This document shows, in pieces, positions 1 through 64,000 of a DNA stretch of 64,000 bases (within the stretch, counting starts at the first letter, position 1; each line of letters opens with the position of its first letter). Source of the DNA: Tetradesmus obliquus (taxonomy: Eukaryota; Chlorophyta; Chlorophyceae; Sphaeropleales; Scenedesmaceae); contig CP126192.1 of assembly GCA_030272155.1 (NCBI GenBank), positions 6,172,501-6,236,500 on the forward strand. Reading direction: 5' to 3'. The notes beneath the pieces were generated by a model. The model was not told where the DNA came from. It was given only the letters and a program-made list of their open reading frames with translations, and did not search any database. The position numbers and the translations under genes were made by a program.

Positions 1-8
1 TGCAGTGC

Positions 9-1654
9 ATGCTGTGGCAGCAGCAGCAGCAGTACGCGACGGCGAGCGCGGCGCAGCCGCCACCGGAGGCCACGCCTGCAGGGCACGCTGCTATCGGCTG
101 GCGAGTAGGCGTGTTTTGGCCAGATGTGGGAGTCTATTACTACGGCCAGCTTGTTGCTTTCAATGCAGCAGATGGCAGCCACATCATTGTGTATGATGAT
201 GGTGAGCAGGAGAGCCTGCAGCTGCAGCTGGCGAGGCTGGATTGGGTGGCTGCAGCAGGCCCCGCGCATGCGGCCAGCGCAACAGCCCGCGACGCGCACG
301 CCGTGTACATGCAGCAGCGCGAGTTTGCGCTCGCGCGTAAGCAGCAGCAGCAGCTGCGCCGGCAGCAGCGGCTGCAGCAGGGTGCTGGCGGGCCGCACCA
401 GCAGCAGGCTGCTACAGAGATGGTGCTGCAGCTGCAGCAGCAGCTGCAGCAGGTCTATGCTGAGCTGCATCAGTTAGGCTGGCAGGAGGATATGCCAGTA
501 CCTCCGCTATACCAGCAGCAGTTGCAGCAGCTGGCAGCAGCGCGGGAGCAGCTAACCGCGCAGTCAGCAGCAGCAGTGGGTCACCCTCAGGCGCCCAGCC
601 CTCACATGAAGCAGGCAATGCAGCAAGCAGCGCAGCAGCTGCAGCCGCCAGCTGGCGAGGGTTTACCTGCAGCGCCTAAACCGCCGCCCGGGCCAAAACC
701 TGACGCGCCGAAGCAGGTGGACGTCATCTGCGGGTCAAACACCGGCACGTTTGACTGCCTGCGCATGCAAGTGTTGACCAGCACGGGTGGCCAGATTAGC
801 CCAACTGAGTTTGAGCGGCTCAGTGGCAAGGGTGCCAGCAAGAAATGGAAGTGCACAATCCGTGTGCGCAAGGCAAATGGGCTGCCGGGAATCACCATGG
901 GTGACTGGCTGCTGCAGATGGGCTACGACCAGCCGAAAGAGCCCCGTGCTGGCGGCAGCAGCAGCAAAGGCAGCAGCCTGAACGATATCCGCAAGCAGCA
1001 GGCCAGCCGCAAGGCTGCTGCTGCTGCTGCCGCTGCAGGCAGGGCGGCTGCAGAGCCCCCAAGGGGCGCGGCAGCAGCAGCAGCAGCGGGAGGGCCCGGT
1101 GTGAAGCCTGGCGAGGATGGCGGGCACACCATTGTGAGCGGCAGGGGTGTGTCGATGCACCGGGAGGGCTGCATGTGTGTGATCTGCAAGCAGGCGCGCC
1201 GCAAAGCTGCGCAGGAGGCAGGCATAACCCCAGCAGCACGCGACGCATACATCCCTCGCGCCGGCGAGGCAGGCGCGAGAGGAGGGTTTGGCGGCGCAGG
1301 GGGCGCCCGGGCAGCTGGCGTGGGTGGCAAGGGCGGGCCCACGCGCAGCGGATCCCTAGGGAAGGATGGCTTTGCAGGAAAGCTGGAGGAGCGGCGTGCA
1401 AGGCTGCCTGCGCTGCTGCTGGGCAAGCGCGCGTATGTACAGGCTGTGCCACACCTGGTACGTGGTGCTGCTGTGCACCAGCTGTGGCAGCTGCCTGAGA
1501 GCCGCTGCTACTCGGCCGAAGAGTGGGAGGCGAAGCAGCAGGGCGGCAACGGCAACGGCAGCACCAGCACGGGCGCTGCTGTTGCTGCTGCTGCTGCCGG
1601 TGCTGCTGGCGGTGCGTCATCTGAATGGCAGCAGCCCGCTGTATCAGGCGGTGA

Positions 1655-1703
<49 letters not shown>

Positions 1704-2871
1704 GGTAGCCGGCCAGGCACCCCCAGCCTCAGTAGCCGCCCTGCCACCCCAGCGCCAGCAGGTGCCGAGGCGGGCGACGAGGCAACCAGCAGCAGCGCAG
1801 CCGACGCGCAGAACCAGAACCAGGGCGCGCAGGCCGGCCAGCAGCAGCAGCAGCAGCAGGGTGACAAGCCGCAGCGTGGCAGCCGCACGCAGACGTGGCG
1901 TGAGAAGCTGCGGGTGTGCCAGGCGCTTGAGCCGAAGCGCATCACGTTTGGCAAGAGCGGAATCCACGGCTGGGGCATCTTTGCGCGGCGGCCGATTGCG
2001 CAGGACAGCATGGTGACTGAGTTCAGGGGGCAGCTGGTGCGCTGCATCCTGGCTGATGTGCGGGAGGTGGCATACAGGAAGCAGGTGCGGGGCCAGGATC
2101 ATCTCAATGATTGAGAAGATAAGCACCATCATTGGTGGCTTGACATGTGTGCGTTTTTGCAGTTGAGGCAGCTGCTGTGGCGTGCGCGTCCCAGGGACGA
2201 CACGAGGTGTGCAGTGTTGTATGCTGCGCCACCTGACTTGCAGGGAGCTTCAGCCTCCTCAAGTGTATTAGCTGCCTGACCGTGCAATGCTGCTGGCATC
2301 AAGTGCTGCTGCGAGCTTTGCTGCTTGTCTGCATGTGTGAAAAAGCAGCCGCAATGTCTGCGGTTACTGCCACTCCCACCTCGTCTATAATGCTGCCTGC
2401 TTGCATGCTTGCTACGCGTCGCACCTGTGATGTGAACCTGCCTGCTGCCTGCCGCCTCTCTTACCTGCTGTCCCCGCCAGGCACGCGACTGGCCCCTTTA
2501 GCTTCTATTTTATCACCTTGCTGCAGAAATTAACACATGTTGCTCACAGTTGATCTCTGTTGAACCTGCTGCTGGCTTTGACCTGTCATTTCCAGGCGCG
2601 CGACTGCTACATGTTCCACGCCAGCGACGACACCGTCATTGACAACACCGGCCTGGGCAACTACTCCCGCTTCACCAACCACTGCTGCGCGCCCTGCCTC
2701 TACGCTAAGCCGCTGGAGCTGGGGGGCGACCTGCACCTGTGCTTCTTTGCCAAGACAGACATCAAGGCAGGGCAGGAGCTGACGTTTGACTACAGGTTCA
2801 AGGAGGAAGACAGCGACAGCAAGGTGCTGTGCCAGTGCGGCGCGCCGGCCTGCAAGGGCACACTGAACTAG
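9..2871 (+). CDS. SAND/SET-domain histone lysine methyltransferase (possibly 5' partial)
   Basis: Exons 9-2084 and 2596-2871 join in phase 0 across a 511-base intron (CAG/GTGCGG ... TTCCAG), giving 783 residues from the first ATG. The frame stays open to the window edge, so the N-terminus may lie outside. Residues about 28-75 resemble a Tudor-like fold (GWRVGVFWPD ... VYDDGEQES). Residues about 238-310 are a SAND domain, a DNA/chromatin-binding module. A small Cys-rich motif (HREGCMCVICKQARRK) starts at residue 384. The SET domain runs from about residue 643 (GIHGWGIFARRP) into exon 2 (DCYMF, NYSRFTNH, ELTFDYRF) and ends with post-SET cysteines (CQCGAPAC) before the stop. A C-terminal SET plus post-SET is typical of trithorax/Set1-class H3K4 methyltransferases, which use SAM in the nucleus; the H3K4 assignment is inference. 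The usual NHSCxPN motif reads NHCCAPC. Long Gln and Ala runs fill the linkers. Confidence 0.85.
1657..1701 (+). repeat. (CTG)15 microsatellite inside SET gene coding region
   Basis: Fifteen perfect CTG units, read in frame as GCT codons and therefore as a poly-Ala run in the linker between the Cys-rich motif and the SET domain. Length polymorphism is likely. Confidence 0.95.
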
Positions 2872-3665
2872 GTTTGGAAGCCAGTTTGGGTGGCTTGTAG
2901 GCGGAGTTGAGGAGGTGCCTGCTGGTTGTGTGAGACAGAGCAGCGCATGCGCTGCTGTGTGGGGCCTGGCTGCTGCGGCAGCATACAGGTCACCTGAGGC
3001 GAATGATGGCGTGAAGTGCCTGTTAATGCCAGTTTCAGTGCCGTGGTGTGTGAAGTGTGTGTGCTGCTTGGCAGCAGCTGCCAGCCATTGTGTGTTGAAT
3101 CGTATTTGGCCCTGTGATATGTAGTGTGCTTGGGATTTGTGCATGCGCCCGCTGTTTGTGCTGGTGGATGCCAGGCTGTACGCGATTGGTCAGCAGTTGT
3201 CAGGGATGACCTGTGTCAGCCTGTGCGACACTCCAACAGATTGGTGGAGGAGCCACGTCGAGTTCATCTGTTGCAGTAAATTTTCGTGAGCTGTTACGCT
3301 GGCCAGTGGCGATAGCTCTGTTCTGTTTCGACCGTTGACTCCGACACGCCATGGCACCCATCTGGGCTGCAGAAGCACTCAGAGGAATCCTTCCGTGGTT
3401 CAGTTGATCCTTCAGACTCCATGCGGGATTCTGGTGGCGGAACTTGCTGCAAGCACGTGGAAGTTCAGCAGGCTACTTCATCACATGCGGCACGGGATGT
3501 CATATCACTCAAGAGTGAGAGCGTGCGCACGTCTCCCTCGGCCTGTACAAAGCAAGGGAGCAGCTGCGTCGCTCGATATGAAAGCATGCACGTTTCTTGA
3601 AGCTTTGTCGACGATCTCAGTCACTTCCCACCCTTGAGCGCGCTTGCTTTCTTACTCGCAACTAC
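2872..3665. other. Spacer between SET gene and citrate synthase
   Basis: It should hold the 3' UTR of the SET gene and the promoter/5' UTR of citrate synthase. Short open frames occur but none has recognisable content. I see no convincing TATA box, repeat or RNA gene. Confidence 0.6.
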
Positions 3666-6600
3666 ATGGTCACAACTGCAATCATCCAGGCCACTGGGGC
3701 CTTCTTTAGACATGGTGGTGGTTCCTTTGGTGCCGCTGGGCAGCTGGGTGCTGCACTGGCTTCTGGTGGGCAGCGCTACTTCAGCTCGATCCCTGCTACG
3801 TCTGAGCTGAAAGCGGTGTTGGCACAGAAGATTCCAAAGGAGCAGGTGATCACCCAGCCCTTGCCCTGGCACGTAGCGCAACCCTCGGGCAGTGCAAGTT
3901 TGACGCAGCCACTGACGCCCGTGACGCCCGCAGGCGCGCTTGAAGACCATCAAGCAGCAGCTGGGCAGCAAAAGCTTGGGAGACGTCACTGTGGACATGT
4001 GCATTGGTGGCATGCGTGGCATCCCGGTGAGTGCCCACAACGTTGACGCGCATGACAGCGCTCACCACCCCGCTGGCATGCTTAGTACAATCGTCTTGTA
4101 AAGGCTCATATAATTGACGCTCAAACAGCGCCTCAGACAGCTCTGTGTGTTCAGCCGGGACCAGGGTTTGATCAGTGCACGTGAATTTTCTTGGAGCGGG
4201 CACTGGACGGCGTGCAGCGTATTGAAACCAATATTACCTAGGTTTTGGCTGTGCTGCAGGGCATGCTGTGGGAGACCTCACTGCTGGATGCCGAGGAGGG
4301 TATTCGGTTCAGGGGCTACAGCATCCCCGAGCTTCAGGTGAGTTACAGCTCGTGCTTGGGGTCCAACAACGTGCATTGCATAACAAACCTAGCAATGGGC
4401 CGCAGCTGTACTTCACAGCTTGCCTGAGTTCGACGAACGGCTGTGGTACTGCTGCATGCTGCTGGTTACTGCTCACACCCGCGTCTGCTGTACTGCCTGT
4501 TTTGCTGCTGCAGGCTGCGCTGCCAGCTGCTGTTGAGGGTGGCGAGCCTCTTCCCGAGGGCCTGCTGTGGCTGCTGCTGACTGGAGAGGTGCGGGAGCCC
4601 TTGCAGGACAAGCAGCAACAGCTTGCAGGAGCTGCTGCCATGCAATCAGGCTTGCGTGGCCATTGTGCAGGACAGATACAACTGGAAGATGAGCTGCAGC
4701 TGGCGTCGACATGTTGTGCGGCACCATGCAGCAGCAGCAGCATGCATTTTTAGACGTGTGCAATCCATGTGAGGTCATCTTGTCAAGCTGGCGGCTGGCA
4801 AGTGTTTGCTGAGCTTGCAGTAGCAACTCGCCAACCACCACACCGCTCTCACATACACCTTGCTGCTGCTGCTGCTGCAGGTGCCCAACAAGGCACAGGT
4901 CAAGTCTGTCACGGAGGACCTGCGCCGCCGCAGCGCGGTGCCGCCCCACATCAAGGCGCTGCTGGAGGCGCTGCCTGTTGACACACACCCCATGACGCAG
5001 CTGGTCACTCTGGTCAGCGCCATGCAGGTGCGTGCTGGCCTTAGCCATGCAGTGTGTTGTGCACATGGGTGTGTTGGTGGGTTGCATCTAGCAAGCAAAC
5101 AATAGCAGCACATCCCAGGTGTGTCAGCGCAATGGCTTGCATGCTGTAGCAAGCAGCGTTTCTGCCTGTTACAACCCACCACACGCAGCCCTGCAGCCAT
5201 CGCACCCTCCGGCGTGCCGCCCAGCAACCACCTACCCTCGCTCATGTTCCGTCTCCTCCTGCATCACACACAGCCTGCTTTCATGCCTCCAAATTGGATC
5301 CAACGCTTTAGTCAACACAGCAGCCACATTCACCCTTGCATACCCACCCTCCCTTGCCCCACCCCCACACCCCACACCCTGCAGACCGAGTCTGAGTTTG
5401 CCAAGGCCTATGCCAGCGGCATTGACAAGTACTGCATGTTTCGCGCACTCAACCCTCCCCACTCCTGTCCTGCTGCTGCACTCCCTCGCAGACCGAGTCC
5501 GAGTTTGCCAAGGCGTACGCCAGCGGCATCCACAAGTCCAAGTACTGGGAGCCCTACTACGAGGACACCATGAACCTGCTGGCGCGCCTGCCCACAGTGG
5601 CCGCCATGATCTACCGCCGCACCTACGCGGGCGGCAACTACATCGCGCCAGACCCCAAGCTGGACTGGGCGGGTAATCTGGCCCACATGATGGGCTTTGA
5701 TGACACCAGCGCGCTGGAGCTGATGCGGCTGTACCAGACCATCCACAGGTGGGCGGGTGTGGGCTGCAGTGTGTTACTTTGCTACATGCGTCGTGTTGAC
5801 CATGGTGTTGCTGTGGCTGATTCGCAGTCCCCATGAGCCTGCTCGTGCCTCAAGCAGCATTCACCAGGACTGATGCATCACCTGCTGCTACAACACCCCC
5901 TCACCTGCTGCTGCTGCTGCCGCTGCTGCTGCCGTCCATCCCCGCAGCGACCACGAGGGCGGCAACGTGTCAGCGCACACCACGCACCTGGTGGGCAGCG
6001 CGCTCACCGACCCCTACCTGTCCTTTGCCGCGGGCATGTGTGGGCTGGCTGGCCCGCTGCACGGCCTGGCCAACCAGGAGGTGCTGCGCTGGATCCTGGA
6101 CGTGAAGGCAGACGTGAGTTGGCTGCTGCAGTGCACATGCTACCAAGCTGGAAGGAGTTTGTGTGCTGTGCGTAATGAGGCTGCCTTTGTGTGTTAGGAC
6201 AACAACAGCCTGCCAAATTGAGCAACGCTTTGGCGCTCCAGCTAGCCAGCAAAGCTGTGTGCCACCGCATCCCTTCTTCAATTGAGCTGCCAGACCATCT
6301 GACGCTTTCCCCGCTGCTGCTGCTGCTGCTGCTGGTCTCCTCCTCCTCGGCCTCATTTCCTTCACCACTGCAGGTGGGCGATTCTCCCAGCAAGGAGCAG
6401 CTGACCAAGTACGTGCAGGGCACGCTCAAGAGCGGGCGCGTGGTGCCCGGCTACGGCCACGCAGTGCTGCGCAAGACAGACCCACGCTACACCTGCCAGG
6501 TGAGGGGCTGCTGCAGGGCTGCTGCTGTGCAATGGTCACTGCTGTTGCTGGTTTGCAGGCTGGCTGGCTGGTTTTGCACACTGTCTTCTATGCCTGGCTG

Positions 6601-7068
6601 CTGCTTGTTTTTGCTTCAAGCTGCACATCTGTTGAGGCGAGCGCGTGCCGCGCTGCTCCTAGCCCCTGCCGTGCTCTGACAAACGCCCTCTCTGCTCCTC
6701 TGCTCACTCTGCTCACTCTACTCCCTCTCTCCCTTCCCTTGCAGCGTGAGTTTGCGCTGAAGCACCTGCCGCACGACCCGCTCTTCCAGCTGGTGAGCCA
6801 GCTCTACGAGGTGGTGCCCCCCGTGCTGCTGGCCACAGGCAAGGTGAAGAACCCCTGGCCGAATGTGGACGCACATAGCGGCGTGCTGCTGCAGTACTAC
6901 GGCATGCGCGAGGAGAACTTCTACACGGTGCTGTTTGGCGTGAGCAGGGCCATTGGTGTGCTGGCTCAGGGCGTGTGGAGCAGGGCCCTTGGCCTGCCCA
7001 TTGAGCGGCCCAAGAGCCTCACAATGGAGGTAATCGAGAAGAAATTTGGCTTCTCGCCCGCCAAGTGA
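3666..7068 (+). CDS. Citrate synthase, mitochondrial
   Basis: Nine exons: 3666-3845, 3934-4026, 4260-4337, 4514-4588, 4881-5027, 5492-5748, 5948-6113, 6374-6499, 6745-7068. All phases agree and give 481 residues, the normal size for eukaryotic type I citrate synthase. It condenses acetyl-CoA and oxaloacetate to citrate in the TCA cycle. The first 40 or so residues are basic, Ala/Gly/Phe-rich and lack acids, fitting a mitochondrial transit peptide. Family landmarks are [37 protein letters not shown] and the catalytic set His315 (PLHGLANQE), His361 ([16 protein letters not shown]) and Asp416 (NVDAHSG). The ATG at 3666 is chosen because it heads the transit peptide; the frame upstream has no better ATG. 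Intron 5 carries a decayed copy of the exon 6 start. Confidence 0.95.
5381..5431 (+). repeat. Echo of citrate synthase exon 6 start inside intron 5
   Basis: About 50 bases starting GCAGACCGAGTCTGAG nearly match the acceptor and first codons of exon 6 at 5488-5538. The copy lacks the codons for Ser-Lys before Tyr and continues into unrelated sequence. Splicing to this upstream AG would shift the frame relative to exon 6, so it is a decoy acceptor or an old tandem duplication. Confidence 0.85.
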
Positions 7069-10000
7069 AGCTAGGAACTGCTGCTGGCTGACTTTAGTGG
7101 GTTTTGCGGTGGCTTCTCGCCTGCCAGATAGAGCTGTTGAGTTGCTGCAAGCTAGCTGAGTCGGCAGGGTTTGCAGGTGGAGTTGGGTTGTGCCAGATGC
7201 TTGCTGCTGCTGCTTGCAGCTGTGAGGCATGAGGTGTAGCAGCAAGGAAAGTGCTGCTGCTGGCGTTGAGGTTGGCAGTCTGCACTGTCATGCAGTGTGT
7301 TGCTGCCTGAGCAGCGGCTCAGGTGACTGTACAGGTTCTTGGCACGCATCTGTTCTCAGAGCGTGTTTGACCAAGTGCAAATCGGCGGTGGCTGCTGCAG
7401 CGCTGCCATGCACGTGCATTGGTATGGTATCCATGTGGGCCTTGGAACTGCTCCCATGTGCAGGAGCAAGCAGTCCGGAAGGAAAGCATAGAATGAAGAG
7501 TGAAGGAACCGGGGGCTCTGCAGAACTCAGCAAGAGTTCTTTTGCAGGAATGGGTTGTGTGGTTTCCGCATTGAGGAGACACTTGGATATGCGAGCTTCT
7601 GATGCACCGCGTCGAGCTGCAGCTGCATGTTGCCACCAGCAGCTGAATGTTGTTGCAGTTGAAGCTGCACCTCTGCGTGGGTACATAGCATCAGCGCTTG
7701 CTTCTGTTGTTCCACTGTGCATGCTGAGCACAGAAAGGGATGAGTGTCAGGTTGGTGGTGAAGGCGGCTGTCGAATAAACAACAAACAGCCTTGTGCAGC
7801 CGCATTCTTGTACGGTGTTGTGCCACTCTTGGCTCCAGGTTTGTGTTTGCATTGTACGTACAGCCGCCACCACCACCTTCTGCTTTCAAGGCCAGGATAG
7901 ACCCCCAGAATCCTTGCAGCTAGTGCTGTGCTTGCTGGTGCAGAGGTCATGTATTGTACAGCCGCAGTTGCTGAAGTGAGAGAGGCCAGGCGCAACTCGC
8001 CTGGCACCCCTTCAGCAGCTGGTTGGAGGCTGTTCCACACCACAACTGGTGCACTGAACCATGCTGACGCATCGCGCATGTTGATTGGACTCGCTGGTTC
8101 TGTTGAGACTGTCACAGAGCAGCACAGCACCAGGGCCTCAGGGCTTCTAAACCTGCTGTCTATTTGACTGTGTTGGTAGCCTTTCTCATGCTGCAGTGCT
8201 GTGTGATTGAGACTATATGCCTCGCAAAGGAGGCTTGCATTTGCTTTGGTTGTTATGCAAGCGGCTCTCGCCCTGCACCACCAACACACAGAGCATGATG
8301 TGTGTGCAGGGCAGAGGCGGATCCGCTGAGTTGGTGGTGTGTGTCGGAGTATCGCGCATCGCACGTCGCAAAATCGACTCTTCCTAGCGTTGCTATGTGA
8401 TGTCGAGTGCAGGCAATCGCTGGGGTTTTGGCGCGAAGTCAAAAACCCTGGCCGCCAGCAGGAGCATAGCACTCCTAGCAGGCGGCCGGGGCGTCGTTCA
8501 GCAGGGAAAAAACATACATGCTTCTGTTTCGGGGCCGCAGCATGGTGTCGAGCGTTGCTGCTGGCTGGCATTTGTGTATCTTGCTCCGGCTTGGGCAGCT
8601 GGGGAGCTTCCGGGTGCACCTGCCTTGTTCACAGCAAGAAAGAAGTTGAAAGTTCACATCAGAGTTCTCGCTGTGAGCTTCGAACTTCCTGGTGTGAAAA
8701 AGCGGGGCAGCTGTGCCCCCTGGCAGCATCCACCATCACGTTTGGGAGAACTTTTCCATCATGGTTTGCAGAGGTGTGCAAAACAGGACAGCATCACAGT
8801 TTGCAGTTGTGTTGTGTGCATTCGAGATTTGCTTGTGCTTCGGCAAGCGTCGGGCATGCGGGTTATTGGGAGCTGATCGCAGTAGGACGTCACATTGCAT
8901 GGGTTGCAGGTCAAAAGGTAGGATTATGCTCGTCAATCCGGCTGATTGGCCGCTTTGGGGCTAGGCTGGGTGTAGGCTAGGCACCAAACACAGCAGTACA
9001 CGCTGATGTGAGCTGGGTGCCATACACAGCAGCACGTATCGGTGGTAGATGGCAGGTTGCAGGCAGCGGCGGTGTGGTGGTGTGTGGTGTGCGCGGTGCT
9101 GGCATGTGTGCCCGCGTGCTTGCTTTGCAGGCTGAGTGGCGTTGACAGATGCCGAATGTATAGTATACTTGATGCATGGGCTGATCTGCTGGCCTGCCAC
9201 CACGGGCACTGATATGGATGTTTGGGATCCTGGTCCACTTGGTCAGTTTCTTACAGCAGGAATCACTGCTGCGCGATTCGCAGAGGGCCATGGGCGCTTT
9301 TGCCAAGTGCCGCAGCAGGTGTTTAAATGTCGGTTTAGTCCGCCACTCGTTAGCGTGCAGTGTGTGACAGCAGGGGTTAGTGTGCGTACCACGTGTGTTT
9401 TAGCCGCTCGGAAAGCGAGCACTTGAGAGTGTAGCATCGATACAACTGGCGCAGGCTTTGCCTTGCCTGCTCAGGGCCACTCTCAGCCACTTCCCTTTGT
9501 GTGTCGACTGCAGCGTGCTTTGACCATTGTAGGTGAAATTGTAGTTGAATCAAGTACGTGATGGATGCAGCCATCACAGCCAATGCAGTTTCATTCATCA
9601 GGGCAAAGCACCGCATTCATTGCAGCCGCCGCACAGGTGGCGGTGAACAGGACTTGTTTGCATTGCAAGATGCACTAGGCACGGCATCCAACCGATTGCC
9701 GCGGGCTATGCTAGTAGCTCGTGGACAGCTGCGCGCCTTTGTTGTTTGCGCTGCAAATGACAGGGCGCCGATCCTGTTCATTTTTGTCAAGTTTCCATGA
9801 TTGCGAGCCAACCATTCAAGCTTGGTTGAATGAACATACCGTGGGTGCCGTGTTTGGGCATCAAGCAGTTGTGCTGCTGCTCAGCCGGTTGCTAAGGCTA
9901 GGCCCCTGCTGTGCGTTTGACTTCAGCCGTGTGACGGCGGCTGTGTTTGTATCATAGTGCTGCCTGTTTGCAAGGCATGCATGCCCAGCAGTTGATGTGA

Positions 10001-10770
10001 CGTGCTCACTGCACAGGCACGACACACTGATGACGGTGGTTTGTTGACAGGAGAGCAATCGATTGCTGCGCTCTCGAGTCGCCAGACCTGGCACATGCTT
10101 CAGAGCACCGGCCATCAGTTACAATGATTGTAACTCTCCTCAAGGCGCCTGTGTACTGTGCAGTCACTGGCATGGCGGTCATTGCAACTCTTGCAACACA
10201 GCCCTCTGTTCTTGAGGAGGTCCCTGTGCAGTCTTGCTACGAGCCTGACAAGCAAAAGGAGAAGACCAAAACTGTTGATTGTGTCACACGCTCCTTACAA
10301 ATCACACAACGTCAACAGCACTTCCCTATACTGTATGTAGGGCGCGCCCCGACCTGACGTGGCAGCACAGTGCGGCAACAATGCAGGCTGTGCGCAGTGC
10401 ACAGGGCAACCTGCTGCCAAGCAGCCAAACCTGTTCCAGCCTGGTGCAACTGCACCAGATCGGCAGCAGCTGCGCGGCGCGCCAAAGAGCTCTCGACACC
10501 TGCCATCTCACCACGCTCAAAAGGGGTGCAAAACGTTTTCACCCTGTTCACCACACGCTGCAAAGCCTCACTCGTCTCTCGCTTGCCTCTGCGCCAAAAC
10601 AGCGCAGCACTTGTCTCTCAACCGTTACAGCACATGCCAGTCGTTGGCAGCACATCTCTGCCTCACCCACAGCAGCTGCTGCTTTCTACTGCACCCTCCC
10701 AGCCTAGCCGCCGCCACTGCATCCACTGCGCACAGGTGCTCACAGCACTCAACGCGGCTGCTGCTTCCCA
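7069..10770. other. 3.7 kb with no supported gene
   Basis: It holds the 3' ends of two convergent genes (citrate synthase and the sterol dehydrogenase) plus spacer. The longest open frame (minus strand, 7747-8619) has random-looking composition rich in Cys, Ser, Arg and His, with no family motif and no plausible splice partners. Near 8970-9050 a short block with a CACAGCAG core is imperfectly duplicated. No tRNA, transposon end or long terminal repeat is evident. Confidence 0.6.
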
Positions 10771-11807
10771 CTACTGCACCTTCCCAGCCTTAGCGGCTGC
10801 TGGCACATCCGCGTTGCGCAGGTGCTCAAAGTGCGCCACCGTGCGCTGTATGCCCTCCTGCAAAGGCACCCCTGGCACATAGCCCAGCAGCTTCTTCGCC
10901 TTCTCGCAGCTGAATGCGCGCTGCCGGGTCACAATGCGCACTCGGAACACCGTGAAGTCAGTGGACAGCTCCTTGATTGGCTTGAGCAGCGGCCGAATAA
11001 CGTACTCAAACAGCATTGCAATGCACAGGATGAGCAGCAGTGGCAGCTTGATGTGGGGCCGCGCATAGCCCAGGCCCTGCAGCATGTCTCCGGTGAAGGT
11101 CCAGAAGGGGATGGGCTCCTGGTTGGTGATGAACAGGGCTTGGCCGGCAAGGGGCGAGCCGATTGCCAGCTTGTCCGCAGCCTGCGGGCAGAGCAGGGGT
11201 GGGGAAGAGGGGCGGAGGAGATTAGGTGCTGTTTGGATGGGGTGATGAGCGCAGTGCTTCCTGGTGTTGCTTGACCCCCTTTCGGCGCATCGGGGGTGCA
11301 GCCGGTTAAAGGGCAGAACGATCTCCCATGCAGATGCTGTCAGGGGCTAGGAGGTACAGCAGTGAACAACGAGGCCTCATGCTGCAGGCAGCGGGGCCGA
11401 TTGCCAGCTGGTCACCATCCTGTGGCGCTAGCGCAGCACAAATAACAACGTAAATCGTCACAAAGCTTTGACGACTGACACTGTCACTCCGCAACTACAG
11501 AGCGCTCACAGTGTATGAACAACAACATGCGTGGCATCCAGCAAGCCTAACCCAGCCTGGCACCAGCCGCACGCCGCCACCCACCAGCACATGCGCCTGC
11601 GCCACGTTGCCCACGTATGTGAAGTCCCACACATTCTTGCCGTTGCCAATGATGTACTTCATCTTGCCTGCCTTGGCCTGGCGCACAAACGTGGGCACCA
11701 TCACAGTGTCACCCTCGCCAAAGATTCCGGAGGGGCGCAGCGCCACCACCGCCAAGCTGGGACTGTTGGCAGCTAGCACCAGCTGCTCACCCTTCACCTT
11801 GGTCTCT

Positions 11808-11858
<51 letters not shown>

Positions 11859-13096
11859 GCCCAGCAGCGGTTAATGGATCATCATCAGCAGCAGCAGTTG
11901 ACGAGTCAGCACAGCGCCACAAACACAAGCATCAGCTGCCATGTGCTGGCCCTCAAGCTCTGCGGCGCCGCACCTGTCAGCTTGTAGATATATGGTGAGG
12001 TGATGCACAGGTGGTACACCAATCACACAGCCCACCAAGCAAGCATAACAGCAGACAGCAGGTGCTGTTGTGCTTAGAAAAAGGGCCGCAACAAGCTCCC
12101 CTGCATGCCCTTGTTACACCAGGAGCAAAGCAGCTGAGAAGAGAAGTGCACGCTCAGTCCAGGCAATGCAGATAATTGCAGGCAAACTTTCTACCGCCAG
12201 CAGCTGAGTGATGCAGCCTCACCTGTGTAGTAGTCCATGGGGCGGGCAGTGTAGGGCCTGCTCTCATCAACACCCACCAGGTCGCTGCCATCAAACACAA
12301 CTGCAGGCACAAGATGCAGCAGCAGCAGCAGGTAAGCGCATGCGTCCTCAACAAAACAGGCACTTCAGCAACACAGATCGCAATGTTGCAGTGAAGGGCC
12401 GGCCCTTACTCCAAGCGGCTGTATGCTGTGCACAGCATGCAAACAGACACCAGAGAACAGATACAGCTGCGGTGACATCAGCACAGAGAACAACTCAAAG
12501 CAAACTTGCGCATGCGTATGCAAGAACCACTGCCTTACCCCGCCATGCGATTCCATCATCGAGTGCCCTGCCACACTGCACGCTGAGTCGCATCATGCTG
12601 CCAACCACCAGCCACTCGCAGTGGTGCTCACATGCATGCAGCTCACCCCGCATCCATCCCGCATCCACCTGATGCAATTCACAGGCTCCAAGCGTATGGA
12701 ACATACAGCGCAACTCAAACACAGCTGCCACTGCCACCCACCTGATGCGCTGCTGGTGTAGACCAGGCTGGAAATGCCCAGCTGCTTGCACGCCTCCACA
12801 ACATGAGCAGTGCCCTTCACATTCACATCGTCCATAAGCTGCTTGTTCAGCGCGTTCTCACTCGTGGGCGTGGCAGTCGCCACATGCACCGCTACGTCAA
12901 CGCCCCTGCACGCGTTTGTAACATCTTCCTGCTTCCTGATGTCACCCACAACCATGTCAGCACCAGGAATGCCGCAGGCGCGGATGTCAAACACGCGCAC
13001 TTTGTAGCGCCCGGTGTCCAGCAGCTGCTGCACAATGTGCTTGCCAAGAAAGCCGGCACCACCGACCACCAAGGCAGTTCGCTTTGCAGGTGCCAT
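10771..13096 (-). CDS. Sterol-4-alpha-carboxylate 3-dehydrogenase (decarboxylating) / 3-beta-HSD family
   Basis: Four exons on the minus strand: 13096-12742, 12300-12223, 11805-11585, 11181-10771. Phases agree and give 354 residues, close to NSDHL/ERG26 (about 350-375). The N-terminus is a Rossmann fold with GGAGFLG (G12xxG15xxG18). The SDR catalytic pair is Tyr143-x3-Lys147 (DYYTETK), followed by IIGNGKNVWDFTYVGNVAQAHVL and the family-typical ITNQEPIPFWTF. A hydrophobic stretch near residues 260-285 (LPLLLILCIAMLFEYVI) suggests ER membrane attachment. The expected reaction is NAD-dependent oxidative decarboxylation of 4-carboxysterols during C-4 demethylation in sterol synthesis. The exon 3 donor at 11584 was preferred to nearby GTs because it restores the conserved HVL-AADKL junction in phase 0. 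The other 3-beta-HSD/decarboxylases of the same family remain possible. Confidence 0.88.
11809..11856 (-). repeat. (CAG)16 microsatellite at intron 2 acceptor of the sterol dehydrogenase gene
   Basis: On the minus strand this reads as a (CTG)n run directly before the TGCAG acceptor of exon 3, where a polypyrimidine tract would normally sit. Confidence 0.9.
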
Positions 13097-13398
13097 GCTA
13101 CTGAAAGCTGCTGCTGCCGTTGGTGTGGGTCACAACGTTCAAAGGCGGTATCACCTGCAGAGCAGGATCAAGCAAATTGCGAGGTGATGTCAAGGATGCC
13201 GGCTGCCGTAACATGCCTGCTGAGCCTGAGGCTAGCACTTATTGCTGCATGCACTTATTGCTGCATGCTGACCTTGTGGAGTTCACCAAAGCCACCGCCG
13301 CACCACAACACAGCAAGTGCATATGCACATATACTTGCGCACAATCACTCCACCCAAAATTGCTGTTGCTGCTGCTGCTCGCCATTGCGCACAGCGCC
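13097..13398. other. Short spacer between two minus-strand genes
   Basis: About 300 bases between the start of the sterol dehydrogenase and the stop of the small membrane protein. TTATTGCTGCATGC occurs twice in tandem at about 13239-13267. No gene seen. Confidence 0.5.
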
Positions 13399-14192
13399 TC
13401 ACTTCTTCTGCTGTGCCTCCTTTTTCTTGCGCAGCTCCTCCAGTGCCGCGTCCACCTTCTGCTCGAGCGTGTAGGCAGCGAGCGCGTCAGCAAGTGTGGG
13501 AAGCTCCTTGGCTCCGTGGGCCTGCGGGTCTGCTGCTGCAGTGGGGAACTGCGGTGGGATGAGGCGGCGCAGCAGGACAGCACGAACAACACGTGAGTTC
13601 AGCTGTCAGTGGTCCGCTGGTATGGGCAATTCCCTCTGCCTGCTCAACACGCACGAGGTCTGCATGCCCTGTGCCCGGACGCTGGATGGTTTGAAAACTA
13701 CGAGGGCCGCTAGCAGTTTGCTTGAGCATGCTTTGGCCACTTGTTCCCTAAGCAAAGTCACAGCTGCTGCCATGTCAGCATGCCAGCCAGCTGCTGCCTG
13801 GCAGCTGTTGTAAAAGCCAGGCTGCTGCTCCAACTCACCACTTCCTTCACCCACTCGAGGTTGTCTGGGTTCCTGGCAAAGCCGTAACCAAACCAGATGG
13901 GCACGGACACAAAGATGGCCCACTTGGTGCGCTGCAGCAGCATTGAACACAGCAGGACAGTTGCACGTCACATGCAATCGTTGACAGGAGTTGGAGCCGT
14001 GATGTATGTACAGGAAGCCTGGCCAAAAACAGGGTTGAAGGTGCAAGCAAGAGTTCCAATCACAGCATGGCAGCAGTAGCACCACAGCAGAGAAAGCAAC
14101 ATGCAGGAGCAGCAACCCAGCAGACAGCTCACCTCAAGGGTCTTTCTTGACAGAAGATCCCTCCAGAAGTTCTCAGGGAAGCGGGGCGGCAT
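13399..14192 (-). CDS. Small single-pass membrane protein, about 100 residues (PET100-like architecture?)
   Basis: Three exons: 14192-14133, 13931-13839, 13548-13399, phase 0 throughout, 100 residues. The protein starts MPPRFPENFWRDLLSRKTLE, has one membrane segment (WAIFVSVPIWFGYGFA), then NPDNLEWVKE, and ends in a charged, probably helical tail rich in Lys, Glu and Gln. I do not recognise the family with confidence. A short basic N-terminus, one helix with a Pro, then a charged coiled tail recalls mitochondrial inner-membrane assembly factors such as PET100 of cytochrome c oxidase, but this is architecture only. Evidence that it is real: good donors (GTGAGC, GTGAGT), CTGCAG or CGCAG acceptors, consistent phase and codon use like its neighbours. 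An AG just before the ATG may end a 5' UTR intron. Confidence 0.6.
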
Positions 14193-14982
14193 GAGCTGCC
14201 TGCAGGACAACCGCCGGCAGGACAGTGGCCAGGCTGATAGCCAGCAATACACTGTGCTGTCGGTCCTGTTGCAAGCTGCATGAAGCTTATCTGCTGCTGC
14301 TGTTACTATCTGAGGCAAGCAGCTGTTTGCATGAGCTTGCTCACAGACGATCTGCTGTTGGCCTACTGGCTCATGAATGGGTGACTGCCAGGGAGGGAGA
14401 GTGCCCTGGGCCACGCTCAACTACTCCTGCAACTCATGCGCTCGCCGTTGTACATTCAAAATCACATACGCATGAATGCGTGTGATCCAACTGCTGGACA
14501 TACCTGCGCTGAAAGTGCGTGGGTGAGTTGCACTGGGCGCTGCTGCTGGACTGGAGAGACGACCTCGTCCACAAGAGCTGGTGCACCGGTTGAAACGAGC
14601 TATAGTGTGTGATCATCTCACTAGATTGGAGAATTGTAGAACGAGCATTGCGATTTCCATCAAAACCCTCCTCAGTGTGACACTCTCGCTTGGCTGTCTT
14701 GTACTTGGATCACTTGTTTTATTTCAATGAGCGCGACTAATGTTGATTCATGTCTGCTGATCCAGCTGCCCTCTTGTACCTGACAAGGGTGTTCACCACC
14801 TGCTTCCTAGTTGTGCTTATTTCTTTGGCCGATCGGCACATGGATCATGTAATATCCTTTGAAGCTGCCTCAAGTTCATGAGGCCGGACTGGCAGAAGCT
14901 TTCTTGCTCTAGCCTGGTACTAGGATAGCAAGCAGTGGGCAGGCAGGCTGTTGTCTCCACACCAGGCATTAGCAATAGCAGC
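14193..14982. other. Divergent promoter region between small membrane protein and CUL4
   Basis: About 790 bases between two genes transcribed away from each other, so it should carry both promoters. No clear TATA box, repeat or RNA gene was seen; 14640-14760 is somewhat AT-richer than its surroundings. Confidence 0.5.
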
Positions 14983-17885
14983 ATGTCCAACCAGAGCAAC
15001 AGCACCAAACCTGGGATGGTTATCAACGCGCCAGGGGCGCGAGCCACGCCCCAGAACGGCCAAACAGCGCCCAGGAAGCTTGTCATGAAGCCCCTCAAGT
15101 GTGAGTGCCACCAGGCCTTGGCTTTTTGCCTCACTGGTGCAGCGTGCATGGCCCAGCACGTTCACATGCCACTGCTGCCACTGAAACTGTGTTGCTTCTT
15201 GGCCTTACATTCAATAAACTTGTTTTGCTGTCTAGACCCCTTGGTCGCTCTGCCTCCTGCAAGCAGTTCTGCAGCTGCACAGCCTTGCGTTCTGTGTGTG
15301 CAGCAACACACCCCGTGAGAGCACTTGCTGTATGGCTGGCAGCAACCTCCGCATGATCACCCTGCCTGGCTGTTCTCACTTCAGTTGACTCAACCACTTT
15401 ATGCTATTGTTTACGACACCACCAACACACTGAACTGCAGTGAAGCCGCAGCTGCCTGCCAACTTTGAGGCGGAGACATGGGCCAAGCTGCAGGCCGCAG
15501 TGCAGGCGGTGCACCACAAGCAGCCAGTGGCAACCAGCCTAGAGGAGCTCTACAGGGTGCGTGGCAGCAGCAGCGGCAGCTGACAAGGCAGTTGACAAGG
15601 CATCTCACACATCAGTGCAGGCAATCTACGCCAGGACGATGTGCATGGTGCAGCAGGCGATGCATGCAATGCGGGTGTTAATCTGTGTCAAGCAGCTGGT
15701 TGTAATGGGTGTGGCATGATGCTGGATACCAGTGCTGACATCTAGACATCACCATGCAGCAGTGGTGCGGTGCAGCTGCTGTTGTGCACTGTGTCAGTGC
15801 TGAGCACTCAGCGTGCATTGGCGCCCAAGATGCGGCCAATTCCGGCTCTGCCCAGCTTAATGCACATTGTGCGCTGCATCGCGTGCTGTTTGATTGTGCA
15901 ACGCACGCCGTTTGCGTAAGCATGGTGCCACTTACCTTCTCTAACATGCCCTAACATGTCACTGACATGTTACTTATCATGTTACTCGCCCCCGCAGGCC
16001 GTCGAGGACATGTGCCGGCACCAGATGCAGGACAGGCTGTACAAGAAGCTGCAGGCAGAATGTGATGCACACATTGCGCAGCAGCTGGCTGCGCTGCAAG
16101 CACAAACACAGCTGGCACCTGCAGCCTTCTTAGAGCATGTGGCGGCCATGTGGGACAACTACTGCAGCCAGATGCTGCTGATCCGGAGTATCTTCCTGTA
16201 CCTGGACCGCACGTATGTCATCAGCTTGCCTGGGCTGCGCAGCTTGTTTGACACGGGGCTGGGCTCACTGCGGCAGCACCTCACGCAGCACCCCAAGGTG
16301 AGGCAATAGCCACAGCAGCAGCAGCAGCAGCAGCAAGTATATGTGCTGTATGCCACGTGCTGTACTGTGCTGGGACAGGCTGCGGTGAGTAACTCACGCA
16401 GCATCCAAGGCGTGATTAGAGCAGCAGTCTCTGCCGCGCCATGGATGGATGAAGTAGCAGTTGAGCAGCACCTCACGCAGCACCCCAAGCTCAGCAACAA
16501 CAACAGCAACAGTCTGGCGTGCTGTGCCACATGCTGTACTGCTCTAGGCTGTGGGCTGTCTGCTGTATGTGGCAGCACCTCATGCAGGACGTCACGGTGA
16601 ACTACGAGCAGCAGCCTGGTGTGCTGAGCAACTGCAGTTGCCACCAGCACCTACGTAGCATGCACTGCCATGTAGCTTGAGCTACTATTAGAGGTATGAT
16701 TGCCTGCATTCTGGGCAGGCTTCGGCTCCTACTCAATGCACAGCTGCTCTTTCCAATCCTGACGGTGCGTGTTTGTGTGTGATTTGCGCTATGGCGTGCT
16801 GCAGGTTGAGTCCCACATCATGCGTGGCCTGCTGGACCTGGTGGACAGGGAGCGCCAGGGAGAGGCAGTGGACAGGTGCGGCAGGAGCTGCAGCTGCTGC
16901 TGCTGCTGCGCGCCAGCCAGCGCGCAGCCAATGTGTCGCTGCTGGTTTTAGGCAGCACCTGCCTGTGTACGTAAGGTCACTGGGTGCAGCTTTCAACACA
17001 GTATGTCTATTTGCCGGTCTGCTGCGTCATCGCCATGCAGGCAGCTGCTGGCTGGTCTGGTGCGCATGCTGGGCGGGTTGCTTTGCAATGTAGCAGCAGC
17101 AGCTGTCTTCATTGAGTATGCCTAACCAACTGCATGTCTGCTGCTGTGTTTCCGCCATGCAGGCAGCTGCTGGGTGGCCTGGTGCTGGGAAAAGGGTTTT
17201 GCAGTGTAGCCGCATCTTCTTGGTCACTGAAATTGTCTGCCTATGTGCCTGTCTGCTGTGTATCGCCGTGCAGGCAGCTGCTGGCTGGTCTGGTGCGCAT
17301 GCTGGGCGACCTGGGGCTATACAGCAGTGCCTTCAGCCCGCTGCTGCTGCAGGAGACGGGGGCCTTCTACCAAGCAGAAGGGCTGCGTCTGATGGAGGCC
17401 AGCGATGTGCCACACTACCTGGCACACTGCGAAGTGAGTACTGTATAAGGCACACTGCAAGGAGGTTGCTGTCCATCAGCACATTTTGGTTTAAGATGTT
17501 TGGATTCTGCAGCATTGCGTGCCTGGTGCATCCTGTGGTGTGCCTCACTACCTGGCACACTGCGAGGTGCGGCCCGGAGTTTTGATAGACAGGGCTGGAG
17601 TGCTGGAGTGACAGCTGGCAGGGCATTCAAAAGTGTTCTGTCAGACGAAGCTGGCGGCATGCTGCTGAGGATGTTGTCCATCAGCGCATGTGTCTTTGAG
17701 TGTCTGCATCCTGCAGGTGCGCGGTGCATAACGCTTGCTGACGTTGCAGCTGATATGGCCAGGCTGATGCGTGCGAAACAGATGCCCGCTGCATCTATGG
17801 GCTATCCAAGCATGCGCTGCAAGCACCGTCGACCTCTAACGACCTGCCTTGTTTCCCTGCTCCTGCTCCATCTGCCTGCTGTGTG

Positions 17886-17918
<33 letters not shown>

Positions 17919-19960
17919 AGTCGCGCCTGCAGCAGGAGCAGGAGCGCTGCCTGCACTACCTGGAGCCCAGCAGCAGGCGGCCGCTGCTGCAGGCAGTGGA
18001 GCAGCAGCTGCTGGCAGCACACACGTCGCAGATCCTGTCCAAGGTGGGCTTGGCGGGCAGAGCGGGCGTGACCGGCAGCCCCGCCTGCAGCTGCTGCAAT
18101 GCGCAGGATGCTTGGCAGGCTTTGTCAACACCTGCTTTGCTTGCATATGCAGGCTATTGGTAGTACATTGAAACTGCAATGCACATCAGTAGCTGGCCCT
18201 GCCTTGAAAAGTTGATGATGCTGTTGTGTCTTGGCCAGCCAGTTTACACATCTCGGCGGCGCATTGCCTTCAAAACGCGCTGCATGGATCAACGTGTTTG
18301 CTCGTCTGTGTGTTCCGCCTTGTGTTGCACTGCACACTGCTGGCAGGGCTTCAAGCCACTGATGTCAGCGCAGCGGGTGCAGGACCTTGCGCGCATGTAC
18401 AGCCTGCTGTCGCGAGTAGGCGGTACGGACGCGCTGCGTGACGAGTGGCGGCAGTACATCACCACCACAGGCACAGCCATAGTGAAGGACGAAGCCAATG
18501 TGAGTGCAGTACAGGCTGCTGCAGCACCTGCAGTCGGCAGCAGACTCGGGGGTTGACTCCTGCTTCGGCTAGTGGAGGTGCTGAGCTAATCGTGTCCCTG
18601 CATCACACGCTCAGGCTGTTGCTTGCTGCCCCGCTGCTGCTGCCCTGCTGCCCCGCAGGACAAGGACATGGTGGAGCGGCTGCTGCAGCTCAAGGCAGCA
18701 CTAGACGCTGTGCTGACCAGCGCCTTCCAGGCCTCCCCTGCCTTTGCTGACCAGCTCACCAGCGCCTTCCAGAGTGCCGTGAACAGCCGCGCCAACAAGC
18801 CAGCCGAGCTGGTGGCCAAGCACATTGATGCAAGGCTGCGCGGCAGCAAGGGCGTCGGGGAAGGCGAGCTGGAGGCAGCACTGGACAAGGCGCTGCTGCT
18901 GTTCGCGTACATCCAGGTGGGATGGGTGTTGGATTTGTTTCATCTGAGGGATCATTGGCGTCGGTTGCACTGTTGCTTTGTTCAAATGCGTCCTGCCTGC
19001 TGCACATCAGGGTGGGGGCGTGTCTAAGGCCTTCATCAAGTGTAACCTTCACCTCACTTTGCTGCTGCTGCGCCTGCCGCTGCTGCATCTGCTGCTGCTG
19101 CTGCTGCTGCCGCCGCCGCTACCACTGCGTGTCAAGGCAAGGACGTGTCTAAGGCCCTTTCACAAGGGCGACCTTCACCTCACTTTGCTGCTGCTGCTGC
19201 TGCTGCAGGGCAAGGACGTGTTTGAGGCCTTCTACAAGCGCGACCTGGCCAAGCGGCTGCTGCTGGGGCGCAGCGCCAGCATGGACGCGGAGAAGCTCAT
19301 GATCGCCAAGCTCAAGGCCGGCTGCGGGGGGAACTTCACAGCGAACATAGAGGGCATGTTCAGGTGGGCGGTGTGCTGGCTGGCTGCTGCTGCTGCTACG
19401 CTGCGAGTTGGTCTGGAAGGGTTTGTACCAACGTTGCACCTCTCGAGGCCTCATGCGTTTGGGTGTATGCGCTGATGCTGAGCGCGTGCTACCACTGCAA
19501 GGCACTGATGTGTTTTGTGGTGTATTGGCGTTGTGTGTCGCGAAGCCAAAGAATCGAGGTGGCGTGTGCACATGTGCAGGCTGATGTGGGACCGTGCATG
19601 CCTAGGAGCATGCCTAGGTGCAGCGGCGAAATGACCTTGTTTTTAGGCGGCCTGCATGTGCCTCAACTGTGCCCTTCGACCTCAGCCTGTACTGCTGTGC
19701 CGTGTGTGCAGGGACATGGATGTAGCGAGCGAGACGATGGAGCTCTTCCGGCGCCACTACAGCAGAACCACACGCCTGCAGCAGCAGGACGCAGCAGCAG
19801 CAGCGCCAGCAGGCGAGGGCAGCGCCCAGGGCGCCAGCAGCAGCAGCAGCAGCAAGGAGCCTGGCGGGTCGGTGGATGTGCAGGTGACAGTGCTGACTCA
19901 GGCGCACTGGCCCACACAGACGCTGCTGGAGCTCAACCTGCCATTGGTGAGTGCTGCTGT

Positions 19961-20001
<41 letters not shown>

Positions 20002-21974
20002 ACGCTGCTGGTGTGCATGTGCAGTCCGCCTCAATTGTCATACATGCTGCTAGGGTTTTGACCATCGAGACACGCAGCTGCATGTTGTGCTGGCTCATGT
20101 GCGCTGCACGAGCGTATTCGTACACTGGCGCACTGCGTGAGAGAGCTTGCAGGCATCCATCCCCTCGCGATGCTGACCAAGCCACCTACGACTGCTCGCT
20201 TCTGTTTCACATCCATCCCCTGCCATCTCCCGCAGGAGCTGGTGCACTGGCAGACCATGTTCAAGGAGTTCTACTCCAAGCACTACTCCAGCTACCGCCA
20301 GCTGGCCTGGCAGCACAGCATGAGCACCGTGCTGCTGCGGGGCTGCTTCCCCAAAGGCGCCAAGGAGCTCAGCGTGAGCCTGCTGCAGGGCCTGGTGCTG
20401 CTGCTGTTCAACGATGCGGAGGAGCTGAGCTATGAGGCCATCAAGGAGCAGCTGGGGGTGAAGGATGACAAGGAGCTCAGCCGCACGCTGCTGAGCTTGA
20501 GCGCGGGCAAGGTGGGTAATGGAATTGGATAAGCAGCTGTGGCAAAGGGGAGGTTGTTTTATGCCGGGCCTGTGAGGAGGTGCTGTGCGCGCTTTGCTGT
20601 TGGTTGGTTGGTGTCTGCAGCTGCTAGTTTGTGCCGAGGATGACAAGGAGCTGAGCCGCACATTGCTGAGCTTGAGCGCGGGCAAGGTGGGTTGAGATAT
20701 GAGCAGCGGGCGCAGAGTGAACAATGATTCAGCTTCATGCCGGGACGTTGAGAGGTGCTGTATGTGCTGTGGGTTGTTGGTTAGTGTTTCGTGCCGTTGG
20801 TAGGGCGTTGCGTGCATGGCTGTGACCGCTTTGTTATGCTGCTGTGTCTGCGCTGCACACATTCTCCCCTGATTGTTGTTGCCGCAGGAGCGGGGTTTTT
20901 TTCAAGTCCCCCAAGGGCCCGGAGGTGTCCCCCAGCAATGTGTTCAGCTACACAATCTCTTCTGCAGCTGCTTCGCTTACCAGGCTTCTGTGTGCTTTCT
21001 ACATGCTGCGCCTGCTTGTATTGTCTCACAGGTGCGTGTGTTGCTCAAGTCTCCAAGGGGCCCGGAGATGTCTTCCAACAGTGTGTTGTGCTACACAAAC
21101 AAACTGCAACTTCTTCGCTTACCTGCTGGCTTTTGTGTGCTTGCTGCATGCTGCACCTGCTTGTCATCCAATAATCTGCAGGTGCGTGTGCTGCTCAAGT
21201 CCCCCAAGGGCCCGGAGGTGTCCCCTACTGATGTGTTCAGCTACAACGCGGGTTTCAGCAACCCGCTGTTCCGCATCAAGGTCAACAACATCCAGATGAA
21301 GGAGACGCAGGAGGAGAACGCAAAGACTAATGCAGAGGTGGGTATAGATATGCAACATGCAACTGCTGCAGCGCGGTGTAGGCGTGGCGCAGCTGCCGCA
21401 GCAGTTTGCGTGCTGCATACAGCAGCCACTGCATGAGCCATGCATGTGGTAGTTCAACCGTGTTCAGCTGGAGGGCGCTAACAGTGTCATGTGGTGGTGC
21501 CTGCATGTGTCGATGCGCCTTGTCAGGGCAGCTGCTGCAGCTCCCTGTGCCGTGACACTGCCTCCTCACCGCTGCTTACTGCAGTTCACCTGGCAGCATG
21601 CGGTGCCCCTCGTTGCACCCACACACACACATCACCGTCACACATCACACACTCTCCCATCACCCCCACGTCCCTCACCTCACCACCGTATGTGCTGCCT
21701 TGGTACCATCCAGCTTGTACTTACATCCGTTCACCTCGCTTAACTCGCTGCGCAGGTGGTGCAGGAGCGCCAGCATGCCATCGATGCGGCCATCGTGCGC
21801 GTGATGAAGATGCGCAAGACGCTGGCCCACAAGCTGCTGGTGCAGGAGGTGATGACGCAGCTGCGCTTCCAGCTCACCAACTCGGACCTCAAGCGCCGCA
21901 TCGACAACCTGATTGAGCGCGAGTTCCTGGAGCGCAGCAGCAGCGACGCGCAGGTGTACAACTACCTGGCGTGA
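14983..21974 (+). CDS. CUL4: Cullin, CUL4 class (scaffold of CRL4 ubiquitin ligase)
   Basis: Thirteen exons: 14983-15100, 15441-15556, 15998-16297, 16805-16875, 17274-17433, 17921-18043, 18347-18499, 18659-18916, 19209-19363, 19712-19946, 20236-20511, 21182-21337, 21756-21974. All phases fit; 779 residues, like plant and animal CUL4. Landmarks: [12 protein letters not shown] and SLEELYRAVEDMC at the N-terminus, DQML-type repeat helices, [48 protein letters not shown], and the C-terminal winged helix with the NEDD8 acceptor Lys725 (IVRVMKMRK) ending VYNYLA. Its expected role is a scaffold joining RBX1 to DDB1-bound substrate receptors in the nucleus and cytosol. Exon 10 carries an alga-specific Q/A/S insert. 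Introns after exons 3, 4, 5, 8 and 11 contain tandem decayed copies of adjoining exon edges. The first ATG is the best visible start; the N-terminus is low complexity. Confidence 0.95.
16279..16585 (+). repeat. Tandem echoes of CUL4 exon 3 end
   Basis: The exon 3 end (CACCTCACGCAGCACCCCAAG, 16277-16297) recurs almost exactly at 16468-16490 and partially near 16394-16412 and 16573-16585. Shared flanks containing TGCTGTGCCACATGCTGTACTG-like words show tandem duplication of a segment of roughly 170 bases. Confidence 0.75.
17030..17310 (+). repeat. Two echoes of CUL4 exon 5 start plus parent
   Basis: The acceptor and first codons of exon 5 (CAGGCAGCTGCTGG...) occur at about 17038, 17159 and 17271. 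The first echo matches some 40 bases of the parent exon through GCATGCTGGGCG before diverging; the second diverges sooner. Upstream flanks (GTCTGCTG ... CGCCATGCAG) are shared, so the unit is about 115-120 bases. The third copy is used because only it continues into conserved cullin sequence. Confidence 0.85.
17537..17572 (+). repeat. Echo of CUL4 exon 5 end with donor
   Basis: CTCACTACCTGGCACACTGCGAGGTGCGG repeats the parent exon end and donor at 17408-17439. The words TTGCTGTCCATCAGC (about 17465) and TTGTCCATCAGCGCATG (about 17673) show a further duplication in the same intron. Confidence 0.8.
19008..19250 (+). repeat. Two echoes of CUL4 exon 9 start plus parent
   Basis: Near-copies of AGGGCAAGGACGTGTTTGAGG occur at about 19008-19045 and 19131-19175 before the real exon 9 start at 19209. 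Both echoes have TCTAAGGCC in place of TTTGAGGCC, and both are followed by the same ACCTTCACCTCACTTTGCTG stretch, so they are closer to each other than to the parent. Confidence 0.85.
19963..20001 (+). repeat. (CTG)13 microsatellite in CUL4 intron 10
   Basis: Thirteen perfect CTG units just downstream of the exon 10 donor. Confidence 0.95.
20636..20696 (+). repeat. Echo of CUL4 exon 11 end with donor
   Basis: About 58 bases (GAGGATGACAAGGAGCTGAGC ... GGCAAGGTGGGT) repeat the end of exon 11 and its donor at 20459-20516. The following intron sequence is also duplicated (ATGCCGGG ... GAGGTGCTGT ... GTTGGTT), giving a tandem unit near 180 bases. Confidence 0.85.
20883..21245 (+). repeat. Two echoes of CUL4 exon 12 start plus parent
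   Basis: Copies at about 20885-20950 and 21027-21092 precede the real exon 12 (21182). They share CTCAAGTCCCCCAAGGGCCC-like sequence and the downstream CAACTTCTTCGCTTACC and GCTGCACCTGCTTGT words. The period is about 143-152 bases. The first copy is damaged at its AG; the second keeps an intact CAG acceptor with GTGCGTGTGTTGCTCAAG. Confidence 0.88.
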
Positions 21975-24656
21975 TGGTGTGCAGTGTTGCATTGTAGCTG
22001 CGCTGATGTTTCAGCAACAGCATTTCCTGAAGCAGCAGCGATGCGTAGCTACGCCTACAGGTGTACCTCGGCAGCCTTAGGCCTGGCGTGGTGGACCCGC
22101 AGCTGTTATGTAGTGCTTCATACGCTACAGCTGGCATAGTGTGTCTGCAGGTGTCAACTGCAGCTGTTTGTTGTGTTAGCCGGTGTTACTGTGTGCGTGA
22201 GCGGTGCGTCTTGCCATACAGCGCAGTTCAGCTGCCTGTGCAAAGCTCGTGCTCTGCTTGATTCAGGCAGGGATGTGCGCTTTCACTGTGTTTGACCTTC
22301 AGTAGAGCCCGAGAGCTGGACAGCAGCGCTGCAGCTGGTTACTGCCGACGGAGGTTGACGCTTGTGGGCAAAGCAGGCGGAGCAAGTGTTTTTGTTTTCG
22401 TGGTTGCGTTGCTAGCTGTGCAGTCGCATGCGCTCAGCTCATGTGCTGCCATCGTGGTTGCTTTGGGGCTGCATTGGATGGCCCGGCATCATCGGCATGC
22501 TAGCACCGTTTGAGCCACAGCAACATTGCCGTTTTGGGCTGGGACCTGGGTAGCGCGCGCTTGTACATCATGGGCTGTTTTAGCCAGCTGCAGCTCGGCT
22601 TCTTTTCTATAGGCAGGCATGTACATAACTTTGGACAGCAGGGCCCCTCCCGCAGCCCGCATCCCAGCAAGTTGATCCACCTCGTGTTTGCTTGTTTCTC
22701 CGTCATGCTGTTGCAGTCGGCCCTTTTGCTTCCGTGCTGTGCATCCTGTTTTTGCAGTTGCGTAGCCACTAGTCGACCAACGATGTTGCCTGGTGCGCTG
22801 CACTCTCTGGCAGATGCGCTGCATACCATCGGGTACATCAATCCTTGATGCAATGTGTGATTGCAGCCATGGTGTCGCGTGCACTGTTGTCTGCCAAAGT
22901 GAGGCAGGCTTTGTGCAGGTTGCTGGTTGCCAATTGGCACTGGCTTGTTGGTGACGCTGCAGTTGCCCACGTGGCATGCACCTGTCAAACGGCAATGGCA
23001 GTGGCAAGGCAACCTGGTGTTTTCCTGCAAGGCATGCCAGTCGACTTGTGAGTGGCTGCTTCGCAGCAAAGTCAGGCCGGTACGGGTGTCTAACAATGAT
23101 GTAGCAGTGTCTTGAGCATCAAACGCATCGTTCAACACTGCCCAACAACGGTAGCAATCATCAGCACTGTGCTGTGACAGAAAACAAAATGAAAGTCAAC
23201 ATCAACGGAGGCTGCACGTGCACAGACTGTGTGGCCGCCCTGGTGCAGCCTATGCTGAGCATGCATGCCCCATTTGCGGAGCAGCGCGTCCGTGCACGCA
23301 CGTGAGCCAAGCCCTGGCAGTGGTGTGATATGCCGGCTGAGCGCAACTGCAACAAACAATGCAACACATTGGTGGCATCCAAAGCGGCGTAACGTGCACG
23401 TGCACTGGCATGGTCCAATGAGATGGAAACGGCATACAGCACAAGCGGCCACAGCTCTGTTGAGCCAACACCAGCTCAGGCTGTCATCTGGGCAGCCACA
23501 GTCTTCAGACACATGCGCCCATTGCATGCTGCACATGTGTGCGCATCAACTTGCTGACCGTACGCTTGCGGGCATGCCCCAAATGTCTGGCAAACAACAG
23601 CGTGCCCACAAACGCAGTGTGAACTCAAGATGGGCAGCAAATCCACAAGCAAGCAGGTGGTGTCTCATCACCACAGCGACAAGGCCACACTACCCTGTAC
23701 AGAGCTGGTGAATGCACCAACCCCGCCCGCCACACATCACAGCCGCTAGCTACGCCCATCTGCCACTGCCACTCCCCTCGCCAATGGTCCCTCCATGCTG
23801 CAAGAATGCAGCAACAAACATTGAACACCAAACGTCTGTGTCGGCCGCCTGACCAGCGGCACGTAGCAAAAATCATGCCTGCCTTCAACAGCAAACACCT
23901 TCAACCTTCAAAGCATGCACATGCTCCTCCCACAACTTGACGCTCCCCATCCCATGCCACCAGGCCTGCACCCTGTTGGGCAGTGAAGGTGGATTAACAA
24001 GTTTTGGACCTCACGCTTTTGTTTTGCAATGCAGAATACCCTTTCAACAACATTTCTCCCTTGATGCAAGGTGTCTGCAAGGCTGCAGGCCCCTGTGTTG
24101 GGCTGCAGATGCCACGCTTGTGCTGATGCAGCACCCAGCCAGACCAGTCGCCTTCTGTGCACGGTGCAGCAGCTGCCGCGCTGCTGCCTGCCTGCATGGT
24201 AGTGCAGCTAGCGCAGCATATTGCCAAGCATCTGGAGCTGCTGGCAGTGGCTACATGGACCCCTCAGGCCATGCAGAGAGCTTCTTGTACTCCAGGTCAC
24301 ACGTGTACCTGCAGTGCGTTGCAACAGATCAGGCAGTTAAGGCCCAGTAGCTTGGCTCCTCAGTGATGCGCAGTATGAATGCATGCAACACACGACAAGC
24401 ACATGTAACGTTACAGCGCCAGCCATAGCGCAGCTGCAAGGCTGTCGCTGTGTGGCCAGGAACCGCACCTGGCAGTAAAGCAGCACCAGTTCAGCGTACA
24501 CATGCGAGTCTCAGTTGCTGCCTCACCCCATGACTAAGCGCCACCTACTGCTTTACTGCTGCGTAGGTCTGCTGCCATGGCTGCCATAGATGCACATGTA
24601 CAGCATCCGCCCTTGTGAGCTGTCTGCACAAGAACCTCCTGCAGTGCCGTCAGCTC
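21975..24656. other. 2.7 kb convergent spacer without a supported gene
   Basis: It holds the 3' UTRs of CUL4 (+) and the glycosyltransferase-like gene (-). A TGTAA word on the minus strand (TTACA at 24411-24415), about 245 bases past the glycosyltransferase stop, fits the chlorophyte polyadenylation signal. Open frames are short and unrecognisable. Confidence 0.55.
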
Positions 24657-26909
24657 TTACTTGTGCGGCCGCGCGTCAAACTGCCCATAGTACACAAAGT
24701 GCCTCCACAGCAGTGTGATGTTGCCCCAGATGTGCTTCAGGTTAGGGTTCTCCTTCATGTAATAGTCAAAGTCAAAGCAGCGTGAGCTGCGCGCACGGGC
24801 CTCCAGCACGCGCGGCGTTTTGAACTTTGGCAGCTGGTCAAGGTACTCGTTGGATGACAGCGCACTGAAGTTGCCGGGCCAGGCAGCAGACTGGCCAAAA
24901 GAGGTGGAGCAGCAGCAGCAGCAGCAGTAGCAAAGGTGCAGCGTGCACAGGCAGGGCATGGCAGGCACAGCTGAGACGGACGAGGCAGCAAGCTGTTGCA
25001 GCAGGCTTGGCGCAGGGCGCACAGGCACGGCAGCAGCTCCTGGGCAGATTATCTGCATGGCAAGCACAGAACGTGTGTGGCTACCACCACGTGCCTGTGC
25101 ACCACCACAAATGCACCTCAACAACCTCCAGCAAATAGTAGATAACAAACTCCCCAGCTGCCTGCGCCAGCATACCAGCCGCCACCGTGCCGCACCTGCT
25201 GCTGCCATGCCTCGTACTTGGCAGCCTTTTTGGAAAAGCTGACCTCAGCTGCCAGCATGTAGCTCTTGACCTTGGCAAACACGACCTCCAGGGGGTCTAG
25301 GCTGGTGCCGTCACACCCGTACTCGCCCGTTGGAGTCAGCCTGCGGCAGGCGCATGGCAGGACAGAAGCATGCATATGGTCAGTGCAGAAGCATTCAAAG
25401 ACACTGGGGAGGGAACTTGAATGGCAAAGTTGTCCAGGGGGTCTAGCAAGCTGCCGGCACAGCCGTCATCGCAAATGGGCATCAGCCTGCACAGCCAGAG
25501 CCAGCCAGGACAGAGGTTTTGATCAGGATGCAAGCCGACAAATGACTGGGCCAGGATTGATATGCTTGAGGCCAGCTGTATGCCGTCTGAACAGACACAC
25601 ACCTGCAGGGAATGGCTAGGTAGCCGCTCATCTGCTGCTTCTGCTGCTACATGTTGAACCAACCTAGACTTCTGGTACCTTAATCCCGCTGCTGTGCTGG
25701 TGCGCCCCTGCTCACCGTGCATTGCAGTCCCAGTTGCCAGGGTCCCTCCAGTCCACGCCTTGGTAGCGCAGCATCATGCAGCCGATGTTGAAGCCTGCAT
25801 CCAGGATGGCCTTGCTGCTGCCCAGCTCGCTGTAGAAGATGGTGTCCCAGCGGTCCTTGTGGCACGCAAACACGCGCCGGTCAGCAATCAGCAGGTGCAG
25901 CCCCACCTGCACATTGAATAATACACCGTCCAGCAGTGCACAGTGCCATCGGTGCATAGCAGGCGAGCAGCTTGTTGGGCATACATCGCGCAGGCGAAGG
26001 ACGAAGCCAGCTACAAACAGTTCATATATGGCCTCATGGTGTGTCCAGCAGCACTGCAGTCGTGCCGCACCTTGTCTGTCGCCACAGCGTACGACTGCAC
26101 GTGCGGGTTGCGCCGCCACCTGCCTTTCTGCTGGCCGTGCAGTGGGGAGCCCTCGCAGCTGATGGTGCTGCCCACCAGCTTCACACTGCCAGTGAGGCGC
26201 GAGGTGAAGGCAGACATCCAGTGCATGCGGCCCTAGCACAGCGGCAGCAGCAGCAGCAACGGCAGCAGCAACATCAACCTCAGCAGAAGCGGCAGCATGT
26301 TGCGTGGTTTGCAGCATTTGTGTCAGAATTGCACTGAGTGCACACATCACATGTGTAACGTGCAAAAGCACGAGTGTGACACCTGCATGTGCTGTATCTA
26401 GAAGTGCAGAGAGGAAGGTTCTTGTCGTTGCCAAAGGCGCTGCTCCAGCTGCTGCACTGCTGCTGCTGCAATGCTGCCTGAGGCATGCCCCACATCAGCT
26501 GCTGTGTGTGCTCACCCGCGCATATGCAGGCAGGTACGGCCCCCTGACAGATGAGTTCACAAAGAAGAAAAACTTGTATGCGCTGATGTCAACCATGCCG
26601 CTGCGCAGCAGCAGCCAGCCGTAGGTGCCCCAGTCATAACATTCGTTCTGGTGGTGCACATACTTGGCGTGTGCAGGCAGCTCTGGCAGTGGCACGCGCT
26701 GCAAGGCAGGTGCGGCAACAAGGAGTGCTTACAGGGTTGCACTGCATTGAAGAACAAGGTACTGTTGCTGTGTCGCACGCTGCTGGCTGCGCTAATCAGC
26801 TACACTGCGGTTGGTGTGCGGCTGCCGCCCTGCTCCTTGAACATGCACTGTCAAGTGTTGCTGATGCTAAAGTTCCTGTCAGTTCTTTGTTAAAGTATGC
26901 TGCGCACTA

Positions 26910-26940
<31 letters not shown>

Positions 26941-27376
26941 CTGCATCCTTTCAGAAGGTGTCCTGCTGCTGGTACTGGTGATGCAACTACTGCTGGCGCT
27001 TCACAATGCGGCTGCTGGGGCCGAGCCACTGTCAGCTGCTGCTGCCGCTGCCTCACCTCAAGCTCTGGCCCCTCCTGCACAATGATGACGTGGTCTGCTA
27101 CTGTGTCTCCTATCACTGCCTCCTTTATGAAGTACTCCAAGTTGTGCAGGAACTCTGGGTCAGTGTATGAAAAGGCATACAGCAGCAGGTGGTCCCTGCC
27201 CGTCGCCAGGATGGGCGCAACTGGCGAGACTGGTATGGTGCTGCCAAAGCCCCATATGCTTGCCGCAACCCATACCGATACCCTCAGCAGGCACACCAGG
27301 CAAATCAGCAGCACACCAAACCAGGAGTATCTTCCAGGAGCCCTGCAGTTGGCGTCACAAAAGGTATTAGCTGGTT

Positions 27377-27418
<42 letters not shown>

Positions 27419-27461
27419 CAGTGCTGCTGCTGCTGCTGTACACAAGTGCTGCGTTCAACAT
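24657..27461 (-). CDS. Type II membrane glycosyltransferase-like protein (NSSVRGP-motif family)
   Basis: Six exons: 27461-27057, 26698-26516, 26232-26071, 25906-25716, 25340-25196, 24890-24657; phases agree, 439 residues. A Leu run encoded by a CTG repeat and a second hydrophobic segment (WFGVLLICLVCLLRVSVWVA, about residues 47-66) give a signal anchor. The lumenal part has YAFSYTDPEFLHNLEYF, NECYDWGTYGWLL, FFFVNSSVRGPYLP, KLVGSTISCEG, HVQSYAVATDK and LGSSKAILDAGFNIGCMMLRYQGVDW. I know these motifs from plant, algal and bacterial proteins usually labelled glycosyltransferase-like, probably Golgi enzymes acting on wall or glycoprotein glycans; donor and acceptor are unknown. The start is uncertain: the CTG run could be an intron end, with the acceptor at the CTGCAG just before the GGCTCC codons. 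Intron 4 has an echo of the exon 5 start. Confidence 0.7.
25425..25492 (-). repeat. Echo of glycosyltransferase exon 5 start in intron 4
   Basis: On the minus strand this reads GCTGATGCCCATTTGCGATGA ..., with CTAGACCCCCTGGA shared exactly with the parent (25340 downward). Translated it gives RLMPICDDGCAGSLLDPL against RLTPTGEYGCDGTSLDPL in the real exon. The copy is diverged but clearly related. Confidence 0.75.
27378..27416 (-). repeat. (CAG)13 microsatellite near 5' end of the glycosyltransferase gene
   Basis: Reads as (CTG)13 on the gene strand. If translated it adds a poly-Leu run just before the predicted signal anchor; alternatively it is the CTG tract before an acceptor. Confidence 0.9.
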
Positions 27462-29099
27462 CTGAGAGGATCGACATCAGCACTGAGCCGCTTTCCACGT
27501 GCTGCTACGGCGTTAAAGAGAAGCCCTCACCAGCGCTGGGCAAGACCTTTTAGTGTCTTGGAGTTGGCCCTTGTCAGTGCTGGCAAAGCTGTTGTTGGCA
27601 GCGGCACGGCCCGGCCGTTGGCTGCTTGCATTTCACGTCGTCAAGACATCGTTACTCGAAATGTCGACAGCATCCGGAACGCAGCATTGGTTCAGCAGAG
27701 CGAGCAAACGTGAACGTGTTTGTGCTGGGCACTTGGCACGGCCAATAGCAACGAGCTCCTGCTATGCTATCTTGCACCAGGCGCTGAGGAAGAGTTTGTA
27801 TAAACGTGGGCTCGAGCAGCTGCCATGTGGCTATGTTACCTGCCTATTATTTGAACAGCAGTTAACAGCTGGTGACAATGACACGTCACCAGAACTGCAG
27901 CACTGGCTAGCGCAGTTTCACAGGGACAGAAGAGGAAGCAGACAAAACAAAACAACATTAAAAGAACTGCAGCACTTCTTCAACCATTAAGCTGCTTGCT
28001 GTGGTGTTTGGCAGCATCTGCAGCAAAATCCTGCAGCTTGGTTCCCTTCACTCTGTCAAAGCATGTACACAATGTGTTGCGCAGAGCAAGTGAAGTATGA
28101 AGGATTAGGTCAAATGCTTGCGGCTGGTATAAACACGGCTGTTTCTCGCCTGTCAGCAGAAAATAGACTGGCATAGCATAGTGTGTGCCAGGGCCGCATT
28201 CCAAGCTGGCACATGTTACATCCAGATTAATCGCTACCAGGCTGAGGTGATAACCCGACCGCATTTACCAAACCGCCATAGCAAGCACAGCCACCACCAG
28301 CACGCTTTGCAGTGTGCTAACAGATCGGTTGCGATCTGATGCACGGCTTGTGCATGACCATCGTTGAAACTCCAACGATTGTCACGGAGGTGGCCTGCCA
28401 GCTGGCAGCCCACCTTGCTGACAAACAACAGAGAGACGCACAGCAAGGACTGACAGTGGCAGACTGATCGCGGCACATGATGTGCGTTCAGCCATTGACG
28501 TGTGGGACTGTTCATGGCATGACATACTGATTGCCATCACGCTGTACGCTGGTCACAGAACCATGCACAGGCATGCTCACAAGAGATGTACAGTTGGTCA
28601 TTGAGCAAGGCTAGAATTGACGAGCGACCTGCGCATGAACAGCTACAGTTACAAAGAAAGACCTGCTGTGCAGCTCAGGGGTAACTGCACCAAAAGCACA
28701 AAACTGTTGGTTGCACCATCAATAAAATCACTGCCGCAGTGGCACAGTGCTGCTTGCTGCCAACACGGTACTTGTGCAGTAAAGTGCAATGCTGTTTTTT
28801 ACTGCCTCAATGCAGACCATAAAACTAAGCAATATAAAATAAAAAGAGGAGTTCCAGGGCACTTGCTCAGCGCCAGCAAAAGAACGAGGGCAAGTAATTA
28901 ATGCTCTGAAACCAGGCTGCCCCCAGGGGTGCACACATGACGCGTGCAGCAGAACTTCACCCATTACGTGCCCACTTCATCCCGTGACACTTGCTGCGCA
29001 ACCAGATTTTTCTTGCTTCCGCTGCGCTCAACATTCCAGGCAGTCAAGGTTAATCACAGGGTCCAATCAATCACGCTGCTGGGCATGCCAGCCTCTGCT
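27462..29099. other. 1.6 kb spacer
   Basis: It lies between the start of the glycosyltransferase gene and the 3' end of the F-box/RCC1 gene, both on the minus strand. The stretch 28780-28860 is AT-rich for this genome (AATATAAAATAAAAAG). A minus-strand TGTAA (TTACA at 28649-28653) could serve polyadenylation of the RCC1 gene. No gene seen. Confidence 0.5.
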
Positions 29100-32000
29100 T
29101 CAAGCCTTCTTTGTGGTGTCTCCATCCATCTTCTCCTCCTCCCGCCGCACCTCTCCACCAGACAGCCAGCTTGCCAGCTTGTTGGTCTGTGTTGTCTTGG
29201 GTGGGGCTGGCGGCATTGGCACAGACGGCCGCATGCGTGGGGCAGTGCGCTTGCTCTTGCGTAGGGTCTTGTCAGGGTGCACAGCCTGTGAAAAGCGGCA
29301 ACAACCAGACCGGTTTCCAGGCATTGTTTGAAGTACTTGTTTCTGCTTGTGTGCCATCAGTGGCTGGCCTGCATGCTCAAAGTACAGCAAGTCACAGCTA
29401 CACAGTATGCAAGAACTGTCACAGTATACACAAAGCCGCTACTCCGCACTCAGGACCGCCAAGCATGCCACGTACGTTGAACCCTTTCAGCAGCACTGGT
29501 GAGCTGCGGCTCATGTTGTCGCCCATGCCCAGCTGGTCGCAGTCGTTCCTGCCCCACAGGTAGACATTGCCAGAGTCACAGATGGCAGCAGATGAGAAGT
29601 CACCAGCCTGTAGTGCCACGATCTCCTTGGACTGCAGCGAGGGGATGGGTATCATGGTGTTGACGGGCTGCCAGTTGCCCAGCCCCAGCTGGCCAAACAC
29701 ATTGTTGCCTGCAGGGTGGCGGGATCAGGGCAAAGCATTGTCAACAACAAGCAGCAAAAAACTGTCAACAACAAGCAGGTATGGAATTGATGGAGCCGAC
29801 CACATTTCCTGCAAGGGGGTGACTCGTTGTGTCTTGCAGTATAGTGCTGCTATTCTGGCTGCATGCACCACGCACCGCAGGCAAAGCTCATGACGCGGCC
29901 GTTGTTGGCAATGAGTCCCAAGGTGTGCTGCTTGCCGCACACCACCTGCACTGCCCTGAAGTGCTCGCGCCCCTGGTTAGTGTAGGTTGGCGCCACCTCA
30001 GTTGGGCGCCACCTGAAGCAATGGAGAAGCAGTGCTCAGACGTGTGAGCCGATATTTCACAGTTTTTTTTTCAAAATAAGTGTATATGTGGGTTATGCGA
30101 AGGTGAAGGCAAGCGTTGCTGGCTCCGGCTGTGCTGGCATACCTGTCAGTGAAGTCTCCTGTGCCAAGCTGCCCGTGCTTGTTGCGGCCAAACATGAGCA
30201 CCTCTCCTCCAACAGTGACAGCACAGCTGTGGTGTCCACCAGCGGCGATGGATGTGACCCTGCCAGGAACAGCAGCAGGAGCAGCATGTTCAGATGAGCA
30301 CAGTGAAATTCAAAGAGACGCCTTTGCAAGGCAGGTGACATAGCACGGGATCTGCTGCCTGCTTGCGCCAGTCCTCATATCCTGCTTACCTCTTCCAGGG
30401 CTGCAGCAGTGCTGGCTCCAGCATGGAGACCTTCTGGGGCGATGCCAGCACAATGGCCTGGTTGGGAGCCATCAGCTGTACCGCCTGCAGGGAAGCGTGC
30501 CCCAGCTGTCCGTACTTGCCACCACCCCAGGTGTACAAGGAGCCATCAGACACCAGCGCCATTGAGTGGGACATGCCAGCAGCGCAGCTGACAACCCTCT
30601 GGCCCCTGCAAAAAAACAGAGTTGCAATATTCAAAAAAACAGCTGGCGATGCATGGAGCAAGTCAGTTGTGTGGCATGCATGGATGGCGCAGCACACCGA
30701 ATTCAGTAGAAAGCACACTGGTAAACAACCCAAGCTTTTTCAGGCACACACCTGATGCCCACAACCGGCTTGAGCTGCATGCCGTCAGCAAACGTGCCAT
30801 TGCCCAGCTGTCCATCCATGTTGCGGCCGCAGGACCACACACAACCATGCTCCGAGATGGCTAGCAGGTGTGAGGCGCCGCACGCGACTGACACGATGCG
30901 GAGGTTGGGCCTTGTAGACAGAAGCGTGCGCATGGGGTAGTTGACCTCTCCGGCGCTTGGCAGCTCATGGCCCAGCTCTCCTCTGCTGCCGAGGCCCCAG
31001 GTCAGCAGCTGACCCCTGCGTGTGATGGATGCTGTGAACTCGTTGCCACATGCCACAACTGCGGGTGTGATCTCCTCCTCCATGTCTGGCTGGTCCTGCA
31101 CGCGCAGCAGTCATTGCAGCAGAAGCAAGCATAATGAGCATACAGCCTCAGCGCCGCACACACAAGTATGATGCGTGTATGATGATGCAAGCACTGCTAA
31201 GGGTCCCCCCTGTGTGCAGGAACTCACAATGCAGATCTGGTAGCCGATGCACAGCTGCTTGGGGGTGGCCTGCGCCTCATAGTTGCCGTGGCCCAGCTGG
31301 CCATAGAAGCCTGAGGAACAGGATGTGGAAGTCTTTGTTGAGCTTAAAGGAGCAGATTGCATCAGGTGGCCGTTAAAGCATGCAAACAGCTGGCACTCTT
31401 CATCATGCACAGACTATGGCTGTCAAATCAGACTATTCAAGTGTCCGGCAAGTGTGCTGCACTGCAAGGTGTTTGCAGGAAAAACCCATGACGACACCCT
31501 CCAAAATTGCAGTCTGTCTTCCACCAGGTTCACCTCGTCCAAATGTGTAGAGGGAGTGATGACCAGTGCGCCCATCCAGGTTGGGGTTGATCATCAAGCT
31601 GGCTGTGTGGTTGGAGCCGAAGGCGACAGCTGTAGCCTGCAGGCAGCATACATATGCACGGACGGGTGTTGGTGCTGATTGAAGCAGTGTTCTTTTGGCA
31701 GCACATAAGAAACGCTTCCTGCAAGAAGCAGCCAGCTGAGCTCACTGCAATTGCTGACGTTGACATGTGCACATACCTGTGCCGCTGCTGCAGACTGGCC
31801 AAGCACAAAGTGCAGCAGTGAGGTGTAGTTCTCGTGCACCCTGCAGGAACAAGTATGTAAGCAGAGGGCAGCTTAGAGAGGTTGGCTGCCAGAGGCTAGC
31901 ACTGGCAGTAGGTGCTTGCTCAAGTGGTTGGCAAACAAAGATCGTCAACATATCACCAACTAGCTGGCTTGAGCAAAGTGAACGCAGGATGTGCAGCAGG

Positions 32001-32708
32001 GGTTGTCATGAACAGCGTGGGATGCTCTGCTTGCTCACTTGCGGTTGGGCTCCATGCCCCTGGCGCGCGGCACAGCCCTCATCCTGACCTCAGCAACGTT
32101 GGCAATCATCTTGGTTTGTCTCCAGTAGGAGCAGGTTGTCTCCAGCTTGGCCAGCTGTCGTGCAGTGCACATGTCCAGGATAATGTCAACCAGCTCAGGG
32201 GGCAGCACGTCCCACAGTCCTGCAAGCAGAAATACCAAGGCCCAAAGACCATGGCAACAGCACCCACAAGTCAGGATGAACCCGAAGGTGCGTGCAGTAT
32301 TTGGTTAGCAGGATTATGCAACAACATAAGCAGCACATAAAGCAAGCCCCAGCCTACAGCTGCCTGGGTGAGCCAGCAGCAGTGCACCCTGCATAGCATG
32401 CGCTGGCCTGCTAGTAGTCACTCACCTGACAGCATGGGCACGGGCTTCATCTTCTTGTTGGCAGTTGGGCTCTGCATGACTGCTGCACGTCGCTTGCGGC
32501 TGCGGGTGTTGACCTTAGCCTGAGGACCAGGCTGGGCAGCTGCAGCAATGGCTGCTGCATTTGAGGCAGCAGCCTGTGTAGGCAGCTCTGGTTTGCTGGA
32601 CTCCTGCTCGCCATGGTGTTGTTCACCCCGGTTCTGGGAAGGTCTCTGAGACCTGCGGCGGGCCTGCTGCTGCGAAGCCTTCTTTCTGGCAGTTGCACGG
32701 GTCTCCAT
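29100..32708 (-). CDS. F-box and RCC1-repeat protein
   Basis: Eleven exons: 32708-32426, 32219-32039, 31840-31777, 31636-31534, 31310-31228, 31095-30752, 30605-30390, 30259-30143, 30012-29876, 29708-29476, 29285-29100; all phases fit; 648 residues. Exon 1 is basic and ends in a nuclear-localisation-like cluster (RSRKRRAAV ... NKKMK). Exon 2 encodes an F-box-like helix set (DVLPPELVDIILDM ... LAKLETTCSYWR). The rest is a seven-bladed RCC1-type propeller, with repeated motifs such as TFGRGFYGQLGHGN, TWGLGSRGELGH, SCGRNMDGQLGNG, TWGGGKYGQLGH, MFGRNKHGQLGTGD and LWGRNDCDQLGMGD. The tail is Lys/Arg-rich. A likely role is a substrate receptor in an SCF ubiquitin ligase, or a nuclear adaptor; guanine-exchange activity cannot be inferred from the fold alone. 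An AG/GT set preserves frame at every junction. The F-box call is weaker than the RCC1 call. Confidence 0.85.
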
Positions 32709-35605
32709 GGCAGTAGCAATTGTACTGTGGAGGCAGTACTTCTGTTCTGGCACGCCCAAAGCTACCTGAAGAGCAAACCAGGCCAAACATTGATATAACA
32801 TGTAACTTGTAGCACAGAGACCGGGAGAATTGTCGTGGCAGGGGTATGGCGTTCCCAACTGATGTCTAGCGACAGTACCAACTCGCTACCTGTAGAAGAA
32901 GGCCAAGGTTGAACGTTAGCTGATATTTTGAAGAGCGTTTAACAACTAAGCTGTGTTTACATAATGAAGTGCGCGTGGCAGCTACAAAGGCAGCAAGCAA
33001 CGGCACTCAGGGCTAGTGGAGCAATTTTGTCAGGCCCTACACACATGCAAGCAAACCCACACAGACGCGTCTAACAAGTTATCACATCAAAGACTCGACA
33101 CATACCTACAGCAGTAAACGTTGACCCGCCCCCTTATAAAGGCCCAGAGACGGCTCTGCTGCTCAATAGGGTTCTGATGTGCGACGACTTGTTTGAACGT
33201 GCGGCCCATGACGTGCAGTGTTCTTTTCAGTTACGTATGCTACAAATAGTGAAAGGCATTAACATGGTGCAGGGTCAGACGGTCGTCCATGTGGCTCAAG
33301 AGCAGTACTGGTCAGCACGCAGCACGGTCAGCTAGAGGAGAAACAGGCCCAGGAAACGGAGATGGCGCACCAGCCACAACTTTGAGTGCAGGTATATCAC
33401 GGGCACTGAACCTTTGCAGGCAGCACGCCTTCATCTAGCCGCCATGCCGCTGGATCTTCTGGTCTAGTGTGGCACGCGGCCAGGTCACAGATGGCATCCC
33501 TGCTGGCTCTAGCTCACGCCAGCCATGGCTGGACTGCACATCTTGCATAAGAGTATACAGGATTCCAGAGGCAGTATATAGTTGGTACAACGTGCAAGCA
33601 GGTCAATCATTTCAAGTATAATGCAGCATAATGAGTACTCACATGGCTAGAAGTGGTCCCCCCAAAGGCCACCATGGCTGCTGAACCTTAGATTGCAGGC
33701 AGTGTCAAGAAGAGGGATCACGTTATTTGGTGGCTTACACATTGGGTATGCGCAAACTCATGGTGAGTGCAAGAGTGCAACAACACCAAATCAGAATGAA
33801 TTAAATAGACCCCTCTGTTTTGCCAAGAGCAGCCACCCTACAACAGGAACACCAATAAGACCCGCTAGCAACATACTCAGCCCAGCGCGTGGCAGGTCTA
33901 TTCCGACAGTTTTGCAGGCCACAACTACACAGCAACTACATCAGACACCAGCCATGTGGCTACGCCTATTTCGCACGGCGCTAGCATACCAACACCATAC
34001 GCTGGTGGTGCAGCCAGGGAGATGAGGCACGCGCTCAGCAGTGCAGCCATACACCATGTACAAAGTGGCCACCACACCAGCGCACAATATGTGCCTCACC
34101 ACCCTGACTGCTAGTGGCTGTACATGTCTCCCACCTCACCCAACCACCTCCAAGATAGCAACAGAACACCCCATTCTGTTTGTAACCACCCTACCCAACG
34201 CCATCAACGCTGTACTCTCTAAGCATTCACAGCACTGCACTTGGTGTAGTGACAGACCTGCAGCTAAGTATGTGCATCGCTGCAAATGAGAGACCAAATG
34301 ATATGGGCATGGCAGCAGTGCTGTCAGCAGCTGACCACGGCATGCTTGCAGGAAACCAGCAAGGTGATACATGCCACGGGGCTGACCAGCAACAGCCACA
34401 TGCAACTCTAATTGCATTTGTGACCTGGCTAATTGCTAATGCTTCATATGTTTTGCGGTTGATTATCACGCACCCCACTCAACTGGTCCCCTGCGTGCTG
34501 GCCAGCCCTGCTTGCTGCTCACATAGACAGGACGGCCGAAGGCCATGCAACTGACAACTGGCCTACGCGTGCGTGTACCCCCAACATGCCCAGGCACAAG
34601 CAACGCCATGACTCCAAACGTGCGCAGTGCCTGCAATATATGGCATGCTTGGGGGCAGTCATAGGCTATACAAGTGGCCTACAAGTGTGTGCTGTGCTGC
34701 ACACAGCAGTAGCCAAGTACACGGTCATATGCTGCAGGTGCTGCAGACACGCTGCAGCATCACACCAGCGATGTGGCATGCATGCATTGAATACAGTGAT
34801 TGCTGCGCAAACCGGCCGTGTGCGCAGGGGCTGTGCTGCTGCTGAGGCAGCCACATGCATCATCAGGAAGCACGTGGCAGCTCAGCAGCCATACTATATG
34901 CAAGCAGCCCCTGCAGCATGCGAGCAGCGGGAATCACACAGAAACGCACATTCCTGGAACAACAGTCATGACACCACAAACAGGCAGGTGCACCAGCACC
35001 CTGCTGCTGAATCTTGAAACACTCGCGCGAGCTCAGAGCTCATCTAAGACCAAGCACTCTCGGCACCACCTGCGGGAGGCAGGCTGCGCAAGGCAGCTGC
35101 CCAGACATGTGCTGCAAGCTGCTGAGCTGTCAATGTTACCAGGCCTCACTTAGGCGAGTGGCCCTCACCACTCAACTAGTTCACGCCCAAACGCTGAGCT
35201 CGGAAGCCATGCCTGCCCACAGACGCACCAAGCACCACCAGTCACAAGACCGGCGTGCGCACGCGCAGCAGCACACGCTGCTGACACGACACTGCTGCCA
35301 TACAGCAGCCTCCTTCCCTCCTGCTATGCACACAGCACGCAGTTCTTGGCACCTACATAGCGCCTCCACTGCAGCACTGTCAGCACAGCTGACGCGGCTG
35401 ACAAGCAGCCTACCCGCAACCTGGTATGCATACGCACCAGTGCCGCGGCCGACTGCACTGCCGCCACACACCACATGCACAGTTGCAGCACCAGCAGCAG
35501 CCATCTGCTGCTGTGCGCCGCGCAGCACGCACACAACACCAGCGCGCAGTGCTGCTGCGGCAGTGACGCTGCACAAACAAACACACCGCAGCTGCCAGCA
35601 GCAGC
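32709..35605. other. 2.9 kb spacer upstream of the F-box/RCC1 gene
   Basis: No coding exon is supported. Open frames are short, Cys/His/Thr-rich and lack splice-compatible partners. A TATA-like box is noted separately. The region is less G-rich on the plus strand than the genes around it. Confidence 0.55.
33133..33142. promoter_or_regulatory. Candidate TATA box (TTATAAAG)
   Basis: CCCTTATAAAGGCC reads as a TATA-like element on both strands. It lies about 425 bases upstream of the F-box/RCC1 ATG (minus strand), so a 5' UTR or 5' intron would be needed. No plus-strand gene follows it closely. Confidence 0.3.
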
Positions 35606-37511
35606 TTACACGCCCTCCCACCAGCGCTGGCCAGCAGCATCTGGCTGGCCCTTGGCCTTGAGCATGATGGTCTGGATGAAGCCGTTACCCTGCTGGCACT
35701 TGGCCATGTTGATGTCCCTGTCCACCAGCGCAGCCATGGCAGCAGAGAAGCCGGCGCTGTTGAGCAGGCTCACGGCGTTGGCGGGGTTGTTCATGTCGCG
35801 GTCATCGGACCATGCGTCGCTGTCATCTGGGCCGCCCACCAGGCCGCCACGCAACTGCCAGTAGTTGGGGTCTGTGGTGTAGTACGCGGACTCCCAGGTG
35901 CAGTCGGTGACGTCCACTGGCGGGCAAGAGGCGGCCTTGTGCGGCGTCTTCATGGGCTGCACGGAGCCGTAACCTGCAGGATAAATTATGCAAGCAAGGC
36001 AGTAGCAGCAGTGGTTTTTTTGTGAGTAACATGTGTTGAAAACATCGCAACTGCAAGAGTGGTTTCTGTGCCATCCTGCAAGCGTTTGCAAGTGCTGACG
36101 GCCAGCCATCAGCTGGCAAGCATCATTGCAAGCAATTACAACGGGCCTGCAGCCGCAGCAGCTGCTGCTGGCCCTAGCTTCAACTGTCACTCACCGGTCA
36201 CGTAGGAGCGGCCAGCGTCACCCAGCATGTAACCGATCTGGTTGCGCGCCCAGCACGCGTACAGCATGAACTTGTTGTCCATCACGTTCTTGGCGGCCAC
36301 CATGGTGTAGAAGGCTGCATTGGCGGTGTGCTGCAGCGTGCCGTAGGGGTAGGCCTTGGCCAGGTTCTTGTTGGTGTAGAAGATGTCGCCGGTCCTGCTC
36401 TTGGTGTTCATCCAGGTCTTCACAAAGTCCTGCACGTTCTTCTTGTAGAACTGGTCTCCGGTTGCCTTGTACAGCAGCAGGTCCAGCGCAGGCACCACGT
36501 TCTCGTAGTTGAACATGTAGGGGTTGGGGTTCACGTGGCCCTCTGCGGAGACGGTCTGGTCGTAGAACACGATCGCGTCGTTGAGGTAGTTCTCGTCGCC
36601 CGTCGCGATGTAGATCCAGATCGCCGCGTACGCCAGGTCGTCGTACATCGAGACTGACGGGTACATCTTGCCCGACTCCACGTACTTGGCGTAGTAGCCG
36701 CGCCAGCGCTGCGCCAGCTGGTACAGCACGATGGCCTTCTGCAGGTACACGTCAGCCACCTGCAGGGACTCCTCCTGGATGGCCACAGCAGCAGAGGCCA
36801 GCGCTGCACTGGACATGGCCATGGCGTCGGTGCCGGGGCGCGCTGCTGACAGGTAGGTGGCGGGGCGGGGGATGGTGCTGCGCTCGGGGGAGCCCCAGTA
36901 CAGCTTGTCCCTGGCCATGTCGCCGACCTGCAGGGTAGTAAGTGAACAACAGGCATGGCACGGCAGGGTCAGTGATTGCTTGTCGTTCGAGGGTGAAGCA
37001 GTTGACAGAGGCTGATACAGGAGCTGGGAGAAACTACATGTGTGATATCATAATAAATTATGACTCTGGCAGGGACACAGTACACAGCACGCTGCAAAGA
37101 AGATGCAGTTTTTCTGCGTGCCCACCTGTGCCACGAAGATGGGCTGCATGGAGGCGCCTGCGCTGGTGATGTTGGTCACTGACACCTTCATCAGGTAGTC
37201 AGCGCCCCAGCGGATGGTGTTGGCGCCAAAGTCCACGTTGCCGCTGCTCCTGTAGCCGCCCTTGAACTCATAGTAAGCCCAGCTCAGCATGGACACAGTG
37301 AAGGCAGTGGTGTAGCTCAGCTTGAGCATGCCTCCATCATCGTACCAACCACCCAGCAGTGAGTAGTTCTTGCCGTTGGGCAGCAGCACGCTGTCCCACA
37401 GGCCTGAGTTTCCGCGCCAGGGCGTGTTGCTGATGCGGGGCACCTTGCCGGAGCGCTGCGCCTCGAAGAACTGCAGCGACACGTTGAGCACCTGCCCGAG
37501 GTTGTAGTCAT
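35606..37511 (-). other. GH9-like domain of the fusion (predicted inactive)
   Basis: This is the domain encoded by exons 9-11, about 495 residues. GH9 hallmarks kept: RSGKVP, WRGNSGL, LLGGWYDDGG, TTAFTVSMLSWAYYEF, RWGADYLMK, QIGYMLGD, SYVTGYG, LRGGLVGGPD, SDDRD and SAGFSAAMAAL. Changes from the usual pattern: WRGDSG to WRGNSG; DAGD to DDGG, losing the catalytic base Asp; HHR to PHK; and the Glu of the xNEVAxxYNAGF block to Ala. The domain has no signal peptide, and its first in-frame Met is Met833, about 60 residues inside, so it could not be made as a normal independent cellulase from these exons. Confidence 0.8.
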
Positions 37512-40500
37512 CTGCAGTGCACAGCAGGAGTAGCAGAAGGCAGCAGTGCAGGCTGGGTGAGTTTGGATGCTTGTGTAATTCCGTATCCCATGTCAGGCAT
37601 GTATCACTGCCCTGCTCAGCATTTCTTCAGAGCTAGTAGCAGCCATACGAGCTGCTGAACCGCTTGTCCAAGCTGTCCTGCAGGGCATATGCATGCAAAA
37701 ACTGTTTCCTGCAAGCTGCGCAGCTGCCTGCCAGCAAGGCACCCGTCCACAACGGCACCCACCTGGCACCAGCCACGTGCACACGATACCGCCGATGCCG
37801 ACCATGAAGGAGAGCGTCATGCAGAAGGAGCAGAAGTCCTCGAAGAGCTGGCCCTTGTTGTAGCAGTAGAAGATGAACAGCGCGGGCGGGATCATGTTGT
37901 ACACGGACCAGAAGATGGACAGCGCCAGGAACCACCTGAAGTCTCCCTGCGCGGTGTAGGGCTTGTCAATCATCTGGAAGGCTCCCACAATGGCAGTGAT
38001 CATGGAGATGGAGAAAGAGCAAACCAGCACCCAGGCATCAAGCGTGCCCTCCATGTCTCCCACGTTCTGCGGCACTGCGCAGAACCTGCGCTTCTTCTTG
38101 CCGGTGCGGCCGTCGTCCTCTCCCTTCTTCTTTGTGGACTTGAAGACGACTGTCTTCTTGGTGATCTTCTTCCACAGCACGTTGAGCTGCGCCTTGGCGT
38201 ACGTGAACCACAGCAGGTGGCACGAGACGATGCAGAACCACAGCGGCTTCATGTGCTTGCGGTTGGTGCAGTACTGCGGGCGGGAACAGCAGCAGGGCAG
38301 CAATAAGAAGTGGCTTGGCTCTGAAGCCATAGGATAGCACGGTGCTGAACATGCAGCCTGCAACAGATGAATGGGAACTGCCAAGTAACAGACATGCAAC
38401 TGCCACGAATCCTGCAAGCACAGCATACCAGCAGCGCTGCCTGCCAGTCAAACATAATGTTACAGCTGCTCACCATGGTCACCAGCGTTGAGGAGGTGTA
38501 GTACAGCGTGGCAGCCAGCGCAAAGTCCCTGTTGAGCACCAGCGGGTACACTCCAAACACCAGCGCGATGAAGGGCACCAGCACGGAGCAGGGCACCGCC
38601 ACTGTGTTGGTCACATAACACCAGGTCACGGAGGTGTACAGCAGGCGCATGCCCAGGGTAAGGCCGGTGTCGAGCAGCGGGCAGTAGCGGGAGAACAGCA
38701 CCTGCATCTGGCCCTTGCACCAGCGCGAGCGCTGCCTGAAGATGTTGCGGATCTCTTCCGGCGCCTCGCCGATTGCCAGGTACTCATTCAGGTAGCCTGC
38801 CTTGTAGCCCTTGGCCTTCATGAGCATGCCCAGGGCGTAATCCTCAGTGATGGTGAAGGTGGGGAACCAGCCGCAGTCTGCCAGGGGGTAGCAGCGCAGG
38901 CAGAAGTTGGTGCCTGCAGGGAGCAACATCACAGCCAGCAGCAGGCAGAGGGTCAAGCGAAAGTTGAGGTTGTTGTGCTGCCAGTCTTGAAGTTCAGTTC
39001 CAAGTTGATGCAATCAAGCAGCTGCTGGGACTATGACCAGGCTGCTACCCCTGCTATGTTTCCTGCAAGCTGCTGTCCGGCAAGCTGCGTGCAGCTGCGC
39101 AGCACTGCAGGACAGACCGTCTCACAGCTGCCGCGCCGCACCTGTGCACGCGATGTAGCCGAGCGCGTCTGTTCCTGGAAGCATATACTCCCAGAAGGAT
39201 AGGTTCAGGTTGTTGAAGATGTCGCTCTGTGCGTCCACGTTGTTGAAGCCCTGGGGGGTCAGGCACAGCGCGCAGTCGTCGTCCAGCATGACCTCCAGGA
39301 TCTTGGTGAAGAAGTTGGGCTTGGCAACCATGTCGGCGTCAAACACCACCATCACCTGCGTGTGTGGAAAGCCGGAGGCGTAATTAGTGTTTAGTCAAGG
39401 TTGTGTGTGGTGAAGACACGGGTGGTTGGCAGCAAGTGTTGGTGGGGAGGCAGCTGGGCGGTCCAGGCACACTAAGCAGTGTATGGATAGAACCCTTGCA
39501 AGCTGACCTGCAACCCCAGCAAGCTGCCTACAGGCCAAGCAGTGGAGGCAGCTGCAACTGCCAGCAGAGCAGCAAGGCAACAAGACAAGCTGTGGCAAGC
39601 TTCAACACTACCGGCGCTGCAGCCAAGCAAGCTGTGCGCACCTCGCTGGTGGGGATCTTGGGTCCCTGTGCGTTCTGCGGGTAGTAGTCCTTGTAGATGA
39701 CGTTCTTCAGGCAGTGGTTGAGGTTGTTGGACTTTCCGTTGGTCTCGCCTGCACAGCAGCAAAGTAGCAGCACCATCAGGTCAGTCAGGCAGGCAGGGTT
39801 CCACTCTAGGGCACACAATAACAACCTGGCAGTAAGCAGGCAGGACCGCACCATAAATCGCAGCTGCTGCACGCACACAAATCCAGGCAATCTCAACACC
39901 CCTAGCAGCAGCAGCAGCAGCAGTGCCGCACCGTTGGGGTCGCGCTTGCGCCCGCTGACGTACTCCAGGCAGCCCCACTCCGCGTTGAGCTCGCGCACCA
40001 TCTCCTCCTTCTGAGGGTCCTTGCCGTCATCGCACAGGTACACCGTGCGCAGCGTGTCCTTGGGCAGCGGCGCCTTCAGCGCACCCAGCACCGTGAGCTT
40101 CACGAGCTCGCAGGACTCCTTGTAGCAGGGGATGAGCACGCGCACGTGGAACTTGAGGTTGTCCAGGTCCGGCTGCTGCCCCTTTTTGGGTATGGGCAGA
40201 CCCTTGGTGCGCCGCGATTTCGAGTACTTGACCAGCAGGATGGCGTAGCCGAAGGTGGCAGTGGAGGAGATGATCTCGATGAGCAGCACCAGCACACCAT
40301 AGCTGCAGGGCGAGGCAGCAGCAGCAGCAGCAGCAGCGGGATGAGGTCAGTTGATATCATGCATACCGGCAGCGACGATGCCAGCTGGTAGGGTGTGTCG
40401 TGTTGGGCATATAGCTGCAAGCAGTGCTGTTGAGGTGAAGTGAATCTGTTCCAAGTATCTCAGCTGCTGCCTATCCTGTCCTGTGCAAGCCATGTTGCTG

Positions 40501-41787
40501 CTGCTGCTGGCACTGCTGCAACAGCAAGTTTATGGCTTCACAGCCACAGCACACTCACCCCAGGTAGCCCATGTTGAGTGTGCGTGTGGAGCGGATGTAG
40601 AAGTAGTACACCGCAGCTGCGCAGTAGTACAGGAAGATGGCCAGGCCCAGCCAGTTCCAGTGCTTGGTCACTGGCCGCTTGTTCTTGGGAATGGCCTCCT
40701 TCTCGCCCGTGTCTGCATACTCCTCCTGGTCCTCCTGCAGGGGTGAATGGCAGCAGCAGCAGCAGCAGTGGGAGGACAGGTTGGCAGGTGCAGGTGCAGC
40801 AGCTGCACATCTAGTAGAGCATGAAGCTGGCTGGCAGCTTGCCATCATGCACCCAGACAGTTGACCGTGACTCTCAGTGCCTGTCAATGTAGATTCTCTA
40901 GCAAACTGCTGCAACGCAAGTCAGCGCCTGTCGCATCACCGTGCTGGCAAACTCGCAAGAGCATGCAACATGCAACAACGCAGCACATCATCCTGTTGCT
41001 GCTGAAGCACAGCAACACACCTGCAGGTCCTTGAGGCTGAGCCCCTTCTTGGTCAGCAGCTCCTCAGCCAGCGTCATCATGCCTGCCACTGCTGCAGGGT
41101 TGCCAGCAGCTGCGGGCGGGTATGCGTTGATCTGCCCGCTGCCGTAATCCTTGCTGCTGTAGTCCCTGTCCCGGTTCTTGCGCTTCACCGGCGTGCTGAC
41201 ACGGCTGCAGCAGGGCAAGCGCATCGCAGGCAACACACCACAGCAGCAGAACATGTAACCGCAAGTGCAGCGGTACGGCACTCTTGTGTGCATATATGCA
41301 AAACGGCACTCTTGTGTGTGCTGCTGCTGGCAGTGTGTACGGTTGGTTGGCGCTGCTACTGTCGCGCCGCACATGCAGCTCACAGGCGAGGCAAGCATGC
41401 AAGCTGGCTGCTGTGCAAGATTACTGCAGGCGCTCAACTAGCACCAACAAAACGCACCAGCCGCACTGAAACCCACCTGGCGCTGGCGCTGCTGCCGGCC
41501 TTGGGCGAGAAGCCCATCAGGTTGCGTGGGCTGTTGCTGAAGCTGTCCACATCGCTGGCAGGGTACCTGCTGCCGCCCCTGAAGAAGCGGCGCCAGGGGC
41601 TGCTGCTGTCACTGCCCATGGTGGGGCTCTCGCTCTGCACCTCGCCCCCCCTGCCCTTGGGGGTGATGATGCCGCTAGAGCTAGGTGGTGAGTGGCCACC
41701 TGCCTCCATGTCTGCTGCTGATGCCCCGCGGGGCCTAGTTGCTATGGGCTTGAGGTTAGGACTCATGGGAGGCTCTGAGCCAGCCAT
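35606..41787 (-). CDS. Cellulose synthase-like GT2 fused to a degenerate GH9 endoglucanase domain
   Basis: Eleven exons: 41787-41477, 41204-41021, 40734-40559, 40302-39932, 39748-39642, 39355-39142, 38913-38474, 38273-37763, 37511-37126, 36927-36195, 35973-35606; every junction keeps phase; 1266 residues. Residues 1-180 are Ser/Pro/Arg-rich and probably cytosolic. Two membrane helices (about 190-210 and 226-248) precede a processive GT2 domain with Asp315-Asp316 (CDDGKDP), Asp389-x-Asp391 (FDADMV), Thr-Glu-Asp 477-479 and QRSRW 515-519, the D,D,D,QxxRW signature of cellulose synthases; the substrate would be UDP-glucose. About six further helices follow to residue 770. From 772 a GH9 catalytic-type domain starts (DYNLGQVLNVSLQFFEAQRSG) and runs to the stop. 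Its DAGD motif reads DDGG (Gly832 at the base position), and the acid Glu position reads Ala1211, so hydrolysis is not expected. Whether the GH9 part faces the cell exterior depends on helix count. Confidence 0.85.
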
Positions 41788-44740
41788 GATGTCCTGCTGC
41801 TGCTAGCGTGCGCACTAGCCCAAGATGCTGCTGCTGCTGCTGCTGCGCTGCTGCAGTGGCGTGCTGCTGAGCAGGCCTGTGTCACCAGAGGCAGGGCAGG
41901 CAGGAGGTTGGCAGGTGTGGGTGAGTGGAGTGCAGAGCTGGATGGCTTCATGAGATCTTGTTCGTAATCGCTGACTAGTTGCTGTCGTATGCTGCTGCTG
42001 CTTGCTGCTCAGTGGGCTGTACACGACAGAACACACCGAGCACCACAACTAGGGATGAGGCATTGCACCGACCTGGCGTGGCCAGCAAACAAAGTCAGGT
42101 AGCATCATAAACCTTTATGATGTGGCTGTGTGGCCAGGCGAAGCAATCGGGGAAACGGTGCAGCGCTGGGTGGGCGCCGAGGCTGGTCATGGGCAGGCTA
42201 GCGAGAGCTCTGATAGCCACAATGCAATGATCAGCAGCAACTACTGCAAGATGCGCTGCTTTTTGCAGGTTTGGCGTCCAGGCACTAACTGTTCCAGCGC
42301 TGGGTGCCCCAGCTGGCCGGTGCTCCCGGTGCGCCAAGGCGCTGCTGCCTCACCTGAAAGTAAAGCTGCGGCCTCGCAGCTTCAATTGATGCCTGAAAAC
42401 GATATCCTGTGCAAGCGAATTGGGCAGCAGGAGGTAAGTGACGGTGCAGCCCTGGTGCCACGGGGCGCCTGTGCCAACGAACGCTGCCACTGAGATGCGA
42501 ATGGGCTCCAAAAGCTTTTGCGAATGCCTGCTTGCCGCTGCTACGCTGTCACCCACGCGAAATCGCGCGGCTGGGCGGGCTTCCAAACTGCTGGAAGATG
42601 GGCACTGCCTGCTCTCCTGGTTCCAGCACACACCTGCTGCTCCTCTTGTGGCGTCTATACAAATTTTAAGACGCCTGTGGCAAGGACCTGGCGCAAGTAC
42701 GTGAGCGTGGGCAACTGATGCTTGCAGTGCCGAGCGATGCTGCTGCCGAGGGCGCCTAGCAGTGAATGGTATAAAGCCTGCGGCACCTATCAATCCCTCA
42801 AAACAACAGCATATTGTGTTGTGGTGCAGCAGGTAAGCTTATCGTGCGTGCTGGTAGTGCACTGGGTCGTTAGGGCCCCAAAACCACGCTGGGTCAAGAG
42901 GGGTGACTGCCAGGTGACGTCAACCGGCAGTGCCGGGTAGGCTCTCTCGGCAACCACATCTGATCCCGTCGATCGTTATTTGCTGGAGCTGCTGGCCATA
43001 CCAAGCGTCAGAGGCGCAAAAATCACAGTGTCACCAGGCAAAGGACGCTCATGAGCTGCTTTCCCGGCCCGTCAATGACCCTGGGGGAGCTGTACTTGGC
43101 TTTGAGTAACTAAACAAACATATTAAGTGCAGAAGATTGGATGGCTTGACAAACCGGAGCAAGATCAAACATGCCCTGGCCGGCCATTCGTACACCTGTA
43201 GCTACCTCTGACAGGCATTCCAGTCGCCCTCCAGCTGCCGTTTGCTTCCCAGTCCATTGCATAAGGAAAGAGTGATATCCTAAACCTTTCAGGTGCATTG
43301 CTCGGCCGTCATGTCTTGGCTGCTTGGCCTAAGCACCAGTTCAACAGCACAAGGCCTTTGGCAGTGAGATGTTGAGCAGACAACGCTGGCGATAGAAACT
43401 TTCGATCGATTTTAAGGGTTGATAGCCGCTGCTCTACAGCATGACGACGGCGCATTGTGCCTGAATTGAACTTCACATGTCTGAGACCCCACACATGTGC
43501 AGCATGGTGTCCTTCGGCATCCGATCCTTGCTTCGGCAAATACAAAGGATGTTTGATAGGCTGCTTGTGTTGATTGCAACCCAGCAAAGCATTTCACGAC
43601 AACAGAAGGAGGGCTTGCAGGCACAGCAGCAGCAGCGGAGCGCTAGCACTGCTGAGCAGCAGCACAAGAAGCTGAACTCAAGCAAAGATAGAGTCGTCCA
43701 GCCTCTCAAGATATGATATGCCTGCTGTGTGGCAGTTGCCTGACTACATGTACTCAGCACTTTGCATCCTGCGTACAGGGTTGGCTCCCCCAGTGCTCTG
43801 GCATGCAGGCTTGCGACTCGCCTGAGTCCGAGGCTGCAGCCCGTTCTTGATAAGTTGGTTTTAGCACCTGCAGTGTTTTGACAGATGTTTGGATCAATGT
43901 GTGCTGGTCAGCCTGGAATGCAAGTCCCTAAACCCAGCTTGGCACAACGCACCAAGTCAAAGCATGCAGTACTGGCCTGCCACACGCAGATCAAACAGCT
44001 GCGGCACCCTGAGACGTAAAAACAGTCAGCAGAGCCTTAACACACACTTCTGCTCAACCTGATTTGAACGGCCCCTCACACAGCATCGCGTGTGAAGGGC
44101 TTTCACAGAAATGCAAGCAGTCATACGCATTTGAATGCACTCAACGTAGGACTTCAAGAGAAATCAACCAGGCACAGTGCCAGCACTGCGCGCTGCAACA
44201 CTTGGATCTACTGGGCGTGATACTGCGCGCTGGCTCGTTTATTCGTACGATCCTTACTCAGTCCAGGTCAAGCTTTTCAAGATTTTGCTCTTCTAAGTAT
44301 TATATGGCTTTGAGGACATCCTCTGCGCTGGGTTGATACGTCAACACCCTGCAGCCAGCAGCTCTTGCGATCTAGTAGCACCGAGCTGAGACCACCATCT
44401 CAAAAGGGGTGCCCAAAAGGTGAAACTGATGTGGCCCAATCTTGCCCGTGGCAGCAGGAACTGTAGTGCATTGTCTCCCTTGAAGCGACACTGCATGTCA
44501 GCCGCACACTGCAGCACTCCAGCATCCCATGACCTGGCACATGGATTTGGCAGGAGCTTCCTGCTCTGGTGCTCAGCATGCCCTGCATCAGACCAACACC
44601 ATTATAGTCGGTTTGCTGTATTGTTGCCTGCTCTCTGCGGACTTGCAGGGGGCAACCCTAAGCAGCTCAGCCTTCTCAGGCATTGACCACCCTGCAGTGT
44701 GACACGCTGCACCAGCCTCCACCTGCACCAACTAGCAAGG
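41788..44740. other. 2.9 kb divergent spacer without a supported gene
   Basis: It should carry promoters of the GT2-GH9 gene (-) and the GATA gene (+). A plus-strand frame at 42122-42493 ends near a good donor (GAGGTAAGTG at 42431-42440), with a possible acceptor at TTTTTGCAG/GTTTGG (42261-42269), so an undetected transcript is possible. Its translation shows nothing I recognise. CTG-rich tracts occur at 41826-41850 and 41990-42005. Confidence 0.45.
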
Positions 44741-45096
44741 ATGGCAGAAAGCCATGTGCGTGAAAAGCGTGCATTGAAGAGGCCGGCATGGCTGCTGGAT
44801 GGAATTGATCCATGTTCAGCAGAGGCAGAAGGGTGAGTACACATACCAGTGCTCTGGCTGCACTGCCAGCTGCAGCAGCTGGCCTGCTATCGCGAGCCTG
44901 CTGACAAGCAGCTAGCACAGATGCAGCACTGTGCTTTTCCGGCGGTGAGCTGTTACTGACGTTGGATTTGCACGCAGAAGCCCTGCTGCCAGTAGGACTG
45001 TGCGTATTTTACAATCAGCCGCCACACCGCCCTGCATGAATTTGGAGTCTCGACTGCAAAGCGGGCAGGTTCCTGCCGTGACAGAGTCTGATGTGT

Positions 45097-45138
<42 letters not shown>

Positions 45139-45890
45139 GTGTTGCTTGCTCTGCAGGGATGCATCCAGGCAGCCGCACAAGCGCCATGCCTTTCTCTCAG
45201 ACGTGCTGCAGCTGAAGATGCAGCCGCTGCTGCAAGCGCAGCTGGCGCAGCTGCAGCAGCAGCTCCAGCAGCCTCGGCAGCGGCAAGCCTCTCAGCAGCA
45301 GCAGCAGCAGGATGAGGGGGGTGTGCCGCAGAGGATGTGCCTTAATGAGTTCTGCAAGAGCCCCTTTGAGTCCCCTCAGTGGCGCAGGGGCCCCCTGGGG
45401 CCGGGCACGCTGTGCAATGCATGCGGCACGCGCTACGCACGCATGGAGGCAAAGAAGAAGGGAGACAAGCGGGTAGGTTGACACTGTCACAATGCTGGGA
45501 CTGTACCAGTGCAATGAGTGCTAGCTGTGCCACCAGACACATATGTGCGTGCTGTGTTGCGCTGTCAGCAGCTGAGTATGCATGCTGTGCAGCTTCGAGT
45601 ACGCCATGCTGCGCTTATACTGGCAATCTGCCAGAGCCACACTGCTGCGCCGCAAGCTCATCAAGCAGCTGCTCAGCATTGCCCTACCCTGCCCTGCCCT
45701 GCGCTGCAATGTGTCTTGCGCCTGTGCTGTGCGCATGTCTTTTCATTTATGTCCCCAGGGTGCTAAGCTGCGGCCCCAGGACCTGGTTGAGTGGGCAGCG
45801 TTCCAGGAGCAGCTGCAGTGGCCGCTAGAGGTGCGCCAGGCCTGGGTGCTGGAAACAGTGCAAGCCAGGCTGGCTGGGTTGCCCGTGCAG

Positions 45891-45925
<35 letters not shown>

Positions 45926-47539
45926 TGAGGTGCTGACAGTGCAGCAGCAGGAAGAGCAGCAGCAGCAGCAGCAGCAGCCACAGCAGCAGGCAGGTGTGGG
46001 CGCTTTGACACAGAGCAGCACCAGCCAGCAGGGCTATGATCAGGCTGACGATGCATCAGGTGCATCAGCGGGGCCTGAAGGCCAGCTGCTGAGGCAGCAG
46101 CAGCAGCAGCAGCAGCAGGTTGGCAGCCTGGTGATGCAGCGCGCCAGTGCTGCCATGCTCTGCAGAGTACAGCAGGGCAGCGGTGCGCACAGCCAGCACC
46201 AGAAGGGCACAAAGCGGCAGCAGCCGCCGATTAGCAGCAGTGCTGGATGCCTGCCACTGCTTGAGCCTGAGCTGTATCAGGCAGAGGCAGACATCACTGC
46301 TAGGCTAGCAGGCTTGATGGCTAGGCGGCAGCAGCAGCAGCAGCAGCAGCAGCGACCTAGGCAGGCGGCAGCCACCAGCAGATGCAGCAGCAGCAGCAGC
46401 GCCCAGGCAAAGAGCAGCTGGGGCCCTGCAGCAGGCAGGGGACAGCAGCGGCTGCTTGGCTGCGAGAACAGCAGCGGGCGAGACCAGCTGCTGCAGCTGC
46501 TGGCAGTTGGTGAGGCTCTGTTTAATGCTTCAGAAGATGATGCTTCAGAAGATAAAGATGGCTACGCGCCCGACCAGGGGCCAGCCGCACAGGTGCGTTA
46601 GCAGACACAGCACGAGAACAGATAACTTCACCAGATTGTCATGAAGTCCTTGCCAGCCTGCCTTGTATTTAGTCATGTGTATGCAGCACACTATGCTGTG
46701 CCCTCTTTTGTGTTTATAGTTTGAAAGGTTTCTGGCTGTAGATTCAACACCAAGAAGGCAAGATGCCGCTGCTTTGTTGCCACTGCAGACTGAGATTCAG
46801 CAGCAGCAGCAGCAGCAGCCCAGCCAGCAACCAGACTACAAAGACAAGAGCAGATTCAAGCAGCTGCTGGCAGAGGCTGAGGAAGCAGCACGAGCACGCT
46901 CGGGCAGCCCACTGCTGCGGCCAACCACGCCACACATCGCCCAGTCGCAGCCACGAGCAGAGTCGGCAGCGGGTGCTGGCAGCAACGCCCAGGACCCTGC
47001 TGCTACAGCCGCCGCCGCTGCAGCTGCTGCTGGCGGTGCTGTTGATGCGGATGCGCAACTGCAGCTTGATCCAGATTATCCTTGCAAGCCTCAGCAGCCG
47101 CAGCAGCCCCAGCAGCTGCGGCCAGCATCTGCAGCTACAGGTGACAAACCAGCTGCTGCAGAGCTGGGATCAGGTGCCTGTAATAAGGCTCCTGGGCCAG
47201 CAGCAGACACAGCACCCGCAGCAGATGATGGGCGCAACAATGCACAGCCACAGCGGCAGCAGCAGGCAGCACAGAAGCAGCAGCAGAAGCAGTCCCTGCT
47301 GCTGCACATGCTCAGCGGCCTGCTGACTGCAGCACTGGGTCTGCCAGCAGCACCAGGCAGCAGCCAGCCAGATGGCGAGCTGCAGCAGCAGCTGCAGCAG
47401 GTGCTTGCTGACCCAGCAACACAGCAGCTGCTGGATGCCTGCCTGGCAGACAAGGCAGGCACTGCATGGCTGGGTGAGTTCCTGAGCAAGCTAGGGTTTG
47501 AGCAGGGGCTGCTGCAGCAGCGGCTGCAGAGCCGGATGT

Positions 47540-47597
<58 letters not shown>

Positions 47598-47807
47598 AGC
47601 AGCAGCACCTCCTGCAGCTCCTGTGGGTAGCGGCGATGCCGTGGCACAGCAGGGGCAGCTGGCAAGGCAGGACCTGGGGAAGCAACTAGAGCACCTAGGG
47701 CAGCGTGCGGAAGCAGCACAGCAGGCATGTGGCAGCAGCAGCACAGCAGACTCTGCAGCTGCGCAGGCAGGGGATATGCAGGTCAGCAAACAGCACCTGA
47801 CCGCAAG

Positions 47808-47859
<52 letters not shown>
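44741..47859 (+). CDS. GATA-type zinc-finger protein with Q- and A-rich tail
   Basis: Four exons: 44741-44832, 45157-45472, 45759-46592, 46720-47859, phases agree, 793 residues. Exon 2 carries a GATA finger: CLNEFC (Cys92, Cys97), then [24 protein letters not shown] (Cys117, Cys120). [16 protein letters not shown] is the diagnostic core. The first Cys pair is spaced by four residues and the loop is 19 long, instead of the usual CX2CX17-18CX2C, so the metal site may be slightly altered. Exon 3 begins with a helical segment ([31 protein letters not shown]), followed by long Gln and Ser/Ala-rich regions typical of activation domains. Exon 4 has an Ala run and ends in 16 Gln directly before the stop. 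The likely role is a nuclear DNA-binding regulator of unknown targets. The exon 1 ATG is supported by an in-phase donor (GGGTGAGT) and acceptor (CTGCAG). Confidence 0.85.
45099..45137 (+). repeat. (CTG)13 microsatellite at intron 1 end of the GATA gene
   Basis: Thirteen perfect CTG units about 20 bases before the CTCTGCAG acceptor, taking the place of a pyrimidine tract. Confidence 0.95.
47545..47597 (+). repeat. CTG repeat coding poly-Ala in the GATA gene
   Basis: Read as GCT codons, this gives roughly 17 consecutive Ala, followed by a CAG-repeat stretch that reads GCA and extends the Ala run. Confidence 0.95.
47809..47856 (+). repeat. (CAG)16 coding C-terminal poly-Gln of the GATA gene
   Basis: Sixteen perfect CAG codons lie immediately before the TAA stop. 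Length variation would change only the last residues of the protein. Confidence 0.95.
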
Positions 47860-48908
47860 GGTTTGTCAGCACTGCCTCGCCTGTTGGCTTATGCAGCGAC
47901 ATATCAATGGCTGCTGATCTCGAGGCTGCTGTGGTGACGTCGCTGTTACAAAGGGTGCAGCACCAATGTGCTTTGCAACTTGCAAGGCACGTGCACGGAG
48001 GGTGCAGTGCGTTCAGCATGTTGTTCACACTTCACTGAAGTGGCACATGGCACTGCGCTTGGTGATGTTAGAGCTGTGACTGTTGCAACAGTGACAGCTG
48101 AGCACAATGTTGCTGGATAAAAACCACTGCGCACTTGTCCTTCATTGATAGCGAGTGTGCATGCTGAACATGTGGAGCTTGTTGCGGTGCACGGCGTGGT
48201 AACCGTTTTTCATACTGAACTGCTCTGGTTATGCCCCATTCATATCTTATGAGGTTCAGAATTGACAGAGCTATGTACGAAATCACGAGTCTTGGGCGTT
48301 TGCTGCAGTGCAGTGAGGTGGTAAGCCTACTTCTCCACAGGCGTGCCACAGGAAGGTAAGCGAAAGGCCCAAACTGCTGCTGCTTTGGGCTCGTAACACT
48401 CCATGAGCGCAGACTGCACAACAACCAGCCTTAAGTGTCTGTGAAAAGCTTACGCAAGGGTATGGCTGTTCTTGACAGTTCTGCGATAACTTTGTGCCCG
48501 CCGATCGACTAGCCTCGCAGAGGTGAAGACTTTTTGCCACCAGTCAGATCAACGGACCTCAGCGTGCTGCTGCCGAACACGTGCAACGTTAGCAAGCTAT
48601 AAAAGCGATAGTCACATCCTTTGCTTTGGTGAGAGGATGCAGTCAAAGAGTTCTCATGAGCAGCGGTTCCTGGTGAGCCAGGGTTGGTCTCGGCCCTGGC
48701 ACTGACAGGCACCTGACAACGGGCTGCCGCACACTTTCTTGTTGTCTGCAGAACGCTTAGTGGTCACACCAAAGCGTCATCGAGCTCATTTGCGCTCCAG
48801 GAGAAGCTGCAAGGCGCACTCGTGACACCCACTCCTCACCTGTTCTGCGACTTCACTTGCTGATAGCTCATTGCACATCAAGTACAAAGAGCAAGCGGTC
48901 TGTCAACC
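47860..48908. other. 1.05 kb spacer between GATA and acyl-CoA reductase genes
   Basis: 3' UTR of the GATA gene and promoter of the next gene. No repeat, RNA gene or strong TATA box was recognised. Confidence 0.5.
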
Positions 48909-49435
48909 ATGACGAGCGGTGTTGGCGTTGATCAGGCGGTGGATGCCACTCCCTTCGCTGCAAGCGATGGGACGCCTACCTACTCCATCAAGCGCGAGTT
49001 TGCCGGCGCTACAGTAATGATTACAGGTAACAGCGGATGCGACGGCGATCGAGGGGATAGCTGTGGGACACAGTCACTAGCCACCCGCTGGGAGCTTGGA
49101 CTCACTCGTTTGATGCCGATCATATCGCCGACAGTTCCTGCGAACCTTTTGCTTGCTTTCAGGCGCTTCCGGGTACATCGGATCGCTGGTGATGGAGCAG
49201 CTGCTGCGGACTACAGACGTTGCCAAGGTACTGCGCAGCAGAAGCTCAGACACCTGGGCCCTCATTGCAGCAGCTGGCAGCTCTGTTGCGGGATCAGAAA
49301 GCAATGGTGATATGTGGTCTGCTGCATGACCCTTGGCCTGGCTCAGCAGCTCTTGCAACAACCCTGTCAGCGCCCACATGCCTCACATGCGCCCTCTCCT
49401 CCTACTTAGTCGCTCTGCTGCTTACTTCGCCTGCT

Positions 49436-49479
<44 letters not shown>

Positions 49480-52400
49480 CTGTAGATCTACGTGCTGATC
49501 CGTGGCAAGCGCGGCACCACTGCCCAGGAGCGCCTGGCGCAGTTGCTGCAGAAGGGCCTGTTCCACCTCGTGCGCGACAACCCTAGGCTGCTGGCAAAGG
49601 TGGGCTGCTGCTACCATTGCCGCTGCTGCTGCTGCTGGTGCTAGTGGGCGTTGGGTGTGCTGGTAGTGCTGAGAGTGTACAGATACATGCTTTAGCATCT
49701 AGGCAACTGTCCAGCAGGTAGGACCCACCCCTCAGCAGCGATGCGCCTTGAAGTGTGTAGCAGGAACGCAAACACCAGATCCTCCCCCGGCCCACCTACT
49801 ACTGCTGCTGCCGCTACACTGCTGCTGCTGCTGCTGCTGCACTGCACAGGTTGAGCTGCTCGAAGGCGACCTCAACTCCGACGACCTGGGCCTCACGCCT
49901 GCGCCTGAAACACCACACTGACAAACTTGTTGCTGCTGCTACTGCTGCTGCTGCGCTCTGCAGGTTGAGCTGCAGGAGGGCGACCTCAACTCCAAAACCT
50001 GGGCCTGACACACCACCACTGACCAACTTTCTGCTACACCGCTGCTGCTGCTGCTTCTTTACTCGGCAGGTGGAGCTGCTTGAAGGCGACCTCAACTCCG
50101 ACGACCTGGGCCTCACGCAGCGCGAGCTGCAGCTAGTGCAGGCCAACGTGAACATCCTGGTGCACTCCGCTGCCTCCATCCAGCTCGAAGCAGACGTGCA
50201 GCACACGCTGCGCAGCAACTACCTCGGCACGCGGCGCCTGCTGGCGCTGGCCACTCAGATGCGTGCGCTGCGCGGCATGGTGCACGTCAGCACGGCGTAT
50301 GTGAACGTGAACTTCCCGCGTGGAAGTACCGTGGACGAGCGCATCTTCCCGCTGCACTTTGGCGGGCAGGAGGTGCACCATGCGGACATCGTGGATGATC
50401 TGATGAGCCTGAAGCCCGCGGCAGCCAACGTGCGGGTGCGTATGCATTGGGCTGTGCGGGGTGGAGGAAGCTGGGGTGTTGTGCGGCGCTTCGGTAGTGG
50501 TGTCGACTCACCCATGTACATGTGTTGTGGTTATCCTTGCAGCAACGGCAGGCAGTGAGCAGCAGTGGCACCTGCTGGCCACTAGCAGCAGTGTCCTGCT
50601 GGGTGCTTGTGCGCTGCTGCATTACTGCTGCAGCCACTTTCCTGATTCTCGTGATATCAGCGGAACATGCCTGATGTGCCTGTCCTGCTGTTGCTGCCGT
50701 GTGCTGTGCTGCTGCTGCTGCAGGCCCAGATGTTCCTTGACATGTGGGGCTTCCCCAACACCTACACGCTGGGTAAGCATGATGGCAGCAGCAGCAGCAA
50801 TGTCTAAGGGCAGAGCTGCCAAAGAAGTGTGGAAAGGCACCAGCATGCACCAGCATGCTGACCTCAGTCAATGTACCATCAGGCAACCCACCATCTGCAC
50901 CTGTGCATGTGTGCATGCATGCAACTTAACTGCAAGGTTCGTTTTGCTGCAACTGACAGAGTGTCCCTGCCTTTGCTGCCCTTCCACTTCATCCCTGCAG
51001 GCAAGAACCTCACTGAGAAGCTCGTGGCCACCTACCACAAGCAGCACGGCCTAAATGTGGCCATCGTGAGGCCCAGCCTGGTCACAGGCCTGGCAGGGCT
51101 GCCCTACCCGGGCTACTGCGGCAATGTGGCGGGTGAGCGCGCAGTGCTGGATGCCTGATTTGCCGGCAGATATACAGAGTTCTGTTTACCTACCTATGTA
51201 TCCTGTCCGGCGCAAGAGGTGTCTGCTGCACGTGCAGGGCAGTTCAGCGCGCTGCCTGGGCCGCTGCTCTGTGCAGGGCAGTTCAGCGCGCTGCCTGGGC
51301 CGCTGCTCTGTGCAGGAGTGTCAGCTGCACCTCACCGCCCGCCAACATGACACATCAGTTGACGGAAATGCATCCTGTGCTGCTGCCGCTGCTGCTGCTG
51401 CAGGCCCCATCGGCATGGGCATTGCCATGGCAGTGGGCCTGTTTGACCGCCTGGAGAGTGTGGCCATGGTGCCCACACACGTGTGGGACGCGGTGCCAGG
51501 TGGGTGGTGGCAGCAGCTGTAACGCAGTGTTGGTGGTGGCAGCAGCAGCAGTAACACAGAGTTATTGGGCATGGTGCCATGCGCATGTGGGACGTGGTGC
51601 CAGGTGGGTGCAATATATATGTGAAGGCAGCAAGGTGGGTGCTTCACAGCAGACACGGCAGCAGGCAGCACGTGTGGGACGCAGTGCCAGGTGCGACGTA
51701 GTGAACGGACAGCGTTGGATGAAATGCACAGGAGCAGGCACTACAGCAGGCAATACAGTGTTGTTGTGGTGCAGATGGAAGCTGTCAGGCACGTAAAGCA
51801 GCCCAGCGTTGCTTTGCGGCATGCGGGCATGCACAATGGCTGATTAGGCTGCCATCTTGCCTCTCTGACTCACCTCCAAACACCTGTCTGCCTGTCCTGC
51901 TGCCACCTCCTGCCGCACCTCTGCAGGCGACGTCGTCTCCGGCGTCATCCTGGCAGCAGCAGCAGCCACCGCCGCCCGCATGGCCATCAACGAGTACGCC
52001 GCCGAATGCCCCGCGGCAGCCGCAGACCCCATGATCGTGCACGCAGGCACCAGCACCACATACCCCATCAGCTTCTGTGAGGCGTTCTATGCGGGGCTAG
52101 ACTTTGTGCGGCAGAACCCGCCGCCGGTGCGGCTGCCTGGCGCCAGCCTGTTCAGCCTGCCGCTGGACTACAGGCCGAATGAGGAGGCCGTGAAGCGCTG
52201 CAAGTACTGGACTGGCTGGAAGGTACGGGGGCTGCATTCGAATTGTTCTGGGTTATGTGTTGAATGTGGCGGGTACAAGGGAGGTGCTGGGCATGTGCAG
52301 GCGGGGCAAGGGTTGTTGTGGGATGGCAGTGAAGCATGTTTTCGAGAACAATGCTTGCTGATCTTGTGCTGCTGTTGCTGCTGCTGCGTGTGCAGGTGTG

Positions 52401-54621
52401 GGCTGCGGTGAAGCTGCTGAACGCCATGGGCATGTACGGCACAGCGCGCCAGCTGCACTACGGCTACCTGGGTGAGCTGAGCGGTCGCTGCATGCCTGCT
52501 GCTGTTGCTGCTCGTGTTGCTGCAGTGCTGCTGATCGAGAAACAGCCAATGCTGCTGGCGCCCACTTGCTATGTTTGCTGTTTGTCCGACATGCGGCTAC
52601 CCCAGTTGTGGCAGCTGCACAGCCTGCTGCCAGGGACCTGCAGACGTGTGGTTTGCTAGCAGAGCTGCCAGCCGCCGTTCAGCAGCAAGAAATTCAGAGC
52701 CGCGCGTCTTACTCCTATGCTGCTGCGCTGCTGCTGCAGGCTGGGAGATCCAGAACAGCACCAAGACCGACCGCAACCTGTTCTTCGCCAGCAAGAACCT
52801 GCTGCAGCTGGAGGCGCAGCTGGATGCAGGCGATGCAGGTGAGGAGTTGGTTGGTGCAGCTGACATGCTGATTACTTAGTCCTGTTATGTGTGCCTAGGC
52901 CAGCACAACGAAGCCATGCTGCTGCAGCTGGAAGCGCAGCTGGACGCGGGCGATGCAGGTGGGTAGGGTGCACGCTGATGCGACTGCTAGCTAAACAGGT
53001 TACGTGTTATTCATCCTGCTGAACGTGCCTAGGCCAGCAAAAAAAGGCGGCACCTTGCAGTGTGCAGACCTCTGAGCCACCTGCAAATGCTGATGTTGCT
53101 GTGCTGGTGTGCTGCTGCCCCGCAGGCTCTGGCGACTACAAGACCAGCTGGACCATCCGCAACGGCGGCTGGCCGCGCTACATCTCCACCAACATCGCGG
53201 GCATGTGGCGCCAGGTGTTCAAGGTCAAGGAGGTCAAGGGCCTGGAGGTGGGCCGCTGCTGCTGCTGCTGCAGTGTGCCTCAGTTGAGGTGCTCATGAGC
53301 TCGGGTGCTTTCATGCGCAGCAAGCACGCGGGCTGCTGCTGTTGTGCTATTTGATGCCCTGGCTGGACACGCGCATATTGCAGAGACAAAAGCATGCAGT
53401 GCTGTCCAACGCCTATCACAAGAATCTAAAGCCCATCACATTACACATATGTAGCCTGAACTCTGTGTGCTGCTGTTGCTTGCAGGACAACGACTTCAAG
53501 TTCATTGCCAACCGCTCAGTGAGGCCCGGCTTCAAGCCAGACACGGCAAAGGCCTCCAATGAGTGAGTGCGGGCATCTGCACTGCGCTACTGTTGAGAAA
53601 AAAGCTGTTCTACATTCCCCATACCTACATGCACAGCTAGCCGCACGCCTGCACGCGCCGGCATCAGCTGCTTACGTTGCCTTGCATTATCTGTGTACCC
53701 TCCCTGCCTCACTCTTCCGCCCGCCCTGCCTGAATCTTGTGTGTATCCATGCATATATCTGTGCAGCCACGCCGCGCCGCTGCTGCCGGCAGTGACGGAG
53801 GGTGATGAGGAAGACGAGCAGTCACAGGAGGACATGCTCAGTGCAGGTTTCCGCGGCACTGCAGCAGCCTTCCAGCGCATCCCTGCCTCGGGCAATGCCT
53901 GCGCTGCTTCCAAGTCTGTTGAGAGCCTGGCTCCTGCCGGGGCTGACGACGATGTGCCGCTGCGCGGTGACACCCCGGGGCTGTTTAAGCAGATGTCTGC
54001 CAAGCTGGGCCAGGTGAGGCTGCCTTTGATGTACGGTAGTGGACTGCTTGTTGACTTTGGTTGAAGGAGAGGAAAACATCCAGGGGGGCTGATAACGTAC
54101 ACCCTGGCGCGATCGCCAAAATTCACTGGTTCTGCTGGTGAACGTGACAGGCATGCACATTGTTGCCTTGCATGCGTGATCTTTCCGTGATGTACGGCAC
54201 CTTGCTGATTGGCCGGCCTTGTCTGCGCAGCTTCAGAGGCAGCATGCAGATGCAAGCAAGCCACACAAGCTGTGAGCCTGCTGCCCTCCTGCACAGCTGC
54301 ATGCCTTTTGCTGTGCTGTGCGTCACTGGCGGCTGCAATCCTGCAGCGGCCAGCGCACAGCCAGCGGGCATGCAGTGTGTCGGATGTGGCATCAGGTGCA
54401 CGCGCTGCGCGGCTGTGCATGCGTCCGTGCTGCGGCTGATGGTGCCTGCCTCTTTACTGCTGCTGCTGCTGTTGCTGCAGTCGCTGAGCTACAAGGCAGC
54501 CAGCATGTCGGATGTGGCGGAGGGCAATGTGTCTGGTGGCATGCTGGCCACGCTGTCCAAGCCCATGCAGCGCCTCAGCCGCAGCGCAACGCCTGCAGTG
54601 AGGCGCGACAAGGACGTGTGA
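48909..54621 (+). CDS. Fatty acyl-CoA reductase-like protein (alcohol-forming)
   Basis: Fourteen exons: 48909-49026, 49163-49227, 49486-49599, 50070-50435, 50724-50772, 51001-51132, 51404-51499, 51927-52222, 52396-52471, 52740-52838, 53126-53247, 53486-53562, 53767-54013, 54481-54621; phases agree; 665 residues. The extended-SDR Rossmann domain begins near residue 38 with TGASGYIG, continues YVLIRGKRGTTAQERL, VELLEGDLNSDDLGLT, VHSAASIQLEADVQ and VHVSTAYVN, and has the catalytic Tyr235-x3-Lys239 (YTLGKNLTE), then VRPSLVTG. This matches the NAD-binding domain of fatty acyl-CoA reductases, which turn acyl-CoA into fatty alcohols with NADPH for waxes or ether lipids. The C-terminal half is alga-like and less conserved, ending in an acidic stretch (EGDEEDEQSQED) and a Ser-rich tail. 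Echoes of exon edges lie in the introns before exon 4 and after exons 7 and 10. Confidence 0.85.
49438..49476 (+). repeat. (CTG)13 microsatellite before acyl-CoA reductase exon 3
   Basis: Sits just before the CCACTGTAG acceptor at 49485; another example of a CTG tract in place of a pyrimidine tract. Confidence 0.95.
49848..50110 (+). repeat. Two echoes of acyl-CoA reductase exon 4 start plus parent
   Basis: AGGTTGAGCTG...GGCGACCTCAACTCC occurs at about 49850-49900, 49963-50010 and, as the real exon, from 50068. The first echo matches the parent for about 50 bases through GACCTGGGCCTCACG, then diverges; the second has lost codons. Each copy is preceded by a CTG-rich tract, so the unit is about 105-115 bases. 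Only the third copy continues into conserved reductase sequence. Confidence 0.88.
51233..51316 (+). repeat. Perfect 38-base-type tandem duplication in intron 6
   Basis: GGGCAGTTCAGCGCGCTGCC ... GCTGCTCTGTGCA occurs twice head to tail with no visible mismatch, about 38 bases per unit. Identity suggests a recent event. Confidence 0.9.
51568..51700 (+). repeat. Two echoes of acyl-CoA reductase exon 7 end with donor
   Basis: The exon 7 end and donor (GTGTGGGACGCGGTGCCAGGTGGG, 51481-51504) recurs as ATGTGGGACGTGGTGCCAGGTGGG near 51586-51608 and GTGTGGGACGCAGTGCCAGGTGCG near 51670-51693. Confidence 0.85.
52897..52968 (+). repeat. Echo of acyl-CoA reductase exon 10 end with donor
   Basis: GCTGCTGCAGCTGGAAGCGCAG ... 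GATGCAGGTGGGT repeats the exon 10 end at 52796-52842 with a few substitutions. GTGCCTAGGCCAGCA before it recurs again near 53026-53040, pointing to a second partial copy. Confidence 0.85.
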
Positions 54622-55440
54622 AGGGCAGAGCCAGGGCGCATGCCTGCATAGGGGCTTGAGGCCTCACGGTACCTGCAGCAGCTGCAGGGGCATGTGAGGG
54701 CACATACTGGGCTAGACTGTAGAAGGTTTCTGGCAGAGGCTTATGTGCAGTCGGCGGCTGCCGTGTTAGGTGGGATGTTTCAAGTGGTTACTACTAGTAG
54801 TGGTAGGATATGTGGGCAGTGCGCGCATGCGCTCCACAGCTAGCGCAGGACGGTTGAGCAGTGCTCCGCATGCACCACATGCAGATCATGATGCAGTGGT
54901 GTGCTGTGGCTGAATTGGCAGCACGTACGGCGTCCTATGTTGTGTGCAAGGCTGCGTCCCAAGGGGGGGGCATACATTGGTGTGGGATGGGCTAGTAGTA
55001 GAGCAGTACTAGTAGCTACTAGGGGCAGGAGCCAACAGCGGAGTTGGACTTTGGTCATGAACACAGTTGTGCTGCAAGGGCCCCGGGAGCAGTAGAGTTG
55101 AGATGATTGTCGCACCCTGTGGGATGTGCACAAGCGCATACATGAGTAGCTGATAGTTCTTGGTTGTATGTATATGGTGTTACATATGGGTGTAGCTGTT
55201 CAGGTTGTTTGTGGGGTGGCGACTCCAATCGCTGTTGCTGTTTGTGATGGTTGTCATGCGGAAATAGGGTACACTGCCGAGAAAGGGACACAGCAGGTGC
55301 TGCACCGGACTCGCGTTGATGGACAGGGTAAGGAACAGGCGCACTGGATTGGACGCAGTGGCCTCCTTCAGGGTTCAACACTTCCTAGCAGCAGTGAGGG
55401 ATGCGCGGCAGATGCAGGGATGCAGGATGGCACTGAATGT

Positions 55441-56968
55441 TTAGTAAAACAACGATGTGACAAGGAGACGAGACAAGAACTGTACTGTAAACGATAACAG
55501 GCGACAAGGACTGCCAGATTCAAACAACACGCTAGCAGCACAGCAGCAGACACAGCAGCTGTACTCTACCAGCAAACAGCGCAGATCAAGTGGAGCTGCA
55601 CTGCGCACTGGGGCAGGATTACAGGCAAAGCAGTAAAATGCAGGGGCTCTGACTGCACGATACCACTCTAGCAAGGGGACACACTGCAGCAGATCAACGG
55701 TAAGGATCTGCCACAGTACCAAAAGCAACGCTGACACTGTAGTGCAAACAAGACTGACGCAGCACTGTCACACCAACCGTGAAGAGTAACCAGACGAGAA
55801 GAACAGTAGACGAGAGGGACCAGGAGACCAGACAAGCCAGACACCACTGAGCACTGCGTGCAGCAGACAGCAGTGATGTCAGTAACACACAGAGAGGGGA
55901 GATCAACTAGCACAGCACAAGGTAGGCTGCCAACTGCACAGCAGAAGTGTGATCTGCTGTGATCCAAGCAATGCAATGTATTCGAGCAGGTACAGACGGC
56001 ACTGCCTGCTGTATTCAATCCAAAGCTGAGCAGGTTAGACGGCACTATCCCTGCAAGCTGGTCCACACAGGTACGGCACCCTGTGTGGCAGTAAGATGGT
56101 GTGTAGATTCGACAGTGCTGGGTCTGGTTTCAGCCCAGATTGTGAGTACAAGCTGTAGACAACAGTTGTGCATTTGCTGACCAGCAGATCGGATAGCAGC
56201 GTCTGCTGGCTGACAGTCTGGCTCAGTGTAGGCCGTTTCACAGGGAGGTATTACGTGTAACAGTAACCTGCTGACTGTCGATACAGAAAGATATAGACGA
56301 TCAAATCTGCACAGCAAGGGCTGTCAAACTGCTGGCACTGACCGGAATGGACCAGTGGGGCTGAAGTCGCGGGCCGGGCCTTGTTTGTAGGACGTTACAC
56401 TGCTGAAGACGTTGACAATGTGTCACAACAATACTAAAGCACACGAGCATCAACGCGAGCCATCGACAAACGGGGCTCGCGGAGCATTTGAGCGGCGACA
56501 TGACCACCAACAGGACCAACAGGTCCGTCAGAAAATGGGACTGCTTTTTGAAGACAAAGCACAACGGCACAAAACCAGGCTCGATCGACTAACAACCAAC
56601 TAATAGTTCTGTCAGGACAAAGCAAGAGGCCAATTCTCGCCTGCGTAATGGTGTCAACCGTGCAACCCGCCTTGCATCGCAGGGCGGCAAATGGCGACCT
56701 GACCAACAAGCAGGACGATACATGCCAGATCAGGAGCAAACGTGCACGGGAAGACGGCACGTAGCATTTGAACACTTGCTGGGCACTTGAGATAGCTGCC
56801 TGGCTGTGCACGGTGCTGCAACACGCACGTGTAAAGCAGAAGCAGACAATCACCGACACAAGACAAGCTGAACACATAACTACTGCATTTATTCATAAGA
56901 ACTACAGCATTTATGAGCAGGCATAAGGCTGGCAAAGCGACCAAGGCAGCAAAGCACCTTTGGTGCAT
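55441..56968 (-). other. Compositionally distinct block, possible decayed element
   Basis: About 1.5 kb, A/C-rich on the plus strand and T/G-rich on the minus strand. Overlapping minus-strand frames of about 90-150 codons tile it almost end to end, without family motifs, CTG tracts or splice sites like those of neighbouring genes. It could be a decayed mobile element or a non-coding transcript; I saw no terminal repeats, integrase or reverse transcriptase motif. Confidence 0.3.
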
Positions 56969-57752
56969 AATCCAGAGTGAACTTCACATGCCTGCTGGCT
57001 GCTATTGCACACACTACTGCTCTGCACATAGCTGAACCTACATGAGTTGCATGTTCGGCAAAGCACTCATGTTCGGCATGACATGGTGAGGTTTTGGTGT
57101 GGGTCCTTGCTAGCAATCGTTGATCAGGGGGTGCAAGTTGGCACGACCGTGTGTGTGGTTTGCTGGCTGCAAGACAACAGGGAACATAGCAGCACATTAT
57201 CAGCAGAGCACATCATGTTATTGCTTTGAAAGCTTTGATTCTGCTGTGCAGCAGGCTGTGTGCAAGTGGATCTCTGCTTGATGATGCCTTGCAGAGCTTG
57301 TGTATACTTTGAAGAATGTGACATACTGTATAGATCTGTAAAGGGGTTTGACATTCATGTTCGTGTCTGCAATACTGTATTCCGTGGATGGTGGCTGAGA
57401 TAGGCAGTTAATGGATGAGGGTCAGGCGATTGAGCCTGCCGTGCTGTCTTAAAACCGCTCTCAGAGCCTGCGTGGCCAGCAGCTGCTGTTGCTGGCATCA
57501 GCTGGCACATGTGCAGCATTCCAGGGCATGAGTTCTGCGATGTTCAGCAGTGTTGTGCAGGTTGCGTGCTTCAGTCGCCGCAGGCAGCACATTGCTGAGC
57601 AAGCTGTCCTAGCAGCTAGCCAGCTGCTCGGCTTGTTGACACACTCCCCGCAAAGTAGCGATGTGGTCCTGAGCAACACGACAAGTATAAGAGTTCCTTT
57701 GCAATGATCATTTCATCGAACTCTGCCCGGCGCGGTGCCCAGATCCCGATGA

Positions 57753-57762
57753 TATTTAAAGG
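57753..57762 (+). promoter_or_regulatory. Candidate TATA box (TATTTAAAGG)
   Basis: It lies in GATGATATTTAAAGGCCGGGCGG, about 35 bases before ATGACGGCGCTCAAG at 57790 and about 85 before an ATG at 57839. The latter frame stays open to a possible donor (TTGCAG/GTAAAC, 57988). The peptides are unrecognised, so a gene is not called. Confidence 0.25.
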
Positions 57763-58458
57763 CCGGGCGGGAACGATACGGCTGTCGCATGACGGCGCTC
57801 AAGTTGTTTGACTTCGCACGCGGTGGTGTACCGACGCCATGCGACAGCAGTGGGCCTGGCCCTCTACTCGCCGCACGACGATCAACAGGACAGCATCGCC
57901 CGGGTCCGAGATCCTCGTACCAACAGGGAGTTTATGTCTCAGACCCAGGCTTTGGCACTCGCTGAGCAGCTGTGAAAGAATTGCAGGTAAACACACTAGC
58001 TGCTCTCTTGCAACCCTTTGCTGCTTGTACTACTTTGTTGGCCCGTGGCTGCAGGCAGGCTGGTGGCTGCTCAGTGCAGGCATGCTCAATACCGTCATTT
58101 GCTGGATGTGCGCACGTCCATGCATGCTGGCTGCACGCTGGCTGTACTGTGCAGCGGCTGCCAAACCCCTTCCACAACGTTGTGCTGTTTATTCTGACTC
58201 CTTTGCATGTCTTGCCCACTGACAGTCCAAAACCAGCTACTGCTGCAATAGACAGGTGATGCGTATAAAGAGTTACAGCACGCTGCTGTGCTCCCGACCA
58301 CCATGGCAGTGCTGCAGCAGCTGCGGCGTGTCACGCCCGGCGCTTCCGGCACACGCTGCTGCTGCTACCGGCGGCAGCTGCGGCGCTGTATCTCAAGCGC
58401 GCTGCTGCACAGAAGCGCTCATCACCATGTAACGTGTTATGTAACATGACGAGGCTGC

Positions 58459-61474
<3,016 letters not shown>

Positions 61475-63627
61475 TTTGCCTGTTTGTCGCAACAATACAC
61501 GACTGTACAGCTGAGAAAAGAGGGAGAGCTACGCTCCCGGGCAGGATATCAAGCACAGCTGAACTTTCACACAGCTAAACCGCGAAAGCCCTTAGCGGTG
61601 CTCTGCCACCTGTGTCCCTTTAGCGCGGAACCTGCTCAGACAACTGTAAGAGCTTGTGTATCTGACGCGTTATGCAGTGCGTTGTTATTGCTGCCAGCTC
61701 CTGTTATTTTGCTGTGCAGCACCTGGTGGTGCTGCTGTGCCGCATTCATTGCTGTCGGTCGGTGTTACAGATCATCACGGTCGTGCTGAATGACTACAAT
61801 CGACACACTGTACATCAGGCAGCAGCAACAGCACTAGCAGCAGCCTCTGCACAGGGAGCAGCAGCAGCAGCAACGTCAACATCAGCTGTAGTACACAGCA
61901 ACAGCAGGAACGATAGATTGGTGTGCTGTTGCACGGGCAGCTGGCGAGATCGAAACGATCAGTGTTGCGTGGACTTCGACATGTTTATTTGTCTCAATTC
62001 GTTACCGCTGCCAGCTCTCACACGTGACTTGCACTGAGGGTGTCAACATGAGCTGTTCAGTGCACCAGCAAATGGCAGCAATAACAGGTAGCAGGTTTGT
62101 TAGGGCTGTTGATCAAGGACTGCCATACTAAATGTTCATGGAGATGCTGACATCTTAGAACGGTAGTGAACTGGTTTATTTGCAGTCCGCCGTTGATCCC
62201 TGGGCCACTGCCAGTGGAGTCACTCCACTCCACGGTGGCACTCACGTCATGCTGCTGAACATCACTGCCGGCGGCATTACCCGGTGCTCTGTTACTTCCA
62301 TATACAGCAGCAACTTGTGTCGGTAACATAACAACACAGGCCATCAAAGGTGTGTGGCATGCTGCTGGTCTTGTACAAGATGGCGCTGAGCGTCTACTGT
62401 GCAGCGGCTGTCTGCAAAATCACTCAGCAGCCTAGCCGATCAATGCCAACAACCGTTTGCCAACTATTGAGGCTCGGCTGTAACGCATCACCCCTTCAGC
62501 CCGCCCCTCTACATGTGACATCAAAACCCCGCACAAGAACCCCAACCCCAGCCCATATAGAACACTTGAAGGTGCGCAGCTGTGCATGACCAGCGTGATT
62601 CGGCATCCTGGCTTTGTCTAGAATTCGTCATTTTACAACAAGCCCGGCCAGTCAGGCTGACCCGCTGCAGCTATGCGCGCAACGAAAGACACTACACAGT
62701 TCTACACGCATCAACGCAGCACCCTGCAGGAAAGCAATGGCAGGGCGTTCTTTCAAAATTGGTGCAGCAACGATGCGCTGCATCAGCAGAGCAACCTGTG
62801 TGCAGCGCAGCCGGCTGTCATGGGACAGACCACTGCTATACAGGTGCACCAAAGCATCTGCTGCTTTTGCCATGCTGTCATTTGCTACTTACAACAGCGT
62901 AGCATACAAGAAACGGCACACATGCACAGTGCCGTGGCATGTTTCCTGCCACAGCCACGCAAGCGTGCCAGCATGCCGCACAGCCGTGTATGACGCTCTG
63001 CAGCCGCAGCTAATAGTGTAGCCGGCGATGGCGCAATCACTACACAACCAAGCAGCAGCTGCAGCAACAACTGATGATAGGGTGAAAGCTTCTGCATGCA
63101 ACAGCCTCCTATGCTCAACATTGCACATGCTTCACACCTGGTCAAGCCACAACGCATGATGACAGCAGAGCTGTCCTTCCACAAACAACCATGTCATGTG
63201 ACAGCCTGATGCAACTAGCACGGGACCAGGTTGCACAAACAGATCCACTGCACCACTGCGCAGCGCTCTCTGCTGTCTGATATCGCAACAGCGCAAGCCA
63301 TGCAGTCCTCAGCTGCCACATGGTGCGTCATTCCCGGCAGAGCAGAGGCGTCCCCCATGCTGTGCACAACAACTCTTCGCCAGGGCACTGCTCAGACTGA
63401 TGTGCGTGTGTGCGGCTGCAGATGCTGCTGTCTCGCCTGGCTGCTTGTGACACCAGTGCACAGCCCGTGCATTGCACTCACCATTGCACAACCGCCATCA
63501 GCTCTGCTGACAAGCTCACTGAAATACTCCCAGTAGCAGTTGCTGCACGCCGCCAGGCAATCACACGCCAGCACAACTGCCGCTGCAGCGCAACTCACGC
63601 AACCGGGCTGCCAGCTCACATGCCAGC
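61475..63627. other. 2.2 kb spacer upstream of RPS11
   Basis: Promoter side of the RPS11 gene. Short CAG/GCA-rich tract at 61820-61880. No coding exon supported. Confidence 0.5.
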
Positions 63628-63751
63628 TCAGACTGCAGCTTCCTGCTTGGCTGCTGCAGCGGGCGCTGGCGCTGTGCTTCTGCTGCCGGCTGCTGCCTGC
63701 TTGCGCCTGCGCGCCTCCACCATGGACACCGCCATCTCCATCACGCCAGAC
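63628..63751 (-). CDS. Possible last exon of a gene entering from the right edge
   Basis: After a CTG-rich tract and a CCGCAG acceptor, the minus strand reads (phase 2 entry) SGVMEMAVSMVEARRRKQ, then a short Ala/Pro-rich tail, and stops at 63628-63630. The acceptor style and codon use match the genes in the window. Met at 63741 could alternatively start a 37-residue peptide. No family recognised; upstream exons would lie beyond position 64000 or in a long intron. Confidence 0.35.
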
Positions 63752-64000
63752 CTGCGGCAGCAGCAGCAGGAGCAGCAGCAGCATTAAGCCTCAGTCAGAG
63801 TTTGAAGCCCACTGCGCCGTCCGTTTCCAATCTGTGGGTCGCGCGCTGCCGCCTGTTGCCGCAGCGCACAACACAGTAGCCCACACAACAGCAAACAGCG
63901 AGCTAGCTATACACACATGCGCATGCAGGCACGCAATGCTTGCTGGCTTGACAGTCGCTCGTACAAGTGCATTCACAACAATCTGACATCAAGCAGATCG

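Follow-up and report, generated by a model that had tools for sequence, protein, structure and literature searches.

A green-algal GT2–GH9 fusion in Tetradesmus obliquus: a candidate cellulose synthase with a predicted non-cutting GH9 domain

A gene of 1266 codons in the 64,000-nucleotide stretch of Tetradesmus obliquus DNA analysed here (the window) encodes a CesA/BcsA-type GT2 synthase, a series of membrane helices and a GH9 domain, in that order, within one open spliced frame. The fusion is real and belongs to a family: homolog searches with the whole protein, with the GH9 part alone and with a GT2 alignment (taking the best 120 of 230 matches for GH9 and the best 120 of 130 for GT2) returned at least 46 database proteins in which our own domain scan found both domains, some of them partial, making 47 with the window protein, and in all of these GT2 precedes GH9. 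We infer the product, topology and role of the protein, which is a candidate for a chlorophyte cellulose synthase bearing an external GH9 domain that does not cut.

Gene model and synthase half

The gene model has 11 exons on the minus strand, from 41787 to 35606, with GT..AG borders at 10 of 10 introns; exons 1–8 encode the GT2 part and exons 9–11 the GH9 part. Its features are as follows, in window coordinates:

41021..41787 (41787-41477, 41204-41021), minus strand: exons 1–2, start codon and N-terminus (residues 1-165), no Pfam domain
39932..40734 (40734-40559, 40302-39932), minus strand: exons 3–4, TM1, TM2 and start of GT2, PF13641 from residue 277
39142..39748 (39748-39642, 39355-39142), minus strand: exons 5–6, GT2 core with FDADM (DxD)
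38474..38913, minus strand: exon 7, TED and QRSRW motifs, interface helix, TM3 (by hydropathy) and TM4
37763..38273, minus strand: exon 8, interface helices, gating loop and TM5-TM7, ending ...WLVP plus G
38127..38144, minus strand: gating-loop motif FKSTKK (FKxTxK), by motif pattern
37512..37762, minus strand: intron 8, 251 bp, synthase/GH9 boundary in the gene model
37126..37511, minus strand: exon 9, start of GH9 (DDYNLGQVL...), sequons N781, N820 and N885
37330..37341, minus strand: DDGG replacing catalytic DAGD (second Asp to Gly), by alignment
36195..36927, minus strand: exon 10, central GH9 domain
35606..35973, minus strand: exon 11, end of GH9, C-terminal tail and stop codon
35933..35944, minus strand: PHKA replacing PHHR (first His lost), by alignment
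35771..35779, minus strand: NAV replacing NEV (catalytic acid Glu to Ala), by alignment

Exon 8 ends at 37763 with TGG CTG GTG CCA G, followed by GTGGGT, and exon 9 starts at 37511 with AT GAC TAC AAC, so that the spliced product reads ...WLVP-D-DYNLG. In the frame of exon 9, intron 8 has no Met and is interrupted by two stops; the earliest Met in that frame lies 60 codons inside the GH9 part. The sequence-only reading of this DNA had described an in-phase GT2–GH9 fusion across a short intron, with no start codon near the beginning of the GH9 exons; the exons, phases, junction and intron length all hold in the gene model and agree with the Pfam matches, which fall at residues 277-521 (PF13641) and 386-572 (PF13632) for GT2 and at residues 778-1222 (PF00759, 292 bits) for GH9. 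The poly(A) signal TGTAA occurs neither in intron 8 nor in the 1 kb past the stop codon, and its absence from the intron therefore carries little or no weight. Elsewhere in the window, a 703-aa open frame at the edge (3-2111, plus strand) has a weak match to a SAND domain (E 6.2e-5), and several GCA/CTG trinucleotide arrays lie at 45099-47856.

Residues 1-165 presumably lie in the cytosol and are followed by TM1 and TM2, seen as hydropathy peaks at 194-212 and 227-245; TM4 is seen only as a helix in the structural model of P0005, a T. obliquus protein, and falls below the hydropathy threshold used in the window protein itself. The DxD, TED and QxxRW motifs are all present between the membrane helices, and the gating loop keeps the F, T and K of FxVTxK with S in place of V, while P0016, P0021, P0022 and P0027 have FKVTAK. 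Among the fused proteins whose GT2 match exceeds 450 residues, QxxRW and FKxTxK both occur in 41 of 41 and DxD in 38/41, and TED (34/41) and DDG (35/41) were found in most with patterns that are possibly too narrow. Judged by these motifs, the synthase half looks functional.

The polymer that it makes is less directly indicated. The best PDB sequence matches of the window protein are to the bacterial cellulose synthase BcsA (84.8 bits), that to plant CesA being weak (21.6-27.6 bits), and profile matches to the GT2 part from outside green algae include, among the matches listed, Gracilaria CesA and entries named 'cellulose synthase (UDP-forming)'. These argue against the proposal that the synthase makes another beta-glycan (mannan, a mixed-linkage or some other glucan) which the dead GH9 domain would serve. 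In favour of that proposal, the predicted structure (that of P0005, from an alignment of 21 sequences) shares 17-23% identity with solved cellulose synthases in structural alignments and has the (1,3;1,4)-beta-glucan synthase CslF6 in its list of fold matches, and the GH9 part has changes at two Trp that are conserved in active GH9s. Also counting against cellulose, the available sections of PMC3091534 report that six green algae (Micromonas, Ostreococcus, Chlamydomonas, Volvox) have one CslA/C-like gene each and speculate that such a gene makes mannan. We regard another product as unlikely and take cellulose as the preferred reading.

Catalytic residues of the fused GH9 domain

Catalysis in canonical GH9 enzymes depends on the Asp pair of DAGD and on a Glu acid, all of which are conserved in 1KS8 and in the active-type rows of our alignment. 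The window protein has Ala in place of the acid Glu and Gly in place of the second DAGD Asp (the first is kept); Pro replaces the first PHHR His, and Tyr occurs at two positions where active GH9s have a conserved Trp. With its catalytic residues replaced, the domain is predicted to be non-hydrolytic. Among the matches listed, 38 of the 39 fused proteins that cover the position (8/47 do not) have lost the acid Glu, and 102 of the 111 unfused sequences that cover it (9/120 do not) still have it. Each of the nine unfused exceptions is probably a piece of a fused gene. P0049 and P0080 have synthase-type membrane helices upstream and are therefore truncated fusions; in P0051, P0052, P0053, P0057, P0058 and P0059, which are 57-89% identical to the window GH9 and probably fragments, the DAGD region is missing. 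The case is less clear for P0149, which has no upstream membrane helix yet nests among the fused rows in the more careful GH9 tree described below. The second DAGD Asp persists in 12 of the 45 fused proteins covering it, among the matches listed, so that loss of the acid is general and loss of the base is patchy; one fused protein, P0014, keeps every catalytic residue tested.

The same division is seen within the window's own genome, where the acid position is Glu in 9/9 readable standalone GH9 loci (defined by no GT2 match in the flanks examined) and in 0/5 fused loci, the position being unread in the fused C8 locus and in a locus at C2:6.85 Mb. The DAGD motif is clear in standalone loci L022, L023, L024, L026 and L029 and not in L027, L032 and L034. 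At C8:806059-812370 two standalone GH9 genes adjoin each other, with DAGD, PHHR and NEV all readable in both.

Further changes are found in 15 alignment rows that we label Sphaeropleales-type, several of them without a host name. Positions H122, W251, W299 and H357 (numbered as in the 1KS8 fragment), which we take to line the GH9 cleft, are changed in this group and are Lys, Tyr, Tyr and Pro in the window protein. The first PHHR His is lost in 15/15 of these rows and the first DAGD Asp is kept in 13/15; W30, R31, D38, W72, Y204, D211, W219, Q332, Y335, D401 and R403 are kept in most. As W299 is variable and W251 mostly Tyr, it is uncertain whether or not the former cleft still binds a glycan. 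Taken by its residues, the fused GH9 looks like a pseudo-cellulase.

It has to be considered whether the domain still hydrolyses, so as to trim or release the growing glucan, a role proposed for KORRIGAN, with substitute residues (DDGG, DDRD) doing the work of those lost. Retention of the first DAGD Asp in the Sphaeropleales-type rows and the intact residues of P0014 would fit such an activity, and the available text of PMC13181414 argues that the ability of endoglucanases to hydrolyse is of importance in cellulose synthesis, also in Ciona, and that other synthases need active endoglucanases, which counts against our reading. Set against this are the near-universal loss of the acid Glu in the fused proteins, the uniform loss of the first PHHR His and the retention of Glu at standalone loci of the same genome; given the Glu, Asp and His substitutions, we judge an active hydrolase improbable. 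The domain might instead be a decaying passenger without function, as the lost catalytic residues and the repeated last exon of the C8 paralogue (below) could suggest. However, comparison of the window gene with its C3 paralogue gives a dN/dS of 0.26 for the GH9 part (448 codons, dS 0.90), indicating purifying selection, and of 0.17 for GT2 and membrane helices (579 codons, dS 0.92), both values including noise at HSP edges. The GH9 part is also as similar to that of P0001 (92.7% identity) as is the GT2 and membrane part (93.3%), and the GH9 fold is present, by the Pfam match in the window protein and by structure prediction for P0005, with many of the residues that are conserved among active GH9s still in place. 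Functionless decay is accordingly a very improbable account of the domain, and retention as a non-hydrolytic domain is the reading we prefer.

Relatives, paralogues and order of events

The closest of the matches listed is P0001, which is 92% identical to the window protein over 100% of its length. The N-terminus (residues 1-165) is likewise 92% identical to that of P0001, and 25-38% identical over the aligned parts to those of P0003, P0005, P0006, P0008 and P0013. All named hosts of the matches listed are green algae, among them Raphidocelis, Monoraphidium, Tetradesmus, Haematococcus, Chlamydomonas, Trebouxia, Symbiochloris, Coccomyxa, Myrmecia and Apatococcus. Taxonomy look-up places T. obliquus in Chlorophyceae (Sphaeropleales) and Myrmecia bisecta in Trebouxiophyceae, and the remaining named hosts presumably belong to the same two classes. 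Homologs in other green algae exclude a single-species oddity. The sequence-only reading had looked to chlorophyte proteomes for further proteins with both domains; these exist, and the result goes beyond what it described in that the fusion is a green-algal family with several loci in the window's genome. Several database members are labelled 'cellulase' or 'six-hairpin glycosidase', names that are probably misleading.

The WLVPDDYN junction is identical in P0001, P0003, P0004, P0005, P0006, P0007 and others, and distant fused members pass from last helix to GH9 at the same place. The source of P0001 and P0003 labels both as complete ORFs, from records GHUV01000347.1 and GHRR01010433.1 respectively; the accession style of these records we take to be that of transcript assemblies. 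RNA spanning the junction, which the sequence-only reading had hoped to see, is thus indicated for relatives and not for this strain. That two adjacent genes, a synthase and a GH9, were wrongly joined, as might be supposed because the window is genomic DNA only and some relatives (e.g. P0023) are annotated as GT2 only, is made extremely improbable by the open spliced frame, the full-length ORFs on transcript-style records of relatives (P0001, P0003, P0019), the conserved junction and the lack of a start codon in intron 8.

A paralog search of the window's own genome (104.7 Mb, 17 contigs) located six loci in which synthase-type exons are followed by GH9 in the same orientation, on C2 (the window), C3, C6, C12, C8 (1.58 Mb) and C14; at the last, only the exon of the last membrane helix is visible on the synthase side in the piece examined. 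The exons of T. obliquus P0005 match C6 mostly at 93-100% identity, the lower matches being two gapped segments (84%, 76%) and extra, partly duplicated pieces (51-85%). The C6 paralogue (L021, C6:4654001-4664000, ~5482-6476) carries about five full or partial tandem copies of the QRSRW-region exon, a case of tandem exon duplication. P0023 matches C12 in four pieces at 89-100% and in others at 55-93%; this public T. obliquus protein is GT2 only, yet GH9 exons lie downstream in the same orientation at C12:3454001-3464000 (L031). In the fused C8 paralogue (L035, C8:1584001-1594000, 8900-10000) the last GH9 exon (AGALVAGP..DDxYVDD) is tandemly repeated with stops between the copies, and this paralogue may be decaying.

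A tree of GT2 sequences (76 rows: 37/47 fused, 38 unfused and P0023), built by a quick method with SH-aLRT support only, united all the fused rows and the nearest unfused rows in one group (SH-aLRT 99) that is separate from Gracilaria P0041 and the bacterial-type rows and whose named members are green algae. Inside the group the fused rows are intermingled with unfused ones, and the fused/unfused label needs 8 changes on the tree, among which loss, re-fusion and truncated gene models are indistinguishable; several long branches were flagged. A first GH9 tree, which had 22 fused rows, placed P0014 with the other fused proteins, along with five standalones that include one Chlorella and one Auxenochlorella sequence (99). 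A more careful tree of 59 rows held 36/47 fused proteins, eight having been dropped for want of a letter at the acid position together with P0002, P0024 and P0050; here the acid-less fused rows, P0080 and P0149 among them, stood apart from the standalones, and P0014 grouped with the standalones (99/94). As the placement of P0014 differs between the two trees, its position is unsure and the order of events is inferred. An active cellulase would have been fused to the synthase once and early, the proton-donor Glu would have been lost early in the fused family, and later losses, patchy in distribution, would have affected the second DAGD Asp, further cleft residues or the fusion itself.

Proposed function and known systems

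The gene product would be a CesA/BcsA-type enzyme that sits in the membrane and makes a beta-glycan processively, most likely a core-chlorophyte cellulose synthase, in which the last membrane helix leads directly into a GH9 domain placed on the outer face. The pseudo-GH9 would be situated at the channel exit and may steer the nascent chain or keep synthases aligned next to one another within linear terminal complexes. The intact residues of P0014, the patchy retention of the second Asp and the gating loop of the window protein, which lacks V, count against this reading.

BcsA is a synthase of the same GT2 kind, and its system includes a separate active cellulase, BcsZ (GH8); unlike BcsA, the window protein has no Pfam match to PilZ, and its hydrolase-type domain is GH9 and fused. 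Plant CesA, which forms rosettes and whose C-terminus lies outside, shares the GT2 core and a similar fold. It differs in that its sequence match is weak, that no zinc-finger family is among the eight Pfam matches of the window protein at E 0.1, and that the C-terminus of the algal protein carries GH9. Like KORRIGAN, the membrane GH9 of plants, the algal domain would be linked to cellulose synthesis; KORRIGAN is a separate protein with an N-terminal membrane anchor of its own, whereas the algal GH9 is joined to the synthase after the last membrane segment and lacks catalytic residues. The need for KORRIGAN catalysis is itself disputed in the available portion of PMC11062476. A parallel in architecture is tunicate CesA, as in Ciona, which according to the available part of PMC7464555 joins GT2 to a GH6 part without its catalytic Asp, most separate GH6-1 proteins keeping that Asp. 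The window protein has no Pfam match to GH6; a different hydrolase family in a different lineage suggests that the algal fusion arose independently of the tunicate one. The sequence-only reading had proposed an independent version of the same coupling of synthase and cellulase, which stands as far as a fusion distinct from GT2–GH6, KORRIGAN and BcsZ is concerned and is not supported in respect of a working cellulase, the catalytic residues being replaced.

We found no mention of a GT2–GH9 or CesA–GH9 fusion in the accessible text of the open-access literature searched, nor of GH9 in that of a review of green-algal matrices (PMC10762512). The GT2–pseudo-GH9 architecture is real, conserved and, as far as the open-access literature shows, undescribed; it is likely a chlorophyte cellulose synthase with the GH9 domain probably outside the cell. 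According to the available text of PMC3797821 (section 12), CesAs of the linear complexes described ultrastructurally in Chlorophyceae were not found in the genomes then analysed, and the fused family offers a concrete candidate for this missing synthase, in an alga that is used in the laboratory.

The family is also relevant to the question of why cellulose synthases are accompanied by cellulases: here, as in tunicate CesA–GH6, the hydrolase fold is kept and its chemistry apparently dropped. We tentatively suggest that cellulose in core chlorophytes is the product of synthases each of which carries an extracellular pseudo-cellulase, chain guidance or lateral packing into linear terminal complexes having replaced hydrolysis, independently, as in tunicates. 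If so, cellulases tied to a cellulose synthase would repeatedly lose the ability to cut, and the part played by GH9 in cellulose synthesis would extend beyond catalysis.
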